From Clostridia bacterium (GTDB lineage Bacteria > Bacillota > Clostridia > TANB77 > UBA1234), in assembly GCA_017469565.1 (NCBI GenBank), contig JAFUGC010000019.1:1-54817 (forward strand): DNA of 54,817 bases, in the 5' to 3' direction. Under the pieces are notes generated by a model. It was not told where the DNA came from. It searched no databases and worked only from the letters and a program-made list of their open reading frames with translations. This document shows, in pieces, positions 1 through 54,817 of the stretch (positions are counted from its first letter, which is position 1; each line of letters begins with the position of its first letter). The translations under genes and the position numbers were made by a program.

Positions 1-315
1 AATCCATCTATAATCTTCATGCTCCAATAATTCAAAATTCTTTCCTTCTAAATAAGCCTTATAAAACACCAATTGAACATCCTTCTCCGGATAATGATGC
101 ACAATCTCCCCAACATACTCTCCAACTCTAATATCCGCATTAAATTCTTCCTTAATCTCTCTTTTTAATGCTTCTTGACGCGTCTCTCCATCTTCTACCT
201 TCCCGCCAGGAAATTCCCACAATCCACCTTGTGATTTCTTCAAATTTCTTTGTGCAATCAAAAATCTATCCTCACTAGGATCTTTATATATAATTCCAGC
301 CACAACTTCAATCAT
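1..315 (-). CDS. Nudix hydrolase, MutT-like (3' end beyond window)
   Basis: The first 105 codons are present and the C-terminus lies off the left edge. The N-terminus has a MutT-type strand (MIEVVAGIIY). A Nudix box follows at about residues 37-59: GGKVEDGE, seven residues, then REIKEE. The box glycine after EE is replaced by Asn, but the metal-binding REXXEE core is intact. Family knowledge suggests hydrolysis of an oxidised or non-canonical nucleoside triphosphate such as 8-oxo-dGTP. Substrate choice cannot be read from this fragment. The start is set by a GAGAGGGG ribosome site about 8 nt upstream. A promoter-like repeat and a small hairpin lie upstream of it. Confidence 0.85.
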   Translation of the reverse strand, partial: MIEVVAGIIYKDPSEDRFLIAQRNLKKSQGGLWEFPGGKVEDGETRQEALKREIKEEFNADIRVGEYVGEIVHHYPEKDVQLVFYKAYLEGKNFELLEHEDYRWI

Positions 316-380
316 CTTATGCCCCTCTCTTTCATTTCATCCCAATCATATACTAATTCACCAAAAATTTCTACTATCCT

Positions 381-437
381 CTATAAAAAATTAGTTAAAA
401 AAGGACCACAACCTTTTGCACAGCCACAGTCCTTCAT
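381..437 (-). other. possible 18-codon Cys-rich leader ORF
   Basis: An ATG-to-TAG reading frame of 18 codons encodes a peptide with the pattern DCGCAKGCG and a hydrophobic tail. It lies just downstream of a promoter-like repeat (442-479) and upstream of the Nudix gene. The ribosome site is weak. The frame overlaps a short hairpin (AAGGAC/GTCCTT, 401-406 with 429-434) followed by a T-run on this strand. It could be a leader peptide over an attenuator, or chance. Confidence 0.25.
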
Positions 438-441
438 TTGA

Positions 442-479
442 TTATTCCAATATTACCATACTAGCACCAACCAGTCCAG
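442..479 (-). promoter_or_regulatory. promoter-like repeat, copy A
   Basis: About 36 bases match a second copy at 8026-8065 with one indel and a few substitutions. Read on the minus strand it holds a TGGTAATATT extended -10 and a weak -35. Copy B has the better promoter match. It is oriented toward the Nudix gene. Confidence 0.4.
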
Positions 480-502
480 CCCATGTAGGTTAAACAATCA
501 TT

Positions 503-1581
503 TGTCACAAAATTTTTAAAAATATATACTTTGAACACCAATAAATGTTTAAACTGCTTGTTCTTGACTTTTCCATCTTTTATAGAACTCCAACGGGCTC
601 AACCATCCTAAAGGTCTCATCGGAAAATTATTGTACTCCTGTCTCCAATATTTTCCTCTATTTCTCAAATCTTCTAAACTCCAAAATACTTTTCCATAAT
701 AGAATCTTTCTTGATTCTTTCTGTGACTTCTTTCTACTCTTCCATTTTGCTTTGGCGTATGTGGTTTTATCACTTTATACTCAATGCCTAATTCTTCTAA
801 TGTTTTTTCAAACATTGTCTTTTTATTCTTCATAAATGTCTGCCAGCTCAATCTATTCGTAAATTCAAACCCATTATCTGTTTGTATTGTTTTTATTTCA
901 AACGGAAAGTACTTTATTAACCTCTTTACAAACTCACTTGACATATATGTACTATGCCCATTTGTGAGCCACGTATATCGTATTCTCGTGAACTCGTCTA
1001 TTGCTGTATATTGATAGTATCTTTCTCCTAAATTTTAGAGTTCTGGACTCATACATTCTTTTGGTACATATTTCACGTCAATTTGAACCTTACCTCCAGG
1101 ACAATTTCCTCTTATCCATTCGCTTGGTTGCTGTCCTTTTCTTTTGCTTGGAGTTTTCTTGTATATTCCCAATCTTTGCATTACATGATACAGTCCTTGT
1201 ATAACCTGCTTCTCTTAATTTTACCCACAATACTACTAATCCTGTTTCCTTATTGTTTGCCTTGTAATCCTTGATTAATTTTATTTCTGCCTCTGCATGT
1301 TGATTTGGATGACTTCTTGGTTTTCTTGATTTATCTTGCAAACTTTCCAAAGTTCCGTCATATCTATTTATCCACCTATATATTGTTCTTGGGCACAATT
1401 CAAATTTTATTATTGCATTTCTCACTCCATATTTTTAAGAAAATTTTATTACTGACTGTTTATATTTTAATTTTTGTGTTATACTTTTGTTCATAAGAGA
1501 GTGCCTCCTGTTACGTTTATTTGTCGTTATTTAAACTATAACATTTTTGGTACTCTCTTTTCTATATTTACTTTTGTGACA
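503..1581 (-). mobile_element. decayed IS481-like insertion sequence
   Basis: The element is about 1079 bp, bounded by a perfect 10-bp inverted repeat: TGTCACAAAA at 503-512 and TTTTGTGACA at 1572-1581. TGT...ACA ends and a single DDE transposase fit the IS481 family. No target duplication is evident. The transposase is interrupted by a frameshift and two stops, so the copy is inactive. Confidence 0.7.
549..1494 (-). pseudogene. IS481-type DDE transposase, interrupted
   Basis: The frame opens at ATG 1492-1494 (MNKSITQKLK). It is broken by an in-frame TAA at 1435-1437 within an S-stop-KYGVRNA context. A +1 frameshift follows near 1188, between RTV and HVMQRLGIYKK, and a second TAA lies at 1035-1037 after MSPEL. 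The rest is open to the stop at 549. The N-terminal part has a helix-turn-helix with RTIYRWINRYDG. The C-terminal part has the rve integrase core with Asp in QTDNGFEF and the terminal Glu in QNGRVERSHRK. Intact relatives are single proteins of roughly 310-330 residues. Three separate lesions make this a true pseudogene even if one were a sequencing error. Confidence 0.85.
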
Positions 1582-1611
1582 TATCTATTTTAAACCTATA
1601 ATTTTTTAATA

Positions 1612-1655
1612 GATATGAAAAGTGCCCTCTATAGTAGTGAGGGCACTTTTTTATT
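1612..1655 (-). terminator. bidirectional terminator
   Basis: A perfect 9-bp stem, AGTGCCCTC at 1621-1629 and GAGGGCACT at 1639-1647, is flanked by A- and T-runs. It ends the MerR-VIT operon and overlaps the last codons of that gene. Confidence 0.85.
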
Positions 1656-3984
1656 TAATCCATGATAAAGATCCTGAATAACTATACAAATACCAAATTG
1701 CATCGTCTATCTTTTGTTCTATATTATTATTTTTAATAATATTACTTACTTCGTCTCCTGTAATTATTTTTAACCCTACATTAACTTTTAATCCTGTAAC
1801 TATAATCTTTTTAAATTTATCATCTATTAAGTTTAATAACTTATCTCTATCTACTGTTCCGTCATTTTTCATTAAAGTATATAGTAAACAGATTAACTTC
1901 ATATATAATTCAGAAGATATGATTTCTTGCTTATGATTATTTAAGAATATCAATAACTCTTTATAATTGAATCTAGCATCTATTTTGTGATAATAATATA
2001 AAGAATATAATAAATAAGTTAGTGTTGATTGCTTATCTTTTAATCTAAATATATCATAATAATTATCCACTCGATTTTGTAATAATTCCCTATCAGTCTT
2101 TTCAATAGGCTTTACAGCGAAATCACTTGTTATCTTTTTGTTTCTTCTTAAGAAACCAGGAATTTCTAAATCATTGCAGGTATTCATGAAGGTTGTAGTG
2201 CCAAACGAAATATCTTCACTTTCATAATCTTCTTCAAAGTCCTCACATTCATTTACACCAAGTTTGCTCCACATTTTGTTCAATATTGTTCCTTTTGCAA
2301 ATTTATTACTTAGTATCGTCTCTTGATATTCAGGAACTTCTAATAATTTCTTTTCTCTATCATAAATCGTTATAAATGAAGTATATTTTGAATTAATATT
2401 ATATTTTTCTGATAGTTCAATAATCATTTTTTTATAGTTTTCTTTCTTTTTATCATCATATGTGTTTCTAATATATTCTTCTAACCTTTCTATCTCTTGT
2501 TTTGCAAATAGTACTTCTAAATCAACATTACTCTCATTAATTTCTTCCTTATTAATCTTCCAAACATACTCTTTATTCAATATTTTTCCTTTTAATTGTA
2601 CGTCATCATTTAGTTTTTCTAATTTTGTAAACACATTAAAAAATTCATAATTAAACAAGGTATTTTCTTCTTTTATTTCATCAATTACTATGCTAGAACC
2701 ATAATTAATTTCAACATCTTCTATTAAAGGTGTTTGAATTCTTGCAAATGTTCTTATAATCTTATTGTCTATCTTTTCTTTTGGCTGTATTAGTTCTGCT
2801 TTTCCATTTCCAACTTTCGCTAATTGTTTAATAAAAGCAGAATTGACATTAGTATCTATTCCAAAAGGAAATATTCTACTTTTATTTATGTTTTTTTCAA
2901 CATATCTAATTATTTCATCTTCATTTCCAACTTGTCCATCTGTAAATAATAAAATAATCTTATCTGTTTCCTCCTCATAAAGTGCGAATTTAATTGGATT
3001 TAATATTTCTGTACCACCTAACGGTCTTAAGTTATTAACATACTTTACTGCCTCTTCAAAACTATTCTCATTATACTCAACCGAATTAATATTCATCGCT
3101 TCAAATTCAGATTCAAATGGAATAATATTAAACTTGTCTCCAATATCTAACTGCTTCAAACATTCTATTACTGCATTTTTCGTTTCTTCTATTTTTGCCC
3201 CACTCATTGAGCCAGACACATCAACTATGAATAAATATTCTTTTTCACTGTCTTCATATGTATCTAAGATTTCAGGTATGAAAGATAAATATACCATATC
3301 TTTTCCATCTCTAGTTTTAGAAGTTATGGCTTTTGAAGATAATTCATTTTTTAATTCTATATCTAATTTAAAGTCTTTAGATAAATCATAATTCTGTACT
3401 TCAACTCTTTCTAGTTTCTCATCATCAATTATATTAATTTTATGACTTGAACTAATTATATTTTTTCTATTTAATGCTTTATTCACACTAATATTAAAAT
3501 CTACTGTATAATCCACTTTTCCATAGTTCAATTTACTAGTAATATTGGATTTATATCTAGGTGTAACAAGTGTTGGGAATAAAATTTTAATTGTATTATC
3601 TGTTATTTCAAATTTATCAATATAATGAATTTTTAGTTTTACCTCTTCTCCCTTATCAATTTTACCAACAGAAATTCTAAAAATATTATCTGTTTCCTGC
3701 TCCATCATATAAGCACTATTACCTTTAACGATGTTTTTTTGATATTCTTTTCGAGCTTTTTCTTTCTCTTTACATTTTCCCTTTAACACCTTATCGCCAA
3801 TGATAATTTCAAACCCAACTATAGTTGCAGTTTCTACTATTGGAAATGTATACCCCACCTCCAACACTTTATTGGTATTATTCTTATACTCTTGCTCAAC
3901 TTCAAATGTTCCAAACTTTCCTATTACATTTCCATTAATTCGTACCTTTTTTAATGCTAATTCTCTTAAATCTACATTTTCCAT
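1651..3984 (-). CDS. VIT and von Willebrand factor A domain protein
   Basis: This is a 777-residue protein. Residues about 1-125 form a VIT (vault/inter-alpha-trypsin) domain. A von Willebrand A domain follows at about 246-415 with an intact MIDAS motif, DVSGSMS, and the later LLFTDGQ strand. The C-terminal 350 residues are helical and unrecognised. No signal peptide or membrane segment is seen, so it is probably cytoplasmic. VIT-vWA proteins are thought to mediate metal-dependent protein contacts, and bacterial functions are poorly known. The start is one base after the stop of the MerR gene, so the two are co-transcribed from the MerR-controlled promoter at 4411-4439. The family call is firm and the function is not. 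Confidence 0.85.
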   Translation of the reverse strand: MENVDLRELALKKVRINGNVIGKFGTFEVEQEYKNNTNKVLEVGYTFPIVETATIVGFEIIIGDKVLKGKCKEKEKARKEYQKNIVKGNSAYMMEQETDNIFRISVGKIDKGEEVKLKIHYIDKFEITDNTIKILFPTLVTPRYKSNITSKLNYGKVDYTVDFNISVNKALNRKNIISSSHKINIIDDEKLERVEVQNYDLSKDFKLDIELKNELSSKAITSKTRDGKDMVYLSFIPEILDTYEDSEKEYLFIVDVSGSMSGAKIEETKNAVIECLKQLDIGDKFNIIPFESEFEAMNINSVEYNENSFEEAVKYVNNLRPLGGTEILNPIKFALYEEETDKIILLFTDGQVGNEDEIIRYVEKNINKSRIFPFGIDTNVNSAFIKQLAKVGNGKAELIQPKEKIDNKIIRTFARIQTPLIEDVEINYGSSIVIDEIKEENTLFNYEFFNVFTKLEKLNDDVQLKGKILNKEYVWKINKEEINESNVDLEVLFAKQEIERLEEYIRNTYDDKKKENYKKMIIELSEKYNINSKYTSFITIYDREKKLLEVPEYQETILSNKFAKGTILNKMWSKLGVNECEDFEEDYESEDISFGTTTFMNTCNDLEIPGFLRRNKKITSDFAVKPIEKTDRELLQNRVDNYYDIFRLKDKQSTLTYLLYSLYYYHKIDARFNYKELLIFLNNHKQEIISSELYMKLICLLYTLMKNDGTVDRDKLLNLIDDKFKKIIVTGLKVNVGLKIITGDEVSNIIKNNNIEQKIDDAIWYLYSYSGSLSWIK

Positions 3985-3985
3985 A

Positions 3986-4390
3986 TTAGTCCTCCATCAT
4001 TTTTTCAACATATTTTTTTACATTTTCTATAATATGCCTATATTTTTCTCCATTATCGGCCGAATAATGAATTTCAAAAATATTACATACATTCTCTCTA
4101 ATGTATATTTCCGTCTCTTCTTTTTTGTGTATATTTGTATTCAATTCTCTTGTACTCTTTTTTACTTTTTCCTTTGGATTTTCTAGAATGTACTCTCTTA
4201 TTTTATTTAAAGGCATATATTCTGACTGAAGTTTTTTTATTAGGAGTATTCTTTGTAAATGCTCATCACCATATACACTGTTAACACCACTTCCTACTGG
4301 TGGCATCAATAATCCCTTACTAATGTAATAATGTATTGTTCTTTTGGTAACTCCAGCTTTATCTGCTAATTCAGATACTTTATATTCCAT
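3986..4390 (-). CDS. MerR-family transcriptional regulator
   Basis: This is a 134-residue protein with a MerR winged helix-turn-helix at residues 1-70: VSELADKAGVTKRTIHYYI, then a GLL turn and a variant YGDEHLQRI wing. The remaining 60 residues are charged and helical, with no Cys-rich metal-binding loop. A metal sensor is therefore unlikely, and the effector could be a small molecule or a protein. The ribosome site AAAGAGGTGAGAAA precedes the ATG. Its own promoter has a palindrome in the spacer, which fits autoregulation. It heads a two-gene operon with the VIT/vWA gene, its probable main target. Confidence 0.85.
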   Translation of the reverse strand: MEYKVSELADKAGVTKRTIHYYISKGLLMPPVGSGVNSVYGDEHLQRILLIKKLQSEYMPLNKIREYILENPKEKVKKSTRELNTNIHKKEETEIYIRENVCNIFEIHYSADNGEKYRHIIENVKKYVEKMMED

Positions 4391-4410
4391 TTTCTCACCT
4401 CTTTGATCGC

Positions 4411-4439
4411 ATTATATCATCGTTACGTAACAGTGTCAA
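4411..4439 (-). promoter_or_regulatory. sigma-A promoter with MerR-type operator
   Basis: On the minus strand, TTGACA (4434-4439) and TATAAT (4411-4416) are both perfect consensus, separated by 17 bp. The spacer contains the perfect 10-bp palindrome GTTACGTAAC (4422-4431), where MerR proteins bind. It drives the MerR-VIT operon. Confidence 0.8.
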
Positions 4440-4459
4440 GATAAAAATACACAGAATAT

Positions 4460-4488
4460 TTGTATATTGAACTCTAATGTGGTATAAT
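4460..4488 (+). promoter_or_regulatory. promoter of the UvrD-type helicase gene
   Basis: TTGTAT (4460-4465), a 17-bp spacer and TATAAT (4483-4488) precede the helicase. The promoter overlaps the most upstream possible ATG (4477), which rules that start out. Confidence 0.6.
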
Positions 4489-4524
4489 TATGTAAATTGT
4501 CAAAAAAATAATAAAGGAGTAAAA

Positions 4525-7461
4525 ATGTATATTCTTGTATTTGTAATAATCGTAGCAATACTTATAAAACTGTTACTTAATAATAAAGATAAAAAGCAGA
4601 TCGAAGCCTTCGAAAATGCAATTAACAAAGCTAAAGAAGGCTATATTTCTGATGTTCAAATTCAAGAAATAAAAAATATATTTGAATCCACTTTTAAACA
4701 TTTTTTAGGAAAACGCCATAAGTCAAAAAAAGAATTGTCTTTTATTGCTAAATATATTAACTTAGAAAATAAAGCAAATGAATGGAATAAAGAGTATCAA
4801 GCAAAACAAGTGCTAAAAGAAAAAGAAGAAACTGAAAGAAAAAAAATACAAGAAATGTATTCTTATCAGATAACACTATGTAATGAATTCTTAAAAAAAA
4901 TAGAAGAATTAAAAAAAGACTATTTTACAACTAACCAAAGAGATCAATTATTAAAAGAATATAATCCTTTATATGATTACTTTCAAACAGACTATTTTAT
5001 AAATCTCAATTTAAATGCTCCTGAAATTTTTATAAATACCTATGCAAATTTAAGAAAATTAGTAAACACATGGAACTTTGAATTTACCAGAAAAGAAATA
5101 GAATTGAATGATGCTTTTTTTAACGATATAGATGGTAAGAACTTAGATTATCAACAAAGAACAGCAGTCGTAACAGATGATACACACAATTTAATATTAG
5201 CAGGAGCAGGAAGTGGGAAAACACTTACTATTTCCGCCAAGGTAAAATATCTAGTTGAAAAGAAAAACATCCGACCAGAAGAAATTCTTTTGATTTCATT
5301 CACTAAAAAAGCTGCAGATGAAATAACAGAAAGAATTAATAATAAACTTAACATTCCTGTCACAGCAGTTACTTTTCACAAACTCGGACTAGACATTTTA
5401 AAAAATTACCAAATGCCAACAATTATTGATAATACGAAAAAAATACTATCTGATTATTTTAATAAAGAAGTATTAAAAGACTACACCACATTAAAGAACA
5501 TTTTTGAATTCTTTCTTTATTACTTAAATGTTCCTAAAAATCTACAAGATTTTGATTGCCTTGGTTCTTATATTGATAATCAACGTAGTATCGATTTGGA
5601 AACATTAAAATCAAAGTATGATGCTAACCTTCTCCAAGGACAAATTCATAACATGAAAATCAATCTTCAAACAATTTCTGGAGAACGTGTTAGAAGCATG
5701 GAAGAAGTAATGATAGCAAATTACTTGTTCTTAAACGGAATCAATTATGAATATGAAAAAGAATATCCATATAAATCTAAAGAACATCCTAAAAAAAACT
5801 ATCATCCTGATTTTTATCTTTCAGATTACAATATCTATCTTGAACATTTTGGCATTACAAAAGATAATAAGTTGCCTTGGCTTCCACCTGTAGAAGAAAA
5901 AAGATATATAGAAGAAATGCAGTGGAAGAGAGAATTTCATAAACAAAACGGAACAATATTAATTGAAACATATTCATACTATAACCAAGAACATCGATTA
6001 TTAGAAGAACTGCAAAAACTTTTAGATGACAATAAGATAGAGATACATCCTAGGAATATAAAAGAGGTTTATGAAAAAGTATTTGCAAATCATGAAAACA
6101 CGCAATTTAAAGAATTTGAAAATTTAGTTAGCACATTTATTCAACTGTATAAAGCTAATGGATATTCTATTGATGATTTAGACAAACTTAGAACTATTCC
6201 AAACAACTATCAATCTCAAAGAAATAATGCATTTTTAGATATCATTCAATCTATTATGGAATATTATCAACAAAAATTAAGTGAAGTGAATGGTATTGAT
6301 TTTGCTGATATGATAAATATTGCAACAAACTATATAAAAGAAAAAGATGTTTCATTTGATTACAAATATATTATTATTGACGAATACCAAGACATTTCTG
6401 TTGGAAGATATAAATTAATAAATCAAATACTGCAACATTCAAAAGCGAAACTAATTTGTGTTGGTGATGACTGGCAGTCTATTTACCGTTTCTCTGGTAG
6501 TGATTTAGATCTCTTCAGTAATTTTGAAAAGTACTTTGGAGAAACAGCTCTTCTAAAAATAGAAAAAACATACCGTAACTCTCAAGAACTATTAGATATT
6601 GCGACAAGATTCATTGAGAAAAATCCAGAACAATTGAAAAAAAATCTTGTATCTGATAAAAGAATCAAAGAGCCTATTATGGTAATGGCTTATACAACAA
6701 ATAAAAAACTGGCATTGCATAACGCAATAACAGACATTTATATGCACTTTGGAGAAGATGCTGAAGTTTTACTCCTTGGAAGAACAAATTACGATATAAA
6801 TGATTATGGTGATGATGATTTAAAATACTTTCCAAATACAAACATAGTAACATATTCAAAATATCCAAAAATGAGAATAAGATTTTTAACAGTACATTCT
6901 TCTAAAGGGCTAGAAGCTGATAACGTTATCCTAATTAATATGGAAAATTGTTTATTAGGTTTTCCAAATAAAATATCTGATGATGTAGTTTTATCCATGG
7001 TATTACAAAATAAAGATACCTATGAATATGCAGAAGAAAGAAGACTATTTTATGTAGCCATTACAAGAACAAAGAATAAGACATACTTAATTGCACCAGA
7101 TAAACATGCTTCTATTTTCTTAGATGACTTAAAAAGTATTACTAATTTAAGTGTCTATATGAATAAAAATGAAGAAAGTATTCAATCAAATCCAAACTGT
7201 CCAAAATGTAAAAAAGGATTTCTGATTATTCGAAATGACGGAAAAAAGCCTTTTTTAGGATGTAGTAATTATCCATATTGTGATTACAGAATAAAAGATA
7301 TTGATGTATTAAATACAAAAATAAGATGCAACATTTGTGGAGGATACTTGGTTAGAAGAAAAGGTCCATATGGAGAATTTTTAGGTTGCAGTAATTATCC
7401 ATACTGTAAGAATACAGGAGAAAAAAATGATAAGAGGACAATTGGATTTACGTTGAAATAA
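4525..7461 (+). CDS. UvrD/Rep-type helicase with nuclease-like insert and two C4 zinc fingers
   Basis: This is a 978-residue superfamily 1 helicase. An N-terminal hydrophobic segment (YILVFVIIVAILIKLLL) suggests membrane anchoring. Walker A AGAGSGKT is at about 226, followed by ISFTKKAADEI. Inserted at about 385-480 is a PD-(D/E)xK-like stretch: an MEEVMIANYL helix, then HPDFYL and YLEHFG. DEYQD lies near 615, then GDDWQSIYRF, TVHSSKGLEAD and the motif VI YVAITRTK near 840. Residues about 890-970 form two topoisomerase-type C4 fingers with the repeated GCSNYPYC core. The organisation resembles helicase IV. ATG 4525 is chosen because AAAGGAG lies 8 nt upstream and the earlier ATG falls within the promoter. 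It is divergent from the MerR gene. The substrate is unknown; DNA repair or defence are both possible. Confidence 0.9.
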   Translation: MYILVFVIIVAILIKLLLNNKDKKQIEAFENAINKAKEGYISDVQIQEIKNIFESTFKHFLGKRHKSKKELSFIAKYINLENKANEWNKEYQAKQVLKEKEETERKKIQEMYSYQITLCNEFLKKIEELKKDYFTTNQRDQLLKEYNPLYDYFQTDYFINLNLNAPEIFINTYANLRKLVNTWNFEFTRKEIELNDAFFNDIDGKNLDYQQRTAVVTDDTHNLILAGAGSGKTLTISAKVKYLVEKKNIRPEEILLISFTKKAADEITERINNKLNIPVTAVTFHKLGLDILKNYQMPTIIDNTKKILSDYFNKEVLKDYTTLKNIFEFFLYYLNVPKNLQDFDCLGSYIDNQRSIDLETLKSKYDANLLQGQIHNMKINLQTISGERVRSMEEVMIANYLFLNGINYEYEKEYPYKSKEHPKKNYHPDFYLSDYNIYLEHFGITKDNKLPWLPPVEEKRYIEEMQWKREFHKQNGTILIETYSYYNQEHRLLEELQKLLDDNKIEIHPRNIKEVYEKVFANHENTQFKEFENLVSTFIQLYKANGYSIDDLDKLRTIPNNYQSQRNNAFLDIIQSIMEYYQQKLSEVNGIDFADMINIATNYIKEKDVSFDYKYIIIDEYQDISVGRYKLINQILQHSKAKLICVGDDWQSIYRFSGSDLDLFSNFEKYFGETALLKIEKTYRNSQELLDIATRFIEKNPEQLKKNLVSDKRIKEPIMVMAYTTNKKLALHNAITDIYMHFGEDAEVLLLGRTNYDINDYGDDDLKYFPNTNIVTYSKYPKMRIRFLTVHSSKGLEADNVILINMENCLLGFPNKISDDVVLSMVLQNKDTYEYAEERRLFYVAITRTKNKTYLIAPDKHASIFLDDLKSITNLSVYMNKNEESIQSNPNCPKCKKGFLIIRNDGKKPFLGCSNYPYCDYRIKDIDVLNTKIRCNICGGYLVRRKGPYGEFLGCSNYPYCKNTGEKNDKRTIGFTLK

Positions 7462-7484
7462 AATATTTCTTCCTATTCTCAAGA

Positions 7485-7529
7485 TAAAAAACACCTTCCT
7501 AATCATTGTGATTTTGGGAGGTATTTTTC
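7485..7529. terminator. bidirectional terminator
   Basis: ACCTTCC (7493-7499) pairs with GGGAGGT (7516-7522), with an A-run before and TTTTT after. It serves the converging helicase gene and the small gene at 7536. Confidence 0.75.
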
Positions 7530-7535
7530 TATTAT

Positions 7536-8006
7536 TCATTTATATTGATAGTTATATACAGGTACTCCCTCAATGCCCAAATAAGAAAAGCATTCACATG
7601 TTACTTTATTGCAAATTACATATTCTTCTGGGTCAATATAACTTAATAATTCACTCATTGACGATGGTCCAATATGCTTTATGTTCCTGTAGAACTCATT
7701 CCATCTTTGAATTATGCTTCCTTTTCCGTATAACAGAGCAATAAGTTGCTCCTTTATATGTTCAAACCCATTTGACTCAATTATTTTATCTGCAATATAC
7801 TTTTTATTCCCCCAAACGAGCATAGACCATAATTTGCCGATATATTCAACAAATTCATCTTCATTCATATTTTGAATTCTAGTTTTTGTCCAACTCTGAT
7901 AATAATCTTTTCGTGCATTCCTTTCTTTTATAGCATCAATGTTGTTAGTTCCAGAAATCTGCTTTTTATATTCATTTATTATAGCTTTTAATGTTGTTAA
8001 ATTCAT
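7536..8006 (-). CDS. small protein, probable N-terminal piece of a larger restriction-type family
   Basis: This is a 156-residue protein that is mostly helical. It has conserved-looking segments ARKDYYQSWTKTRIQ, MLVWGNKKYIADKII and a helix-hairpin-helix-like IGPSSMSELLSYIDPEEYVI. From memory, similar WGNKKY and GPSSMSEIL segments occur in longer proteins associated with modification-dependent restriction. This copy stops soon after ECFSYLGIEGVPVYNY, so it may be C-terminally truncated. The start is supported by AGGTGAAAT. The promoter-like repeat copy B sits directly upstream. The function is not identified. Confidence 0.6.
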   Translation of the reverse strand: MNLTTLKAIINEYKKQISGTNNIDAIKERNARKDYYQSWTKTRIQNMNEDEFVEYIGKLWSMLVWGNKKYIADKIIESNGFEHIKEQLIALLYGKGSIIQRWNEFYRNIKHIGPSSMSELLSYIDPEEYVICNKVTCECFSYLGIEGVPVYNYQYK

Positions 8007-8025
8007 ATTTCACCTCTACCTTTTC

Positions 8026-8065
8026 ATTATTCCAATATACCATACTAGCACTAACCAGCCAAGCC
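8026..8065 (-). promoter_or_regulatory. promoter-like repeat, copy B
   Basis: On the minus strand, TTGGCT, a 17-bp spacer and TATATT lie just upstream of the gene ending at 7536. The whole stretch is duplicated at 442-479, so a promoter cassette appears to have been copied. Confidence 0.5.
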
Positions 8066-8067
8066 TC

Positions 8068-8727
8068 CTACTTCGTCCTCTTCTTCTCCCACGCCGCACA
8101 GATGCGAAAAGCATTCTTCGCGCACCATTTCAAACTCTCCTCATCCATTTTCTTCTCCTCAATCTCATCCCTCGTGAAATCCATCACAAACAGCCTGTCA
8201 ATCGCATTGATAAAAATCACATCAAATTTCACGGGATAATCAAAGTCCTGCACCCTCTTCTTAATATCTCCTAAAATCTCTCCCTCAAAAAGCCCAGTCT
8301 CGCCAAAGATATATAAATAATTCCTTGCAAACACCTTATAATGATGATTCAATTTCTTCAACTTTGTATGAATAGTTTCCACAGTCTTGATGATAATTTG
8401 AGCACCATCCAAATCAGATGAAAAATAGGCAGTGTCTCCCACCGTGCCAGCACGAGCCCTAAAACGCCCTTTGAATCTTTTATCGATTCCATTTTTGATC
8501 ACATGTCCGCCTGTTTCTTTTCCATAATATTGATTAATAAAGGACCAAATTCTCCCATCATCCCTAGAAATAGCACGAGTAACTTCCAGTCCAAGATTGT
8601 ATTTTTTCGATTGAAAATCCGGGCATTCTTTTTTTCTTATCCACTTAAAACAATCATCATAATGATACTGTAAAGAAAATTTAGCATACGCTTCAAAATA
8701 TTGTTTTGTATATTCTGTGTTTCCCAT
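8068..8727 (-). CDS. hypothetical protein, possible PD-(D/E)xK nuclease
   Basis: This is a 219-residue soluble protein with no signal peptide or membrane segment. Residues about 34-55 read CPDF, a short turn, then LGLEVTRA. That resembles the PD...(D/E)xx core of restriction-fold nucleases, but the resemblance rests on a few residues. A later segment, FDVIFINAIDRLFVMDF, is strand-like. The C-terminus ends in basic KKRTK. Local GC is higher than in neighbouring genes, especially near the 3' end. The start ATG has a GAAGGAGGAAG site upstream. It appears monocistronic. The function is unknown. Confidence 0.6.
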   Translation of the reverse strand: MGNTEYTKQYFEAYAKFSLQYHYDDCFKWIRKKECPDFQSKKYNLGLEVTRAISRDDGRIWSFINQYYGKETGGHVIKNGIDKRFKGRFRARAGTVGDTAYFSSDLDGAQIIIKTVETIHTKLKKLNHHYKVFARNYLYIFGETGLFEGEILGDIKKRVQDFDYPVKFDVIFINAIDRLFVMDFTRDEIEEKKMDEESLKWCAKNAFRICAAWEKKRTK

Positions 8728-8851
8728 CTGCTTCCTCCTTCTTCATTTTCTCACTACTTCACAATCTTTACTATGGAACCATCCCTCAGCCTACTCCGTG
8801 CTCTACTGTCAATCATTTGCTCCTATCAAATTTCATGATGCAAATATACGC

Positions 8852-9298
8852 CTACTCCTTGCTACCATATTTTTCGTCATACTCTTTTTCAGCTGCAATT
8901 GCCTCCAATGTTGCCAGTTTTGCTTCTTCCGATGCAAGGATTGAAAGTTCTATGCAAGCTGCCGCGTAATCCGTAAGCTCCTCAATATAAGCCTCCATCG
9001 ATGCCTTATCATGTGCCTCCTTCTTAGCCTCTAATTCCTTTTTGGCAACATCTATATTCATCTGTGCCTTTAATAGTTCTGACGATGCCTTACTCTTTGC
9101 TCTCTCAGAAAAAATTCTGTAATTTTCCATGGCAGCATTCACATTTCCCTTTGTCTCCGTTAACATCTCATCCATCTTATCTTTTGCATACAGCCCCTTT
9201 ATTTTTACAGTATCAATCGCATCCCTTGTCTTATCACCTAAATCTTTCATCTTTGCATTTAAAATATCTAATTTTTCTTTCATCTCTTCCTTATTCAT
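8852..9298 (-). CDS. hypothetical coiled-coil protein
   Basis: This is a 148-residue protein, almost entirely charged helix with heptad-like spacing and alanine-rich segments (ELTDYAAACIELSILA). It has no signal peptide or membrane segment. The sequence suggests an elongated coiled coil or helical bundle, and homo-oligomerisation is likely. The start ATG 9296-9298 has AAGGAGG at an 8-nt distance; a start further upstream would put the ATG inside the ribosome site. Its job is unknown. Confidence 0.65.
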   Translation of the reverse strand: MNKEEMKEKLDILNAKMKDLGDKTRDAIDTVKIKGLYAKDKMDEMLTETKGNVNAAMENYRIFSERAKSKASSELLKAQMNIDVAKKELEAKKEAHDKASMEAYIEELTDYAAACIELSILASEEAKLATLEAIAAEKEYDEKYGSKE

Positions 9299-9415
9299 TC
9301 TCATATCCTCCTTCAATATTCTCATTATCCAGCACAATATTGTACCATGACGTTATTATATCATTATCCTCTATTTTTGAGTAGTATTCGTAAAATTTTT
9401 TACACCCTATTCTGA

Positions 9416-9452
9416 ATGAAAAAAGGACTGCAGCTTTTCAACTACAATCCTT
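9416..9452 (-). terminator. terminator of the DMT transporter gene
   Basis: On the minus strand, an 11-bp stem with two G-U pairs (9423-9433 with 9442-9452) is followed by TTTTTT. It lies directly after the transporter stop. Confidence 0.7.
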
Positions 9453-9466
9453 CCATCATCCTTCCA

Positions 9467-10360
9467 TCAAACCTCTAAAATCAGCAGAATAATAATTCCC
9501 ACTATAGCAGTACCAATAGCAATATACTTTCTTAAGCTGAGCTTCTCCTTCAGGAACACTCTCGAAAGCAGCATGGACAAAATGCAATAAGACCCCACAA
9601 TAGACGCACTAATGGTAGAATCATTTGCCATAGCAAACACATAGAAAAATTGCCCAGCGGTTTCAAATACCGCCGCAGAAATCTTTTCCTTTTCATCGAA
9701 AATAAAAAAACTCTCCTTCTTCCGATACAAGTAAATTATCGCAAAAACCGCAAAAATGAAAAATGTCATTTCATAAGCGATAAGCGCGTTATCCTCACTA
9801 ATCAGTTCCAGCTTATCTAGGTATATTCCGTCCAAAAAGGTACCAATTCCATCAAAAAAGCAGTAAATGATTGGCAAAAAGATGGCAAGTAATTTTACCC
9901 GTTTTTGATTTTTCAATTCTACGACAAGCTTTCTTTCTTCCCTATTTTCCTTCCGCTCCAAAAGACAAATATAAAAGATAGAGAAGAAAATTAAGGCAAA
10001 TGCAAGATAGGCAACGCCCGGCAGTAACTCTCTGAAGAAAACAAGTAATAAAATAGACGTAATCACACCACTCGTGTTTTGCACAGGACTTGCAATCGAA
10101 AGTTCAATGTACTTTAATCCTTTATACCCTATCACCATAGAAATAATATAGCAAAGAGAAACAGGCAAATAGATGATGATTTCCCTCAAATGAATGTCAA
10201 TGCCCTTCAAAATCATATAGATATAAGCATGAACAAACATGACAAGTCCAACAATAATTCCGGTCTTAATATCCTGATACTTTTCTTCCTTGATATTGCC
10301 TTTCTTATAGAATAAATCCGCAACGCCCCAGCAAATAAAGGTAAGTAAACTATACAGCAT
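9467..10360 (-). CDS. EamA/DMT-superfamily transporter
   Basis: This is a 297-residue integral membrane protein with about ten hydrophobic segments in two halves, the expected length and layout of a drug/metabolite transporter. The first segment, LLTFICWGVADLFYKKG, has the typical WG motif. A charged central loop (residues about 140-160) separates the halves. The second half includes SIVGSYCILSMLLSRVFLKEKL, matching the EamA repeat. The substrate cannot be inferred. It is monocistronic, with a terminator downstream and a 15-bp tandem repeat just upstream of the start. Confidence 0.85.
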   Translation of the reverse strand: MLYSLLTFICWGVADLFYKKGNIKEEKYQDIKTGIIVGLVMFVHAYIYMILKGIDIHLREIIIYLPVSLCYIISMVIGYKGLKYIELSIASPVQNTSGVITSILLLVFFRELLPGVAYLAFALIFFSIFYICLLERKENREERKLVVELKNQKRVKLLAIFLPIIYCFFDGIGTFLDGIYLDKLELISEDNALIAYEMTFFIFAVFAIIYLYRKKESFFIFDEKEKISAAVFETAGQFFYVFAMANDSTISASIVGSYCILSMLLSRVFLKEKLSLRKYIAIGTAIVGIIILLILEV

Positions 10361-10390
10361 GCTACCACTCCTTTACTTTTCATGTCCTTT

Positions 10391-10510
10391 CATCTTATCC
10401 CATGTCATCTTGTCCCATGTCATCTTGTCCCATCTCATCTTGTCCCATCTCATCCTGTTCCATCTCGTCTTGTCCCATTTCATCCTGTTCCATCTCATCT
10501 CGCTTCATTT
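10391..10510. repeat. 15-bp tandem repeat, eight units
   Basis: Eight head-to-tail units have the plus-strand consensus CATCTTGTCCCATCT. The first four are nearly identical and the last four drift. The unit length is five codons, so an acidic pentapeptide-like frame (DEMGQ) is open on the minus strand and HLVPS on the plus strand. Neither has a convincing start. It lies about 30 bp upstream of the transporter gene. Confidence 0.9.
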
Positions 10511-10717
10511 TCATCCACCGATCACTCCATGAACTATTTCTCTCTTTTCACTCAAAAAGAAAGCACCATAACACCTCTAAACGTGGAAATTATATCATTA
10601 TTTCAAGCATTTTACAATGTGTTTTGAACAGAAATGTCCCTCGTAAACCGCCCATTACCCCTCTAAATCATCAGAGTTTCATATTTCCGTGAAATAATTA
10701 ACATAAATATTCTACTA

Positions 10718-10746
10718 TTGCAAAAATTAGCAATACGGTATATAAT
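10718..10746 (+). promoter_or_regulatory. promoter of the 117-residue protein gene
   Basis: TTGCAA (10718-10723), a 17-bp spacer and TATAAT (10741-10746) predict a transcript start near 10753. That leaves a leader of about 160 nt before the gene at 10914. Confidence 0.65.
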
Positions 10747-10880
10747 AAGGGCAATTTAAAAGTTGATAGAAGTGAATGAATGATAATTGATTCATTAAAA
10801 AAGCGAGAGGAGATGAGCAGTTATCTCATGATTCAACTTTCCTAAGGACGCCCTGGCACTTTTCTTACCTTTTTAACAAA
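10747..10880 (+). promoter_or_regulatory. structured 5' leader, possible riboswitch or cis-acting RNA
   Basis: The untranslated leader folds by eye into a closed structure. AGGGC near its 5' end pairs with GCCCT near 10850. Inside, AAAGTTGA pairs with TCAACTTT. That pair encloses two hairpins, AATGAAT/ATTCATT and GAGAT/ATCTC, forming a junction. A T-rich stretch (CACTTTTCTTACCTTTTT) follows before the AAGGAGGG ribosome site. I do not recognise the class. The ligand, if any, is unknown. Confidence 0.4.
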
Positions 10881-10913
10881 ATCATAGACACACAAAAAAG
10901 GAGGGTATTTTCC

Positions 10914-11267
10914 ATGTTAGGCTTCTATAACCAATATCTCACAAAGATTTGTTCTCCCGAAGAACTTGGCTACTATGGTTCTCTGGCACTGGTCTATGAA
11001 TTTCCTAATGGTATTAAAATGTATTTGCTGGATACTTGCCGCAAATACGTTCCATACACCTTTGTATATGAACTCTTTAATGCCGAAGGAAAAAAGTTGG
11101 TTTTAAGAGATAAAGAAGTTTTCTACCATTACGCCCCTTTTGTTTGTAATGATGACTTCTTTAACCGCATTTTGAAATTAGGAATTGAGGAAGAAATTGA
11201 ATTTGCAACTGAAAAAACTCCTGCAGATGAATATCTCCTTAAAAACACCAATAAATTATTTGAATGA
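10914..11267 (+). CDS. small hypothetical protein with FPNGxK motif
   Basis: This is a 117-residue soluble protein of unknown family. It has a YEFPNGIKMYLL segment followed by YELFNAEGKKL. The same order (FPNGMK, then YEALVWNPAGEEV) occurs in the 111-residue protein at 51416, so they may be distant paralogues. AAAGGAGGG at a good distance supports the start. A long structured leader precedes it. The sequence shows no membrane segment, signal peptide or catalytic motif. Confidence 0.75.
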   Translation: MLGFYNQYLTKICSPEELGYYGSLALVYEFPNGIKMYLLDTCRKYVPYTFVYELFNAEGKKLVLRDKEVFYHYAPFVCNDDFFNRILKLGIEEEIEFATEKTPADEYLLKNTNKLFE

Positions 11268-11310
11268 AAATCTAATTTCAAACAAGAACAAGATCGTGAT
11301 TAAGTAAGAT

Positions 11311-11348
11311 AAAAAAATCCCCTACTAGTTGTTTACTAGTAGGGGATT
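11311..11348 (-). terminator. strong terminator
   Basis: A 14-bp stem, AATCCCCTACTAGT with ACTAGTAGGGGATT (11314-11346), is followed by TTTTTTT on the minus strand. It lies 170 bp beyond the stop of the Mrr-like gene. Confidence 0.8.
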
Positions 11349-11516
11349 GGTCTATTTAATGAGTGATTCCACTCCCATTATTTTGTAGTTATGCTAATTC
11401 CTATCATAAAAATTCACACACTTTCAAAAATTATATCAATGATAGCATATTTTCAAATATAGAAATAGCACATGTCATACCGAAAATGTACCGAAGGTGC
11501 CCCCTTTTATTTCATC

Positions 11517-12314
11517 TTATTCAAACTCAATAAAAATCTTCTTTTTATCTTCATCTATTTTCCAATATGATTTTTTCTTATCATCGCCTTTGTAATCATA
11601 ATAGCCTATCTTTTTGTATATTTCCGTAACTCCTCCAAAATATCTTCTGTCATGATTGATATTTAGCTCTTTTTCTTCTTTTCCTATTTCCACATTATAT
11701 CTTTTACATTGCCTAATTTTCTCAAATATTTCTACTGGGATCGGTAATATTCTTGCTCTAATATCATTACTACTAATGAATCTTAATATAGCATTCTTCT
11801 TAAAATCTTCTTTATCATTTTTTCGATTAGCATTTTGTTTGGTAATATTTCTCACCTTCTCAACAGAAACAGTAGGATTCCATTCAAATATGTAATCTCT
11901 TTCTGGATGTTCTATATAAAATCTTAATATTTGCTCTCCATTGATTAAAATTATTTTTCGCGAACCATCATTTTCAGCTTCTTCGATACCACCTTTTGTA
12001 AAATCACTTGTTGTGATAAATATTCTTTTCTCATTTGAAGAAGTTCCCTTAAATTCTCTTATTTCTTTTACTGGCACTACATTTTTATACCTTTTGGCCT
12101 GAATAATATATTTCTCCGGATCAATATCCAAGCTTAAAATAGAACTTTTATATGCAATTAAATCAATGCCTTTATCTCCACTTCTCTTAGTAACACTGAT
12201 ATCTGTAAATCCTATATCTTCCAAAAATCTTTTTAGGAAAAACTCAAAATCATATCCAGTCTCAAAACATTCATAAAAATCATTTAACATCAAATTCGTT
12301 ATTTCTAAATTCAT
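11517..12314 (-). CDS. Mrr-like restriction endonuclease family protein
   Basis: This is a 265-residue protein. Residues about 24-110 match the Mrr catalytic fold: FEFFLKRFLEDIGF, then GDKGIDLIAY carrying the catalytic Asp, then YIIQAKRY carrying the Q-x-K pair, and later IFITTSDFTKGGIEEA. The C-terminal 130 residues are unrecognised. Family members cut modified or foreign DNA, and some act in recombination. The target here is unknown. GGAGGTAC precedes the ATG at 12314. It lies downstream of and in the same direction as the transglutaminase-like operon, with an 84-bp gap, so co-transcription is possible. Confidence 0.8.
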   Translation of the reverse strand: MNLEITNLMLNDFYECFETGYDFEFFLKRFLEDIGFTDISVTKRSGDKGIDLIAYKSSILSLDIDPEKYIIQAKRYKNVVPVKEIREFKGTSSNEKRIFITTSDFTKGGIEEAENDGSRKIILINGEQILRFYIEHPERDYIFEWNPTVSVEKVRNITKQNANRKNDKEDFKKNAILRFISSNDIRARILPIPVEIFEKIRQCKRYNVEIGKEEKELNINHDRRYFGGVTEIYKKIGYYDYKGDDKKKSYWKIDEDKKKIFIEFE

Positions 12315-12398
12315 TGAATTCTTTGTACCTCCTCATAAACAATTTAAAATATTCTTACTAATCGTCTCCGTTACTCCAAGAAAAACATGTCAATTCTT

Positions 12399-13367
12399 CT
12401 AAACATGGGAATTCTCTACTAATCTTTCATCTCTTGAGCCAAATTTTTTAATGCCATCATATGTGTTTTTGATAGTCCGCACCAAAAAATCAGAATCATT
12501 TATCTTTTTTCTCACATCACTGTAAACATGAGCTGCTTTATACATGTTTTGGCGTTTAGCAATGTAGGATGAAGTAATAAAATAGTTGCATGTTAAAAAT
12601 GTTTTGTTATTTTCCAGTAAAATTTCTAGAATTTTCATCAATTTTTCAAAATTTCTTGTTACCATTTTAAATGAATCTGTAAAAAATACCGTTGGTCCGG
12701 TATCTGCTAATACAAATTTCAAATTTTCTAATAAATTTTGAGAAGATTTTTCATTTATTCCGGACTGCACATCTTCTAACGATTCTTTAACTAGCTGATT
12801 TACATCACTATTTACTCCGTTTAAAAAATCTAATTTTATTTTTTCAGCTATTTGTATCTCCTTGTATACAGCCTTTTTTCCATTACAATTTCCTAACTGT
12901 ATAAGAGCTTCCCAAGCCATAGGATACTTTTTCGTAATTTCACCATACTTATCCTTAATATTATTTTTCGATACTTCATCTGCAAGTTGTTCAAAATTAA
13001 TATCCTTAAAATAATTAATAGCATCTGTCGTTATTTTTTTCACATCTTCCTCTGGCAACGGCTTATCCAATTCCATTTTTTTACTCTCATCACTAAATAT
13101 TATTTCAATGAAACTATTTCTTACTGTAACAACAATAAATGAATTAACATCAACGTTTACGTCTGGTAGATAAAATTTTCCTTCTTCCAAACCAATCATT
13201 AATATGGCTTTTCTGAATTTCACATCATTCCAGTGGAACAAAAGCGACAACATTTGCTCTTTTACGTCATCGCAAATATTTTTGATATATTTTTCTTTTA
13301 ATTCGAATTCTATTAATCTTTTTTCTAACACCTCTTCGATATAACCGTCAATGACTTTTATCTCCAT
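12399..13367 (-). CDS. hypothetical protein, third gene of transglutaminase-like operon
   Basis: This is a 322-residue soluble protein of unknown family. An alpha/beta N-terminal half (strands FIVVTVRNSFIEIIF) is followed by a long helical C-terminal half. AGAGGGGATAAAAG precedes the ATG. It begins 17 bp after the 145-residue gene. No catalytic motif, membrane segment or signal peptide is seen. Its position suggests it works with the transglutaminase-like protein. Confidence 0.65.
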   Translation of the reverse strand: MEIKVIDGYIEEVLEKRLIEFELKEKYIKNICDDVKEQMLSLLFHWNDVKFRKAILMIGLEEGKFYLPDVNVDVNSFIVVTVRNSFIEIIFSDESKKMELDKPLPEEDVKKITTDAINYFKDINFEQLADEVSKNNIKDKYGEITKKYPMAWEALIQLGNCNGKKAVYKEIQIAEKIKLDFLNGVNSDVNQLVKESLEDVQSGINEKSSQNLLENLKFVLADTGPTVFFTDSFKMVTRNFEKLMKILEILLENNKTFLTCNYFITSSYIAKRQNMYKAAHVYSDVRKKINDSDFLVRTIKNTYDGIKKFGSRDERLVENSHV

Positions 13368-13384
13368 CTTTTATCCCCTCTTTT

Positions 13385-13822
13385 TTATCGTTTGAATAGG
13401 TTTCTTAAAAAATTAATACATCTTTTGAAAAAAGGTTGCTTATTTTGTACTATCACTGAATTTTGAGAAACCTCCTCTTGGTTTGTATTGTCTTTTTTTA
13501 GTTCATCCACCTGACTATTAGCGCCAAAAACAGGATATTTAATTACTACATTTTCATCCTCTAAATCTATTTTTTTACAATGCAACAACCTATGAAACTC
13601 ACTAGGGGATATCAATTTTTGGTATGTATTCTCTACCTCTTGCTCCATAACACCAATATCTTTCAATACCATATAAGCATCGCTTTTTTCCATTTTAAAA
13701 AAACAGGCCTCGTCATTTAAGATGTCTTTCATAATGTTATTCTTGGTACAATCCCTTTTTATTTTTTGAAGGTAAAGAATAGTTGAATCATTAATTACTC
13801 TCAATTCATTTAATGGTGTCAT
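13385..13822 (-). CDS. hypothetical protein with basic hydrophobic tail
   Basis: This is a 145-residue protein. The first 95 residues are soluble and charged. A linker rich in Asn and Gln follows, and the tail FFKRCINFLRNLFKR is amphipathic and basic, as in peripheral membrane binding. The start ATG overlaps the stop of the preceding gene by 4 bp, and AAGGAGGAATCAAG lies before it, so translation is coupled. No family is recognised. Confidence 0.65.
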   Translation of the reverse strand: MTPLNELRVINDSTILYLQKIKRDCTKNNIMKDILNDEACFFKMEKSDAYMVLKDIGVMEQEVENTYQKLISPSEFHRLLHCKKIDLEDENVVIKYPVFGANSQVDELKKDNTNQEEVSQNSVIVQNKQPFFKRCINFLRNLFKR

Positions 13823-15516
13823 CTTGATTCCTCCTTATCGATTCCTGGAAGTTTGTGTTTGGCATCTTCATATATGAGTTCTCCACTTTTTAATTTTTCT
13901 ATGATTTCTTCTCTAGAGGAAATAGAAAAATCAAGTGAATCAGTATCAATCATAAACACATTTTCCCCTTGATGATTTTCATTTGATTGTCTAAGCAAGA
14001 TATGTCTCTTAAAATGTTTTCCTTTTCTTTCCCCCTGTACTAACTCACCCAAATATGCCATTTCAAGAGGCTCATCACCAAAATAATTTGTTTTTCGCAT
14101 GCCCCAAAGAGTTTGTGTAAATTCATTTCCGCGTATATTTTTGGAGCGCATTACTTCTAAAAAAGACTCTATTTTTAATTGTACATCATTTGGTATATCC
14201 GCTTCTTGCTGTGTATTTTTTAATTGTTGAACATACTCTTTGATGGTTTTCGCTCTGCCGCCAAAAATGCTATGATATACTTTTTCTAGTGCTGGTTCTA
14301 CTAATCCATTCTTGTCAGAAATAATTTGAATGCCACTTAGCATGATACCATTTTGTGCTTTCATTAAATCATTGGTGGCATCACTATTTGACAGAGTATT
14401 GACAGCTTCCATTGTTGCCGAAACATTTTCCGTGTAAAATCCTGCAAAAGCGTGCCCCTCATTCATGCCAGTTAAAATCATCACAGGCGTAACACCTTCG
14501 CCAAGTTCACTAGCCAATTTCACAAAAATTCTTGAAAAGTCATAGCAAGTAATTTTATCTCCTGGTTTTAGTGATTCTAAATGCTCTTTTGAAAAATCTG
14601 ATTCATAATTAAGTTTTTTCAATTTATCTCGATATAAGTATCCTTCATCATAAGTAAAAGTAGTGCACATTTTGCAATATACATATAACGCTTGTTCCTC
14701 TGAAGATAAATCCGTAGGCATATCACCTAATACCTGTTCTTGGATTTCTGGCGATAAATTCCATGCTGCTTCTTCGCCCACTCTAACCACTTTATCAGTA
14801 ATGTGTGGCAAAACTTCAAACGTAAATCTTGGATTAACGTATCTATCTATATTCATGGCATCAAAAATTGATAGATAGCTATTTTTCATCTTTGCAAGAT
14901 TAGGCAAGAAAAAATCATTTATTCTATTTTCGAAACTTACATTTTTATCTTTATCTACATTTCCAAAAATATTTCCTAATATCTTGAAATAATCACTAAT
15001 AGGCACTTCCTGCCCCATTACCGAAAAAGTATTTTTGTGATGATCATAATCTAAGAATTCCGTCAACGTATTATCATCTAACAATATTTTAAAAACGTTT
15101 TCTACTAGTAGTGCACTCCTATCATCTTTTATGAATACATTTTTAAAGGCGTCTAAGTCACGCGAATGAAGCAATCTACTAAGCCTATCATATTCTTGGG
15201 AATCATCACGATACGCTAGCATACATTTTTGGCACTCTTGCAGGATTTGACTTGTTTTAAATCTCTCACCACCAAAATAACCTCTACTTATCATCTTTCC
15301 TTCATCATCATAGATTCGTTCCAAACCTACTTTTTGAGGATTTTCAGGTCCTTCACAATTATCTGTTAAATAAAAAAAGTTCAATGAATTAATCCCACCA
15401 TTGTGCGGCGTCATCTCTTCTATCAATTGTTCAAACTCATCTTGAGGCATAGCCAAAATGGTATTAATTCCATCAATCATACGATTAACATTTTCTCTTT
15501 CAGATATGATATTCAT
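13819..15516 (-). CDS. transglutaminase-like (papain-fold) protein
   Basis: This is a 565-residue cytoplasmic-looking protein. Residues about 310-360 read LKPGDKITCYDFSRIFVKLA, then GMNEGHAFAGFYT. A Cys at the start of a helix followed by a His in a GHAF strand is the usual transglutaminase/papain-fold layout. A third residue, probably Asp or Glu, follows but I cannot fix it. The N-terminal 280 and C-terminal 180 residues match nothing I know. It could be a protease, an amidase or a crosslinking enzyme. It heads a three-gene operon with two unknown proteins. The catalytic assignment is inference from two motifs. Confidence 0.6.
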   Translation of the reverse strand: MNIISERENVNRMIDGINTILAMPQDEFEQLIEEMTPHNGGINSLNFFYLTDNCEGPENPQKVGLERIYDDEGKMISRGYFGGERFKTSQILQECQKCMLAYRDDSQEYDRLSRLLHSRDLDAFKNVFIKDDRSALLVENVFKILLDDNTLTEFLDYDHHKNTFSVMGQEVPISDYFKILGNIFGNVDKDKNVSFENRINDFFLPNLAKMKNSYLSIFDAMNIDRYVNPRFTFEVLPHITDKVVRVGEEAAWNLSPEIQEQVLGDMPTDLSSEEQALYVYCKMCTTFTYDEGYLYRDKLKKLNYESDFSKEHLESLKPGDKITCYDFSRIFVKLASELGEGVTPVMILTGMNEGHAFAGFYTENVSATMEAVNTLSNSDATNDLMKAQNGIMLSGIQIISDKNGLVEPALEKVYHSIFGGRAKTIKEYVQQLKNTQQEADIPNDVQLKIESFLEVMRSKNIRGNEFTQTLWGMRKTNYFGDEPLEMAYLGELVQGERKGKHFKRHILLRQSNENHQGENVFMIDTDSLDFSISSREEIIEKLKSGELIYEDAKHKLPGIDKEESR

Positions 15517-15774
15517 ACTATTCTAGCACACCTCCACTCGTAAATGATAGCAATCTATGCTTTCATTATATATAATTTCATTTTTACTGTCAATTTTCCC
15601 CTCTTTCTGAAAGCTCATAAACTTATCACCTAGGTTGTTCGATAGCTTCATTGATACCCATGTAAAAATAGACATCTCTATAATCCAATTTTTAATATTT
15701 TAATTTTCACAAATGTATGATAGAATCTTACTAAAATTATTGATAGTTTTTCACAAAAAATGGAGGGGAAACAT

Positions 15775-17244
15775 ATGAAGAGACAATTAATAGTAACGTC
15801 TATTATATTTGTACTATTTTTAACCGGATGTAATGTAAGCCAAAAGAATGAAATTAACGAACCAAAAAATATTGATATTACCTTATCAGAAGAAACAAAT
15901 AATCATCAAGAAACAGAGTATATAAAATCAGATTATATCATTACAACCATGCCCAATGATATAATTACAATAACTTCTCCAGATTTAAATAGTGAAAAGG
16001 TTTCAATCAATGATTATGATGATAGTATTAACAAAATTAAAAAAGGAATTGCCAATTTAAATAAAGGAACATTAATTAATACTATTTATGAAACAAATAA
16101 ACTGCTAGTTACAAATTATGATTATAATCATATCTTACCCAGTGGTGATTTAAGACTAGAATCTGCAACACACGAGTTACTATATAAGTATTATCAATCT
16201 CCTGAAATTAAAGTATATAATGAAAATGGAAAAACAAATATCGAATGTTTTGGCAACTTAAAAAAGTGCTATATTAACGAAACAGTGGTGGGTTTAGTAT
16301 TTATATCACTAATACCACAATATGAAGGAATGACAATATATGATAACAGCTTTTATGTAGATTTAAAAGAAAATAAAGTATTAAATTTTGACAGAGAAAT
16401 GTATGAAACAATGGAACCATTAAACTTTAATTGTGATATTAAAGATTTTCAAGAATTTGATAATTATATTTTCAGTTCTGATAAAATAATTGAATATGAT
16501 GATTACGATATTATCATCAAAAGTGGAGGATTACGAGGACATGAAGCATGGCTTGATGTATGTGATATGAATGAATTAGTTGAAATATATGAATCCAGTA
16601 ATGGTAAATTGAGAATTTATTCTGAACTTAGTAATTACTATATAAACGGTAATATTATTTCGTTTCTAGAAGAGAACTGGAGTGAAAATTCCATTTGGTA
16701 TGATGTTCGCAATGTAGATATTGCAAACAAAAAAATTATGGAAGCCGATGATTTAATTGAAATAACTAAATCGAATAAAGAACATGTTAAAAATGTTATC
16801 AAAAATGCACTTATTGAAGAAATGATATATGATTGGCCATATCATCACGTATCAGACGAAGAGAAGGTAGTTGTAGAAAAGTTTTTGAAAAATGTATTAT
16901 TGGAATCGGATTTTAACAAAGATGATTTTGAAGTATGGGATAAAGAAATATATAATTACACAGATGATATAATATCTTTTAATAATGTTGAGTGGACAAA
17001 CAGTGAAGCAAGTCTAATACATTACGTGCTTAGTACATATTACGAATATATAGATCGTTATGAGAATTTTTGGAGATTAGATTTTTACCTAAATGAAAAC
17101 GCACATTTATGTATTTATGCTGATTATCCAATAGACTCAGTGGGTGGTGGTTTTCCACAAATATTCTTTTATGACATAACCGCCGAAAAAATATTGCCGT
17201 ATATGACCGTGCAACAAACGTTATTTGAAAGGAGCAATGAATGA
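15775..17244 (+). CDS. predicted lipoprotein of unknown function
   Basis: This is a 489-residue protein with a lipoprotein signal: KRQ, a hydrophobic core, then LFLTGC with the lipid-attached Cys at 19. The mature part is acidic and rich in Asp, Asn, Tyr and Ile, with no domain I recognise. ATG 15775 is chosen over the upstream in-frame codon because GGAGGGG lies 6 nt before it and the signal peptide then starts properly. It faces the M23/sigma pair head to tail across a hairpin-rich gap. Membrane-anchored on the outer face is the likely location. Confidence 0.75.
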   Translation: MKRQLIVTSIIFVLFLTGCNVSQKNEINEPKNIDITLSEETNNHQETEYIKSDYIITTMPNDIITITSPDLNSEKVSINDYDDSINKIKKGIANLNKGTLINTIYETNKLLVTNYDYNHILPSGDLRLESATHELLYKYYQSPEIKVYNENGKTNIECFGNLKKCYINETVVGLVFISLIPQYEGMTIYDNSFYVDLKENKVLNFDREMYETMEPLNFNCDIKDFQEFDNYIFSSDKIIEYDDYDIIIKSGGLRGHEAWLDVCDMNELVEIYESSNGKLRIYSELSNYYINGNIISFLEENWSENSIWYDVRNVDIANKKIMEADDLIEITKSNKEHVKNVIKNALIEEMIYDWPYHHVSDEEKVVVEKFLKNVLLESDFNKDDFEVWDKEIYNYTDDIISFNNVEWTNSEASLIHYVLSTYYEYIDRYENFWRLDFYLNENAHLCIYADYPIDSVGGGFPQIFFYDITAEKILPYMTVQQTLFERSNE

Positions 17245-17645
17245 AGAAGAAAATTCTGTCTTTATCTCCCATCTGCTACCAATATCTTTTTATTGAGAGC
17301 TAATTTTGTTACAAATTCCGTTAAAGTTAGCTTTGCTAGCCTATTTCTTTAAAACCACAAGAAATACTTAATCGATAAGTGTCTTTTCCTCTTTGTTATA
17401 CATTCATTACTTTTTCACAAAGTTTCTTTGAATTTTTTAGTAACAATAACGAATCTAAAAGCAAAGTTTAGTGAAAAGTGTTTCCAAAATGGTATTTTTG
17501 ATAAAAAATAAGCACTTGCGAAATACTCGCAAATGCTTGATGTTAGCGGTTGCAATGGCATGAAGCAAGCCTGCAACCGCATGACAATTGAGTGTGAGCA
17601 TGTTTATGAAGCTCTATCAAGCTTTTACCTATTAGGTAAAAGAAC
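17245..17645. other. non-coding gap with several hairpins
   Basis: No credible gene is present. Three hairpins cluster at 17508-17642. They are a stem around TTGCGA/TCGCAA (about 17513-17538), a 9-bp GCGGTTGCA/TGCAACCGC stem (about 17558-17580), and CTTTTACCT/AGGTAAAAG (17622-17642). The last lies just before the stop of the M23 gene. They probably separate the converging transcripts, although none has a long T-run. Confidence 0.5.
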
Positions 17646-18314
17646 TTATTCATTTATATACTCTAATGGATTTACTGGCTCTCCATTATAATGAAGTTCT
17701 AAATGCAAATGTGGTCCAGTTGCCATTCCTGTTGCACCTACTGTTCCAATTTCCTCTCCAGTAACTATTGTATCTCCCACATCCACTTTCATTTCTTGAA
17801 GGTGAGCATATAATGTTTCGTATCCATCAGTATGTTCCATCACAATATGATAGCCATATGCAGAATTAAATTCTGCCTTTGTAACTTTACCATCTGCAAC
17901 TGCTAAAACCTTTGTTCCTTTATCAGCAATTATATCAATTCCTTTATGAGCATATTCTCCTAGTGAGTATAGACTTGTATTTTTTTCAAAAGGATAACTT
18001 ATGAAAAAGCCATTCACTCTTATAGTTTCTTTGTTTTGCATTTCATTGTTGTGTTCAATTACACTAATTGAATTTTGAGTTTCTTCAGAATACTCTTTAT
18101 TCTCTACATTTAAGAAATTATTACTTATCTGAAAACGCATAACTGCTAATACTATCGTTCCTGTTAGTATAGTTCCAAGCATAGACATACCAATAATCCT
18201 CCTTGTTCTATTTTGATTTTTACGACTATTGATAGAACTATAAACTTTATCTATCATATCGTCTGGAGCTTTTATACTAGAAAAAGCATTTCTTACTCTT
18301 TGATTATCATTCAA
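17646..18314 (-). CDS. membrane-anchored M23 peptidase, probable anti-sigma factor
   Basis: This is a 222-residue protein. Residues 1-38 are a short cytoplasmic helical domain. A single membrane segment at about 43-61 (MLGTILTGTIVLAVM) follows, then a linker. The C-terminus is a LytM/M23 domain at about 115-220 with metal ligands in HKGID and HLHLE and the LYAHL motif, so it looks catalytically intact. M23 enzymes cut peptidoglycan cross-bridges. The start overlaps the ECF sigma gene by 8 bp, and the one-membrane-pass layout is that of anti-sigma factors. I infer that it holds the sigma factor and senses or edits the cell wall. Confidence 0.75.
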   Translation of the reverse strand: MNDNQRVRNAFSSIKAPDDMIDKVYSSINSRKNQNRTRRIIGMSMLGTILTGTIVLAVMRFQISNNFLNVENKEYSEETQNSISVIEHNNEMQNKETIRVNGFFISYPFEKNTSLYSLGEYAHKGIDIIADKGTKVLAVADGKVTKAEFNSAYGYHIVMEHTDGYETLYAHLQEMKVDVGDTIVTGEEIGTVGATGMATGPHLHLELHYNGEPVNPLEYINE

Positions 18315-18789
18315 AATTATCGTCTCCTTTCAGATATTTTTTCAACTTATCTTTTGCTTTTGAAAGTCTGCTACCTACTGTCCCTAATGGTAACTTTAAG
18401 ATTTCTGCTATCTCATTAAGCTTGTAGTCCTCTATGTAATATAACACTATTACAACTCTATATTTTCTATCTAAAGACATAATTGCATTGAATAAATCAA
18501 TATTTGATTCTTCATATTCATCATTCTTAATATTTACTTCTTCAAATGTAACTAGCTTATTCCAAGATGTTCTCCATAGTTTTTTGCATTCATTAATAGT
18601 GCATCTAATAAGCCAAAATTTAATATGTTCATCACTTTCAAATTCTTTATTAGTTTTATAGAAATTGAGTAGTACATTTTGAACTACATCATTGCTATCA
18701 TCGTGTGATTTAAGATAGACAAATGCCAGTTTATATAGCATATCCATATATTCCGAGACATAATATTCAAACATTTTATTATTTTTCAC
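18307..18789 (-). CDS. ECF-type RNA polymerase sigma factor
   Basis: This is a 160-residue sigma-70 family protein with region 2 (YKLAFVYLKSHDDSNDVVQ) and region 4 (YIEDYKLNEIAEILKLPLGTVGSRLSKAK), the length expected for group IV. It starts at GTG 18789 with AAAGGAGACAATAA upstream. It is translationally coupled to the M23 membrane protein, which is probably its regulator. Target promoters cannot be read here. Confidence 0.85.
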   Translation of the reverse strand: MKNNKMFEYYVSEYMDMLYKLAFVYLKSHDDSNDVVQNVLLNFYKTNKEFESDEHIKFWLIRCTINECKKLWRTSWNKLVTFEEVNIKNDEYEESNIDLFNAIMSLDRKYRVVIVLYYIEDYKLNEIAEILKLPLGTVGSRLSKAKDKLKKYLKGDDNFE

Positions 18790-19126
18790 TTATTGTCTCC
18801 TTTCCTTTTTGAAAAGCTTTTCTATATATAATATCCCACAAATCGATATTTTTTTCATTTTTTTACAAAAAAATGAGCAAGTATCCATACCTCCTCAATA
18901 AGAATAATATAATTTTTCAAATTGTCTATATTTCAAACTTGTACGTAAGATTACAATATTATGAGCCAGCGATAAATTACTATTTGTCTTTTTTTTATAT
19001 CATATTAGGAAATGGATTCAAACCGTTAAAATTCATTTTTCTATTTTCTATCTTGTTTCTCTTTTTCCTATATTTGACTGACCTTTGACTGACTAAATCG
19101 ATTTTTTGCATTTTGGGGAAAATAAT
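18790..19126. other. AT-rich intergenic region
   Basis: No gene is credible. The ribosome site of the sigma gene lies at its left end. A near-perfect 10-bp direct repeat, TTTGACTGAC, occurs twice at about 19073-19095. Otherwise nothing is recognised. Confidence 0.5.
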
Positions 19127-19159
19127 AAAACCTTACAATCGTTATGACTGTAAGGTTTT
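19127..19159 (-). terminator. terminator after initiator tRNA
   Basis: AAAACCTTACA and TGTAAGGTTTT form an 11-bp stem 9 bases beyond the tRNA 3' end, with T-runs on both strands. Confidence 0.75.
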
Positions 19160-19168
19160 ATATATTTT

Positions 19169-19244
19169 TGGTTGCGAGGGTAGGACTCGAACCTACGACC
19201 TCCGGGTTATGAGCCCGACGAGCTGCCAACTGCTCTACCTCGCG
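19169..19244 (-). tRNA. initiator tRNA-fMet (CAT)
   Basis: A 76-nt cloverleaf has anticodon CAT in CTCATAA. The anticodon stem has three G-C pairs (GGG/CCC) and the acceptor stem has the unpaired C1-A72 typical of bacterial initiators. CCA is encoded. The T-arm has TTCGAGT. A terminator hairpin follows. Confidence 0.95.
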
Positions 19245-19296
19245 ATATGTTTCTATATTATTATACGCAAACATATCCCAATTGTCAAGAAAAATT

Positions 19297-20631
19297 TTAC
19301 TTATCATCTTCTGTAAATTTTCCAAGTAGCGCTGTTACTGGCACTGCAATAGATACAGAAATAATAGTAAATAAGATTCTAGAAATATCCGTTATCATAA
19401 TTTCCGAATTAATGATTTCCACCAATGCGCATTTATTGGCTAAAAGTAACATGTATTTTGGTATCATAAGCACCAATAAAACACCTGCTATTAGCAATAT
19501 TTTATCTGCTAAATATCCTCTCATGTCGTCAGCAGTATCCTTTAAAACTGTTTTAGATTTTTTATTCTTTTCGTATATTTTTGCCGTTTCGCATGTAACC
19601 AAAATAGTTCCCAAAAATAGAATAAGAACGGTAATTGCAACATGAAATGCATGAAAATCCACTTTTGTTACAATATCCCCACTGCTTGTAACTGTAGGTA
19701 AAATATACTCCATCAAATAAGTTGCTTCATATGTGATACCACACATATTGGCAAGTGCGTCAAATCCATTGATTACAATTGTCATAATAAATGTAACAAT
19801 GAGTGCTGAAAGAATGGCAACAAACGCCTCTGGCTTAACACCTAACTTTAGCACTGCAATGACAAGCGATGTCAAAAGTATCATAACAGAAACTAAAAAT
19901 ATAATATTAATTCCATTCATGATAGAAGGCGCTGCGACTGCTAAAATCAAATCCGCTACAAGTGCAAGTGCCACTAATGATTTTATACCCTTTTTCCCTG
20001 CATATATAACAACAACAATGATTGTGATAATCAAAAGCGTAAAAATCCATTGCCATCTAACCACTGGCGCATCATAACTGGAAGATGTTGCCGTAAGGTT
20101 TCCTTCTTCATCTTGAGTAATCACAACATTAATGGTATCACCCTTGTTTACTGTTGGAAGTTTGATATTTTCATAAGTATCGCAGGTAAGGATATATGTA
20201 AAATCAGAAAATACCTTATCTTGATAAGGTCCCTCTAATATTTTAATGCTAAGTGGCTGGTACGATGTTTTATAAACTAATCCATCATAAGAATATGGAA
20301 CATAAGTTGCTTGTACCTCTCCTGCCTCTAGCACTTTAGCTTTATATACCTTGGTTCGCTGTATACTAGTATATTCACTCACTTCGTCTTTAATGTTTTG
20401 CTCATATACTTCTCTATATTCATCTTGATAACTAATACCATTTAAAACATCTAGGTATTGGGAATAATCATCAAGATATACAACATCATCACTTGCTGTA
20501 TCTGAATTAAACATACTTTCTATGCTATCTTGGATGTCATCTGTACTTGCAGTATCTGTAGCAAATACACTGCCAAACGAAAAAATTAAGACACATACTA
20601 TGAAAACAGCTAAAAATCTCTTCATCTTCAT
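19297..20631 (-). CDS. YibE/F family membrane protein
   Basis: This is a 444-residue protein with a signal-like N-terminus (LAVFIVCVLIFSFGSVFA). An extracellular domain at about residues 25-190 follows, including an OB-like KAKVLEAGEVQ strand and VNKGDTINVVI. Seven or eight membrane segments make up the rest. This matches YibE/F proteins, whose biochemical role is not established. ATG 20631 is chosen because GAAAGGG lies just upstream and the signal peptide then begins correctly. It is monocistronic and divergent from the PLD-like gene. Confidence 0.8.
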   Translation of the reverse strand: MKMKRFLAVFIVCVLIFSFGSVFATDTASTDDIQDSIESMFNSDTASDDVVYLDDYSQYLDVLNGISYQDEYREVYEQNIKDEVSEYTSIQRTKVYKAKVLEAGEVQATYVPYSYDGLVYKTSYQPLSIKILEGPYQDKVFSDFTYILTCDTYENIKLPTVNKGDTINVVITQDEEGNLTATSSSYDAPVVRWQWIFTLLIITIIVVVIYAGKKGIKSLVALALVADLILAVAAPSIMNGINIIFLVSVMILLTSLVIAVLKLGVKPEAFVAILSALIVTFIMTIVINGFDALANMCGITYEATYLMEYILPTVTSSGDIVTKVDFHAFHVAITVLILFLGTILVTCETAKIYEKNKKSKTVLKDTADDMRGYLADKILLIAGVLLVLMIPKYMLLLANKCALVEIINSEIMITDISRILFTIISVSIAVPVTALLGKFTEDDK

Positions 20632-20727
20632 ACCAAACCCTTTCAAAATAATTTTAAGCTTTGTGAAACATAAAGAATATATCATAAAAATTAAGAAAAA
20701 CCAATAGAATGCACAAGAAAAACATAA

Positions 20728-20756
20728 TTGATTTTTGCGTAAAAATATGGTAAAAT
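20728..20756 (+). promoter_or_regulatory. promoter of the PLD-like gene
   Basis: TTGATT (20728-20733), a 17-bp spacer and TAAAAT (20751-20756) lie 34 bp before the start codon. Confidence 0.55.
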
Positions 20757-20789
20757 ATGTAGGAATATGTATGAAAAGGAGCTTTGTCT

Positions 20790-22091
20790 ATGGAAATTAA
20801 GTTCTTAACCCAACCAAAAGAAGGTAAATTGGGCGATATTATTAAAAATCGTTTAAAAGAAGGTTATGCAGAAGTTCATATCATTGCTGGAATGGCAAAA
20901 GATACAGGTTTTGAAGAAATCCTTGCAGAAATCGAATCTGCATCTTCCCTATCCAATATTAACTGCTACATCGGTGTTGACAGAAAAAATACCTCAAAAG
21001 ACATGTTATCCAAACTACTTTCATTAGGTGTAAAACTTCATATACATATTAACACCGATACCAGTAAAGTAGAATCCCGTATTTATATTTTTGAGAGTGA
21101 AAAAGCAAATTCTTATATTTATACCTCTGGTGGTAAATTCTCATCAAGTGGCATTTTTGAAAGCATTTCTACTATCACTGAAATCAAATTTGATACCTCA
21201 GATGCCTCTGATGAAAGTGCTTTTAAAATATCCAAAAACAGTATATTACAAGGAACCAATAATATTTTTCATAGCATCGATCAAGAAGAAATCATTTTAT
21301 TAGCCGAAAAAGGTGAAATCTCAGCAAGAATTACAGAACGTAAAATTCCTAAGATTAGTGAAATTTATGGTGTAAATCAATCATCTGGCGAAAATTCAGA
21401 TAATTCGCAGTTATTAGGAGAACGTATCTATGATGAAAGCACCAGTTCCTCTACAATTGACTTAAATTCTCTAGAAGATATCGATATCGATTTTGAGCCT
21501 GAAATTGCTGTTAGAATGAATGTGCAACTAGAAGCAGAAAAAGAGGCAAAAAAAGAACAAAAAGAAAAAGAAGAGCTATTGAAAAACTTGAAAAAAAATG
21601 CAAATGATTTAGATAAGTTTTATGATAATAAATTTCAATCTGATGAAAAGAAGAAGCCTACCATTCGCATGTCTGACGAGCTTGACTATCAAAATATGAC
21701 TACACTCATCTTAGAATGTAATAAAATCATAGAAAAAGGTTCTGGTGCAGGAGAATTTAAAATACCAAAAGCACTCGCAGAAAATTTAAGTAATTTTCTA
21801 GGAACAGAAAGCGCCACATTTGATTCCTTTGAAGTCTTTGACAATATTAGTGGTGTATCGAAAACAGATTCAGAAGCAAAACTTATTATTACCTCTAAAG
21901 GAACATCCATAAAATCGGATGTCTTAAATGCCTTTCACCCTGAAGAAGGAGATATCATAAGATTGCTCAAAGAAGATAATCATAAATACAGATGTGAAAT
22001 CATTAGAGAAAAGTCACCCGAATATGATGTTTGGCAGTGCTATTGCGTTAATACACTAAAGGGTAATAAAAGAAAATTTGGAATAATTTAA
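20790..22091 (+). CDS. PLD-like protein, possibly NgoFVII-type nuclease relative
   Basis: This is a 433-residue protein. The first 160 residues look like a phospholipase D-type half: a VHIIAGMAKDTGFEEIL strand-helix and RIYIFESEKANSYIYTSG followed by GKFSSSG. The family's HxK catalytic motif is not visible: the position before IYIF reads ESR. A charged coiled segment follows at about 245-290. The last 90 residues (DVLNAFHPEEGDIIRLL) could be a B3-like domain as in the NgoFVII family, but this is weak. It may be an inactive or DNA-binding protein. AAAAGGAG 8 nt before ATG 20790 fixes the start. Confidence 0.6.
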   Translation: MEIKFLTQPKEGKLGDIIKNRLKEGYAEVHIIAGMAKDTGFEEILAEIESASSLSNINCYIGVDRKNTSKDMLSKLLSLGVKLHIHINTDTSKVESRIYIFESEKANSYIYTSGGKFSSSGIFESISTITEIKFDTSDASDESAFKISKNSILQGTNNIFHSIDQEEIILLAEKGEISARITERKIPKISEIYGVNQSSGENSDNSQLLGERIYDESTSSSTIDLNSLEDIDIDFEPEIAVRMNVQLEAEKEAKKEQKEKEELLKNLKKNANDLDKFYDNKFQSDEKKKPTIRMSDELDYQNMTTLILECNKIIEKGSGAGEFKIPKALAENLSNFLGTESATFDSFEVFDNISGVSKTDSEAKLIITSKGTSIKSDVLNAFHPEEGDIIRLLKEDNHKYRCEIIREKSPEYDVWQCYCVNTLKGNKRKFGII

Positions 22092-22116
22092 GAGAGCGTT
22101 TCCGCTCTCTTTTTTA
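22089..22116. terminator. bidirectional terminator
   Basis: AGAGAGCG (22091-22098) pairs with CGCTCTCT (22103-22110), then TTTTTT. It is shared by the converging PLD-like and EndoA/MazF genes. Confidence 0.85.
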
Positions 22117-22458
22117 AACCAAACCGAAGCTGATTCCTAAGGCTGAATTCACTTTACTCATAACATCTTCATCCACCTGACCTATTTTCTCCATTAAACG
22201 AGATTTATCAATTGTTCGTATTTGTTCCGTTAAAATTACCGAATTTTTCATTAATCCAAATTCTTTAGAATCGATATTTATATGTGTTGGAAGACGACTT
22301 TTATTAGTTTGAGATGTAATTGCGGCTGCAATTACCGTTGGACTATAACGGTTTCCAACATTATTCTGAATGATTAATACTGGCCTAACGCCACCTTGCT
22401 CCGATCCTATAACTGGGCTTAAATCAGCATAGTACATATCACCACGTCTTATGTTCAA
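22114..22458 (-). CDS. EndoA/MazF-type endoribonuclease
   Basis: This is a 114-residue PemK/MazF toxin with the family signature [20 protein letters not shown], then [19 protein letters not shown] and the AAITSQ and [12 protein letters not shown] strands. It is very close to the EndoA/NdoA group, which cuts mRNA at short sequence motifs. The likely start is TTG 22458, giving the family's usual N-terminus, with GGGAG 8 nt upstream. EndoA is normally paired with an upstream antitoxin. Here the 190 bp upstream contain only the metG terminator, so no antitoxin gene is visible. Confidence 0.9.
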
Positions 22459-22587
22459 AATTCTCACTCCCAAAAATCTTTAATTCTTTAAAATCATTGT
22501 TTCCGCATTTTTGAAATTTTATACAAAAACACAGGAAACTAATATATTTTACGCATCCTTGAGAGTGGACGTTCCTTTTTCGACAAA

Positions 22588-22639
22588 CGAAAAAACGAAA
22601 AGCGGACAAAAAAGGTTATCCCTGTTTGTTCGCTTTTCG
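22588..22639 (-). terminator. metG terminator
   Basis: A 15-base stem with one mismatch (22596-22610 with 22625-22639, core CGAAAAGCG) is followed on the minus strand by TTTTTTCG. It lies 10 bases after the metG stop. Confidence 0.8.
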
Positions 22640-22648
22640 CTTCCTTAT

Positions 22649-24712
22649 CTAGCAGACTTCTGCTCCTTCTTCCATTTCTCCATCTACTGTTAAAACTTTA
22701 ACATTTTCTCCTTCTCCAGCAGCAAGCACCATGCCTTGTGATTCAATCCCCTTTAATTTGGCAGGTTTTAAATTTGCAACTATCACAACAGTTTTGCCAA
22801 CTAAGCTCTCTGGAGCATAATACTTCTTTAAACCAGCAACAATTTGTCTTTCCATATTTTCTCCCGCCGCATTCTTTCCAAGAGAAACTTTCAACCTTAA
22901 TAATTTATCTGATCCATCAACTGTTTCTGCTTCAAGAACTTTTGCTGTTCTAAGGTCTAATTTATCCAAATAGTCTATTGTGATTTCTTCTTTTCCCCTC
23001 TGCTTTTCTTGTGACTTGGATTCAGTCTTTGCCTTCGCTTTTTCATTTTCTCTTGCAATCTCATCAAATTTTGCAATAACCGCTTTCTCATCTAGTCTTG
23101 CAAATAAGGCCTCTATACTACCAAGTTCAATCTTAGCCACCTCATCACATCCAAGATAAATCATACCCCAACTTGACTTTTCTATTCCAAATATGTTTCT
23201 AATTTTACCAGCACACTCAGGCATAAATGGCTCAAAAATATTTGAAATATTCGCAATAATTGTGGCACAAGTATAAATTGTATCATGAAACCCTTCTATA
23301 TCCTCTTTAAACTGAATCCATGGTTTCCTCTCATCATAGTATTTATTAGCATCATCCACTAACCTAATAGCTTTTTCAGCTGCCTCTTTAAATTCCAATG
23401 TTTCAATGCATTTACCTATTTCTTCATAAGCTAGTTTTATTTTTTGCTCAATTTCAGCATCTAATTTTCCAAATGGAATTTCAGATATTCCTTTGAATTT
23501 CAAAGTTCTATTCACAAAATTTCCAAGTTTGTTAGTAACCTCATTATTGTGTGTAGCAACATATTCACTAAGAGAAAAGTTAGTATCCTTACGCTCAGGG
23601 CCATTGCTTATCAAATGGAATCTAAGAGTGTCCACATTTAAATTTTGGATGGCATCAAGGGCACTAATGGCATTTCCTTTACTCTTCGATGCCTTTTCAT
23701 TGTTAAAATTCAAATACTCAGAAGACACAATCACATCTGGTAGGCGATATCCATCCTTTAAGGAAAGTAAAATTCCTGGGAATATAATACTATGGAATGT
23801 GATATTATCTTTGCCATGAACCATGTATATCTTAGCATCATCTTCTTCATGACCTTCTACACCACCTACTGGATTTGGATTCCTCCAAAATGCATCAAAA
23901 TCAAGGCCTCTATCCTCACACACTTTCATGGCAGCTGTCACATAACCTAAAACAGCTTCTATCCAAACATATAACTTTTTATCATCATACCCTGGAACTG
24001 GCACATCAATTCCCCAAGTTAAATCTCTTGTAATGGCTCTATCTCTAAGGCCTTCACGCAAATATTTTTCTGTTTCATTTTGCGCATTAATTCTCCATCT
24101 ATGTTTATTTTCAGAAACATATTTTTCAATATCGCCTTGCATCTTAGAAAGAGAAATATATAAATTCTTGTTATCTCTTTGAACAGTTTTATTTCCACAT
24201 TCTCTGCAAGTTGCCCCAATTAAATCTTCTTCTGTAGGAGAATATCCGCAATCACAAGTATCCCCCTTGGTAAGATTTCCACAATTTGGACAAACAATCT
24301 GAAGCTCTCTATCTGCCATGAATTTTCCACAATGTTCACAATATGCTTGAGGCTCCATTTTCTCATAAATTGCCCCATTTTCATAACTTTTCTTGATGAT
24401 TTCTTGCACCTTTTGTTTATGATAATCTGTTTCTGTTGAAGTATATAAATCATATGAAAAATTCAATCCCTCAAAAGATTTCACAAACAACTCATGATAT
24501 TTAGAAGAAATCTCTGCTGGAGAAATGCCCTCTAATTTTGCTCTTTCTGTAATTGGGGTACCATGACAATCAGAACCAGACACATAAATAACACTATCCC
24601 CTTTTGCTCTATGATACCTCGCAAGTAAATCTCCACCAATTAAACCTGCCACATGTCCCAAATGCAATTTATAATTTGCATAAGGCCACGCACCGCCAAT
24701 TAATACTTTCAT
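22649..24712 (-). CDS. metG: methionyl-tRNA synthetase
   Basis: This is a 687-residue class I synthetase that charges tRNA-Met. It has the N-terminal signature GGAWPYANYKLHLGH (HIGH-type motif). Two zinc knuckles lie at about 125-175 (CEHCGKF, CPNC, CDCG, CREC), as in the long MetRS form. The KMSKS-type motif KASKSKGN is near 345. The last 105 residues are a tRNA-binding/dimerisation OB domain (LRTAKVLEAE, GMVLAAGEGE). The stop overlaps nothing downstream, while its start codon overlaps the end of acpS by 4 bp, so the pair is co-translated from acpS. Confidence 0.98.
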   Translation of the reverse strand: MKVLIGGAWPYANYKLHLGHVAGLIGGDLLARYHRAKGDSVIYVSGSDCHGTPITERAKLEGISPAEISSKYHELFVKSFEGLNFSYDLYTSTETDYHKQKVQEIIKKSYENGAIYEKMEPQAYCEHCGKFMADRELQIVCPNCGNLTKGDTCDCGYSPTEEDLIGATCRECGNKTVQRDNKNLYISLSKMQGDIEKYVSENKHRWRINAQNETEKYLREGLRDRAITRDLTWGIDVPVPGYDDKKLYVWIEAVLGYVTAAMKVCEDRGLDFDAFWRNPNPVGGVEGHEEDDAKIYMVHGKDNITFHSIIFPGILLSLKDGYRLPDVIVSSEYLNFNNEKASKSKGNAISALDAIQNLNVDTLRFHLISNGPERKDTNFSLSEYVATHNNEVTNKLGNFVNRTLKFKGISEIPFGKLDAEIEQKIKLAYEEIGKCIETLEFKEAAEKAIRLVDDANKYYDERKPWIQFKEDIEGFHDTIYTCATIIANISNIFEPFMPECAGKIRNIFGIEKSSWGMIYLGCDEVAKIELGSIEALFARLDEKAVIAKFDEIARENEKAKAKTESKSQEKQRGKEEITIDYLDKLDLRTAKVLEAETVDGSDKLLRLKVSLGKNAAGENMERQIVAGLKKYYAPESLVGKTVVIVANLKPAKLKGIESQGMVLAAGEGENVKVLTVDGEMEEGAEVC

Positions 24713-25104
24713 TTTTCTATCTCCTCTCCATTTAGTATTACCACTGTAGCCACGGCAAAAGATGTATCATGTGATAAACTAACACTAATATTTTTCTCAT
24801 CTATTTTCATATCTTTGGCCACTTCAGCCAACTTTCCATGAAGCTTCAACACTGGTTTTCCATTAGGGAGCCTGATGATTTCTGCATCATGCCAAGAAGC
24901 ACCCTCCACAGGCAATGCCTTATATGCAGCTTCTTTTGCAGCAAAGCGCGCCGCATAACTTTGAAACTTGGACATTCGACGAGACTCACAATAACTTATC
25001 TCTTCATCTGTATATATTCTTTTTAAAAATGTATCACCATATTCGTGAATAGAATCTCTAATTCGCTCCACACTTGTAATATCCGTTCCACAACAGATAG
25101 CCAT
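24709..25104 (-). CDS. acpS: holo-[acyl-carrier-protein] synthase
   Basis: This is a 131-residue AcpS that transfers 4'-phosphopantetheine from CoA to acyl carrier protein. It shows the family core CCGTDITSVERI with the Mg-binding Asp, and FAAKEAAYKAL with the catalytic Glu/Lys. The later SVSLSHDTSFAVATVVI strand completes the fold. Starting at ATG 25104 with GGGAGG upstream removes an unsupported extension. Its stop overlaps metG (ATGA), which implies coupled expression. Confidence 0.95.
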   Translation of the reverse strand: MAICCGTDITSVERIRDSIHEYGDTFLKRIYTDEEISYCESRRMSKFQSYAARFAAKEAAYKALPVEGASWHDAEIIRLPNGKPVLKLHGKLAEVAKDMKIDEKNISVSLSHDTSFAVATVVILNGEEIEK

Positions 25105-25141
25105 GACAAACCTCCCACTCAAAACAACATCAATATAAAAT

Positions 25142-26011
25142 TTAATTTATCCCATAAAATCTTTTTGCATTCTCTGTTGTAATCTGCGAAATTTTTTCAA
25201 GAGAACATTCTCTTAAATCTGCAATCTTTTGAGCTGTATAAACAACATAAGCAGATTCATTTCTTTTTCCTCTATATGGTTCAGGCGTAAGATAAGGAGC
25301 ATCTGTTTCAACTAAAAGTTTATCTTCCGGAATTAACTTTGCAACATCAATTAAGGAACGTGCATTTTTAAAGGTGACAGGCCCTGCAAGTGATACATAT
25401 GCACCCAATTTTAAAACTTCTTTTAATACCTCAACACTAGAAGAAAAACAATGCATCACAAAGCCATTTTCAATTTGATGTTCTTTTAAAACAGCAAGCA
25501 TGTCCATATCTGCATCTCTGCTATGAATAACAACTGGTAATTTCAGCTCATTAGCAATTTCAATTTGATGAATAAAAACTTCCTTTTGCTTTTCTTTCAT
25601 AAAATCACTCATCTTTGCATTTGGAGAAGATGCCTCTTCCAAATTTGGAGCACCATACCCAAAATGATAATCCAAACCAATCTCACCAATTGCAACTACT
25701 TTTTGACTCTTTGCCAATTCATAAATAAAATCAAAATCTTCCTTTGCCACGCCATTATCCTTTAAAGATTTTTCACTGAGCTCATCTATATTTTCAGGAT
25801 GCAAACCAACAGTAGCAAAAACTCCCTCAATCCCATTTACATTTCTTGCCTCATCAGCTATTTTCACAGCCTCATAAGATGTTTCTTTATTATATCCAAT
25901 ATTAGTAATATACTTAACTCCAACACTTGCAGCATTTTTTAAGATTTCATTCCAATTTCCATCATACTTTTCATCCATCAAATGTGTATGAGAATCAAAA
26001 AAAGTAAACAT
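25142..26011 (-). CDS. tatD: TatD-family DNase/metal-dependent hydrolase
   Basis: This is a 289-residue TIM-barrel hydrolase. Metal ligands lie in FFDSHTHL, GEIGLDYH, PVVIHSRDA, MHCFSSS and LLVETDAPYL, in family order. The length is slightly above the usual 255-265 because of an insert near residues 120-140 (NLEEASSPN...). Family members act as 3'-5' DNases or in DNA repair. It lies 37 bp upstream of acpS in the same direction, a plausible tatD-acpS-metG operon. GGGAGGTG is about 12 nt before the ATG. Confidence 0.95.
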   Translation of the reverse strand: MFTFFDSHTHLMDEKYDGNWNEILKNAASVGVKYITNIGYNKETSYEAVKIADEARNVNGIEGVFATVGLHPENIDELSEKSLKDNGVAKEDFDFIYELAKSQKVVAIGEIGLDYHFGYGAPNLEEASSPNAKMSDFMKEKQKEVFIHQIEIANELKLPVVIHSRDADMDMLAVLKEHQIENGFVMHCFSSSVEVLKEVLKLGAYVSLAGPVTFKNARSLIDVAKLIPEDKLLVETDAPYLTPEPYRGKRNESAYVVYTAQKIADLRECSLEKISQITTENAKRFYGIN

Positions 26012-26098
26012 GCTGTTTTGTCACCTCCCAAAATCATGGTAAATTATATCACGAACATATGAATTTGTCTAGGGATTAGCAGCCTATATACAAAACAA

Positions 26099-26150
26099 AA
26101 AGCGGTGAAAAATATGCTTTCTCAATTTAAAACATATCTTTCACCGCACT
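26099..26150 (-). terminator. terminator after abrB-type gene
   Basis: A long imperfect stem, GCGGTGAAA/TTTCACCGC with inner ATATG/CATAT (26102-26148), follows the AbrB-type gene by about 50 bases. Confidence 0.65.
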
Positions 26151-26195
26151 TATTTATTATTTTTTCTGGCGTTTTTTATCCATTCCAAATTCGTC

Positions 26196-26438
26196 TTAAA
26201 TATTTTTGATTTCTTCTAAACAAGATTTGCAAATAATTTTATCTTTGTAAGTTACAACATTTTCTGATTCTCCACAGAAAGTGCATGTAGGTTCGTACTT
26301 TTTAAGAACAATCTTTGAATCTTCCACATAAATCTCAAGTGCATCTTTGATATCAATATCTAAAGTTCTTCTAAGCTCTATAGGTAAAACGATTCTTCCA
26401 AGCTCGTCCACTTTTCTCACTATTCCCGTTGATTTCAT
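26196..26438 (-). CDS. AbrB/SpoVT-family transition-state regulator
   Basis: This is an 80-residue protein. Residues 1-50 are an AbrB swapped-hairpin DNA-binding domain (STGIVRKVDELGRIVLPIEL, then LDIDIKDALEIYVEDSKIVL). The C-terminus has two CxxC pairs (CTFC, CKSC) that could bind zinc. Relatives control growth-phase and sporulation genes. GGGGGAAATTTGT precedes the ATG. It is divergent from murA and has its own strong promoter. Confidence 0.9.
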   Translation of the reverse strand: MKSTGIVRKVDELGRIVLPIELRRTLDIDIKDALEIYVEDSKIVLKKYEPTCTFCGESENVVTYKDKIICKSCLEEIKNI

Positions 26439-26475
26439 ACAAATTTCCCCCTTACTCGATTCATTTTATGTTAAT

Positions 26476-26504
26476 AATATATCATGTTTTACAAAATTTG
26501 TCAA
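26476..26504 (-). promoter_or_regulatory. promoter of the AbrB-type gene
   Basis: On the minus strand, TTGACA (26499-26504), a 17-bp spacer and TATATT (26476-26481) lie 37 bp upstream of the start codon. Confidence 0.7.
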
Positions 26505-26545
26505 GAAAAGTAGTAAAAATCTGGAAAAGTCAAAAAAATATTTAC

Positions 26546-26597
26546 TTGTCAATATCAAATAACTATGATATATTTTTTACGGGAGTATCTGCTCCCG
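26546..26597 (+). promoter_or_regulatory. murA: murA promoter with 5' end hairpin
   Basis: TTGTCA (26546-26551), a 17-bp spacer and TATATT (26569-26574) put the transcript start near 26581. The RNA would then begin directly with a CGGGAG/CTCCCG hairpin (26580-26597), which may stabilise it or act as a regulatory element. Confidence 0.6.
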
Positions 26598-26649
26598 CAC
26601 TTTTCTCAAAAAACAGAAAACATTTGAAAATTGGAAAAGGGGTTTGAAA

Positions 26650-27915
26650 ATGGACAAGTTTATAATAAAAGGAAAAACACCTTTAAAAGGAACCGTAAAT
26701 GTGAATGGTGCTAAAAATGCCGCTGTTGCAATTCTTCCTGCAACAGTATTAATAAAAGGTAAGTGCCATATTGAAAATATTCCAAATATTAGTGATATAA
26801 AGCGTTGTTATGAAATATTAGAAATGCTTGGAGCAAAAATCAACTTCATAACACCTAATGAAATAGAAATTGATTGTACGAATGTAGAAGAAAAGGAAAT
26901 TTCAGTTGATATTACCAAAAAGTTCAGAGCATCTTATTACTTTATAGGTGCTCTTTTGAGCCGTTTTGGTAAAGCATCAGTTGGCTTTCCAGGTGGTTGT
27001 AATTTTGGTTCAAGACCAATCGACCAGCATATTAAAGGTTTTGAGACTCTTGGTGCCACTGTTAACTGTGAAGGTGGTATGATTTATGCTACCTCTGAAG
27101 AATTAACAGGTAACTCTATTTATCTTGATGTCGTAAGTGTCGGTGCAACAATAAATATTATGCTTGCATCGGTTCTTGTACCAGGTGTAACAACAATTGA
27201 AAATGCTGCAAAAGAGCCTCACATCGTTGACCTTGCAAACTTCTTAAATACCATGGGAGCAAATATTAAAGGAGCAGGAACAGACATCATCAAAATCACT
27301 GGTGTTGAAGAATTACATGGAGGTGCTTCATATTCCATTGTTCCAGATCAAATAGAAGCTGGTACATTTATGATAGCAGCAGCCGCTTCTGGTGGTGATG
27401 TAGTAATTACAAATTGTATTACTAAACATTTAGATCCTATTTCAGCAAAATTAATTGAAATGGGGGTTAATATAGAAGAATCTGAAGATGGTGATAAAAT
27501 ACATGTATGGTGGGATAAAAGAACAACAAAAGCAAACATTAAAACCTTACCATATCCAGGTTTTCCAACTGATATGCAGCCTCAAATGGCAGTATTACTT
27601 TCTATCTCAGAAGGAACAAGCTATTTAACAGAAGGAATTTATGATTCTCGTTTTCAATATACAGAGGAGCTTAAAAAACTTGGTGCGAACATTAGAGTAG
27701 AGGGCAAAACTGCTTATATTGAAGGAGTAGACAATCTTATTGGTTGTCAGGTCACTGCAACAGATTTGAGAGCCGGAGCCGCTCTAATCATTGCAGGGAT
27801 TTGTGCAGAAGGTGAAACGGAACTATACGGAATAGAACACATCGATAGAGGCTATGAAAAGATTGCAGAGCGTTTTAGGGCGTTAGGCGCAAATATTGAA
27901 AGAGTTTCAGAATAG
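26650..27915 (+). CDS. murA: UDP-N-acetylglucosamine 1-carboxyvinyltransferase
   Basis: This is a 421-residue EPSP-like enzyme of the first committed step of peptidoglycan synthesis, moving enolpyruvate from PEP to UDP-GlcNAc. The substrate-binding KNAAVA is near residue 22. The catalytic Cys lies in FPGGCNFGSRP near 117, so the fosfomycin target is present. PGFPTDMQPQ and DLRAGAALI are family-conserved. ATG 26650 follows AAAAGGGG by 7 nt and is preferred over TTG 26644. It begins a murA-walJ-rlmH operon. Confidence 0.97.
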   Translation: MDKFIIKGKTPLKGTVNVNGAKNAAVAILPATVLIKGKCHIENIPNISDIKRCYEILEMLGAKINFITPNEIEIDCTNVEEKEISVDITKKFRASYYFIGALLSRFGKASVGFPGGCNFGSRPIDQHIKGFETLGATVNCEGGMIYATSEELTGNSIYLDVVSVGATINIMLASVLVPGVTTIENAAKEPHIVDLANFLNTMGANIKGAGTDIIKITGVEELHGGASYSIVPDQIEAGTFMIAAAASGGDVVITNCITKHLDPISAKLIEMGVNIEESEDGDKIHVWWDKRTTKANIKTLPYPGFPTDMQPQMAVLLSISEGTSYLTEGIYDSRFQYTEELKKLGANIRVEGKTAYIEGVDNLIGCQVTATDLRAGAALIIAGICAEGETELYGIEHIDRGYEKIAERFRALGANIERVSE

Positions 27916-27937
27916 TTTGCAAACTGGGAGAATACAT

Positions 27938-28723
27938 ATGATTAAATTTTGTAATTTATATAGCGGTAGTAGTGGTAATTCTACTTATATTGAAACAGAT
28001 AATTCAAAAATATTAATAGATGCAGGCGTTAGTTGTCAAAAAATTTCTAAAGCTCTTTCACAAATAGGCGTTGAACTGGATGAAATAAATGCAATTCTTG
28101 TTACTCATGAACATATAGATCACACAAAGGGGTTAACAACAATTACTAAAAAATTTAACACACCTGTATATGCCACTTCTAAAACATGGACACAAATGTC
28201 TGATTTAAAAATCAATCCTAACTCCGTCAATTATTTTTCTGCAGGAGAAACATTTCAAATTGGTGATATTGCAATACACCCATTTTCTATTCCTCATGAC
28301 GCAGTTGACCCTTGTGCCTTCAGTATTATGAATGAAAGTAAAAAGATTACAGTAGCAACAGATATCGGTCATGTGGAAGACCATCTCATTGAAGAAATGG
28401 TTGGCAGTGACATTCTACTAATAGAATCTAATTATGATAGAGACACTTTACTTTGCGGGTCATATCCATATTTTTTGAAAAAAAGAATAGCAAGCGATTT
28501 TGGACATTTGTCAAATGAAGCTGCTGCAAAATTAGTAAAGAAACTATACGAAAATGGTGTTACCAAATTTGTTCTTGGACATTTAAGCAAGGAAAATAAT
28601 TTTCCTGAACTTGCATACCAAACAGTATTAAATGAATTAACTAGTTCAAGCTCAAAAGTACCATTTCAGTTATCAGTTGCCAATAGAGAATACATTGATG
28701 ATATCCTAGAGATTAGCAATTAG
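27938..28723 (+). CDS. walJ: WalJ/YycJ-type metallo-beta-lactamase-fold protein
   Basis: This is a 261-residue MBL-fold hydrolase with the signature THEHIDH, further ligands at SIPHDAVDPCAF and a GHL near the C-terminus, and the YycJ-type N-terminus LYSGSSGNSTYIE. Relatives are 5'-3' exonuclease-like and connected to DNA replication and cell-wall coordination. It lies 22 bp after murA and 15 bp before rlmH; walJ and rlmH also lie close together in bacilli. GGGAG sets ATG 27938. Confidence 0.9.
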   Translation: MIKFCNLYSGSSGNSTYIETDNSKILIDAGVSCQKISKALSQIGVELDEINAILVTHEHIDHTKGLTTITKKFNTPVYATSKTWTQMSDLKINPNSVNYFSAGETFQIGDIAIHPFSIPHDAVDPCAFSIMNESKKITVATDIGHVEDHLIEEMVGSDILLIESNYDRDTLLCGSYPYFLKKRIASDFGHLSNEAAAKLVKKLYENGVTKFVLGHLSKENNFPELAYQTVLNELTSSSSKVPFQLSVANREYIDDILEISN

Positions 28724-28738
28724 AAGGGAGTATCCTAA

Positions 28739-29218
28739 ATGAATATTAGAATTATTTGTCTTGGCAAAATAAAAGAAAAAGCTCTCTCTGCTCTTATTGA
28801 AGAATACAAGAAAAGAATCAGCAAATATGCAAATTTTGAAATAGTTGAATTACCAGACGAATCTATCAAATCTAATCCATCAGAAAAGGATATCCTTTCT
28901 ATCAAAAAGCTAGAAGCAGATAAAATAAAAAGTAAAATCCAAAATTCTGATTTTGTCATATGCTTAGACCAAACCGGAACACAGTTATCATCTGAGGAAT
29001 TATCCAACAAGATTCAAGATATCACCTTAAAAGGGTTTAGCACAATAGATTTTGTCATTGGTGGCACCACTGGGCTAGATAAAGAACTTGTAACTCACAG
29101 TAATCTGGTTCTATCATTCTCAAAACTAACTTTTCCACATCAGTTGATAAGATTATTTTTATCAGAACAAATTTTTCGTGCTTTTAAAATTATGAATCAT
29201 GAAAAATATCATTGGTAA
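28739..29218 (+). CDS. rlmH: 23S rRNA pseudouridine-1915 N3-methyltransferase
   Basis: This is a 159-residue SPOUT methyltransferase of full family length. It has the N-terminal MNIRIICLGKIKEK strand, CLDQTGTQLSSEE, VIGGTTGL (the SAM-binding knot) and the C-terminal HQLIRLFLSEQIFRAFKI helix with a terminal YHW. It modifies helix 69 of the 50S subunit. It starts 15 bp after walJ with AAGGGAG. The C-terminus differs slightly from the usual KGxPYHK/R. Confidence 0.95.
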   Translation: MNIRIICLGKIKEKALSALIEEYKKRISKYANFEIVELPDESIKSNPSEKDILSIKKLEADKIKSKIQNSDFVICLDQTGTQLSSEELSNKIQDITLKGFSTIDFVIGGTTGLDKELVTHSNLVLSFSKLTFPHQLIRLFLSEQIFRAFKIMNHEKYHW

Positions 29219-29229
29219 TTTTCTCCACC

Positions 29230-29625
29230 TTAACGTTTACTTACAGAATTTCTCTCTATAACCATAGGTACATTCTGTTCACCAGTAACCGGCAAATTTA
29301 CTGGATAATCATACGAGACTCTCAAAAATATAGGATTTCCATAGCTTACCCTTGTTTTAGTATAGGCTAGGTCTATCTTATTTTTTTCAAATCCCTGTGC
29401 AATTAGTTCATTTTCTAAATTATTTGCCTCTTTTTTGGTAAGATAACCATATTCCTCCATAATAAACACATACTTCATACATGTACTAGAAAGTTTTTCG
29501 TACCAAATATAGGGCATTAAAATCTTTACTGCCATTACAATAGTCGTTGTAACTATCATAATACCAATTGCAATAATAATTGGTGTAGTAATAATAGCAC
29601 TACCTTTTTGATTAGTAAATTTCAT
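29230..29625 (-). CDS. pilin-like membrane protein (DUF4320/TadE-like)
   Basis: This is a 131-residue protein with one N-terminal membrane helix (IIIAIGIMIVTTTIVMAV) after NQKGSA, then a soluble extracytoplasmic domain. This layout fits TadE/DUF4320 pseudopilins of Tad-like systems. It is the last gene of the pilus operon, 3 bp after the 167-residue gene. It converges on rlmH with only 11 bp between the stops. Confidence 0.65.
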   Translation of the reverse strand: MKFTNQKGSAIITTPIIIAIGIMIVTTTIVMAVKILMPYIWYEKLSSTCMKYVFIMEEYGYLTKKEANNLENELIAQGFEKNKIDLAYTKTRVSYGNPIFLRVSYDYPVNLPVTGEQNVPMVIERNSVSKR

Positions 29626-29628
29626 TCT

Positions 29629-30132
29629 TCACCTCTCATTCAACATATTCAAGCTCACATCTTCATGCACATCAAATATAAAGATGTTTTCAAGGAAATT
29701 TCTTAAAATGATTGGCTTAATCCTTACTTTTAAAACAGTGTGTATTACTCTTCCATCCGTGTTTTTGTTTGAATAAGAATCTTTTTTCTTGTTTTCATAC
29801 ACTTCATACTCTTTGACATCTATGCCATATATTAATTTATCAGCATTTCTAAGGTTATCATCCAAATCATAATTCATTTTTAAAAGTTTTATAAATTCTT
29901 TTTTATAGGTTTCTTTATCATACGAAAAGTTATCAACATTTGCCTTATTTTTATTGACAGCGATTATCGCACTTTTATTCATGGAATACATATCCAGTTT
30001 CATATTATATAGAATACTATTAATATGGCTCATAAATACTGCAATAATAAATAGAAAAACGATGATTGCGATAGCAACAAATATAAGACCAATTGTTAGA
30101 ATATTTCCTTCTTCTCTTTTTATGCTACTCAT
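29629..30132 (-). CDS. pseudopilin-like membrane protein
   Basis: This is a 167-residue protein. Its N-terminus (KREEGNILTIGLIFVAIAI) is a single hydrophobic helix after a Glu-Gly, as in TadE/TadG-type pseudopilins. The remainder is soluble and charged, and strand-rich near the end. It lies 12 bp after the 553-residue gene and next to the DUF4320-like gene, so it is probably part of the same assembly. Confidence 0.65.
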   Translation of the reverse strand: MSSIKREEGNILTIGLIFVAIAIIVFLFIIAVFMSHINSILYNMKLDMYSMNKSAIIAVNKNKANVDNFSYDKETYKKEFIKLLKMNYDLDDNLRNADKLIYGIDVKEYEVYENKKKDSYSNKNTDGRVIHTVLKVRIKPIILRNFLENIFIFDVHEDVSLNMLNER

Positions 30133-30144
30133 GAATCTCTCCTC

Positions 30145-31806
30145 TTATTTCGTATTGATTGTTACATATTTAGAAATATCTCGATTATACAATTCATCCC
30201 ATCTATCAGCAACATCAAGCGTATACTGTTTTGTTCTAACATCTCTCCCTCCATACGCTTTGATTACTAAAGTATATGCACTTTCTTTTCTCGTAAATAA
30301 TTTCGTTTCATCTATCTTAAAAGCATCTTTTGATATTTCACGCAAGGAATTCCACGAATGCAATGTTTGGGTTGTACCATACGGAATAACATATGTTGCC
30401 GTATAAATCTTATAACTTTCTGTTTCACTCTTTAATGAAAGAGACCTTGGCAGATTATATGACTTTTGTAATGCCTGCAATGTTGAATATCGAGTCCTCT
30501 CGTTTCTAGACTTAGGATCCTCCCATTCGAATTTTTGAGTAAGCTCATCTAACACTCTTATCGAATTCTTACCGCTAAAGTCAAAGGTTACTTTATCTGC
30601 ATCTGCCGATGTTTTTATTTCTATTTGAAGCACTTGTCCTGCGCAAATAAATCCAGTCCCCGTTTTTTTAGATTGGTATAAATCAACTAACTCTTCTTTC
30701 CCTTTTGAATTTGTTGAGACTCTTTTCAAAGTACAACTATAAATAAAAGGAGCCTCCTTATCATTCACAACATTGACTACATTTTTTTCTTCGCTTTCAA
30801 TATTAATTACTATTGTCTGTGAATTCGTGGCATAAATAATAGGGTCCGAAACAAAACATGTAGACAAGAATGAGTTACACTCCACCTTTAATGTTACCTT
30901 CTTTTGATTAGGATAATCCTGTTTATTGATAATGATATTTCCATCTTTAGATATTTTTAATACTTTAGTACCACTTACTGTATTTTCAGAAATACCCTCC
31001 ACTTTTAACTCAGCCTCTATAATCTGAATATGTTCTGCTTTTGCATACTCAGAAAGATTATCCACATAAGCTCCAAATTGTAATGGGATTTCAACAATGT
31101 CTTCATTTTTACTGATGGTATATTCTGTTCCATTTTGAAATGTCAAAATGCTATTGAGTCTTGCACCTCCAGCCATTGGCGGGACAGAAAATGTAGCTAC
31201 CCAATACACATTGCCAGTTCCTGGTTTTTCTGTATAGATACTTCCTGCACTTCCCCACGTTGCATAATTTTCTACTCTTGCCTTATCAAGCTCTATGTCA
31301 AGTGCAGTAATATCATATATAACACCAAACCTTGAAAGTTTTTGTGTCAGCATATATTCTCGTTGTATTTCATATTGATACTTTGAAGCATCGCTCCAGG
31401 ACTCCTCTGCATCTTTGATTGTCCTGTAATTCCAATAGAGTGGAGATGTCCCTGAATTATAATCATCCGGAAATACTTCATTATGAACTAATTTTCCTGA
31501 ATAATCTTCTCCTAAAATCCAGTACTCTCCTCTAGTACCATTTCCATTCCATGCACCGCCACTCAATGTCCAATTGCCATTTTCAACATTCTTCCATCTT
31601 TGTTTATTACTCTTTATCTTACTCGGTGATCCATACACTAATAATTTATATTTTTCATATACTTCTTCATTCAATGTCAATCCATTTACATTTACTTTTT
31701 CCATATTCATCGCTGTTATCATATATTCAAATCCATCGCTATATGCGTATACTTTTGGAAATATTAATAAGAATAAAACTGTAATTGAAATAAATATTTT
31801 CTTCAT
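30145..31806 (-). CDS. large secreted protein of the pilus locus
   Basis: This is a 553-residue protein with a clear Sec signal (KKIFISITVLFLLIFPKVYA). The body is strand-rich, with Tyr and Trp clusters (WYWILGEDYSGK-like) and an Ig-like central part. There is no C-terminal membrane segment or sorting motif. No family is recognised. It may be a tip or surface component. AAAGGATATGACAA precedes the ATG. A terminator hairpin lies between it and the SLH gene upstream, so its expression may be reduced relative to the first genes. Confidence 0.7.
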   Translation of the reverse strand: MKKIFISITVLFLLIFPKVYAYSDGFEYMITAMNMEKVNVNGLTLNEEVYEKYKLLVYGSPSKIKSNKQRWKNVENGNWTLSGGAWNGNGTRGEYWILGEDYSGKLVHNEVFPDDYNSGTSPLYWNYRTIKDAEESWSDASKYQYEIQREYMLTQKLSRFGVIYDITALDIELDKARVENYATWGSAGSIYTEKPGTGNVYWVATFSVPPMAGGARLNSILTFQNGTEYTISKNEDIVEIPLQFGAYVDNLSEYAKAEHIQIIEAELKVEGISENTVSGTKVLKISKDGNIIINKQDYPNQKKVTLKVECNSFLSTCFVSDPIIYATNSQTIVINIESEEKNVVNVVNDKEAPFIYSCTLKRVSTNSKGKEELVDLYQSKKTGTGFICAGQVLQIEIKTSADADKVTFDFSGKNSIRVLDELTQKFEWEDPKSRNERTRYSTLQALQKSYNLPRSLSLKSETESYKIYTATYVIPYGTTQTLHSWNSLREISKDAFKIDETKLFTRKESAYTLVIKAYGGRDVRTKQYTLDVADRWDELYNRDISKYVTINTK

Positions 31807-31833
31807 TTGTCATATCCTTTCCTTTTCATAAAC

Positions 31834-31891
31834 TAAAAGAGGGGCTTCCTCAAGAAGATGCTTTGGGGTCATCTTCTTGAAGGGAGCTTTT
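31834..31891 (-). terminator. internal operon terminator or attenuator
   Basis: CAAGAAGATG (31851-31860) pairs with CATCTTCTTG (31870-31879), with further flanking pairs and CTCTTTT at the minus-strand 3' side. It splits the pilus operon between the SLH and 553-residue genes. Confidence 0.75.
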
Positions 31892-31949
31892 ATATTAATA
31901 GTGTAAATAGATGATAGTGAGAGTATCTATCTACAAAAATTAAAATCTT

Positions 31950-33255
31950 TTACTTTGATTTGCTCACAAAAAATTTGGGAGTTTCACCCATTGGCTGATA
32001 AAAATTAACCACATAATTTCCAACTTTCTTCACTTCAACATAGTCTTTATCCTTGGATTGATTAGAAACATAAAGTTCATTTTTTTCTAAAATATATTTT
32101 AAAATTTTGTTAGCATTAGAACTTCCAAATTCTATATTCAATACTTTTCTTAATTGTTCTTTTTTATAATCATCAATATAAATTCCTTTCAAATAATCAG
32201 AATAACTACTCCATAGCTTTAAAACCTCTATTTTCATATAACATTTTTCACTAAATTTTTCTTCCATAGAGATTCTAGCAAGTTCATATTCTTTATCCTC
32301 ATAATAGGTAATGGCAAAATCAAATCCACCTTTTTCTATTTTATCTTCACTTTCACCATAAGCTATTTTTAATTGATTAATCGTATATTTTGATGGTATA
32401 TATGTAATCATAGTATAGCTGTTTTCTCTAATTAAGTTCTTGATGATGTTGATTACTTTCGCTATCTCTATCAGCTTATTATCTATCATATATCCTTGAA
32501 GATTCGAATATCTGCCACTATCATAGATTACCAGTTGCTCATCATTTTGAATTTCATAAGTTGGTCCAGAAGGATGAGACTCTTCCATCATCATACGGTA
32601 ATTTGATAAATCACTTCTTTCTGTTACATCATACTTTTTATTGGAAATAATTTTACTTTTTGCGCTTAATGCTCTTTTCAAAATGGTCACTGCTTCTGCC
32701 CTGGTAATATAATTTTCTCCCTTAAATGTTTTATCCGTGTAACCATTGACTATTTTAAGTTTGACAAGTTTTAGTGTACTTTCTTCATATTTATCATCTA
32801 AATCCTTAAAGATATTCTTATTTTTTTCAACATCAGATATATCAATAAATCTTGAAATAACAGTTACCACTTCATATCTAGTAATGGGAACATCATAATT
32901 TTGAAATTCATCTTTTAAAATGATATTTTCTGCTAAGGCAGTATTCATATAAAAATCAGGCCATGCTCTATTGCCTATTCTCTGAAGTTTGTAACCTCCG
33001 AGCACAAATTACCATTTTCATAAATTCAGCCACAGTCACATTTTCATTTGGTCTAAAAGTATTATCTGAATACCCATTTAAGATTTCATTTTGTGTAAAT
33101 TCTAATATGTTTTCTTTTGCCCAATGATTTTCGATATCTGAATAAATCATATTTTCATTAATACTTTCACTTACTCTATTAGCAGCATACACACCATTAA
33201 ATATTAAAAATAATGTTAAAATCGCTAACAAAATATAAATATTTTTTTGATTCAT
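31950..33255 (-). pseudogene. SLH-domain surface protein, frameshifted
   Basis: The sequence encodes a signal peptide (YILLAILTLFLIFNGVYA) and three S-layer homology domains. The first is IYSDIENHWAKENILEF with FRPNENVTVAEFMKM, the second has ITRYEVVTVISRF, and the third ends ITRAEAVTILKRAL. A C-terminal region of about 250 residues is unrecognised. The frame changes by +1 near 32996-33005: frame 1 reads MKMVIC then runs out, and LGGYKLQRIGNRAW continues in the next frame. The two halves are 32968-33255 and 31950-33005. No homopolymer is present. A sequencing error, a true mutation or recoding are all possible. SLH domains bind cell-wall polymers, so it could anchor the pilus. Confidence 0.75.
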
Positions 33256-33267
33256 TTTTCCTCCAAA

Positions 33268-33588
33268 CTATGCTATTAGTTTCACTATCCTATTTGCAAT
33301 ATATTCGTCACCACATTTATCATAAATAATGTCTAATGTTTTATATTCTGTTGCAAGCATCCATAATACATTTCTATCTTTTGAATTGGTAACAATTATT
33401 AGGTTGCTAAACTTTTTAAGCATTGTGTTATCTTCCTTTTCATTGTACTCACTTAAAATAATAAAATCATTCTTTGTACATCTAAAGGAATAACTATCCT
33501 TATGTTCCACATTTTCAATACCAAAATCTTCAATTAATTTTTTGATTCTTAAATTTCTACCTGTTTTATCAATAAAGTAAATTTTCAT
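33268..33588 (-). CDS. small protein of the pilus locus, possibly receiver-like
   Basis: This is a 106-residue soluble alpha/beta protein (strands KIYFID, DFIILSE, SNLIIVTNS, KTLDIIYDK). The pattern hints at a receiver/CpaE N-terminal fold, but the phosphoacceptor positions are not clear. GGGGTGAAAA precedes the ATG. It sits between the CpaB and SLH genes. The function is unknown. Confidence 0.6.
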   Translation of the reverse strand: MKIYFIDKTGRNLRIKKLIEDFGIENVEHKDSYSFRCTKNDFIILSEYNEKEDNTMLKKFSNLIIVTNSKDRNVLWMLATEYKTLDIIYDKCGDEYIANRIVKLIA

Positions 33589-33614
33589 TTTTCACCCCTT
33601 GTGTTTTGCATGAT

Positions 33615-34352
33615 TTAATATGATGATTCAAAATTCACCGTTGACGGATTATCATAACTTACCATCTGTGGATTCACACCAGTTACATTAAAATTTGCAA
33701 TTTCTCTCAGTAAATTAATTTGTTTTGCCTCTTCATTATTTACGGCCAACATAATAGAATCTATCACTCCATCCGAAGAATCTTTTACTTCCATACCATC
33801 AATATTAAATGTACCTATAACTCTGGAACTGTCTAGAAGTTTAATAATGGTGTAGCCATCATATTCATCACCAAGGCTAAGCCTATCATTATCCATTAAA
33901 AAGTCTTGCGCGTAATCACTTCTGATAGTTGCATAAACATTCACAAATGAATTCTGCTTAATGGTATAAGAAGCTCCATGTTCTGCACTTTGAATTTTTA
34001 TGGATATCTTTTCTTTACCAGATTCTGCTTCAAAAATAGATAGTCTTTCTTTGGTATCAAACTGCTCTTTCACTGCAATCTGCCCTTTATAGATATCATC
34101 CTTTGCATACAGTCCTTCAATTTCTGAAAACGATTGAATCACTCTAGTATTTGCCAGAAAAGATAATGGTAAATCAATCAATTCAAACTTTTCCTCTAAT
34201 ACTGCCTCATTCGCCAGTATATTTTCTTTTAGCACCAAACACTTGATTGTTGGCTCATAATTAATTAATTGTTTCTGCATATATGTAGAAATGATAAATA
34301 CTATAATTGTTACTATTAACGTTACTGTTAGGATGCTAACTTTCTTTCTCAT
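33615..34352 (-). CDS. cpaB: CpaB/RcpC-like SAF-domain pilus assembly protein
   Basis: This is a 245-residue protein with an N-terminal membrane helix (LTVTLIVTIIVFIISTYM) followed by a SAF domain (VLKENILANEAVLEEKFELIDL, then GLYAKDDIYKGQIAV). This is the pattern of CpaB, a periplasmic or wall-zone scaffold of Flp pili. The second of two close in-frame ATGs is preferred because AGGTGA then lies 7 nt upstream. It lies 26 bp after the Flp gene. Confidence 0.8.
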   Translation of the reverse strand: MRKKVSILTVTLIVTIIVFIISTYMQKQLINYEPTIKCLVLKENILANEAVLEEKFELIDLPLSFLANTRVIQSFSEIEGLYAKDDIYKGQIAVKEQFDTKERLSIFEAESGKEKISIKIQSAEHGASYTIKQNSFVNVYATIRSDYAQDFLMDNDRLSLGDEYDGYTIIKLLDSSRVIGTFNIDGMEVKDSSDGVIDSIMLAVNNEEAKQINLLREIANFNVTGVNPQMVSYDNPSTVNFESSY

Positions 34353-34378
34353 AACCATATCACCTAACCTTTATAACG

Positions 34379-34603
34379 TTATACTGTAAATGGAGCACTA
34401 CCAGTGGTTTTAAACCATGTTGATATGGTTGTCATTACATCTGAAAATAGTCCTTTCATTTGAGGGTAAAATACGGTAATAACTATGACTAATAAAATAC
34501 CTGCAATCAAAATCACTTGTAAAACCTCAGATCCCCTTTGCTCTCTTAAATTGATTTTTTTGTTTCTTTTTTCTTTCAAATCTTTTTTTAAATTCTTCAT
34601 CAT
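34379..34603 (-). CDS. Flp-type pilin
   Basis: This is a 74-residue pilin precursor. A basic leader (KKDLKEKRNKKINLREQRG) is followed by SEVLQVILIAGILLVIVIT, the hydrophobic stalk with Glu at mature position 2, and a short tail. It has the size and shape of type IVb Flp pilins. The cleavage enzyme is not in this window. AAGGAG lies 9 nt before the start. It is translated between TadC and CpaB. Confidence 0.85.
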   Translation of the reverse strand: MMKNLKKDLKEKRNKKINLREQRGSEVLQVILIAGILLVIVITVFYPQMKGLFSDVMTTISTWFKTTGSAPFTV

Positions 34604-34619
34604 TAATATCTTCTCCTTT

Positions 34620-35450
34620 TTAATTAAATATTGTACTAAACCCTTGTCCAACAGAGATGAACAATGGATAAAATGTTAACATGATAATGTTTCCAAGCGC
34701 AATAATTACACCTAAAGTGATATAAATCACCTTTGTTCTAGTTGCCTCTTTGATTTTTTCTAAATATTTTACTTTTAAAATGTTTGAGAGATTGTCGAGA
34801 ATTTCAATAATGTTTCCAACTTTGTTAAATTGCTTTAAGGAGTTGCAAAACATGTTTAATTCTAGAATATCAAATTTATTCTTGAGTTCATTTAGCGATT
34901 CATTGATGTTTAATTCAGAAAGTTCGTACTGCATAGAAAATTCCAAAATAGCTTTTTTGAAGTCTTTGTTTCTGCAATTTTCAAACTGTCTTCTTAAAGA
35001 ATCTTTCAATGTAACTTCTGCGGAGAGCTGTAAGCTCATTGAATCAACTACATTTAGTAAATCAGCACATATTTCGTTATCACGTGACTTTTTATTTATC
35101 AATATGTATATATCAATAAAAACATATCCCAAAACCGAAAGTACTATTGCAATAAAAATAGAGTGATAATTGACACTTCCAGCAAAAAATAATATCAGTG
35201 CTAATAAAATTTTAATGGTATAATATGAAATTACGTTTAAATTTAATGGGTATCCTTGCTTAGATAAAAAATCGTCTTTGGCTTTTAAAAAATTAAATTT
35301 TGAAAAAAGTTCTCTGAATGAATACTCTTTTGTGGGGACAATCAGACTTGTTCGCTTTTTGTATTTGTCCGACTTGAAGGTAATTACTAGCCTATTTACA
35401 ATCAGGTAGCATGATACAAAAAGTAAAGCAAACAATAGCATATTTATCAT
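34620..35450 (-). CDS. TadC-like type II secretion F-domain protein
   Basis: This is a 276-residue membrane protein with hydrophobic segments near both ends and the middle. The cytoplasmic T2SSF domain (DLLNVVDSMSLQLSAEVTLKDSL, then NMFCNSLKQFNKVGNIIEIL) matches TadB/TadC platform proteins of Flp pilus machines. It is the first gene of the operon. ATG 35450 is chosen with AAAGGTG 8 nt upstream. The usual partners TadA and TadB are absent from the window. Confidence 0.8.
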   Translation of the reverse strand: MINMLLFALLFVSCYLIVNRLVITFKSDKYKKRTSLIVPTKEYSFRELFSKFNFLKAKDDFLSKQGYPLNLNVISYYTIKILLALILFFAGSVNYHSIFIAIVLSVLGYVFIDIYILINKKSRDNEICADLLNVVDSMSLQLSAEVTLKDSLRRQFENCRNKDFKKAILEFSMQYELSELNINESLNELKNKFDILELNMFCNSLKQFNKVGNIIEILDNLSNILKVKYLEKIKEATRTKVIYITLGVIIALGNIIMLTFYPLFISVGQGFSTIFN

Positions 35451-35500
35451 GACCTTCACACCTTTATGAATTACATTTTTGATTTATATTTTATGAGGCA

Positions 35501-35550
35501 ATTCTACACACGAAATTATTAAAAGTCAATAAAAACCATTCGACACGAAT
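35501..35550 (-). promoter_or_regulatory. pilus operon promoter and upstream dyad
   Basis: On the minus strand, TTGACT (35524-35529), a 17-bp spacer and TAGAAT (35501-35506) lie about 50 bp before tadC. Eight bases beyond the -35 is a 13-bp dyad, ATTCGACACGAAT (35538-35550), overlapping a second CGACA copy. This is a likely activator or repressor site. Confidence 0.65.
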
Positions 35551-35642
35551 CGACAAATATGTGCTAAAACGCATTTAAATCAATATTTTTTAGTAAAAAA
35601 ATATGATAATTTCCCAATATATCTAAGAATTTTTTCAAATCC

Positions 35643-35683
35643 AAAAGAACCGATTGATGTGAGATTCATCAATCGGTTCTTTT
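35643..35683. terminator. terminator of the DUF1385 gene
   Basis: A perfect stem, GAACCGATTGATG with CATCAATCGGTTC (35647-35679), is flanked by A- and T-runs, immediately after the DUF1385 stop. Confidence 0.9.
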
Positions 35684-35689
35684 CTGATT

Positions 35690-36388
35690 TCAATTTTCAT
35701 TTTTCAATTTCATGTACTCCTGTGCTGCAATAACTGCTACCTCCATTTCAGCATATCCTGGATTTTTTATCACACATTTTTGGAAGAAGTACAATCTGTC
35801 CGTCCCCCAAAGGTAAATACTAATAATAAGACTCATAATCATGCCAAGTGCTTTCAAAATAAAGCCAGGTAATAAGCCAATACAGAGTATGCACAATGTA
35901 ACTAACAATAATAAGAAAACAATTACTGTAGAGCCACACCGCACAGAAAGATTTGGCATTTGCATGATATCCTCAACACTTTCTGGGGCTTTATCAAATT
36001 TATCAATGTAGTTTAACACCTTATGTTCTGCCGCATGATATCTGTGCTCCCAAAAACAGTCTTCATTGTTAGCCTCCGAACGATAGTAAATAATCATCAT
36101 AACCCAAATAAATGCTATAACGATGATTGCAGAAATAAACCAGTTTTCTGACTTCCAGACAGACAAAGCATTCAGAATGGATGCAAAAACAATACAAATG
36201 AAAAACAATAACAGTCTAAATTTAATATCATTTTTTAATGCATATGATTTATGATGCTTAACTCCTTTTGTCCTTACCACTTCAACTTGAGAATTTTGGG
36301 GCCTTCTGATGGCACTTATCGTCATGTTTTTCTCAGGCACATAAAAATCTATCCCTTGACTATGTGCCCGTGCCTCTGCCAAATACAT
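35690..36388 (-). CDS. DUF1385 family membrane protein
   Basis: This is a 232-residue protein with four or so membrane segments and the DUF1385 signature YHAAEHKVLNYID in the middle, followed by LSVRCGSTVIVF. The N-terminal ISAIRRP segment matches the family. Length is shorter than the more common 290-320. The biochemical role of the family is not established. It is monocistronic, with a terminator downstream. Confidence 0.85.
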   Translation of the reverse strand: MYLAEARAHSQGIDFYVPEKNMTISAIRRPQNSQVEVVRTKGVKHHKSYALKNDIKFRLLLFFICIVFASILNALSVWKSENWFISAIIVIAFIWVMMIIYYRSEANNEDCFWEHRYHAAEHKVLNYIDKFDKAPESVEDIMQMPNLSVRCGSTVIVFLLLLVTLCILCIGLLPGFILKALGMIMSLIISIYLWGTDRLYFFQKCVIKNPGYAEMEVAVIAAQEYMKLKNEN

Positions 36389-36502
36389 ATTATCCCTCCC
36401 TTTTTATTGTAAAGAAGTAAAAAAACTTTATTTTTGCAAACACATTTTATCATGAATCGGCCCCATTTTCAAGGTTTTGCCTGAAATTGAAAACAAACAG
36501 AT

Positions 36503-36531
36503 AGGGACAACCGTCAAAAATGGTTGTCCCT
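36503..36531 (-). terminator. hairpin downstream of tyrS
   Basis: AGGGACAACC and GGTTGTCCCT form a 10-bp stem 18 bases after the tyrS stop. The T-run on the minus strand is broken, so it may be a weak terminator or a repeat-derived hairpin. Confidence 0.5.
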
Positions 36532-36548
36532 AATTGTCGTCTTTTTTC

Positions 36549-37784
36549 CTAAAAAATTCCTATAAACTGTTTCTTCTTGCCTTTTCTAATCACGATTACT
36601 TTTCCATCGATTGCTAAATCCTTACCAATCACTTCTTCCTCATCAGTATGTTTTTGGTTATTTAGGCTAATAGCACCACTGGCAAGCATCTCCCTAGCCT
36701 CTCTTTTACTAGAGCAAATCCCATTCTCCACAAGTAAATCAATTAACTTTGTGTTTTCCTTTAATGGAACACTAGGAACCTGCTTCATGCCAAGCATGAT
36801 ATCCTCTGAACTAAGCCCTTCTAGACTACCTCCAAATAACGCCTCACTGATTTGAACCGCTTTATTATATTCCTCTTCCCCATGTAATCCAACAATAATA
36901 TCTTTGGCAAGTGCTTTATGCGCAATTCTTAGATGTGGTGCCTCATTATGCTGTTTTTCAATCTCTATAATCTCATCCGGTGTTAAAAATGTTAGTTTTT
37001 TCAAGTACTCAATAATCATGGAATCTTCAAGATTGATTAAGTACTGGTACATTTCATAACTAGAAGTTTTATTTTTATCTAACCATAGAGCATTTCCCTC
37101 TGTTTTTCCAAACTTTTTCCCCGTAGAGTCTGTAACAAGGGGCATTACCATTCCATAAGCTTCTTTATCCAATTTCTTTCGAATTAGCTCGATGCCCGAT
37201 GTAATGTTTCCCCACTGGTCACTACCTGCCACCTGAAGGGTACAATTTCTATTTTCATATAACCATAGAAAATCCAGAGCTTGTAGTATCATGTAAGTAA
37301 ATTCCGCAAAGGTAATTCCTGTTTCCAATCTTGATTTTACTTTATCTTTCGCAAGCATGTAACCGATATTAAAATATTTTCCATAATCTCTTAAAAAGTC
37401 AATCACATTAATATCTTTTGTCCAATCCCAGTTGTTTACTACTTCAAAGCCAAATATCTGCTCCGCCTGCTTTTTTAGTCCCTGAAAATTATGCTCCACC
37501 TCTTCTTTGGTAATCATTGGTCTTTCTGCATCCGGCTTAGGGTCTCCAATTAGTCCTGTAGCACCACCCACAAGCAATAATGGATGATGTCCGTGCTGTG
37601 CAAGCCTCTTAGAAATTAAAAATGACGAATAATGCCCAATATGCATTGAATCTGCTGTTGGGTCTGTACCTATATAAAAAGTAAGCCCTCCTTGATTCAA
37701 TTTTTCAATTAAGTCAGGACTACTAATATCTTGAATTAATCCTCTCCATTGTAACTCTTCATACAATGTCATGTTCGTACTCAT
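36549..37784 (-). CDS. tyrS: tyrosyl-tRNA synthetase
   Basis: This is a 411-residue class I synthetase with FYIGTDPTADSMHIGHY (HIGH motif near 46), LQVAGSDQWGN, and KFGKTEGNA as the KMSKS-type loop near 230. A C-terminal S4 RNA-binding domain follows (SSKREAREMLASGAISLN). It attaches tyrosine to tRNA-Tyr. ATG 37784 is chosen because AAGG lies 8 nt upstream; a GTG nine bases earlier overlaps the ribosome site. Expression is controlled by a T-box leader. Confidence 0.97.
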   Translation of the reverse strand: MSTNMTLYEELQWRGLIQDISSPDLIEKLNQGGLTFYIGTDPTADSMHIGHYSSFLISKRLAQHGHHPLLLVGGATGLIGDPKPDAERPMITKEEVEHNFQGLKKQAEQIFGFEVVNNWDWTKDINVIDFLRDYGKYFNIGYMLAKDKVKSRLETGITFAEFTYMILQALDFLWLYENRNCTLQVAGSDQWGNITSGIELIRKKLDKEAYGMVMPLVTDSTGKKFGKTEGNALWLDKNKTSSYEMYQYLINLEDSMIIEYLKKLTFLTPDEIIEIEKQHNEAPHLRIAHKALAKDIIVGLHGEEEYNKAVQISEALFGGSLEGLSSEDIMLGMKQVPSVPLKENTKLIDLLVENGICSSKREAREMLASGAISLNNQKHTDEEEVIGKDLAIDGKVIVIRKGKKKQFIGIF

Positions 37785-37817
37785 TTCAATCACCTTCCCT
37801 TAAAAATGTAATCTTTC

Positions 37818-37957
37818 CAATAAAAAAAGAACTCACAATCTAAGGACTACTTTCGCAGCGGTACCACCTTAGTTTATGAATTCAATCATACTCTTTCACC
37901 CCTTAACGCGAGAACACGGTCTGGTTCAAGAGTTGTAAGTTCTTTCATTACCAGTTG
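37818..37957 (-). promoter_or_regulatory. T-box leader of tyrS
   Basis: The minus strand has the T-box core AAGGTGGTACCGCTGCG (37854-37870), which pairs with the uncharged tRNA end. A competing terminator stem with CCTTAG follows, ending in TTTTTTT near 37822. An upstream stem with AAGAG has UAU on its 3' side, a fitting tyrosine specifier. An 11-bp pairing AGAACUUACAA with TTGTGAGTTCT spans the leader. It is short for a T-box. Confidence 0.9.
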
Positions 37958-37963
37958 CTTAGA

Positions 37964-37991
37964 ATTATATCATAATTCTAAACGATGTCAA
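37964..37991 (-). promoter_or_regulatory. tyrS T-box promoter
   Basis: On the minus strand, TTGACA (37986-37991), a 16-bp spacer and TATAAT (37964-37969). The transcript start is predicted near 37957. Confidence 0.8.
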
Positions 37992-38016
37992 GTATTCATG
38001 AGGCAATTCGTGATTC

Positions 38017-40011
38017 CTAATCCTTTATTTTCTGCACATAATCACAAATAATCTCTTGAATTTTCTCATTTCCAATCTCACAATTCAAGCACAAATCATA
38101 ATATTTTTTGTCTCCCCATGGCTGATTAGAAATAACTTCATGATAGGCCGCCCTGGATTTATCAGAATCTAACACATGTCTCTTGGCATCTTTATAAGTA
38201 TCATGATACATTTCCTTTATCTTGCTCACCCTGTATTCCAAAGGAGCATATAAGAAGATTCGAATCAAATGAGAATCGTCCTTCAAAATGTAATCTGAGC
38301 CTCTTCCTACAATCACACAGTTCCCCTCTTCAGCAATCTTGCGTATGGTATCGGCTTGTTTAATAATAGCATCCTTTTCCGCATCTAAGGATAGATAAAA
38401 TTGATATAACTCATCTTCCGTATAATTCTCATCCTTTAGTGCATTTTCAACCGCGTAATTTTTGATAGCTTCCTTATCATAGAATTTCAAATGTAATTTT
38501 TCCGCAACATTTTTCGCAATTTCTTTTCCACCAGTTCCATGTTCACGCGAAATAGAAATAATAATTTTCTGCTCTTGATTAGCCTCTGCCTCTGCATTTC
38601 CTTTACTTTCTACTGCACTGTTACTTGCTAACTCATCAATTGTTTCCACTCTTTCCTGATAAGCCTTTTTCAAAATCAAAACAGAAATCAAGGCTGTCAA
38701 AATCTCTGCAATTGGGAAAGTCCACCAAACAATATCCACCACATTCTCATATCGAGTAAAGAAAAATGCAATTGGAAATACAAATATCACAAGTCTTAAT
38801 AATGAAATGATAAGTGGTCTCAAGGCATATCCTAGTGACTGTAGCACTCCCTGCACCGCCACAGAAAATCCCATAAACACATAACCAATACTTGCAATTC
38901 TAAGTGCAGTGGTGCATGTTACAATAATTTCTGACGTGGTCCCTCCTGCAAGTCCAAATAAGTTGGCAAGTGGTCTTGCAAAGACTTCAAACACACAAGT
39001 TAAAATGAAAGTCACAATAAGCGTATCCACAATACCATATTTGATACAATCATTCACCCTTTCTCTATCCCTCATTCCATAATTAAAAGATAGAATCGAT
39101 ATAATGGTGTTAGATAATCCAAATGCAGAAAACAAAGCAATTTGTTGAATCTTATAATAAATGCCAAAGGAACCAACAAGTACTGTTGGGTCCGCATGAG
39201 CCATACCCAAAATAGCATTCATGCCTGCCATCATCACAGAAAGTAATGCCTGCATTAACGCAGCAGAAATACCAATCTGATAAATTGCCTGAATCAAGTG
39301 AAAATCAGGTTTGATATACTTAGGATTCCCGTTAATCTCTTTATTCAAAAGATAATGGAATATCATTGCAATCCCTAAAGAAACAAACTGTCCAATAATC
39401 GTTGCCCAGGCAGCTCCTGCCACTCCCATATTCAGTGGATAAATAAACACATAATCCAGCACAATATTGGTCACTGCACCTGATATCTGTGCAATAGTAG
39501 AAAGCATTGTTTTTCCAGTAGATTGCAAAAATCTTTCATACACGGTAAACCCAATAGCACCAAGAGAAAAGCAGCAACATATTTGCAAATAAGTTGTTCC
39601 CATCTCCACTACTTCTAAATCATTACCTGCAAATAAACCAATAAACCATCTAGCACCAAAAGCACCAAACAACAAGAAAACAGCAAAGATACATATGCTT
39701 AAGAATATTCCATTGCCTGCTACTTTATTTACTTTTTCTTGATTCTTTTCTCCTAGACTCTTAGAAAGAAGAGCATTTAGTCCTACTCCCGTTCCCACAC
39801 CTATTGCAATAATTAAAATCTGAATAGGAAAGGCAATAGTTAATGCCTGGTTAGCAATGGCTCCCTTCGCTCCCATATTGGTAACAAATATACTGTCAAC
39901 AACATTATATAATGCCTGTAATACCATGGAAATAATCATTGGTAATCCCATTTTCCAAAACAGTTTTTTCATTGGTGTATCTGCCATTTTGTTTGTTTTT
40001 TGTTCATTCAT
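38017..40011 (-). CDS. MATE transporter fused to cytidylate-kinase-like domain
   Basis: This is a 664-residue protein. Residues 1-455 are a MATE-type multidrug/toxin exporter with twelve membrane segments (start MKKLFWKMGLPMIISMVLQA, VDSIFV, FLQSTGKTMLSTIAQISGA). A linker rich in Glu and Gln at about 455-478 follows. Residues 479-664 match the Cytidylate_kin2 family: IIISISREHGTGGKEIA with a P-loop-like turn, then CVIVGRGSDYIL and IRIFLYAPLEYRVSKI. The two domains are in one frame. The kinase half is cytoplasmic and might couple nucleotide state to export, but that is inference. ATG 40011 has AAAAGGAG upstream. Confidence 0.88.
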   Translation of the reverse strand: MNEQKTNKMADTPMKKLFWKMGLPMIISMVLQALYNVVDSIFVTNMGAKGAIANQALTIAFPIQILIIAIGVGTGVGLNALLSKSLGEKNQEKVNKVAGNGIFLSICIFAVFLLFGAFGARWFIGLFAGNDLEVVEMGTTYLQICCCFSLGAIGFTVYERFLQSTGKTMLSTIAQISGAVTNIVLDYVFIYPLNMGVAGAAWATIIGQFVSLGIAMIFHYLLNKEINGNPKYIKPDFHLIQAIYQIGISAALMQALLSVMMAGMNAILGMAHADPTVLVGSFGIYYKIQQIALFSAFGLSNTIISILSFNYGMRDRERVNDCIKYGIVDTLIVTFILTCVFEVFARPLANLFGLAGGTTSEIIVTCTTALRIASIGYVFMGFSVAVQGVLQSLGYALRPLIISLLRLVIFVFPIAFFFTRYENVVDIVWWTFPIAEILTALISVLILKKAYQERVETIDELASNSAVESKGNAEAEANQEQKIIISISREHGTGGKEIAKNVAEKLHLKFYDKEAIKNYAVENALKDENYTEDELYQFYLSLDAEKDAIIKQADTIRKIAEEGNCVIVGRGSDYILKDDSHLIRIFLYAPLEYRVSKIKEMYHDTYKDAKRHVLDSDKSRAAYHEVISNQPWGDKKYYDLCLNCEIGNEKIQEIICDYVQKIKD

Positions 40012-40174
40012 TTTGATAGCTCCTTTTCTTATTTTAGCGCAAAAAATATGTGTAAACCCAAAGTCAATTGGATTTACACATAAAATGCTACTCATTGATT
40101 TTCAACTGTAAAATATCTTAACACTTTTTTGTGAAAAATGTAAGTATTTTTTTCATTTTTTTACCTACTTTTGA

Positions 40175-42805
40175 TTAGTGTTCCTGATCCTTATAGGCTT
40201 CATTGATTTCTATCATCTTATCTTTCACCATAGAATAAATATTCACAACCTTAGGATCAAACGCCTTTCCAGACTGACTCTTAATGTATTCATCAATCTC
40301 CTCATAAGGTAAAGCCGGTTTATATACTCTCTTATTAGCAAGTGCATCAAATACATCTCCAAGCCCCATGATTCTAGAAATGACAGAAATTTCTTCTCCC
40401 TTTAAATGCTCTGGATAGCCAGTTCCATCATATTTTTCATGATGATGAAATACAATATCCTTTGCATAATTCAAAATGTTATTAGAAACCTTATTACCAT
40501 ATGTGGTTTCTAGGATTTCTTTTCCTATTGTGGTATGCGATTTCATGATTTCATATTCCTCATCTGTCAATTTTCCAGGCTTATTCAATATTTCATCTGG
40601 GATACCCACTTTTCCAATATCATGTAATACTGCTGCCATGGCAATTTCCTCAATCATCTCTTTTGAGGTAAACAATCCTTCTCGATAAAACTCCTCATAT
40701 TTAGCAAGCATTACCTTCATATACTCTTTGGTTCTCTTTAGGTGCTCCCCTGTCTCCTTACTTCTTGCAGATGTAAGATTTACCATGCTATCAAACAAGA
40801 AATTATATACATTTTCAATTTCCGTTTTTGACTTTTCTATCTGACTCTTTAAAATATCCTTTTCTCCTGCCTTCTTTAAGATATTATAAAGTGCCACTGC
40901 ACATTGGTCAATTTCTGAATTTTCAATGACACCATCTGCCCTGACTTCATAAGACCTTTCCTTTAGATTACTATTCTTATTTCTTGAAATCAAAACGATT
41001 GGAATATCTGATACAGAAGGACTACGCCTAATATTACTAATAATACTGATTTCCTTATCCAAATCATCAAATTCATCCACAAGGATTGCTTTCAATGTTC
41101 CAGCCTGTAATAATATTTCAATATCAATTTCATTCGTGGCCGAAATAACCTCATAACTAGAATAAAGCTTATCTTTTAATTGCTGTATCTTATCTGCCTC
41201 TAATCCAATAAGAAGAATATTCTCTTTTTTAGACTCATTCTCAATCATTTTACTTTCCATGCTAAAATAAGCCCTTAGCTTTTCTTTCAATTCTTCTGGC
41301 ACAACTGGCTTCAAAATATAATCCGTAATATAATTTTCGTTTTCCTTAATACTTTTTTCTGTAACGTTAGTAGCAGTTAATGCAACAATAGGAATACTAA
41401 CGCCAAAATCATGTCTTAAAATTTTTGATATTTCATAACCATTATATTTTGGCATGTGAATATCCATTAAAATCAGGTTATAATAATCTGTTCCAACCTC
41501 TTGGATTCTTTTAATGCAGATGATTCCATCTTCTGCCACATCACAAACATAGCCTTCTTGCTCAATTACCTTCTTAGTAATTTCAATATTAAGCGGATTA
41601 TCTTCTACAAGTAAGATTCTCTTCTCCCTATTTTCAATCATTTTTCTATTGACTGACATACTTGGTTTTGTGTACGTTTCTTTCACATCAGTAATTTTAC
41701 CAGGTGCCTTACTACACTTATCTACCACAATGCTGAAATAGAATTTACTGCCAAGACCAACACTACTTTCCACCCAAATCTTTCCGTTCATATCTTCCAC
41801 TATCTTTTTCACGATAGCAAGACCAATCCCTTTACCGTCTTGGGTTCTCTTAGTAGGATCTTCTGCTTGTGAAAACTCTCTGAATATTTTTAGAGAATCT
41901 TCCTTCTTGATTCCTATTCCAGTGTCCTTAATGCAAAACTGTAATGTATAACTGACATTAGTTTCTTCCACTTTTCTAGCACTCAGTTCTACAAATCCTT
42001 TATCTGTATACTTGATAGCATTATCAATTAGATTTACAAATATTTGGTTGATTTTTGATTTATCTGCATGAATATCAATCACATCATCAAGCTGAAGATT
42101 AGTATATAATTGCACTCCTTTTGCACTCGCTCTCTCCTTAAACGCCTCAATCACGCCATCTAAGAAATCATTCATATTAAAATCTACCAATAAGCTTGTA
42201 GAAGCATACTGATGCTCCTCTGACAAACTAAGTACGCCCGATGTCATTTCTAGCAGCAATTTTGATGCCTCATCCAATTTATTGATATACTCTATTTGCT
42301 GCTCATTTAACATGGTAGACTTCAAGAAATAAATCATTCCCACAATAATATTCATAGGAGTCTTTATCTCATGTGATAGATTGGCAATAAATAAATCCTT
42401 AGACTTTAAGATTTCTTCCTGCTTTTCAAGCTCACCAATAAGCTCTTTTTCTCTACGCAAGCTGCTTTCTTCATCCATGATATCAAAAATAACCTTCTTT
42501 TCAGATGGAACATGAACAGCAGTCACATGCATCCTTGATGCACTATCTTTTCCAACCATATCAATATTTTGCGAAAAAATACCCTTTTCCTGAACCTGTG
42601 TCATAATTGTATGACTCAAGTCTTTTTCTGCACCGGAACGAAAGAAATCATTTAGTGTTTTAAAATTTTCAACAATTTCTCCCTTATTTGCTGTTTCAAT
42701 ATTTCCTTCATAGTCCGATATTAAAATAATATCTGGCATGTTATTTACCAGTTCATCTAACATGACAGGACTAATCTTTTTTGATTTATCTTTAAAAATT
42801 CCCAT
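40175..42805 (-). CDS. hybrid histidine kinase with receiver and HD-GYP domains
   Basis: This is an 876-residue soluble protein with no membrane segment. Residues 15-110 are PAS-like. The HisKA box HEIKTPMNII is near 144. The HATPase has NLIDNAIKY near 260, DTGIGI and GKGIGLAI. A receiver at about 397-515 has LVEDN and the phospho-Asp in LILMDIHMP. A second, degenerate receiver lies at about 525-640. HD-GYP lies at about 680-876 with HDIGKVGIPDEIL and HHEKYDGTGYP, so the c-di-GMP phosphodiesterase residues are intact. It is inferred to couple a cytosolic cue to c-di-GMP breakdown. ATG 42805 follows AAAGGAG. Confidence 0.9.
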   Translation of the reverse strand: MGIFKDKSKKISPVMLDELVNNMPDIILISDYEGNIETANKGEIVENFKTLNDFFRSGAEKDLSHTIMTQVQEKGIFSQNIDMVGKDSASRMHVTAVHVPSEKKVIFDIMDEESSLRREKELIGELEKQEEILKSKDLFIANLSHEIKTPMNIIVGMIYFLKSTMLNEQQIEYINKLDEASKLLLEMTSGVLSLSEEHQYASTSLLVDFNMNDFLDGVIEAFKERASAKGVQLYTNLQLDDVIDIHADKSKINQIFVNLIDNAIKYTDKGFVELSARKVEETNVSYTLQFCIKDTGIGIKKEDSLKIFREFSQAEDPTKRTQDGKGIGLAIVKKIVEDMNGKIWVESSVGLGSKFYFSIVVDKCSKAPGKITDVKETYTKPSMSVNRKMIENREKRILLVEDNPLNIEITKKVIEQEGYVCDVAEDGIICIKRIQEVGTDYYNLILMDIHMPKYNGYEISKILRHDFGVSIPIVALTATNVTEKSIKENENYITDYILKPVVPEELKEKLRAYFSMESKMIENESKKENILLIGLEADKIQQLKDKLYSSYEVISATNEIDIEILLQAGTLKAILVDEFDDLDKEISIISNIRRSPSVSDIPIVLISRNKNSNLKERSYEVRADGVIENSEIDQCAVALYNILKKAGEKDILKSQIEKSKTEIENVYNFLFDSMVNLTSARSKETGEHLKRTKEYMKVMLAKYEEFYREGLFTSKEMIEEIAMAAVLHDIGKVGIPDEILNKPGKLTDEEYEIMKSHTTIGKEILETTYGNKVSNNILNYAKDIVFHHHEKYDGTGYPEHLKGEEISVISRIMGLGDVFDALANKRVYKPALPYEEIDEYIKSQSGKAFDPKVVNIYSMVKDKMIEINEAYKDQEH

Positions 42806-42965
42806 AGAAACGACTCCTTTTTCATACACTTAACACTATTTTAACATAAACTATTTTTGAATGCAATTTTTTCATGAATATCCCTAAATGCCCACCATAA
42901 AGCCATTTTAGCATGTGCCGGCAACACAATATGTTATGAGAAGCCTCTATCCTTTAGTTTGCTGC

Positions 42966-45416
42966 CTAATGAGATAAATATGCCGTTTTATAAGTTGTTC
43001 CGCTTATCACTTCTGTTCCATGCTGAATCATATAACCGGTTTCGATATCATTCACTTTTGTTTCATCATTAATAGCTGCAGTTATCCCCTTTATCACTCC
43101 ATCATAGAAACTAAAATCACTTTCACTCATGACACCATAAATAGTACCTTGTAGTACTGGCGATGTTGTAACAACATTTCCATTTTCAGTTCCAATTATC
43201 AAATCTCCTGAGTTACTGATTGCATACTGGCTTGTTGAAACAATTGTACCCCCTGTAATTGTCATTTTTCCTGATGCTAAATTATGGACAGCTGCTCTTT
43301 CACCTGTTGTTGCACTTAAATATGCATTTCCCGTAATTTCTGCAACTCCTCTATCATTATAAAGCGCCTGTCTACCTCCTGTTGCTATAATTCTGCCGCC
43401 ACTAATTGTCAATATTCCCTTTTCATTATTGTTAATAGCAGCCACTGACGAAGAAGCAGTTGTGATTGTCCCATTGGAAATGGAAAGCGTTCCATTATTC
43501 GAAATGACTGCCGAACCACTACGATTACTGATTGTATAGGATTGTAAATTCAATACAATATTTTTGCCCACACTGATTGTAATATTAGTTGCCGTATCTC
43601 TTAATAATTTAATTGTTGTTTGAGTCTTATCAGTAGGTACTGCATTCACTGCTTCCTGTAAAGTCTTATAGGTTGTTCCCTCTATTTCTGCAATAAAAAT
43701 TTCTTTCCAGTGTGCATAACATTCCATATTACTTGACAATACTGTTGCTGCCGTTATTTCTTCTCCATTTTCAGGTGCAGTATACCATCCCATAAAATCA
43801 AATTCTGTTCTTGTTGCAACTGGCAATGTTCCTATTGCTTTCCCCACTTCCACCAATCTTGTTGTCTCGTTTACTGTTCCTTCATTAGCATTAAATGTTA
43901 TCCTATTTGCATGTGCCAAATAAGCTGTTTGATAAGCAACTCCCCCTATAATTTCTGCTCCATGAACCACATCATATCCTGTTTCTTTGCCAACTACTTT
44001 TGTATCATTATTAATTGAGCCAGTTACTCCTCTAATGATTCCATTATAAAAGTTAAAATCACTTGTACTGGTTACGCCTAATGTAGCTCCCTGTAGTACT
44101 GGTGATGTTACATTAACATTTCCATCTTCTATTCCAATTGTCATTTCGCCAGAACTGCTGACAGCTTGATGATTAACTGAAACAACTGTACCTCCTGTAA
44201 TGAATAATCTTGCTGATGACTGATTTTGAATCGTTGCTCTGTGAAGAGCCGTTGCACTCAAATAAGCAGTTCCACTGATTTCTACCATTCCTCTATTATT
44301 ATAGATTGCCCCTCTTTCTCCAGTTGCTAAAATTCTTCCACCATTTATAATAAGACTTCCAGTTGATTCATTGTCAATGGCAGCATAAGCCGCTGATGAT
44401 GTAATAGTCCCGTTAGAAATGACCACTGTTCCATTATTGGTAATCACTTGAGTCTCCCCATTATTACTGATGGTATAATTCTGTAAATCGAATACAACAT
44501 ATTTATTTCTAGCGATGGTAACTTTTTCACTAATATCTTTCCATAACTTAATCGTTTTAGAAGTATTATTGTTTGGAACTTTGTCAATTGCACTCTGTAA
44601 TGTTGTATAATAAATTCCATCCATCTCTGCAATTGCTTGAGTCCAATGCGCATAATAAGTGACACCCAGCTTTTCCACTATAGTATTTGATGTTACTACT
44701 GTTCCACCATCTGCTTGTGTATACCATCCATCAAATATGCTTCCATCTTTAATAGGCACTGGAAGTTCTCCTAGCATTTCGCCTATTTCTACCGCTCTTA
44801 TTTCATTACTAACATATCCACCATTCGCATCAAAAATAATGGTATGATGTACTGCATCTTCTGCCAATAGTCCTGTCTCTTTATCTAACGTAATTCCAAA
44901 TGTTTCTTCTCCTACCGTAATGATCTCAGACATTTTATTTTCCACTGTATCTTTTGCATTGATTTTCAAACCGTTCTCATAATCAAAAGGTGGCCAAGTA
45001 AACACTACTCCCTCAGATGATACCGCATATTGTACATTTACCATCTTACCTGTTCCAGACTCAATTTTCATTTTTGGAAGCTTGATTCCAATCTGCTCTT
45101 TGTCCTGAATAACCGTATAATCCGGCAAATCTTTTTTAGCTAAAAAATCCTCCGAATTTTTCCCATTTTTGGCAACATAATGATAAACCTGTGCATCTGT
45201 AATGTTAATTCCTTTTGCAGTCTCTACGCCTTTAACATGTGAGACAGTCACATCAAACGCATGCTGCACTTCTCTAACATTATTTACATAGTTTGAATAA
45301 TTAGCATTCGTAATCGTTTTTGTGGATGAGCCAAACATAATAAAAGCTAATATAAGTACCACAATAATTGTAATTACCAATGCAATAAGAGAAACACCTT
45401 TTTCATTTTTCACCAT
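42966..45416 (-). CDS. prepilin-like anchored protein with InlB-type and beta-helix repeats
   Basis: This is an 816-residue protein. The N-terminus is a prepilin-like leader (KNEKG, then VSLIALVITIIVVLILAFI) lacking the usual Glu at +5. After a 180-residue region come two similar blocks of about 290 residues. Each has an InlB/Listeria-Bacteroides B repeat (IFDANGG...FDGWYTQADGG..., ending YAHW) followed by a right-handed beta-helix-like stretch with ladders such as ITNNGTVVISNGTIT. The blocks align with each other (TAYLAH, TAYLSH ends), so they arose by duplication. It is probably a surface adhesin or glycan-binding fibre. AAGGAG lies 10 nt upstream. Confidence 0.8.
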   Translation of the reverse strand: MVKNEKGVSLIALVITIIVVLILAFIMFGSSTKTITNANYSNYVNNVREVQHAFDVTVSHVKGVETAKGINITDAQVYHYVAKNGKNSEDFLAKKDLPDYTVIQDKEQIGIKLPKMKIESGTGKMVNVQYAVSSEGVVFTWPPFDYENGLKINAKDTVENKMSEIITVGEETFGITLDKETGLLAEDAVHHTIIFDANGGYVSNEIRAVEIGEMLGELPVPIKDGSIFDGWYTQADGGTVVTSNTIVEKLGVTYYAHWTQAIAEMDGIYYTTLQSAIDKVPNNNTSKTIKLWKDISEKVTIARNKYVVFDLQNYTISNNGETQVITNNGTVVISNGTITSSAAYAAIDNESTGSLIINGGRILATGERGAIYNNRGMVEISGTAYLSATALHRATIQNQSSARLFITGGTVVSVNHQAVSSSGEMTIGIEDGNVNVTSPVLQGATLGVTSTSDFNFYNGIIRGVTGSINNDTKVVGKETGYDVVHGAEIIGGVAYQTAYLAHANRITFNANEGTVNETTRLVEVGKAIGTLPVATRTEFDFMGWYTAPENGEEITAATVLSSNMECYAHWKEIFIAEIEGTTYKTLQEAVNAVPTDKTQTTIKLLRDTATNITISVGKNIVLNLQSYTISNRSGSAVISNNGTLSISNGTITTASSSVAAINNNEKGILTISGGRIIATGGRQALYNDRGVAEITGNAYLSATTGERAAVHNLASGKMTITGGTIVSTSQYAISNSGDLIIGTENGNVVTTSPVLQGTIYGVMSESDFSFYDGVIKGITAAINDETKVNDIETGYMIQHGTEVISGTTYKTAYLSH

Positions 45417-45543
45417 ATAAAAATTTCTCCTTAGTTTTTTGTGTGGAATTATGTCTTATTTCCTGTGACTTTATTATATCATTCCACCTAAAAATGTCAA
45501 TCATATCCAGAACGCATTCAACCCGTTTGTCATGCTTTTAGGG

Positions 45544-45572
45544 ATGCTTTTAGGGACACCTTCCCAAAACAT
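45544..45572. repeat. REP-like hairpin repeat, copy 1
   Basis: This is a variant of the GGGACACCTTCC palindromic repeat found at 53151, 53734 and 54644. A partial copy precedes it at 45531-45543. Confidence 0.75.
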
Positions 45573-45597
45573 CACAAAGCCATTTTCATCTTCCAAT

Positions 45598-45626
45598 TTG
45601 ACATTTTATGTTAATTATGTTAGAAT
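45598..45626 (+). promoter_or_regulatory. promoter of the BI-1 family gene
   Basis: TTGACA (45598-45603), a 17-bp spacer and TAGAAT (45621-45626) lie 32 bp before the start codon. Confidence 0.75.
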
Positions 45627-45657
45627 AAGAATGTATTGAACAAAGGAGGAGATAAAC

Positions 45658-46410
45658 ATGGAATTTAATGAAGAGTACAATAATGGAGATGTTATCACGT
45701 TCAATCCAAATGGATTCACAGATAGCTTTCCAGTAGCAGATGAAAACTCAGTATTAAAGAGAGTATTTAAATGGATGGCTCTTGGACTTGGAATCTCTGG
45801 AGTCAGTGCATTTGCAGGACTATACGGTATCATTTATATGGTATATGCAGGAATGGAAAGTGCAGCAAACATACTCATGTGGGTATTACTGATTGGAGAA
45901 TTAATACTAGTATGGCAGTTCACAAAACGCCTACCAACCATGAGTGCCAAAAGTGCTAAAATATGCTTTATCGCTTATTCCATCATAGATGGCTTAACCA
46001 TGTCCGTATTTTTACTTGCCTATACTACCTCTTCCGTATTTATCACATTCTTAGTTACTGCATCCATGTTTGGGATAGCCGCCTTATACGGAAAATTAAC
46101 CAAAAACAACTTAAACAGTTGGGGTACCTATTTAATCATGGGACTTTGGGGAATTATCATTGCAGGAATTGTTAATATCTTTATTTTAAACAGTGTAATA
46201 GACTTTGTGGTAACAGTTCTTGGAATCGTTATTTTCATTGGATTAACCGCCTATGATACGAATAAGATTAAACAATATTCCGAGGAAGTAGGACTAACTT
46301 CCAATGAAGAAGTGGATAAAGTAGTCATATATGGTGCTTTGCAATTATACCTAGACTTCATCAATTTATTCATCAAATTATTACGTCTTTTAGGAAAAAG
46401 AAGAGATTAA
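45658..46410 (+). CDS. Bax inhibitor-1/YccA family membrane protein
   Basis: This is a 250-residue protein with seven membrane segments and the BI-1 signature YDTNKIKQY near residue 200. Relatives such as YetJ are pH-gated calcium leak channels or modulators of FtsH. In Escherichia coli, YccA binds FtsH; here an FtsH-like gene lies just beyond in the opposite direction, which is suggestive but not proof. AAAGGAGGAGATAAAC precedes the ATG. A terminator follows. Confidence 0.9.
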   Translation: MEFNEEYNNGDVITFNPNGFTDSFPVADENSVLKRVFKWMALGLGISGVSAFAGLYGIIYMVYAGMESAANILMWVLLIGELILVWQFTKRLPTMSAKSAKICFIAYSIIDGLTMSVFLLAYTTSSVFITFLVTASMFGIAALYGKLTKNNLNSWGTYLIMGLWGIIIAGIVNIFILNSVIDFVVTVLGIVIFIGLTAYDTNKIKQYSEEVGLTSNEEVDKVVIYGALQLYLDFINLFIKLLRLLGKRRD

Positions 46411-46428
46411 AAATATCTTAAAACAATA

Positions 46429-46465
46429 AAAAACTGGAGAATCGATATCTCCAGTTTTTATTTTT
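46429..46465 (+). terminator. terminator after the BI-1 family gene
   Basis: ACTGGAGA (46433-46440) pairs with TCTCCAGT (46448-46455), then TTTTTATTTTT. Confidence 0.85.
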
Positions 46466-46507
46466 GCCCATAATCGCGGAACCGTTTAGAAAAATTTTAA
46501 GAATTCC

Positions 46508-48310
46508 TTACTTTAAAATATTCTCGATTTCCCTTTGAGAAAGAATTTCTTTTTTCACCAGTTCCTCCGTCAGGCGATTGAGTTTATCCAAATTATTAGA
46601 TATAATCTCCACCGTCTCTTGATAACACTTTCTCATAAATGTTTCCATATCTTCATAAGAACTATTCACAATTAGCTCATCAAACTTTTTGTCATCCGTT
46701 AAAACCATAGAAACATCCGTGGTTCCCTTCATGGAAAATCTCAAAAACATATCCTTAATCATGGTAGAGGCCCTTTTCAAATCATCTGAGGCACCAGCAG
46801 AAACCTCTGAATAAACCACTTCTTCTGCTGCTCTCCCTCCAAGCAAGCATAATATTCTTGTTTTTAACTCTTGAAAGGTGTAATTAGCATCATCATTTTG
46901 CGGTACCAAATTATATCCTGCAGCCTTTCCACGAGGAATGATAGAAATTTCAGAAACCGGATTATTAAAATAATGCGTAACAACCGCATGTCCCGCTTCA
47001 TGAACGGCAGTGCGTTTCAAATTTTCCTTAGAGATAGAGGTAAAGTTATTTTCCGAACCAATCTCAACCTTCCGGAATGCCTCCATTAAAACTTCCTCTG
47101 TAATAAATGTTTCCCCTTTGCGCACGGAAAGAAGAGCCGCTTCATTTAAAATGGTTTTAATATCAGCCCCTGTAAGGCCAGAAGTGATGTCCACAATCCG
47201 GTCAATGTCCAGCGTATCATCCATACACTTATCCTTGGAATAATACTCAATCAGCTTTTTCCTTGCATCTTTGTCTGGTTCATGAATATAAATTTTCCTA
47301 TCAAAGCGCCCGGGTCTCAGTAAAGCCTCATCCAGTGTTCCCACATGGTTTGTGGCAGCAATCACAATCACCCTGCTATCACTTGAAAAACCATCCATAC
47401 AAGCAAGAAGCTGATTCACAATACTTGCTGCATATTTATTCGAATTTTCAGAATATCTTTGCGTTGCAATGGAATCAATTTCATCCAAATAAATGATAGC
47501 AGGTGCATTTTGCTGAGCCTCTTCAAAAATATTCCGAATCCGTTCTTCCGATTCTCCCAAGTATTTTGACTGAAGTTCAGAAGCAGAAGTCTCATAGAAA
47601 GAAACATTTGCCTCACCCGCAATTGCCCTTGCAATATACGTTTTTCCTACACCAGGTTTTCCATATAATAAAATTCCCTTAGGCAGTTGAGCACCAATTT
47701 CTTCATACTTTTCCGGTTCCTTTAGGAACCTAACAATGTCCAAAAAATCATCAATCTGCTTTTCCAGACCAATCACATCAGAAAACTTAATATCTGTAGA
47801 TACCTTTCTTGGCTGATAGTTTCCAAAGGACATTTTAATTTTGGTTGTGATAGCACTTTTATTATCGTCTGATGAATCCGGAACATGACTCTTTTTAGAT
47901 TGCAAAAAGCGTATCAACCATGAAATGCACTTAATGATGATTCTAATGAAAATATTGAGCAGCACTACTTCTATAAAGTATGTAAAGCCATTAACTTCCT
48001 TTGCTGGCACAAAACTTTCATACTCAAAATCCATTTGTGAAAGCGAATAGCCAAACACGTCCTGTTCAAAGTTTTCTAATGAGACAATTCCTAACTGAAA
48101 TGTTGTATTTTCAGAAGTTTGGTGAATTAACGCATATTTTTCAGAATCACAATACTGAATTTTATCAATATCTTTCTCCTCCAATAGTTTCATGAATTGC
48201 GAATAACTTATTTTTTCATAAGTTACTGCCGTTGGCGTTAAAAAAACAGAAAAACAAAAGATAAGTAAAAAAACCAAAATTTCACGTGCCAACCATCTCC
48301 GTCTGTTCAC
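46508..48310 (-). CDS. divergent FtsH-type AAA protease
   Basis: This is a 600-residue membrane AAA/M41 protease. It has a membrane segment at about 10-28 and another near 110-130. Walker A GKPGVGKT is near 220 and Walker B IIYLDEID near 273. The zinc-binding HEAGH is near 437. The pore-loop segment reads SKYLGESEERIRNIF, as in p97/proteasome-type ATPases, instead of the FVGVGASRVR of housekeeping FtsH. The sensor NH...LLRPGRFDRKIYI is present. It degrades membrane or cytosolic proteins, with unknown targets. It starts at GTG with GAGGAGTGATACT. It is probably a paralogue, not the main FtsH. Confidence 0.88.
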   Translation of the reverse strand: MNRRRWLAREILVFLLIFCFSVFLTPTAVTYEKISYSQFMKLLEEKDIDKIQYCDSEKYALIHQTSENTTFQLGIVSLENFEQDVFGYSLSQMDFEYESFVPAKEVNGFTYFIEVVLLNIFIRIIIKCISWLIRFLQSKKSHVPDSSDDNKSAITTKIKMSFGNYQPRKVSTDIKFSDVIGLEKQIDDFLDIVRFLKEPEKYEEIGAQLPKGILLYGKPGVGKTYIARAIAGEANVSFYETSASELQSKYLGESEERIRNIFEEAQQNAPAIIYLDEIDSIATQRYSENSNKYAASIVNQLLACMDGFSSDSRVIVIAATNHVGTLDEALLRPGRFDRKIYIHEPDKDARKKLIEYYSKDKCMDDTLDIDRIVDITSGLTGADIKTILNEAALLSVRKGETFITEEVLMEAFRKVEIGSENNFTSISKENLKRTAVHEAGHAVVTHYFNNPVSEISIIPRGKAAGYNLVPQNDDANYTFQELKTRILCLLGGRAAEEVVYSEVSAGASDDLKRASTMIKDMFLRFSMKGTTDVSMVLTDDKKFDELIVNSSYEDMETFMRKCYQETVEIISNNLDKLNRLTEELVKKEILSQREIENILK

Positions 48311-48390
48311 AGTATCACTCCTCTTTTACGAAATCATAAGACATTCACATCACCTTGTAAAGGTGAAAAACAAACTTTTCACTTAAAAGA

Positions 48391-48417
48391 AACTGGAGAG
48401 ATAATCTCTCCAGCTCT
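48391..48417 (-). terminator. terminator-like hairpin
   Basis: CTGGAGAG (48393-48400) pairs with CTCTCCAG (48406-48413) right after the stop of the 109-residue gene. The stem resembles the one at 46433. Confidence 0.6.
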
Positions 48418-48747
48418 CTAATAACCTATAGAATCTGTAGTGCGCCACCTGAACTCATCTTCAGGGGTTTCTTCTTCCCTCTCTTGATTTTCTTTTGGAA
48501 TATAGTCCGGTCCAAGCCCATTCGTATCCCAAATGACACTATCTCCTTTTTGCTCAGCTTCCATAATCAGAGCATCAATCGCTTCATACCGCTCTATGTC
48601 TTTTTGGATGCATTCAATCTTTTGCTCTTTTTCCTCAGCATCAGTTTTCATCAGCCGGTTCATTTTACGCTTACATTCCTTAATGGAAAGTTCAATTCCA
48701 TGATGCACCATCTGCCAATATCTGCTCTGCATACGTACCTTAGGCAT
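48418..48747 (-). CDS. small charged helical protein
   Basis: This is a 109-residue soluble protein. The first 75 residues are basic, then charged helix (SIKECKRKMNRLMKTDAEEKE); the C-terminus is acidic and ends TTDSIGY. No family is recognised. AAGGGAGGTTTTGGT precedes the ATG. It lies between the phosphoribosyltransferase fusion gene and ftsH in the same direction. The function is unknown. Confidence 0.6.
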   Translation of the reverse strand: MPKVRMQSRYWQMVHHGIELSIKECKRKMNRLMKTDAEEKEQKIECIQKDIERYEAIDALIMEAEQKGDSVIWDTNGLGPDYIPKENQEREEETPEDEFRWRTTDSIGY

Positions 48748-48821
48748 ACCAAAACCTCCCTTTCATAAGATTCAAAATCATTGTATCTTCACAAAAAATG
48801 TTCACTAACAGCCTCAATATA

Positions 48822-49060
48822 TCACGGATTTTGTATTTTGTCAACTTGGCACTCCAAAACATAATCAACTACCATGTCTATTTTTTCTTTTTGTCGAGAA
48901 GTATAATTCTTGTCCATATTCTCCGCTTCCCACTTCACTACCTCAAATTTTGACTTTTGATATTCTGGCAATTTTTCTTGAATACTCTTATTTTTGATTT
49001 TTCTATTGATAGAATATTCAAGAATCATTAAATTTCCTAACGTATTCTTGTCTATACCGG
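48822..49060 (-). pseudogene. frameshifted C-terminal end of the DUF262/DUF1524 protein
   Basis: This frame carries GIDKNTLGNLMILEYSINR and about 50 further residues, the typical end of a DUF1524 domain. It is one base out of frame with the upstream gene. The +1 shift maps near 49057-49062 (an extra base around CCGG). The joined protein would be about 827 residues. Confidence 0.7.
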
Positions 49061-51306
49061 TCAAACTGATCTTCATTATTTTCCGTTGCATAGATATGTT
49101 CAATGTCAAATTTTCTAGTAAACAACCTTTGATATCTTTGCAGTAACTCCTTGTTATCCTTTGTTTTTGGTTTTTTCAACCTCTCCCTTTCTTTTGCAAT
49201 GACCAAGCAAGCAATCATTTTATTCCACCAAACATTTGCAACATCGGCTTCTAGTTCGCTTGTTAGCACCTCTTCTTCAAGATGCTTTAATTCTTCTTCA
49301 ATCAGATTATTAATTTGGATTGCACTATAATTCTCATCGACAATTTTCACTATGATATCATTGACAAACGTTTTAACAGAATAAATGACTTTTCTGTTCA
49401 CCATAGAATAATATTCAAAATACTTGCTCATATGAATCACAAACCTGTTAAATTCACTATCTATTTTCTGGAATTTCCATAAAAACAAAACGGGTAAGAA
49501 ATCATAAGCACTAGAGTATCTTGTATATCCCCTCAGCATTTTATATGCAAAATAAGTTTCTGCATCCATTTGCTTAACCTCTAATATCATATCTGCAAGT
49601 TTTGCATAAGCTTCATAGATTCTCTGCATTTCTTGAATATTAATACTAATTTCATCAAATCCCTCAAACTGTTTTTGGCTACGATTATCTAATACCTTTA
49701 GAAATAGATTATAATAAAAATTGCTATTTGACATTGTAAATAATTCACTCTTATAACTTGCTTTAGCCTTTCCTTTCTTTTGATTAACCACTTTTGCAAT
49801 CAATATAAATTTATAAACTCTTAAAATGTCATCCTTGGAAAATGTCTCGGAAATCATATTTATTTCAGAAAACTCTGATTTTCCTGCACCCTCACTTTTT
49901 CTAATTGTAGCTTCCTTTTCGATAATTTCACTATTGGTAGTCTCTATTTTATTATATAATTCATTGATAGAACTAACAGCTTCCGCTTCATCCTTGTGAT
50001 TCTTTTTAGCGTATTCATACATTTTTATTTTAAAAATGTCATTTGTTCCTAGCGGCTTTCCTGTTGTATTAAGATTATCAAAGATATTGATTGCTTCATG
50101 CTCTTGTATCTCATTCTTCAAGTTGATAGCAACAACATATGTGTTTTTCAAAATATTTTCTGCAAAGGCTAATTTCTCTTTTTCTGTTGTTATATTAGCA
50201 TCTTCTAATGCTCTTTTTAAATAATAATAATTCACCCCATAAACATTATTATTTCTACTATTTCTAATTTTATCATTCTTCAACTTTGCATTTGAATAAT
50301 TCTCAATTTCCGCTAATTCCTGTTCAAACGACTCTTTATCATTCAAGAAATCTTCAAACTTTCGCTGTTCATTCTCCACCTCTTCATTACTATCCACCTT
50401 TATTTTCAGCATTTTCATAATCTCTTCATCAGAATATGCCTCAGAATACAAATAATTTAAGAGTATGAGTAAGGTAGTAATTCTTTGCTGTCCGTCAATA
50501 ATTTGTTGAAATCCATCTTCTTCTCTAAATTCCATATTTCCCAAAAATACATATTCTTTTTCACCATTATTTAACTGGTTTAATGTTTCAATGAGTTTTG
50601 TAATATTCCTCTCATCCCAATCATAAGGTCTCTGATAAAATGGTACATAATAACGCCTATCCGTACTTAATAACTTCTTTAAATTCATTAACTCAGGAGT
50701 CATTTTTCTATTTAAATTTTGCTCACTACCATAAACTTGCAATTTTAACTGTTTCTTGTCTTCTTCCGCCTGTTTTTCATCTTCTGCGGAATCAATCACA
50801 CAGTTTACAGCTGGTAGATTACGATATTTTTCATCCAAATCCATCCCATATCCTATCACAAAACGATTAGGAATGATAAATCCAACATAATCCACATTAA
50901 CATCAGAAACAACTCTTCTCTCAGGTTTATCTAAGAATGCACATAACTTTAAACTATTCGGCTTTTGCTCCCTTAAATAATCAAGCACAAAAGATAAGGT
51001 ACGCCCTGAGTCTATAATATCTTCAACAACAAGCACATCTTTCCCTGTCACAAGTTCATCTAATCCTACCTTAAACTCAATCTTTTCCGTACTATTTTCT
51101 CCTTGATAACTGGACACTCTTATAAACTCCGTTTGGGTATCTAGCTTAATTTTTCTTGACAAATCCGCAAAGAAATATACGGAACCTTTTAATATACTAA
51201 TCAGTGTAAGTTCCTTTCCTTCATAATCTTTCGTGATTTCTTCTGCCATCTGACAAACCCTACTCGCAATCATTTCTTCATCAATTAGTTCTATCATTTT
51301 CTTCAT
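49018..51306 (-). CDS. hypoxanthine phosphoribosyltransferase fused to DUF262/DUF1524 GmrSD-like protein
   Basis: This is one continuous frame of 762 residues. Residues 1-175 are a complete purine phosphoribosyltransferase: LTLISILKGSVYFFADL, the PRPP loop VVEDIIDSGRTLS, and IPNRFVIGYGMDLDEKYRNL. A charged linker at about 176-205 follows. Then comes DUF262 (PFYQRPYDWDERN, IIDGQQRITTLLIL), the NTP-handling half of GmrSD-type restriction enzymes, and near 730 the DUF1524 HNH start FDIEHIYA. The end is cut by a frameshift, so the nuclease may be damaged. ATG 51306 has AAAGGTGG 7 nt upstream. GmrSD, BrxU and SspE relatives defend against phage; the fusion with Hpt is not one I know. Confidence 0.85.
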   Translation of the reverse strand: MKKMIELIDEEMIASRVCQMAEEITKDYEGKELTLISILKGSVYFFADLSRKIKLDTQTEFIRVSSYQGENSTEKIEFKVGLDELVTGKDVLVVEDIIDSGRTLSFVLDYLREQKPNSLKLCAFLDKPERRVVSDVNVDYVGFIIPNRFVIGYGMDLDEKYRNLPAVNCVIDSAEDEKQAEEDKKQLKLQVYGSEQNLNRKMTPELMNLKKLLSTDRRYYVPFYQRPYDWDERNITKLIETLNQLNNGEKEYVFLGNMEFREEDGFQQIIDGQQRITTLLILLNYLYSEAYSDEEIMKMLKIKVDSNEEVENEQRKFEDFLNDKESFEQELAEIENYSNAKLKNDKIRNSRNNNVYGVNYYYLKRALEDANITTEKEKLAFAENILKNTYVVAINLKNEIQEHEAINIFDNLNTTGKPLGTNDIFKIKMYEYAKKNHKDEAEAVSSINELYNKIETTNSEIIEKEATIRKSEGAGKSEFSEINMISETFSKDDILRVYKFILIAKVVNQKKGKAKASYKSELFTMSNSNFYYNLFLKVLDNRSQKQFEGFDEISINIQEMQRIYEAYAKLADMILEVKQMDAETYFAYKMLRGYTRYSSAYDFLPVLFLWKFQKIDSEFNRFVIHMSKYFEYYSMVNRKVIYSVKTFVNDIIVKIVDENYSAIQINNLIEEELKHLEEEVLTSELEADVANVWWNKMIACLVIAKERERLKKPKTKDNKELLQRYQRLFTRKFDIEHIYATENNEDQFDRYRQEYVRKFNDS

Positions 51307-51371
51307 AAGACACCCACCTTTCTCAGCTTTTAATATATTATAATATATTGTCCCCTTTAAGTCCATCTGAG

Positions 51372-51403
51372 CAAAAAAAATCCATGCATTTCTGCACGGA
51401 TAT
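51372..51403 (-). terminator. terminator of the 111-residue protein gene
   Basis: TCCATGCA (51381-51388) pairs with TGCACGGA (51393-51400) apart from one mismatch, followed by TTTTTTTT on the minus strand. Confidence 0.85.
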
Positions 51404-51415
51404 TTTCTCTCATCA

Positions 51416-51751
51416 TCACCTCTCTCGATAGTTCCGGTACTTGCTTAAAAGCTGATGTACCCTTTTGTGGTCCATGTAGCCATGCTGTTCCACTTCTTCA
51501 CCAGCCGGATTCCAGACGAGCGCCTCGTAGGTCCCGCAGGCAAATCCATATGAACATGCAAAGCTATTCCCTTCCTCAGCATAGTGGTAGCTCCAAGAAG
51601 TATGCCTGATGACAGACACCTTCATCCCATTCGGGAAAGTGAAAAGGAACTGCTCTCCAACTCGGTTGGGGTCAAAGAACCAATATGCCTTGCAGCACTT
51701 GGCAAAGCCAAACCGGTTATCATATGCCACTTCATTCCTGTTGTATCTCAT
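51416..51751 (-). CDS. small hypothetical protein with FPNGMK motif
   Basis: This is a 111-residue soluble protein rich in Tyr, Trp, His and Cys (FAKCCKAYWFFD, SFACSYGFACG). It shares the FPNGxK...YE order with the protein at 10914. Local GC is clearly higher than in the flanks. AAGGAGG lies 12 nt before ATG 51751; the earlier ATG (51763) touches the ribosome site. It lies about 75 bp downstream of a large structured RNA and may be expressed with it. The function is unknown. Confidence 0.65.
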   Translation of the reverse strand: MRYNRNEVAYDNRFGFAKCCKAYWFFDPNRVGEQFLFTFPNGMKVSVIRHTSWSYHYAEEGNSFACSYGFACGTYEALVWNPAGEEVEQHGYMDHKRVHQLLSKYRNYRER

Positions 51752-51824
51752 TATAGTATCCATCCTCCTTTTAAAAGTCGGTCATATTGATACCTCTGAA
51801 CATCAGAAGTGATAAAACTTGTAA

Positions 51825-52140
51825 TAAAAAAGTACACTGTGCCATCTCGGCAACGCACATGTCTTCGTGCGCACCTAGTTTTTGTCACTAGGTCTACATG
51901 CTGTGTCATAGCAGGGCCCTACTATCACTAACACTCTAAATACGAGTGGAGCACCAGCGGCAGTGCTCTCAATTTCCTATGGAAATTGACTCATCCTACA
52001 CAGTTATACTGTATAGCCCCATTGTGTACTTTAGAAATCACGCCCCCTAAAATTATTCACAGTTGGGGCGTCCCCCTACTGAAAATAATTCGCTACCCAC
52101 ATGCGGCCGCATGTATTAGCCTTGGTAGAGGTTCGTAATT
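51825..52140 (-). ncRNA. large structured RNA, class not identified
   Basis: On the minus strand about 315 nt are densely folded. The 5' domain has CUACC pairing with GGGUAG across a 14-bp palindrome (CATGCGGCCGCATG, 52100-52113). It also has a stem of AATTATT/AATAATT, CAGT/ACTG and GGGG/CCCC (52050-52090). The 3' domain is closed by a perfect 9-bp helix, AAAGTACAC (52024-52032) with GTGTACTTT near 51829-51837. It holds at least seven hairpins, including CAATTTCC/GGAAATTG, GAGCAC/GTGCTC, ACCTAGT/ACTAGGT and TGCC/GGCA, and ends in TTTTTT. No reading frame fills it. GC is higher than surroundings. It lacks tmRNA, RNase P and SRP hallmarks. The raiA-type motif is a possibility I cannot confirm. 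Confidence 0.7.
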
Positions 52141-52258
52141 CCTTTTGACAAATAATACTTTAACACATTATGTAACATTTGTAAAATTAATAATTATAAT
52201 GTGAATTATTAGTAATACTTATATTATATTAATCATACCTACAAACCTGCATCCATCA

Positions 52259-53134
52259 CTACTTTATCAGCTTTAGAAATTCCCTCGTTGCCTTACTTTG
52301 ACTGTTCTTATGCAAAATGGCAATTCCTTGAGAATCCTCATCAAATTGAAAATCTTTGATAATTTTGATAGCCCCCTTAATGTCATCAATACTTTCCGAT
52401 TCACAAAAACCAATTCCTACATGATTCAATACTAACTTTTTTACTACCATGGAACTTGCCACTTCAAAGCTGGCCTCAAAATCACAATCATATTGTTTCA
52501 AAGCTTCCTCAAATATTTTATATCTACTAGATACCTTACTCGGTAATATTAATTTGCAATCCTGAATATCTTCTATCTTCTTGATACTATGTGTTTTCAT
52601 ATATTCCTTGCTAGCAAATAAACAATAGCTTGAATCCTTTAGCGGAACTATTTCAACATTAGAAAATATTTTTCCCTTATAAGGAAGATTTAACGTAACA
52701 ATATCCAATTCTCCCTTAGACACTCTTTCTATGAGAATATCGGTAAAGCCATTGTGAATACTTATTTTCACGTTAGGATATTTACGAGAAAATTCACAAA
52801 TAGGCTGAAGGAGTAAATTAGAAATGAGCGTATTACCGCCACCAATTCTTAAAACACCCTTATTTAAACTTGAGTAGTTTGCAAATATCTCTTCTGCATT
52901 TTCCAAGGTTTTAACACTTCCATTGATATACTCATATAAGTTACTCCCTAAATCCGTTAATTCAATTCCACCCCTATTTCTAAAAAACAATTTTTCTCCC
53001 AATATCTTTTCAAGCTTTTGCATGGACTGCGTAACCGCCGACTGAGAAATAAATAGTTCATCCGCTGCTTTAGAAATGCTCTTACATTCCACCACCTTAC
53101 AAAATGCTCTATATAACTCAAAACTCAAATTCAT
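52259..53134 (-). CDS. LysR-family transcriptional regulator
   Basis: This is a 291-residue protein. The N-terminal winged helix (FCKVVECKSISKAADELFISQ, SAVTQSMQKLEKILGEKLF) is typical LysR. The rest is a periplasmic-binding-like effector domain (GVLRIGGGNTLIS). The ligand and targets are unknown. AAAGGGAGGATTCT precedes ATG 53134; the ORF extension upstream runs through a REP repeat and is not used. The nearest minus-strand gene upstream is unrelated, so no target is implied. Confidence 0.9.
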   Translation of the reverse strand: MNLSFELYRAFCKVVECKSISKAADELFISQSAVTQSMQKLEKILGEKLFFRNRGGIELTDLGSNLYEYINGSVKTLENAEEIFANYSSLNKGVLRIGGGNTLISNLLLQPICEFSRKYPNVKISIHNGFTDILIERVSKGELDIVTLNLPYKGKIFSNVEIVPLKDSSYCLFASKEYMKTHSIKKIEDIQDCKLILPSKVSSRYKIFEEALKQYDCDFEASFEVASSMVVKKLVLNHVGIGFCESESIDDIKGAIKIIKDFQFDEDSQGIAILHKNSQSKATREFLKLIK

Positions 53135-53150
53135 AGAATCCTCCCTTTTT

Positions 53151-53179
53151 ATGCTTTTGGGGACACCTTCCAAAAGCAT
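53151..53179. repeat. REP-like hairpin repeat, copy 2
   Basis: This is a 29-bp hairpin whose arms ATGCTTTTGG/CCAAAAGCAT flank GGACACCTT. It is identical to copy 3 at 53734. It sits just upstream of the LysR ribosome site. Confidence 0.9.
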
Positions 53180-53278
53180 TAAATTTCACCATGCTCCGTA
53201 GTATTAGCCATTATCCCAACTTCTCTCAAACAATATAACCACGATAAGATGTAACGAATATTGGACATTCCCAGATGA

Positions 53279-53647
53279 TTACTGTTTATATTTATAGTAA
53301 TTTTCTTTAGCTAATTCCAATATATCCTTCCAATTTTGTTTCACTTCCTCCATATTATGCAGTATTTTGATGTATCGAGTAGCATTCCCTTGAGGCACTG
53401 ATTTTAATTTTCCTATAACGACAATTGTTTCTGATGTTTGATTGCATTCATTTAGATAATTTTCAATTTCACTAAAATAGTTTTCATCCTCTCCTTCTTG
53501 CTTAATTAAGCCAAGAAAATAGTATTCGCCAATAAATGCACTCATGTCATCAATTATTTCCATGCCCATTCCCTCTTCTAAATTAGCGCTAACAAAATCA
53601 ATATCCTCCTTATTAAAATTATAAACAAATACATTAAACCCGTTCAT
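53279..53647 (-). CDS. hypothetical acidic protein
   Basis: This is a 122-residue soluble protein with alternating strands and helices (FNVFVYNFNKEDIDFVS, ETIVVIGKLKSV). No family is recognised. TGGAGGGATTCAT precedes ATG 53647; the longer reading frame would start within the REP region and is rejected. It lies between two REP repeats. Confidence 0.65.
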   Translation of the reverse strand: MNGFNVFVYNFNKEDIDFVSANLEEGMGMEIIDDMSAFIGEYYFLGLIKQEGEDENYFSEIENYLNECNQTSETIVVIGKLKSVPQGNATRYIKILHNMEEVKQNWKDILELAKENYYKYKQ

Positions 53648-53733
53648 ATGAATCCCTCCATAAATTATCTCATTTCTATAATAATTAGATAATAGCATTA
53701 TAAAAATAAAATGTAAACAGCACTTTTGGGGAG

Positions 53734-53762
53734 ATGCTTTTGGGGACACCTTCCAAAAGCAT
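53734..53762. repeat. REP-like hairpin repeat, copy 3
   Basis: This is identical to copy 2, overlapping the last base of the RAYT transposase stop region. A partial copy (CTTTTGGGGA) precedes it at 53723-53732. Confidence 0.9.
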
Positions 53763-54529
53763 CATTCTTCCTTATTTTTTACCATAGAATTCAGCAAACC
53801 TCTTGGCATTTCAAGATAATCTCTTATTTCTTTATAAGATAGATTACATTCATTTTTCAAAAAGAATATTAATTTCTTTAAAACAGTCCTTTCACTAAAT
53901 ATTTGAAGCAAATCCCAGTTTGATCTTTTTACAAATTCTGCGATACCACTAATAATATAGTCTTCCACTTCACTACTGCCCTCACAGTCGATAAACTTTC
54001 TATCATAAGTACCTTCAAAAAGTTCTACATAGTTACATTCTGTTCCAAAAATCTCTTTTAAAATATGATTATTTGCCACTCCAACATTGTGTACATATTC
54101 ATTATACGAAGAATACGGGTAATCTTCGCATTTACTTACCATTTTGGCCTTTACAGGATTATTATGAATATATTTTATACAATTCTTTAGATGTGAATTG
54201 TCATATATCGGCTCCACTTGATACCTATTTCTAAAAACAACGCCACATCTATTCTTTTCCTTATTATATTTTAGAGCAAATTTCAGATTATTCTTATGCA
54301 TATACTTTTCAAAGCTATCAAAATCATTAATCCAAAATAAAAAATGAGCATGATTATTCATCATACAATAAGCCAGCAGCACAAATTGTTCATCCGATTT
54401 TCCTTCCTTCATATATTGTAAATATGTTTTTAGATATTTTTCTTCATCAAAAATATATTCCTTATTGATTCCTTGTACCATAACATGAATATAAGGTGTA
54501 TTTAAATCTTTTCTTGCTTTTCTTGGCAT
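53762..54529 (-). CDS. REP-associated tyrosine transposase (RAYT)
   Basis: This is a 255-residue protein of the Y1 HUH single-strand transposase group. It has YIHVMVQGINKEYIF at the N-terminus and the metal-binding HAHFLFW near 80. The tyrosine region NCIKYIHNNPVKAKMV follows near 140, as in RAYTs. The C-terminal 100 residues include a helix-turn-helix-like NLSYKEIRDYLEMPRG. RAYTs move REP hairpins. Matching hairpins border the gene on both sides (53734 and, inverted, 54644). AGGAGGTAATT precedes the ATG. Confidence 0.9.
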   Translation of the reverse strand: MPRKARKDLNTPYIHVMVQGINKEYIFDEEKYLKTYLQYMKEGKSDEQFVLLAYCMMNNHAHFLFWINDFDSFEKYMHKNNLKFALKYNKEKNRCGVVFRNRYQVEPIYDNSHLKNCIKYIHNNPVKAKMVSKCEDYPYSSYNEYVHNVGVANNHILKEIFGTECNYVELFEGTYDRKFIDCEGSSEVEDYIISGIAEFVKRSNWDLLQIFSERTVLKKLIFFLKNECNLSYKEIRDYLEMPRGLLNSMVKNKEE

Positions 54530-54549
54530 AATTACCTCCTAATATAAAC

Positions 54550-54590
54550 AAAAAGGGACTAGAAAAATCTAGCCCCCAATTTATTTTTTT
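54550..54590. terminator. terminator upstream of the RAYT gene
   Basis: GGGaCTAGA pairs with TCTAGcCCC (54555-54576) with T-rich sequence on both sides. It probably ends the gene whose tail lies at 54671. Confidence 0.6.
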
Positions 54591-54643
54591 GTATTTTATC
54601 ACATAATAGTTCTTTTATCAAGTGTTACTTTTTAATGTGCTGA

Positions 54644-54670
54644 TGTTTTTGGAAGGTGTCCCCAAAAACA
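54644..54670. repeat. REP-like hairpin repeat, copy 4, inverted
   Basis: Arms TGTTTTTGG/CCAAAAACA flank AAGGTGTCC. It is in inverted orientation relative to copies 2 and 3, and directly abuts the stop of the partial gene at 54671. Confidence 0.9.
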
Positions 54671-54817
54671 CTAGCCTTTTCTTGCAGTAATACCATAGTA
54701 CCTTCTCAGTAACCTGATTCCCTGTTTGTATGTATTTCTTACAATATATTTTTCTAATTTGTCCATATCTATTCCTTTTTGATAGTATTCTTTATGATCT
54801 CTTTCTTCTTCCGAAAA
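54671..54817 (-). CDS. C-terminal end of an unidentified gene (5' part beyond window)
   Basis: The last 48 codons end at TAG 54671-54673. They are basic and helical (KLEKYIVRNTYKQGIRLL, then RRYYGITARKG). No family is recognised. The fragment runs off the right edge. Confidence 0.55.
   Translation of the reverse strand, partial: FSEEERDHKEYYQKGIDMDKLEKYIVRNTYKQGIRLLRRYYGITARKG

What the first reader, a model, noticed from the sequence alone, without database searches (positions are those of the whole stretch)
48822..51306. Hypoxanthine phosphoribosyltransferase fused to a GmrSD-like DUF262/DUF1524 protein
A full Hpt domain with PRPP loop DIIDSGRT is in one frame with DUF262 (YQRPYDW, IDGQQR) and the DUF1524 start DIEHI. 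DUF262/DUF1524 proteins restrict phage DNA with modified bases, using an NTP. A purine-salvage domain joined to such a protein could sense or supply nucleotides, or act as a nucleotide-depleting effector. I know of no described system with this layout. This is the strongest candidate for something new in the window.
Basis: partly seen in the sequence, partly recalled or inferred. Interest (0 to 1): 0.85.

Follow-up and report, generated by a model that had tools for sequence, protein, structure and literature searches.

The report
One-off hpt–GmrSD gene fusion, nuclease broken
A purine-recycling enzyme gene runs in one frame into a phage-defence-type (GmrSD-like) gene whose DNA-cutting end is knocked out of frame; no other genome checked has the pair joined, so it is most likely a single accidental, decaying fusion rather than a new defence system.

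Summary
One minus-strand ORF (51306→49018, 762 aa) carries a complete Hpt domain (residues 1-171), a ~30-residue charged linker, and a GmrSD_N/DUF262 domain with its helical body up to DIEHI. The zero frame stops 24 residues after DIEHI, and the rest of DUF1524 (GNLMILEYSINR…) lies in the +1 frame (48822-49112). Against the three closest relatives the window carries 4 extra bases near 49057-49064, so the nuclease motif is cut. The fusion looks private to this assembly. The closest DUF262/DUF1524 relatives (57-60% identical, three Clostridia MAGs) are stand-alone proteins of 632-642 aa. About 80 hpt genes examined are stand-alone, and every other DUF262 ORF whose domain could be placed begins with DUF262. 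Searches of several hundred genomes each at order, class and phylum level, plus plasmids and phages, found no second case. The Hpt half keeps 27 of 28 near-invariant residues and is the only Hpt found in this 90%-complete genome. Best reading: a working salvage enzyme carrying a captured, probably dead restriction gene as a tail. A nucleotide-sensing defence protein is not excluded but has no comparative support. An assembly error at either join cannot be tested here.

The parts
50794..51306 (-). Hpt domain (hypoxanthine phosphoribosyltransferase), residues 1-171, catalytic residues intact
   Evidence: TIGR01203 185.5 bits over the 150 cutoff; PF00156; 27 of 28 near-invariant columns kept among 81 other Hpts
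50704..50793 (-). linker, about residues 172-201 (DSAEDEKQAEEDKKQLKLQVYGSEQNLNRK and flanks); possibly an old hpt tail plus a read-through intergenic stretch (inference)
   Evidence: absent from stand-alone Hpts, whose tails are at most 18 aa; DUF262 homologs start within it; DNA unique in the genome
49093..50703 (-). GmrSD_N (DUF262) domain and helical body, motifs QR, DGQQR and FxxxN intact, up to and including DIEHI
   Evidence: PF03235 E=5e-30; 57-60% identity to L039-L041; model matches SspE, DndI and BrxU
49018..49092 (-). end of the zero frame after DIEHI, out of register with homologs from about 49064
49057..49064 (-). site of the frame break: 4 extra bases relative to three homologs
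   Evidence: DNA alignment
48822..49112 (-). rest of DUF1524/GmrSD_C in the +1 frame (GNLMILEYSINRKI...)
   Evidence: PF07510 E=1.4e-7; PADLOC HEC-06/Orf5 C-terminal matches
51337..51365 (-). promoter-like site TGGACT-17-TATAAT upstream of the gene (consensus match only)
51380..51401 (-). terminator-like hairpin separating the gene from the ORF upstream (consensus match only)

Best explanation
This is a chance, lineage-private gene fusion. A stand-alone GmrSD-like (DUF262/DUF1524) restriction-type gene, of a subfamily otherwise seen as separate ~640-aa proteins in related Clostridia, came to lie directly behind hpt, and the short space between them is read through in frame. The Hpt half most likely still makes IMP/GMP from hypoxanthine/guanine and PRPP and serves as the cell's salvage enzyme. 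The DUF262 half keeps its nucleotide-binding motifs but has lost the DUF1524 nuclease through a small insertion that shifts the frame, so it probably no longer cuts DNA. Shown: one frame, domain content, frame break, absence of other fusions in the searched sets. Inferred: enzyme activity, loss of restriction, order of events.
For: The DUF262/DUF1524 homologs closest to the window are stand-alone (L039, L040, L041). Of the Hpts pulled from the order and phylum searches, 81 were aligned and none has more than an 18-aa tail. In all other DUF262 ORFs with a placed N-terminal domain it starts within the first 78 residues, against 239 in the stop-to-stop frame of the window ORF, and no other piece carries a full Hpt. 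The frame break removes the GN…INR part of the His-Me motif; mutating the metal-binding Asn or the catalytic His in TgvB abolishes phage protection (PMC11411939). The +1 frame downstream is still intact, so the break is recent. Hpt catalytic residues are intact and this is the only Hpt found in the genome. The gene has its own promoter-like and terminator-like flanks. MetRS on the same contig is 77% identical to the genus, so the contig as a whole is not foreign.
Against: The DUF262 half is about 560 residues without a stop, and some defence proteins work with DUF262 and no DUF1524 (Menshen, Dazbog, PD-T4-2: PMC10952713; TgvA, with its partner TgvB: PMC11411939), so loss of the nuclease does not prove loss of function. 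The Hpt has the second longest terminal branch of 82, which could reflect a changed role. Only part of known diversity was searched, and a species-level relative may exist outside the sets.
Confidence: 0.58

Rival explanations
1. Assembly artefact: the hpt gene and a DUF262 gene, or two strains, were wrongly joined in this draft genome, and/or the 4-base insertion is an assembly error.
For: The genome is a draft in 53 contigs, 89.6% complete with 3.6% contamination; the fusion is unique; the 12 other family members searched lack a true hpt.
Against: The join is in frame, keeps both domain ends whole, and lies in DNA with no repeat in the genome. GC3 of Hpt, linker and DUF262 is the same, 0.28 each. 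The frame break is 4 bases in a non-homopolymer stretch, unlike a common base-count error.
Confidence: 0.2
2. A working nuclease-less Hpt-DUF262 protein: the Hpt domain senses or supplies purine nucleotides (or PRPP) and gates the DUF262 NTPase as a defence or regulatory switch.
For: Both ligand sites keep their motifs. DUF262 proteins are NTP-driven sensors (PMC10952713) and some defence proteins have no DUF1524. PRTase domains are proposed to make or sense nucleotides in conflict systems (PMC5512222). The Hpt branch is long.
Against: No second example in any searched set, and no recognised partner gene: the 109-aa and 115-aa neighbours match no Pfam family.
Confidence: 0.12
3. An intact three-domain enzyme in the living population: the frame break is an assembly error or a minority allele, and Hpt-DUF262-DUF1524 is a type IV restriction enzyme with a nucleotide-supplying head.
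For: The +1 frame continues DUF1524 cleanly to its own stop with PF07510 at E=1.4e-7.
Against: The break is 4 bases, not a homopolymer slip; no relative carries the head.
Confidence: 0.1

Closest known systems
Hypoxanthine-guanine phosphoribosyltransferase (TIGR01203; e.g. PDB 3o7m, 2geb, 1r3u)
   Same: whole domain, active-site motifs, length and register; E=2e-45 to solved bacterial Hpts
   Different: carries a ~590-residue C-terminal tail; longest tail in the compared Hpts is 18 aa; long branch
GmrSD family / HEC-06-type single-chain type IV restriction proteins (PF03235 + PF07510)
   Same: DUF262 with QR, DGQQR and FxxxN, helical body, DIEH start of DUF1524; 57-60% identity to L039-L041; PADLOC HEC-06 E=3e-24
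   Different: N-terminal Hpt; DUF1524 split over two frames
SspE, DndI and BrxU (PDB 7drs, 9jfl, 7p9k)
   Same: fold of the DUF262 half: Foldseek E=1e-7 to SspE, VIA-align Z 13.8/13.0/7.6
   Different: 12-14% identity; the nuclease end is lost in the window protein; no family hit of a phosphorothioation or BREX gene among the neighbours scanned
PRTase domains in phage/plasmid polyvalent proteins (PMC5512222)
   Same: a PRTase joined to conflict-related domains
   Different: those are described as a distinct PRTase group; the window domain is an ordinary housekeeping-type Hpt by TIGR01203

Membership tests
HGPRTase (TIGR01203) | score above the curated cutoff and intact PRPP, PPi and base-binding residues | tested here: met
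   185.5 against 150 bits; 27 of 28 near-invariant residues kept, sole departure L to V at 107
HGPRTase (TIGR01203) | catalytic activity on hypoxanthine/guanine with PRPP | not testable with these tools
   needs an assay or complementation
GmrSD (type IV restriction) | DUF262/GmrS domain with QR, DGQQR and FxxxN motifs | tested here: met
   PF03235 E=5e-30; YQRPYDW, IDGQQR, IFDNLN in the sequence; motif definition PMC11411939
GmrSD (type IV restriction) | DUF1524/GmrD with complete D/E-H-N-N nuclease motif in the same protein | tested here: not met
   zero frame ends 24 residues after DIEHI; both Asn positions lie in the +1 frame; motif definition PMC4619093
GmrSD (type IV restriction) | NTP-stimulated cleavage of modified DNA | not testable with these tools
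   needs protein and modified phage DNA
SspE/DndI/BrxU fold | same overall fold of the DUF262 half | tested here: met
   Foldseek prob 1.00, E 1e-7 to 1e-5 for SspE/DndI; Z 13.8 over 448 residues but rmsd 12.8, so relative domain placement differs
A conserved Hpt-DUF262 fusion family | same architecture in other genomes | tested here: not met
   none

The most novel reading that the evidence does not exclude
A purine-salvage enzyme was co-opted as the sensing head of a GmrSD-type protein: hypoxanthine/guanine or PRPP levels, which shift when a phage breaks down or drains nucleotides, gate the DUF262 NTPase in a nuclease-less defence switch.
Probability: 0.07. Interest if true: 0.75.

Novelty: new variant of a known kind. 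Interest (0 to 1): 0.2.

Why it matters
If it were a conserved working protein, it would link purine salvage directly to a type IV restriction sensor. As the evidence stands, it is an example of how an accessory defence gene can land behind a household gene, become a tail on it and start to decay, and a caution against reading a single fusion in a draft genome as a new system.

Tried and rejected
Hpt fusions suggested by large 'open_frame_aa' values in the order search (G599, G639, G746, G682, G544, G485, G611 and others): the ORFs were read and all Hpts are 169-189 aa, so these were not fusions. Conserved hpt-ftsH operon as the explanation of the locus: hpt and ftsH are neighbours in family f2 (G013, G017, G021), but the window FtsH is a divergent second copy whose relatives in G012 and G002 have no hpt beside them. 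Contig contamination: rejected, since MetRS is 77% identical to the genus. A programmed frameshift was considered and not favoured: no slippery run or prfB-like site was seen in the sequence, and the homologs are single-frame. Viral origin: no DUF262 relative in IMG/VR, one ordinary viral Hpt and no copy of the junction DNA. The structure model of the Hpt half is unreliable because too few Hpt sequences could be put in the alignment (pLDDT about 35); only the DUF262 half is used.

Full report
What is there. On the minus strand an ORF runs from 51366 to 49018; the likely start is the ATG at 51306 behind AAAGGTGGG, giving 762 aa. Residues 7-169 match TIGR01203 HGPRTase at 185.5 bits (cutoff 150), and residues 209-426 match PF03235 GmrSD_N at E=5e-30. 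PADLOC models of GmrSD-like proteins (HEC-06, Orf5, SspE) also match the second half. The DIEH start of the DUF1524 nuclease is in the same frame, but the frame ends 24 residues after DIEHI. The rest of DUF1524 is in the +1 frame, 48822-49112, with its own PF07510 match. Aligned with the three closest homologs, the window has 4 extra bases at about 49057-49064.

Is the fusion shared? The nearest DUF262/DUF1524 proteins in a scan of about 85,000 genomes are 57-60% identical (L039, L040, L041). All three are stand-alone proteins of 632, 639 and 642 aa. More distant relatives in Bacteroidota and Cloacimonadota are stand-alone or cut by a contig end. L041 is followed by a type III restriction-modification pair and L039 has WYL and AAA neighbours, in keeping with a defence role of the subfamily. 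Whole-protein searches of 57 relatives, 385 order-level and 398 phylum-level genomes returned no second fusion. A class-level search with GmrSD_N over 391 genomes gave 96 genomes with hits. The 30 best loci and 12 further ones, most with long frames, were scanned with an Hpt profile: none carries Hpt, and in every ORF where the N-terminal domain could be placed DUF262 begins within the first 78 residues, against 239 in the stop-to-stop frame of the window ORF. No Hpt tail longer than 18 aa was found among the aligned Hpts. Plasmid and phage collections and IMG/VR gave none.

Is it an error? The contig belongs to the genus (MetRS 77% identical to two genus members). The join DNA occurs once in the genome, GC3 is 0.28 across Hpt, linker and DUF262, and both domain ends are whole and in frame. 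These points make a chimeric join unlikely but do not exclude it, since no reads are at hand. The 4-base difference is not a homopolymer slip.

What the halves can do. The Hpt half keeps 27 of 28 near-invariant residues among 81 other Hpts, and it is the only Hpt found in the genome. Of the 12 other genomes of its family, 11 hit the profile only weakly, through short or distant phosphoribosyltransferases, and one has no hit. Hence a household salvage role is likely. The branch to the window Hpt is the second longest of 82, which may mean horizontal origin, relaxed constraint or a changed role. The DUF262 half keeps the three motifs named for the family (PMC11411939; PMC4619093). Its model, confident only for this half, matches SspE, DndI and BrxU. 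The His-Me nuclease needs Asn residues beyond the break, and in TgvB mutation of the metal-binding Asn or the catalytic His abolishes protection (PMC11411939). The broken window protein should therefore not cut DNA. Nuclease-free DUF262 defence proteins do exist (PMC10952713), so a function is not excluded.

Mechanism committed to. A GmrSD-like gene landed behind hpt and is read through from it. The salvage enzyme stays active, while the restriction half is a passenger that has begun to decay. Shown: frame, domains, break, lack of relatives with the fusion. Inferred: activity of Hpt, inactivity of the rest, order of events. Confidence 0.58. Rivals: assembly artefact 0.20, nuclease-less switch 0.12, intact three-domain enzyme hidden by an assembly error 0.10.

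Literature. No paper in the library was found that joins DUF262 or GmrSD with a phosphoribosyltransferase in one system. A 2025 survey of ParB-fold domain fusions does not mention phosphoribosyltransferase or DUF262 in its main text (PMC12704722). PRTase domains in phage and plasmid polyvalent proteins form a different PRTase group (PMC5512222).

Noticed in passing
window 53762-54529 (-); repeats near 45532-45578, 53735-53771, 54641-54671: An IS200-like Y1 transposase (PF01797) with short palindromic repeats of about 30-45 bp that recur many times over the genome's contigs (C18, C41, C51 and others), like a REP/RAYT family.
   Followed up: partly
window 46508-48310 (-): A divergent second FtsH-type protease, 56% identical to a copy in G012 and 49% to one in G002, below the FtsH equivalog cutoff (458 against 600 bits); only some family members carry it.
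   Followed up: partly
window 38017-40095 (-): MATE efflux transporter with a C-terminal cytidylate-kinase-like domain in one ORF.
   Followed up: no
family f1 genomes (G001-G012): None has a true TIGR01203 hpt; several carry a 158-163 aa XGPRT-like phosphoribosyltransferase instead, which was not found in the window's own genome.
   Followed up: partly
window 1651-3984 (-): A 777-aa protein matching 'marine proteobacterial sortase target protein' below cutoff (292 against 552 bits), unexpected in a clostridial genome.
   Followed up: no
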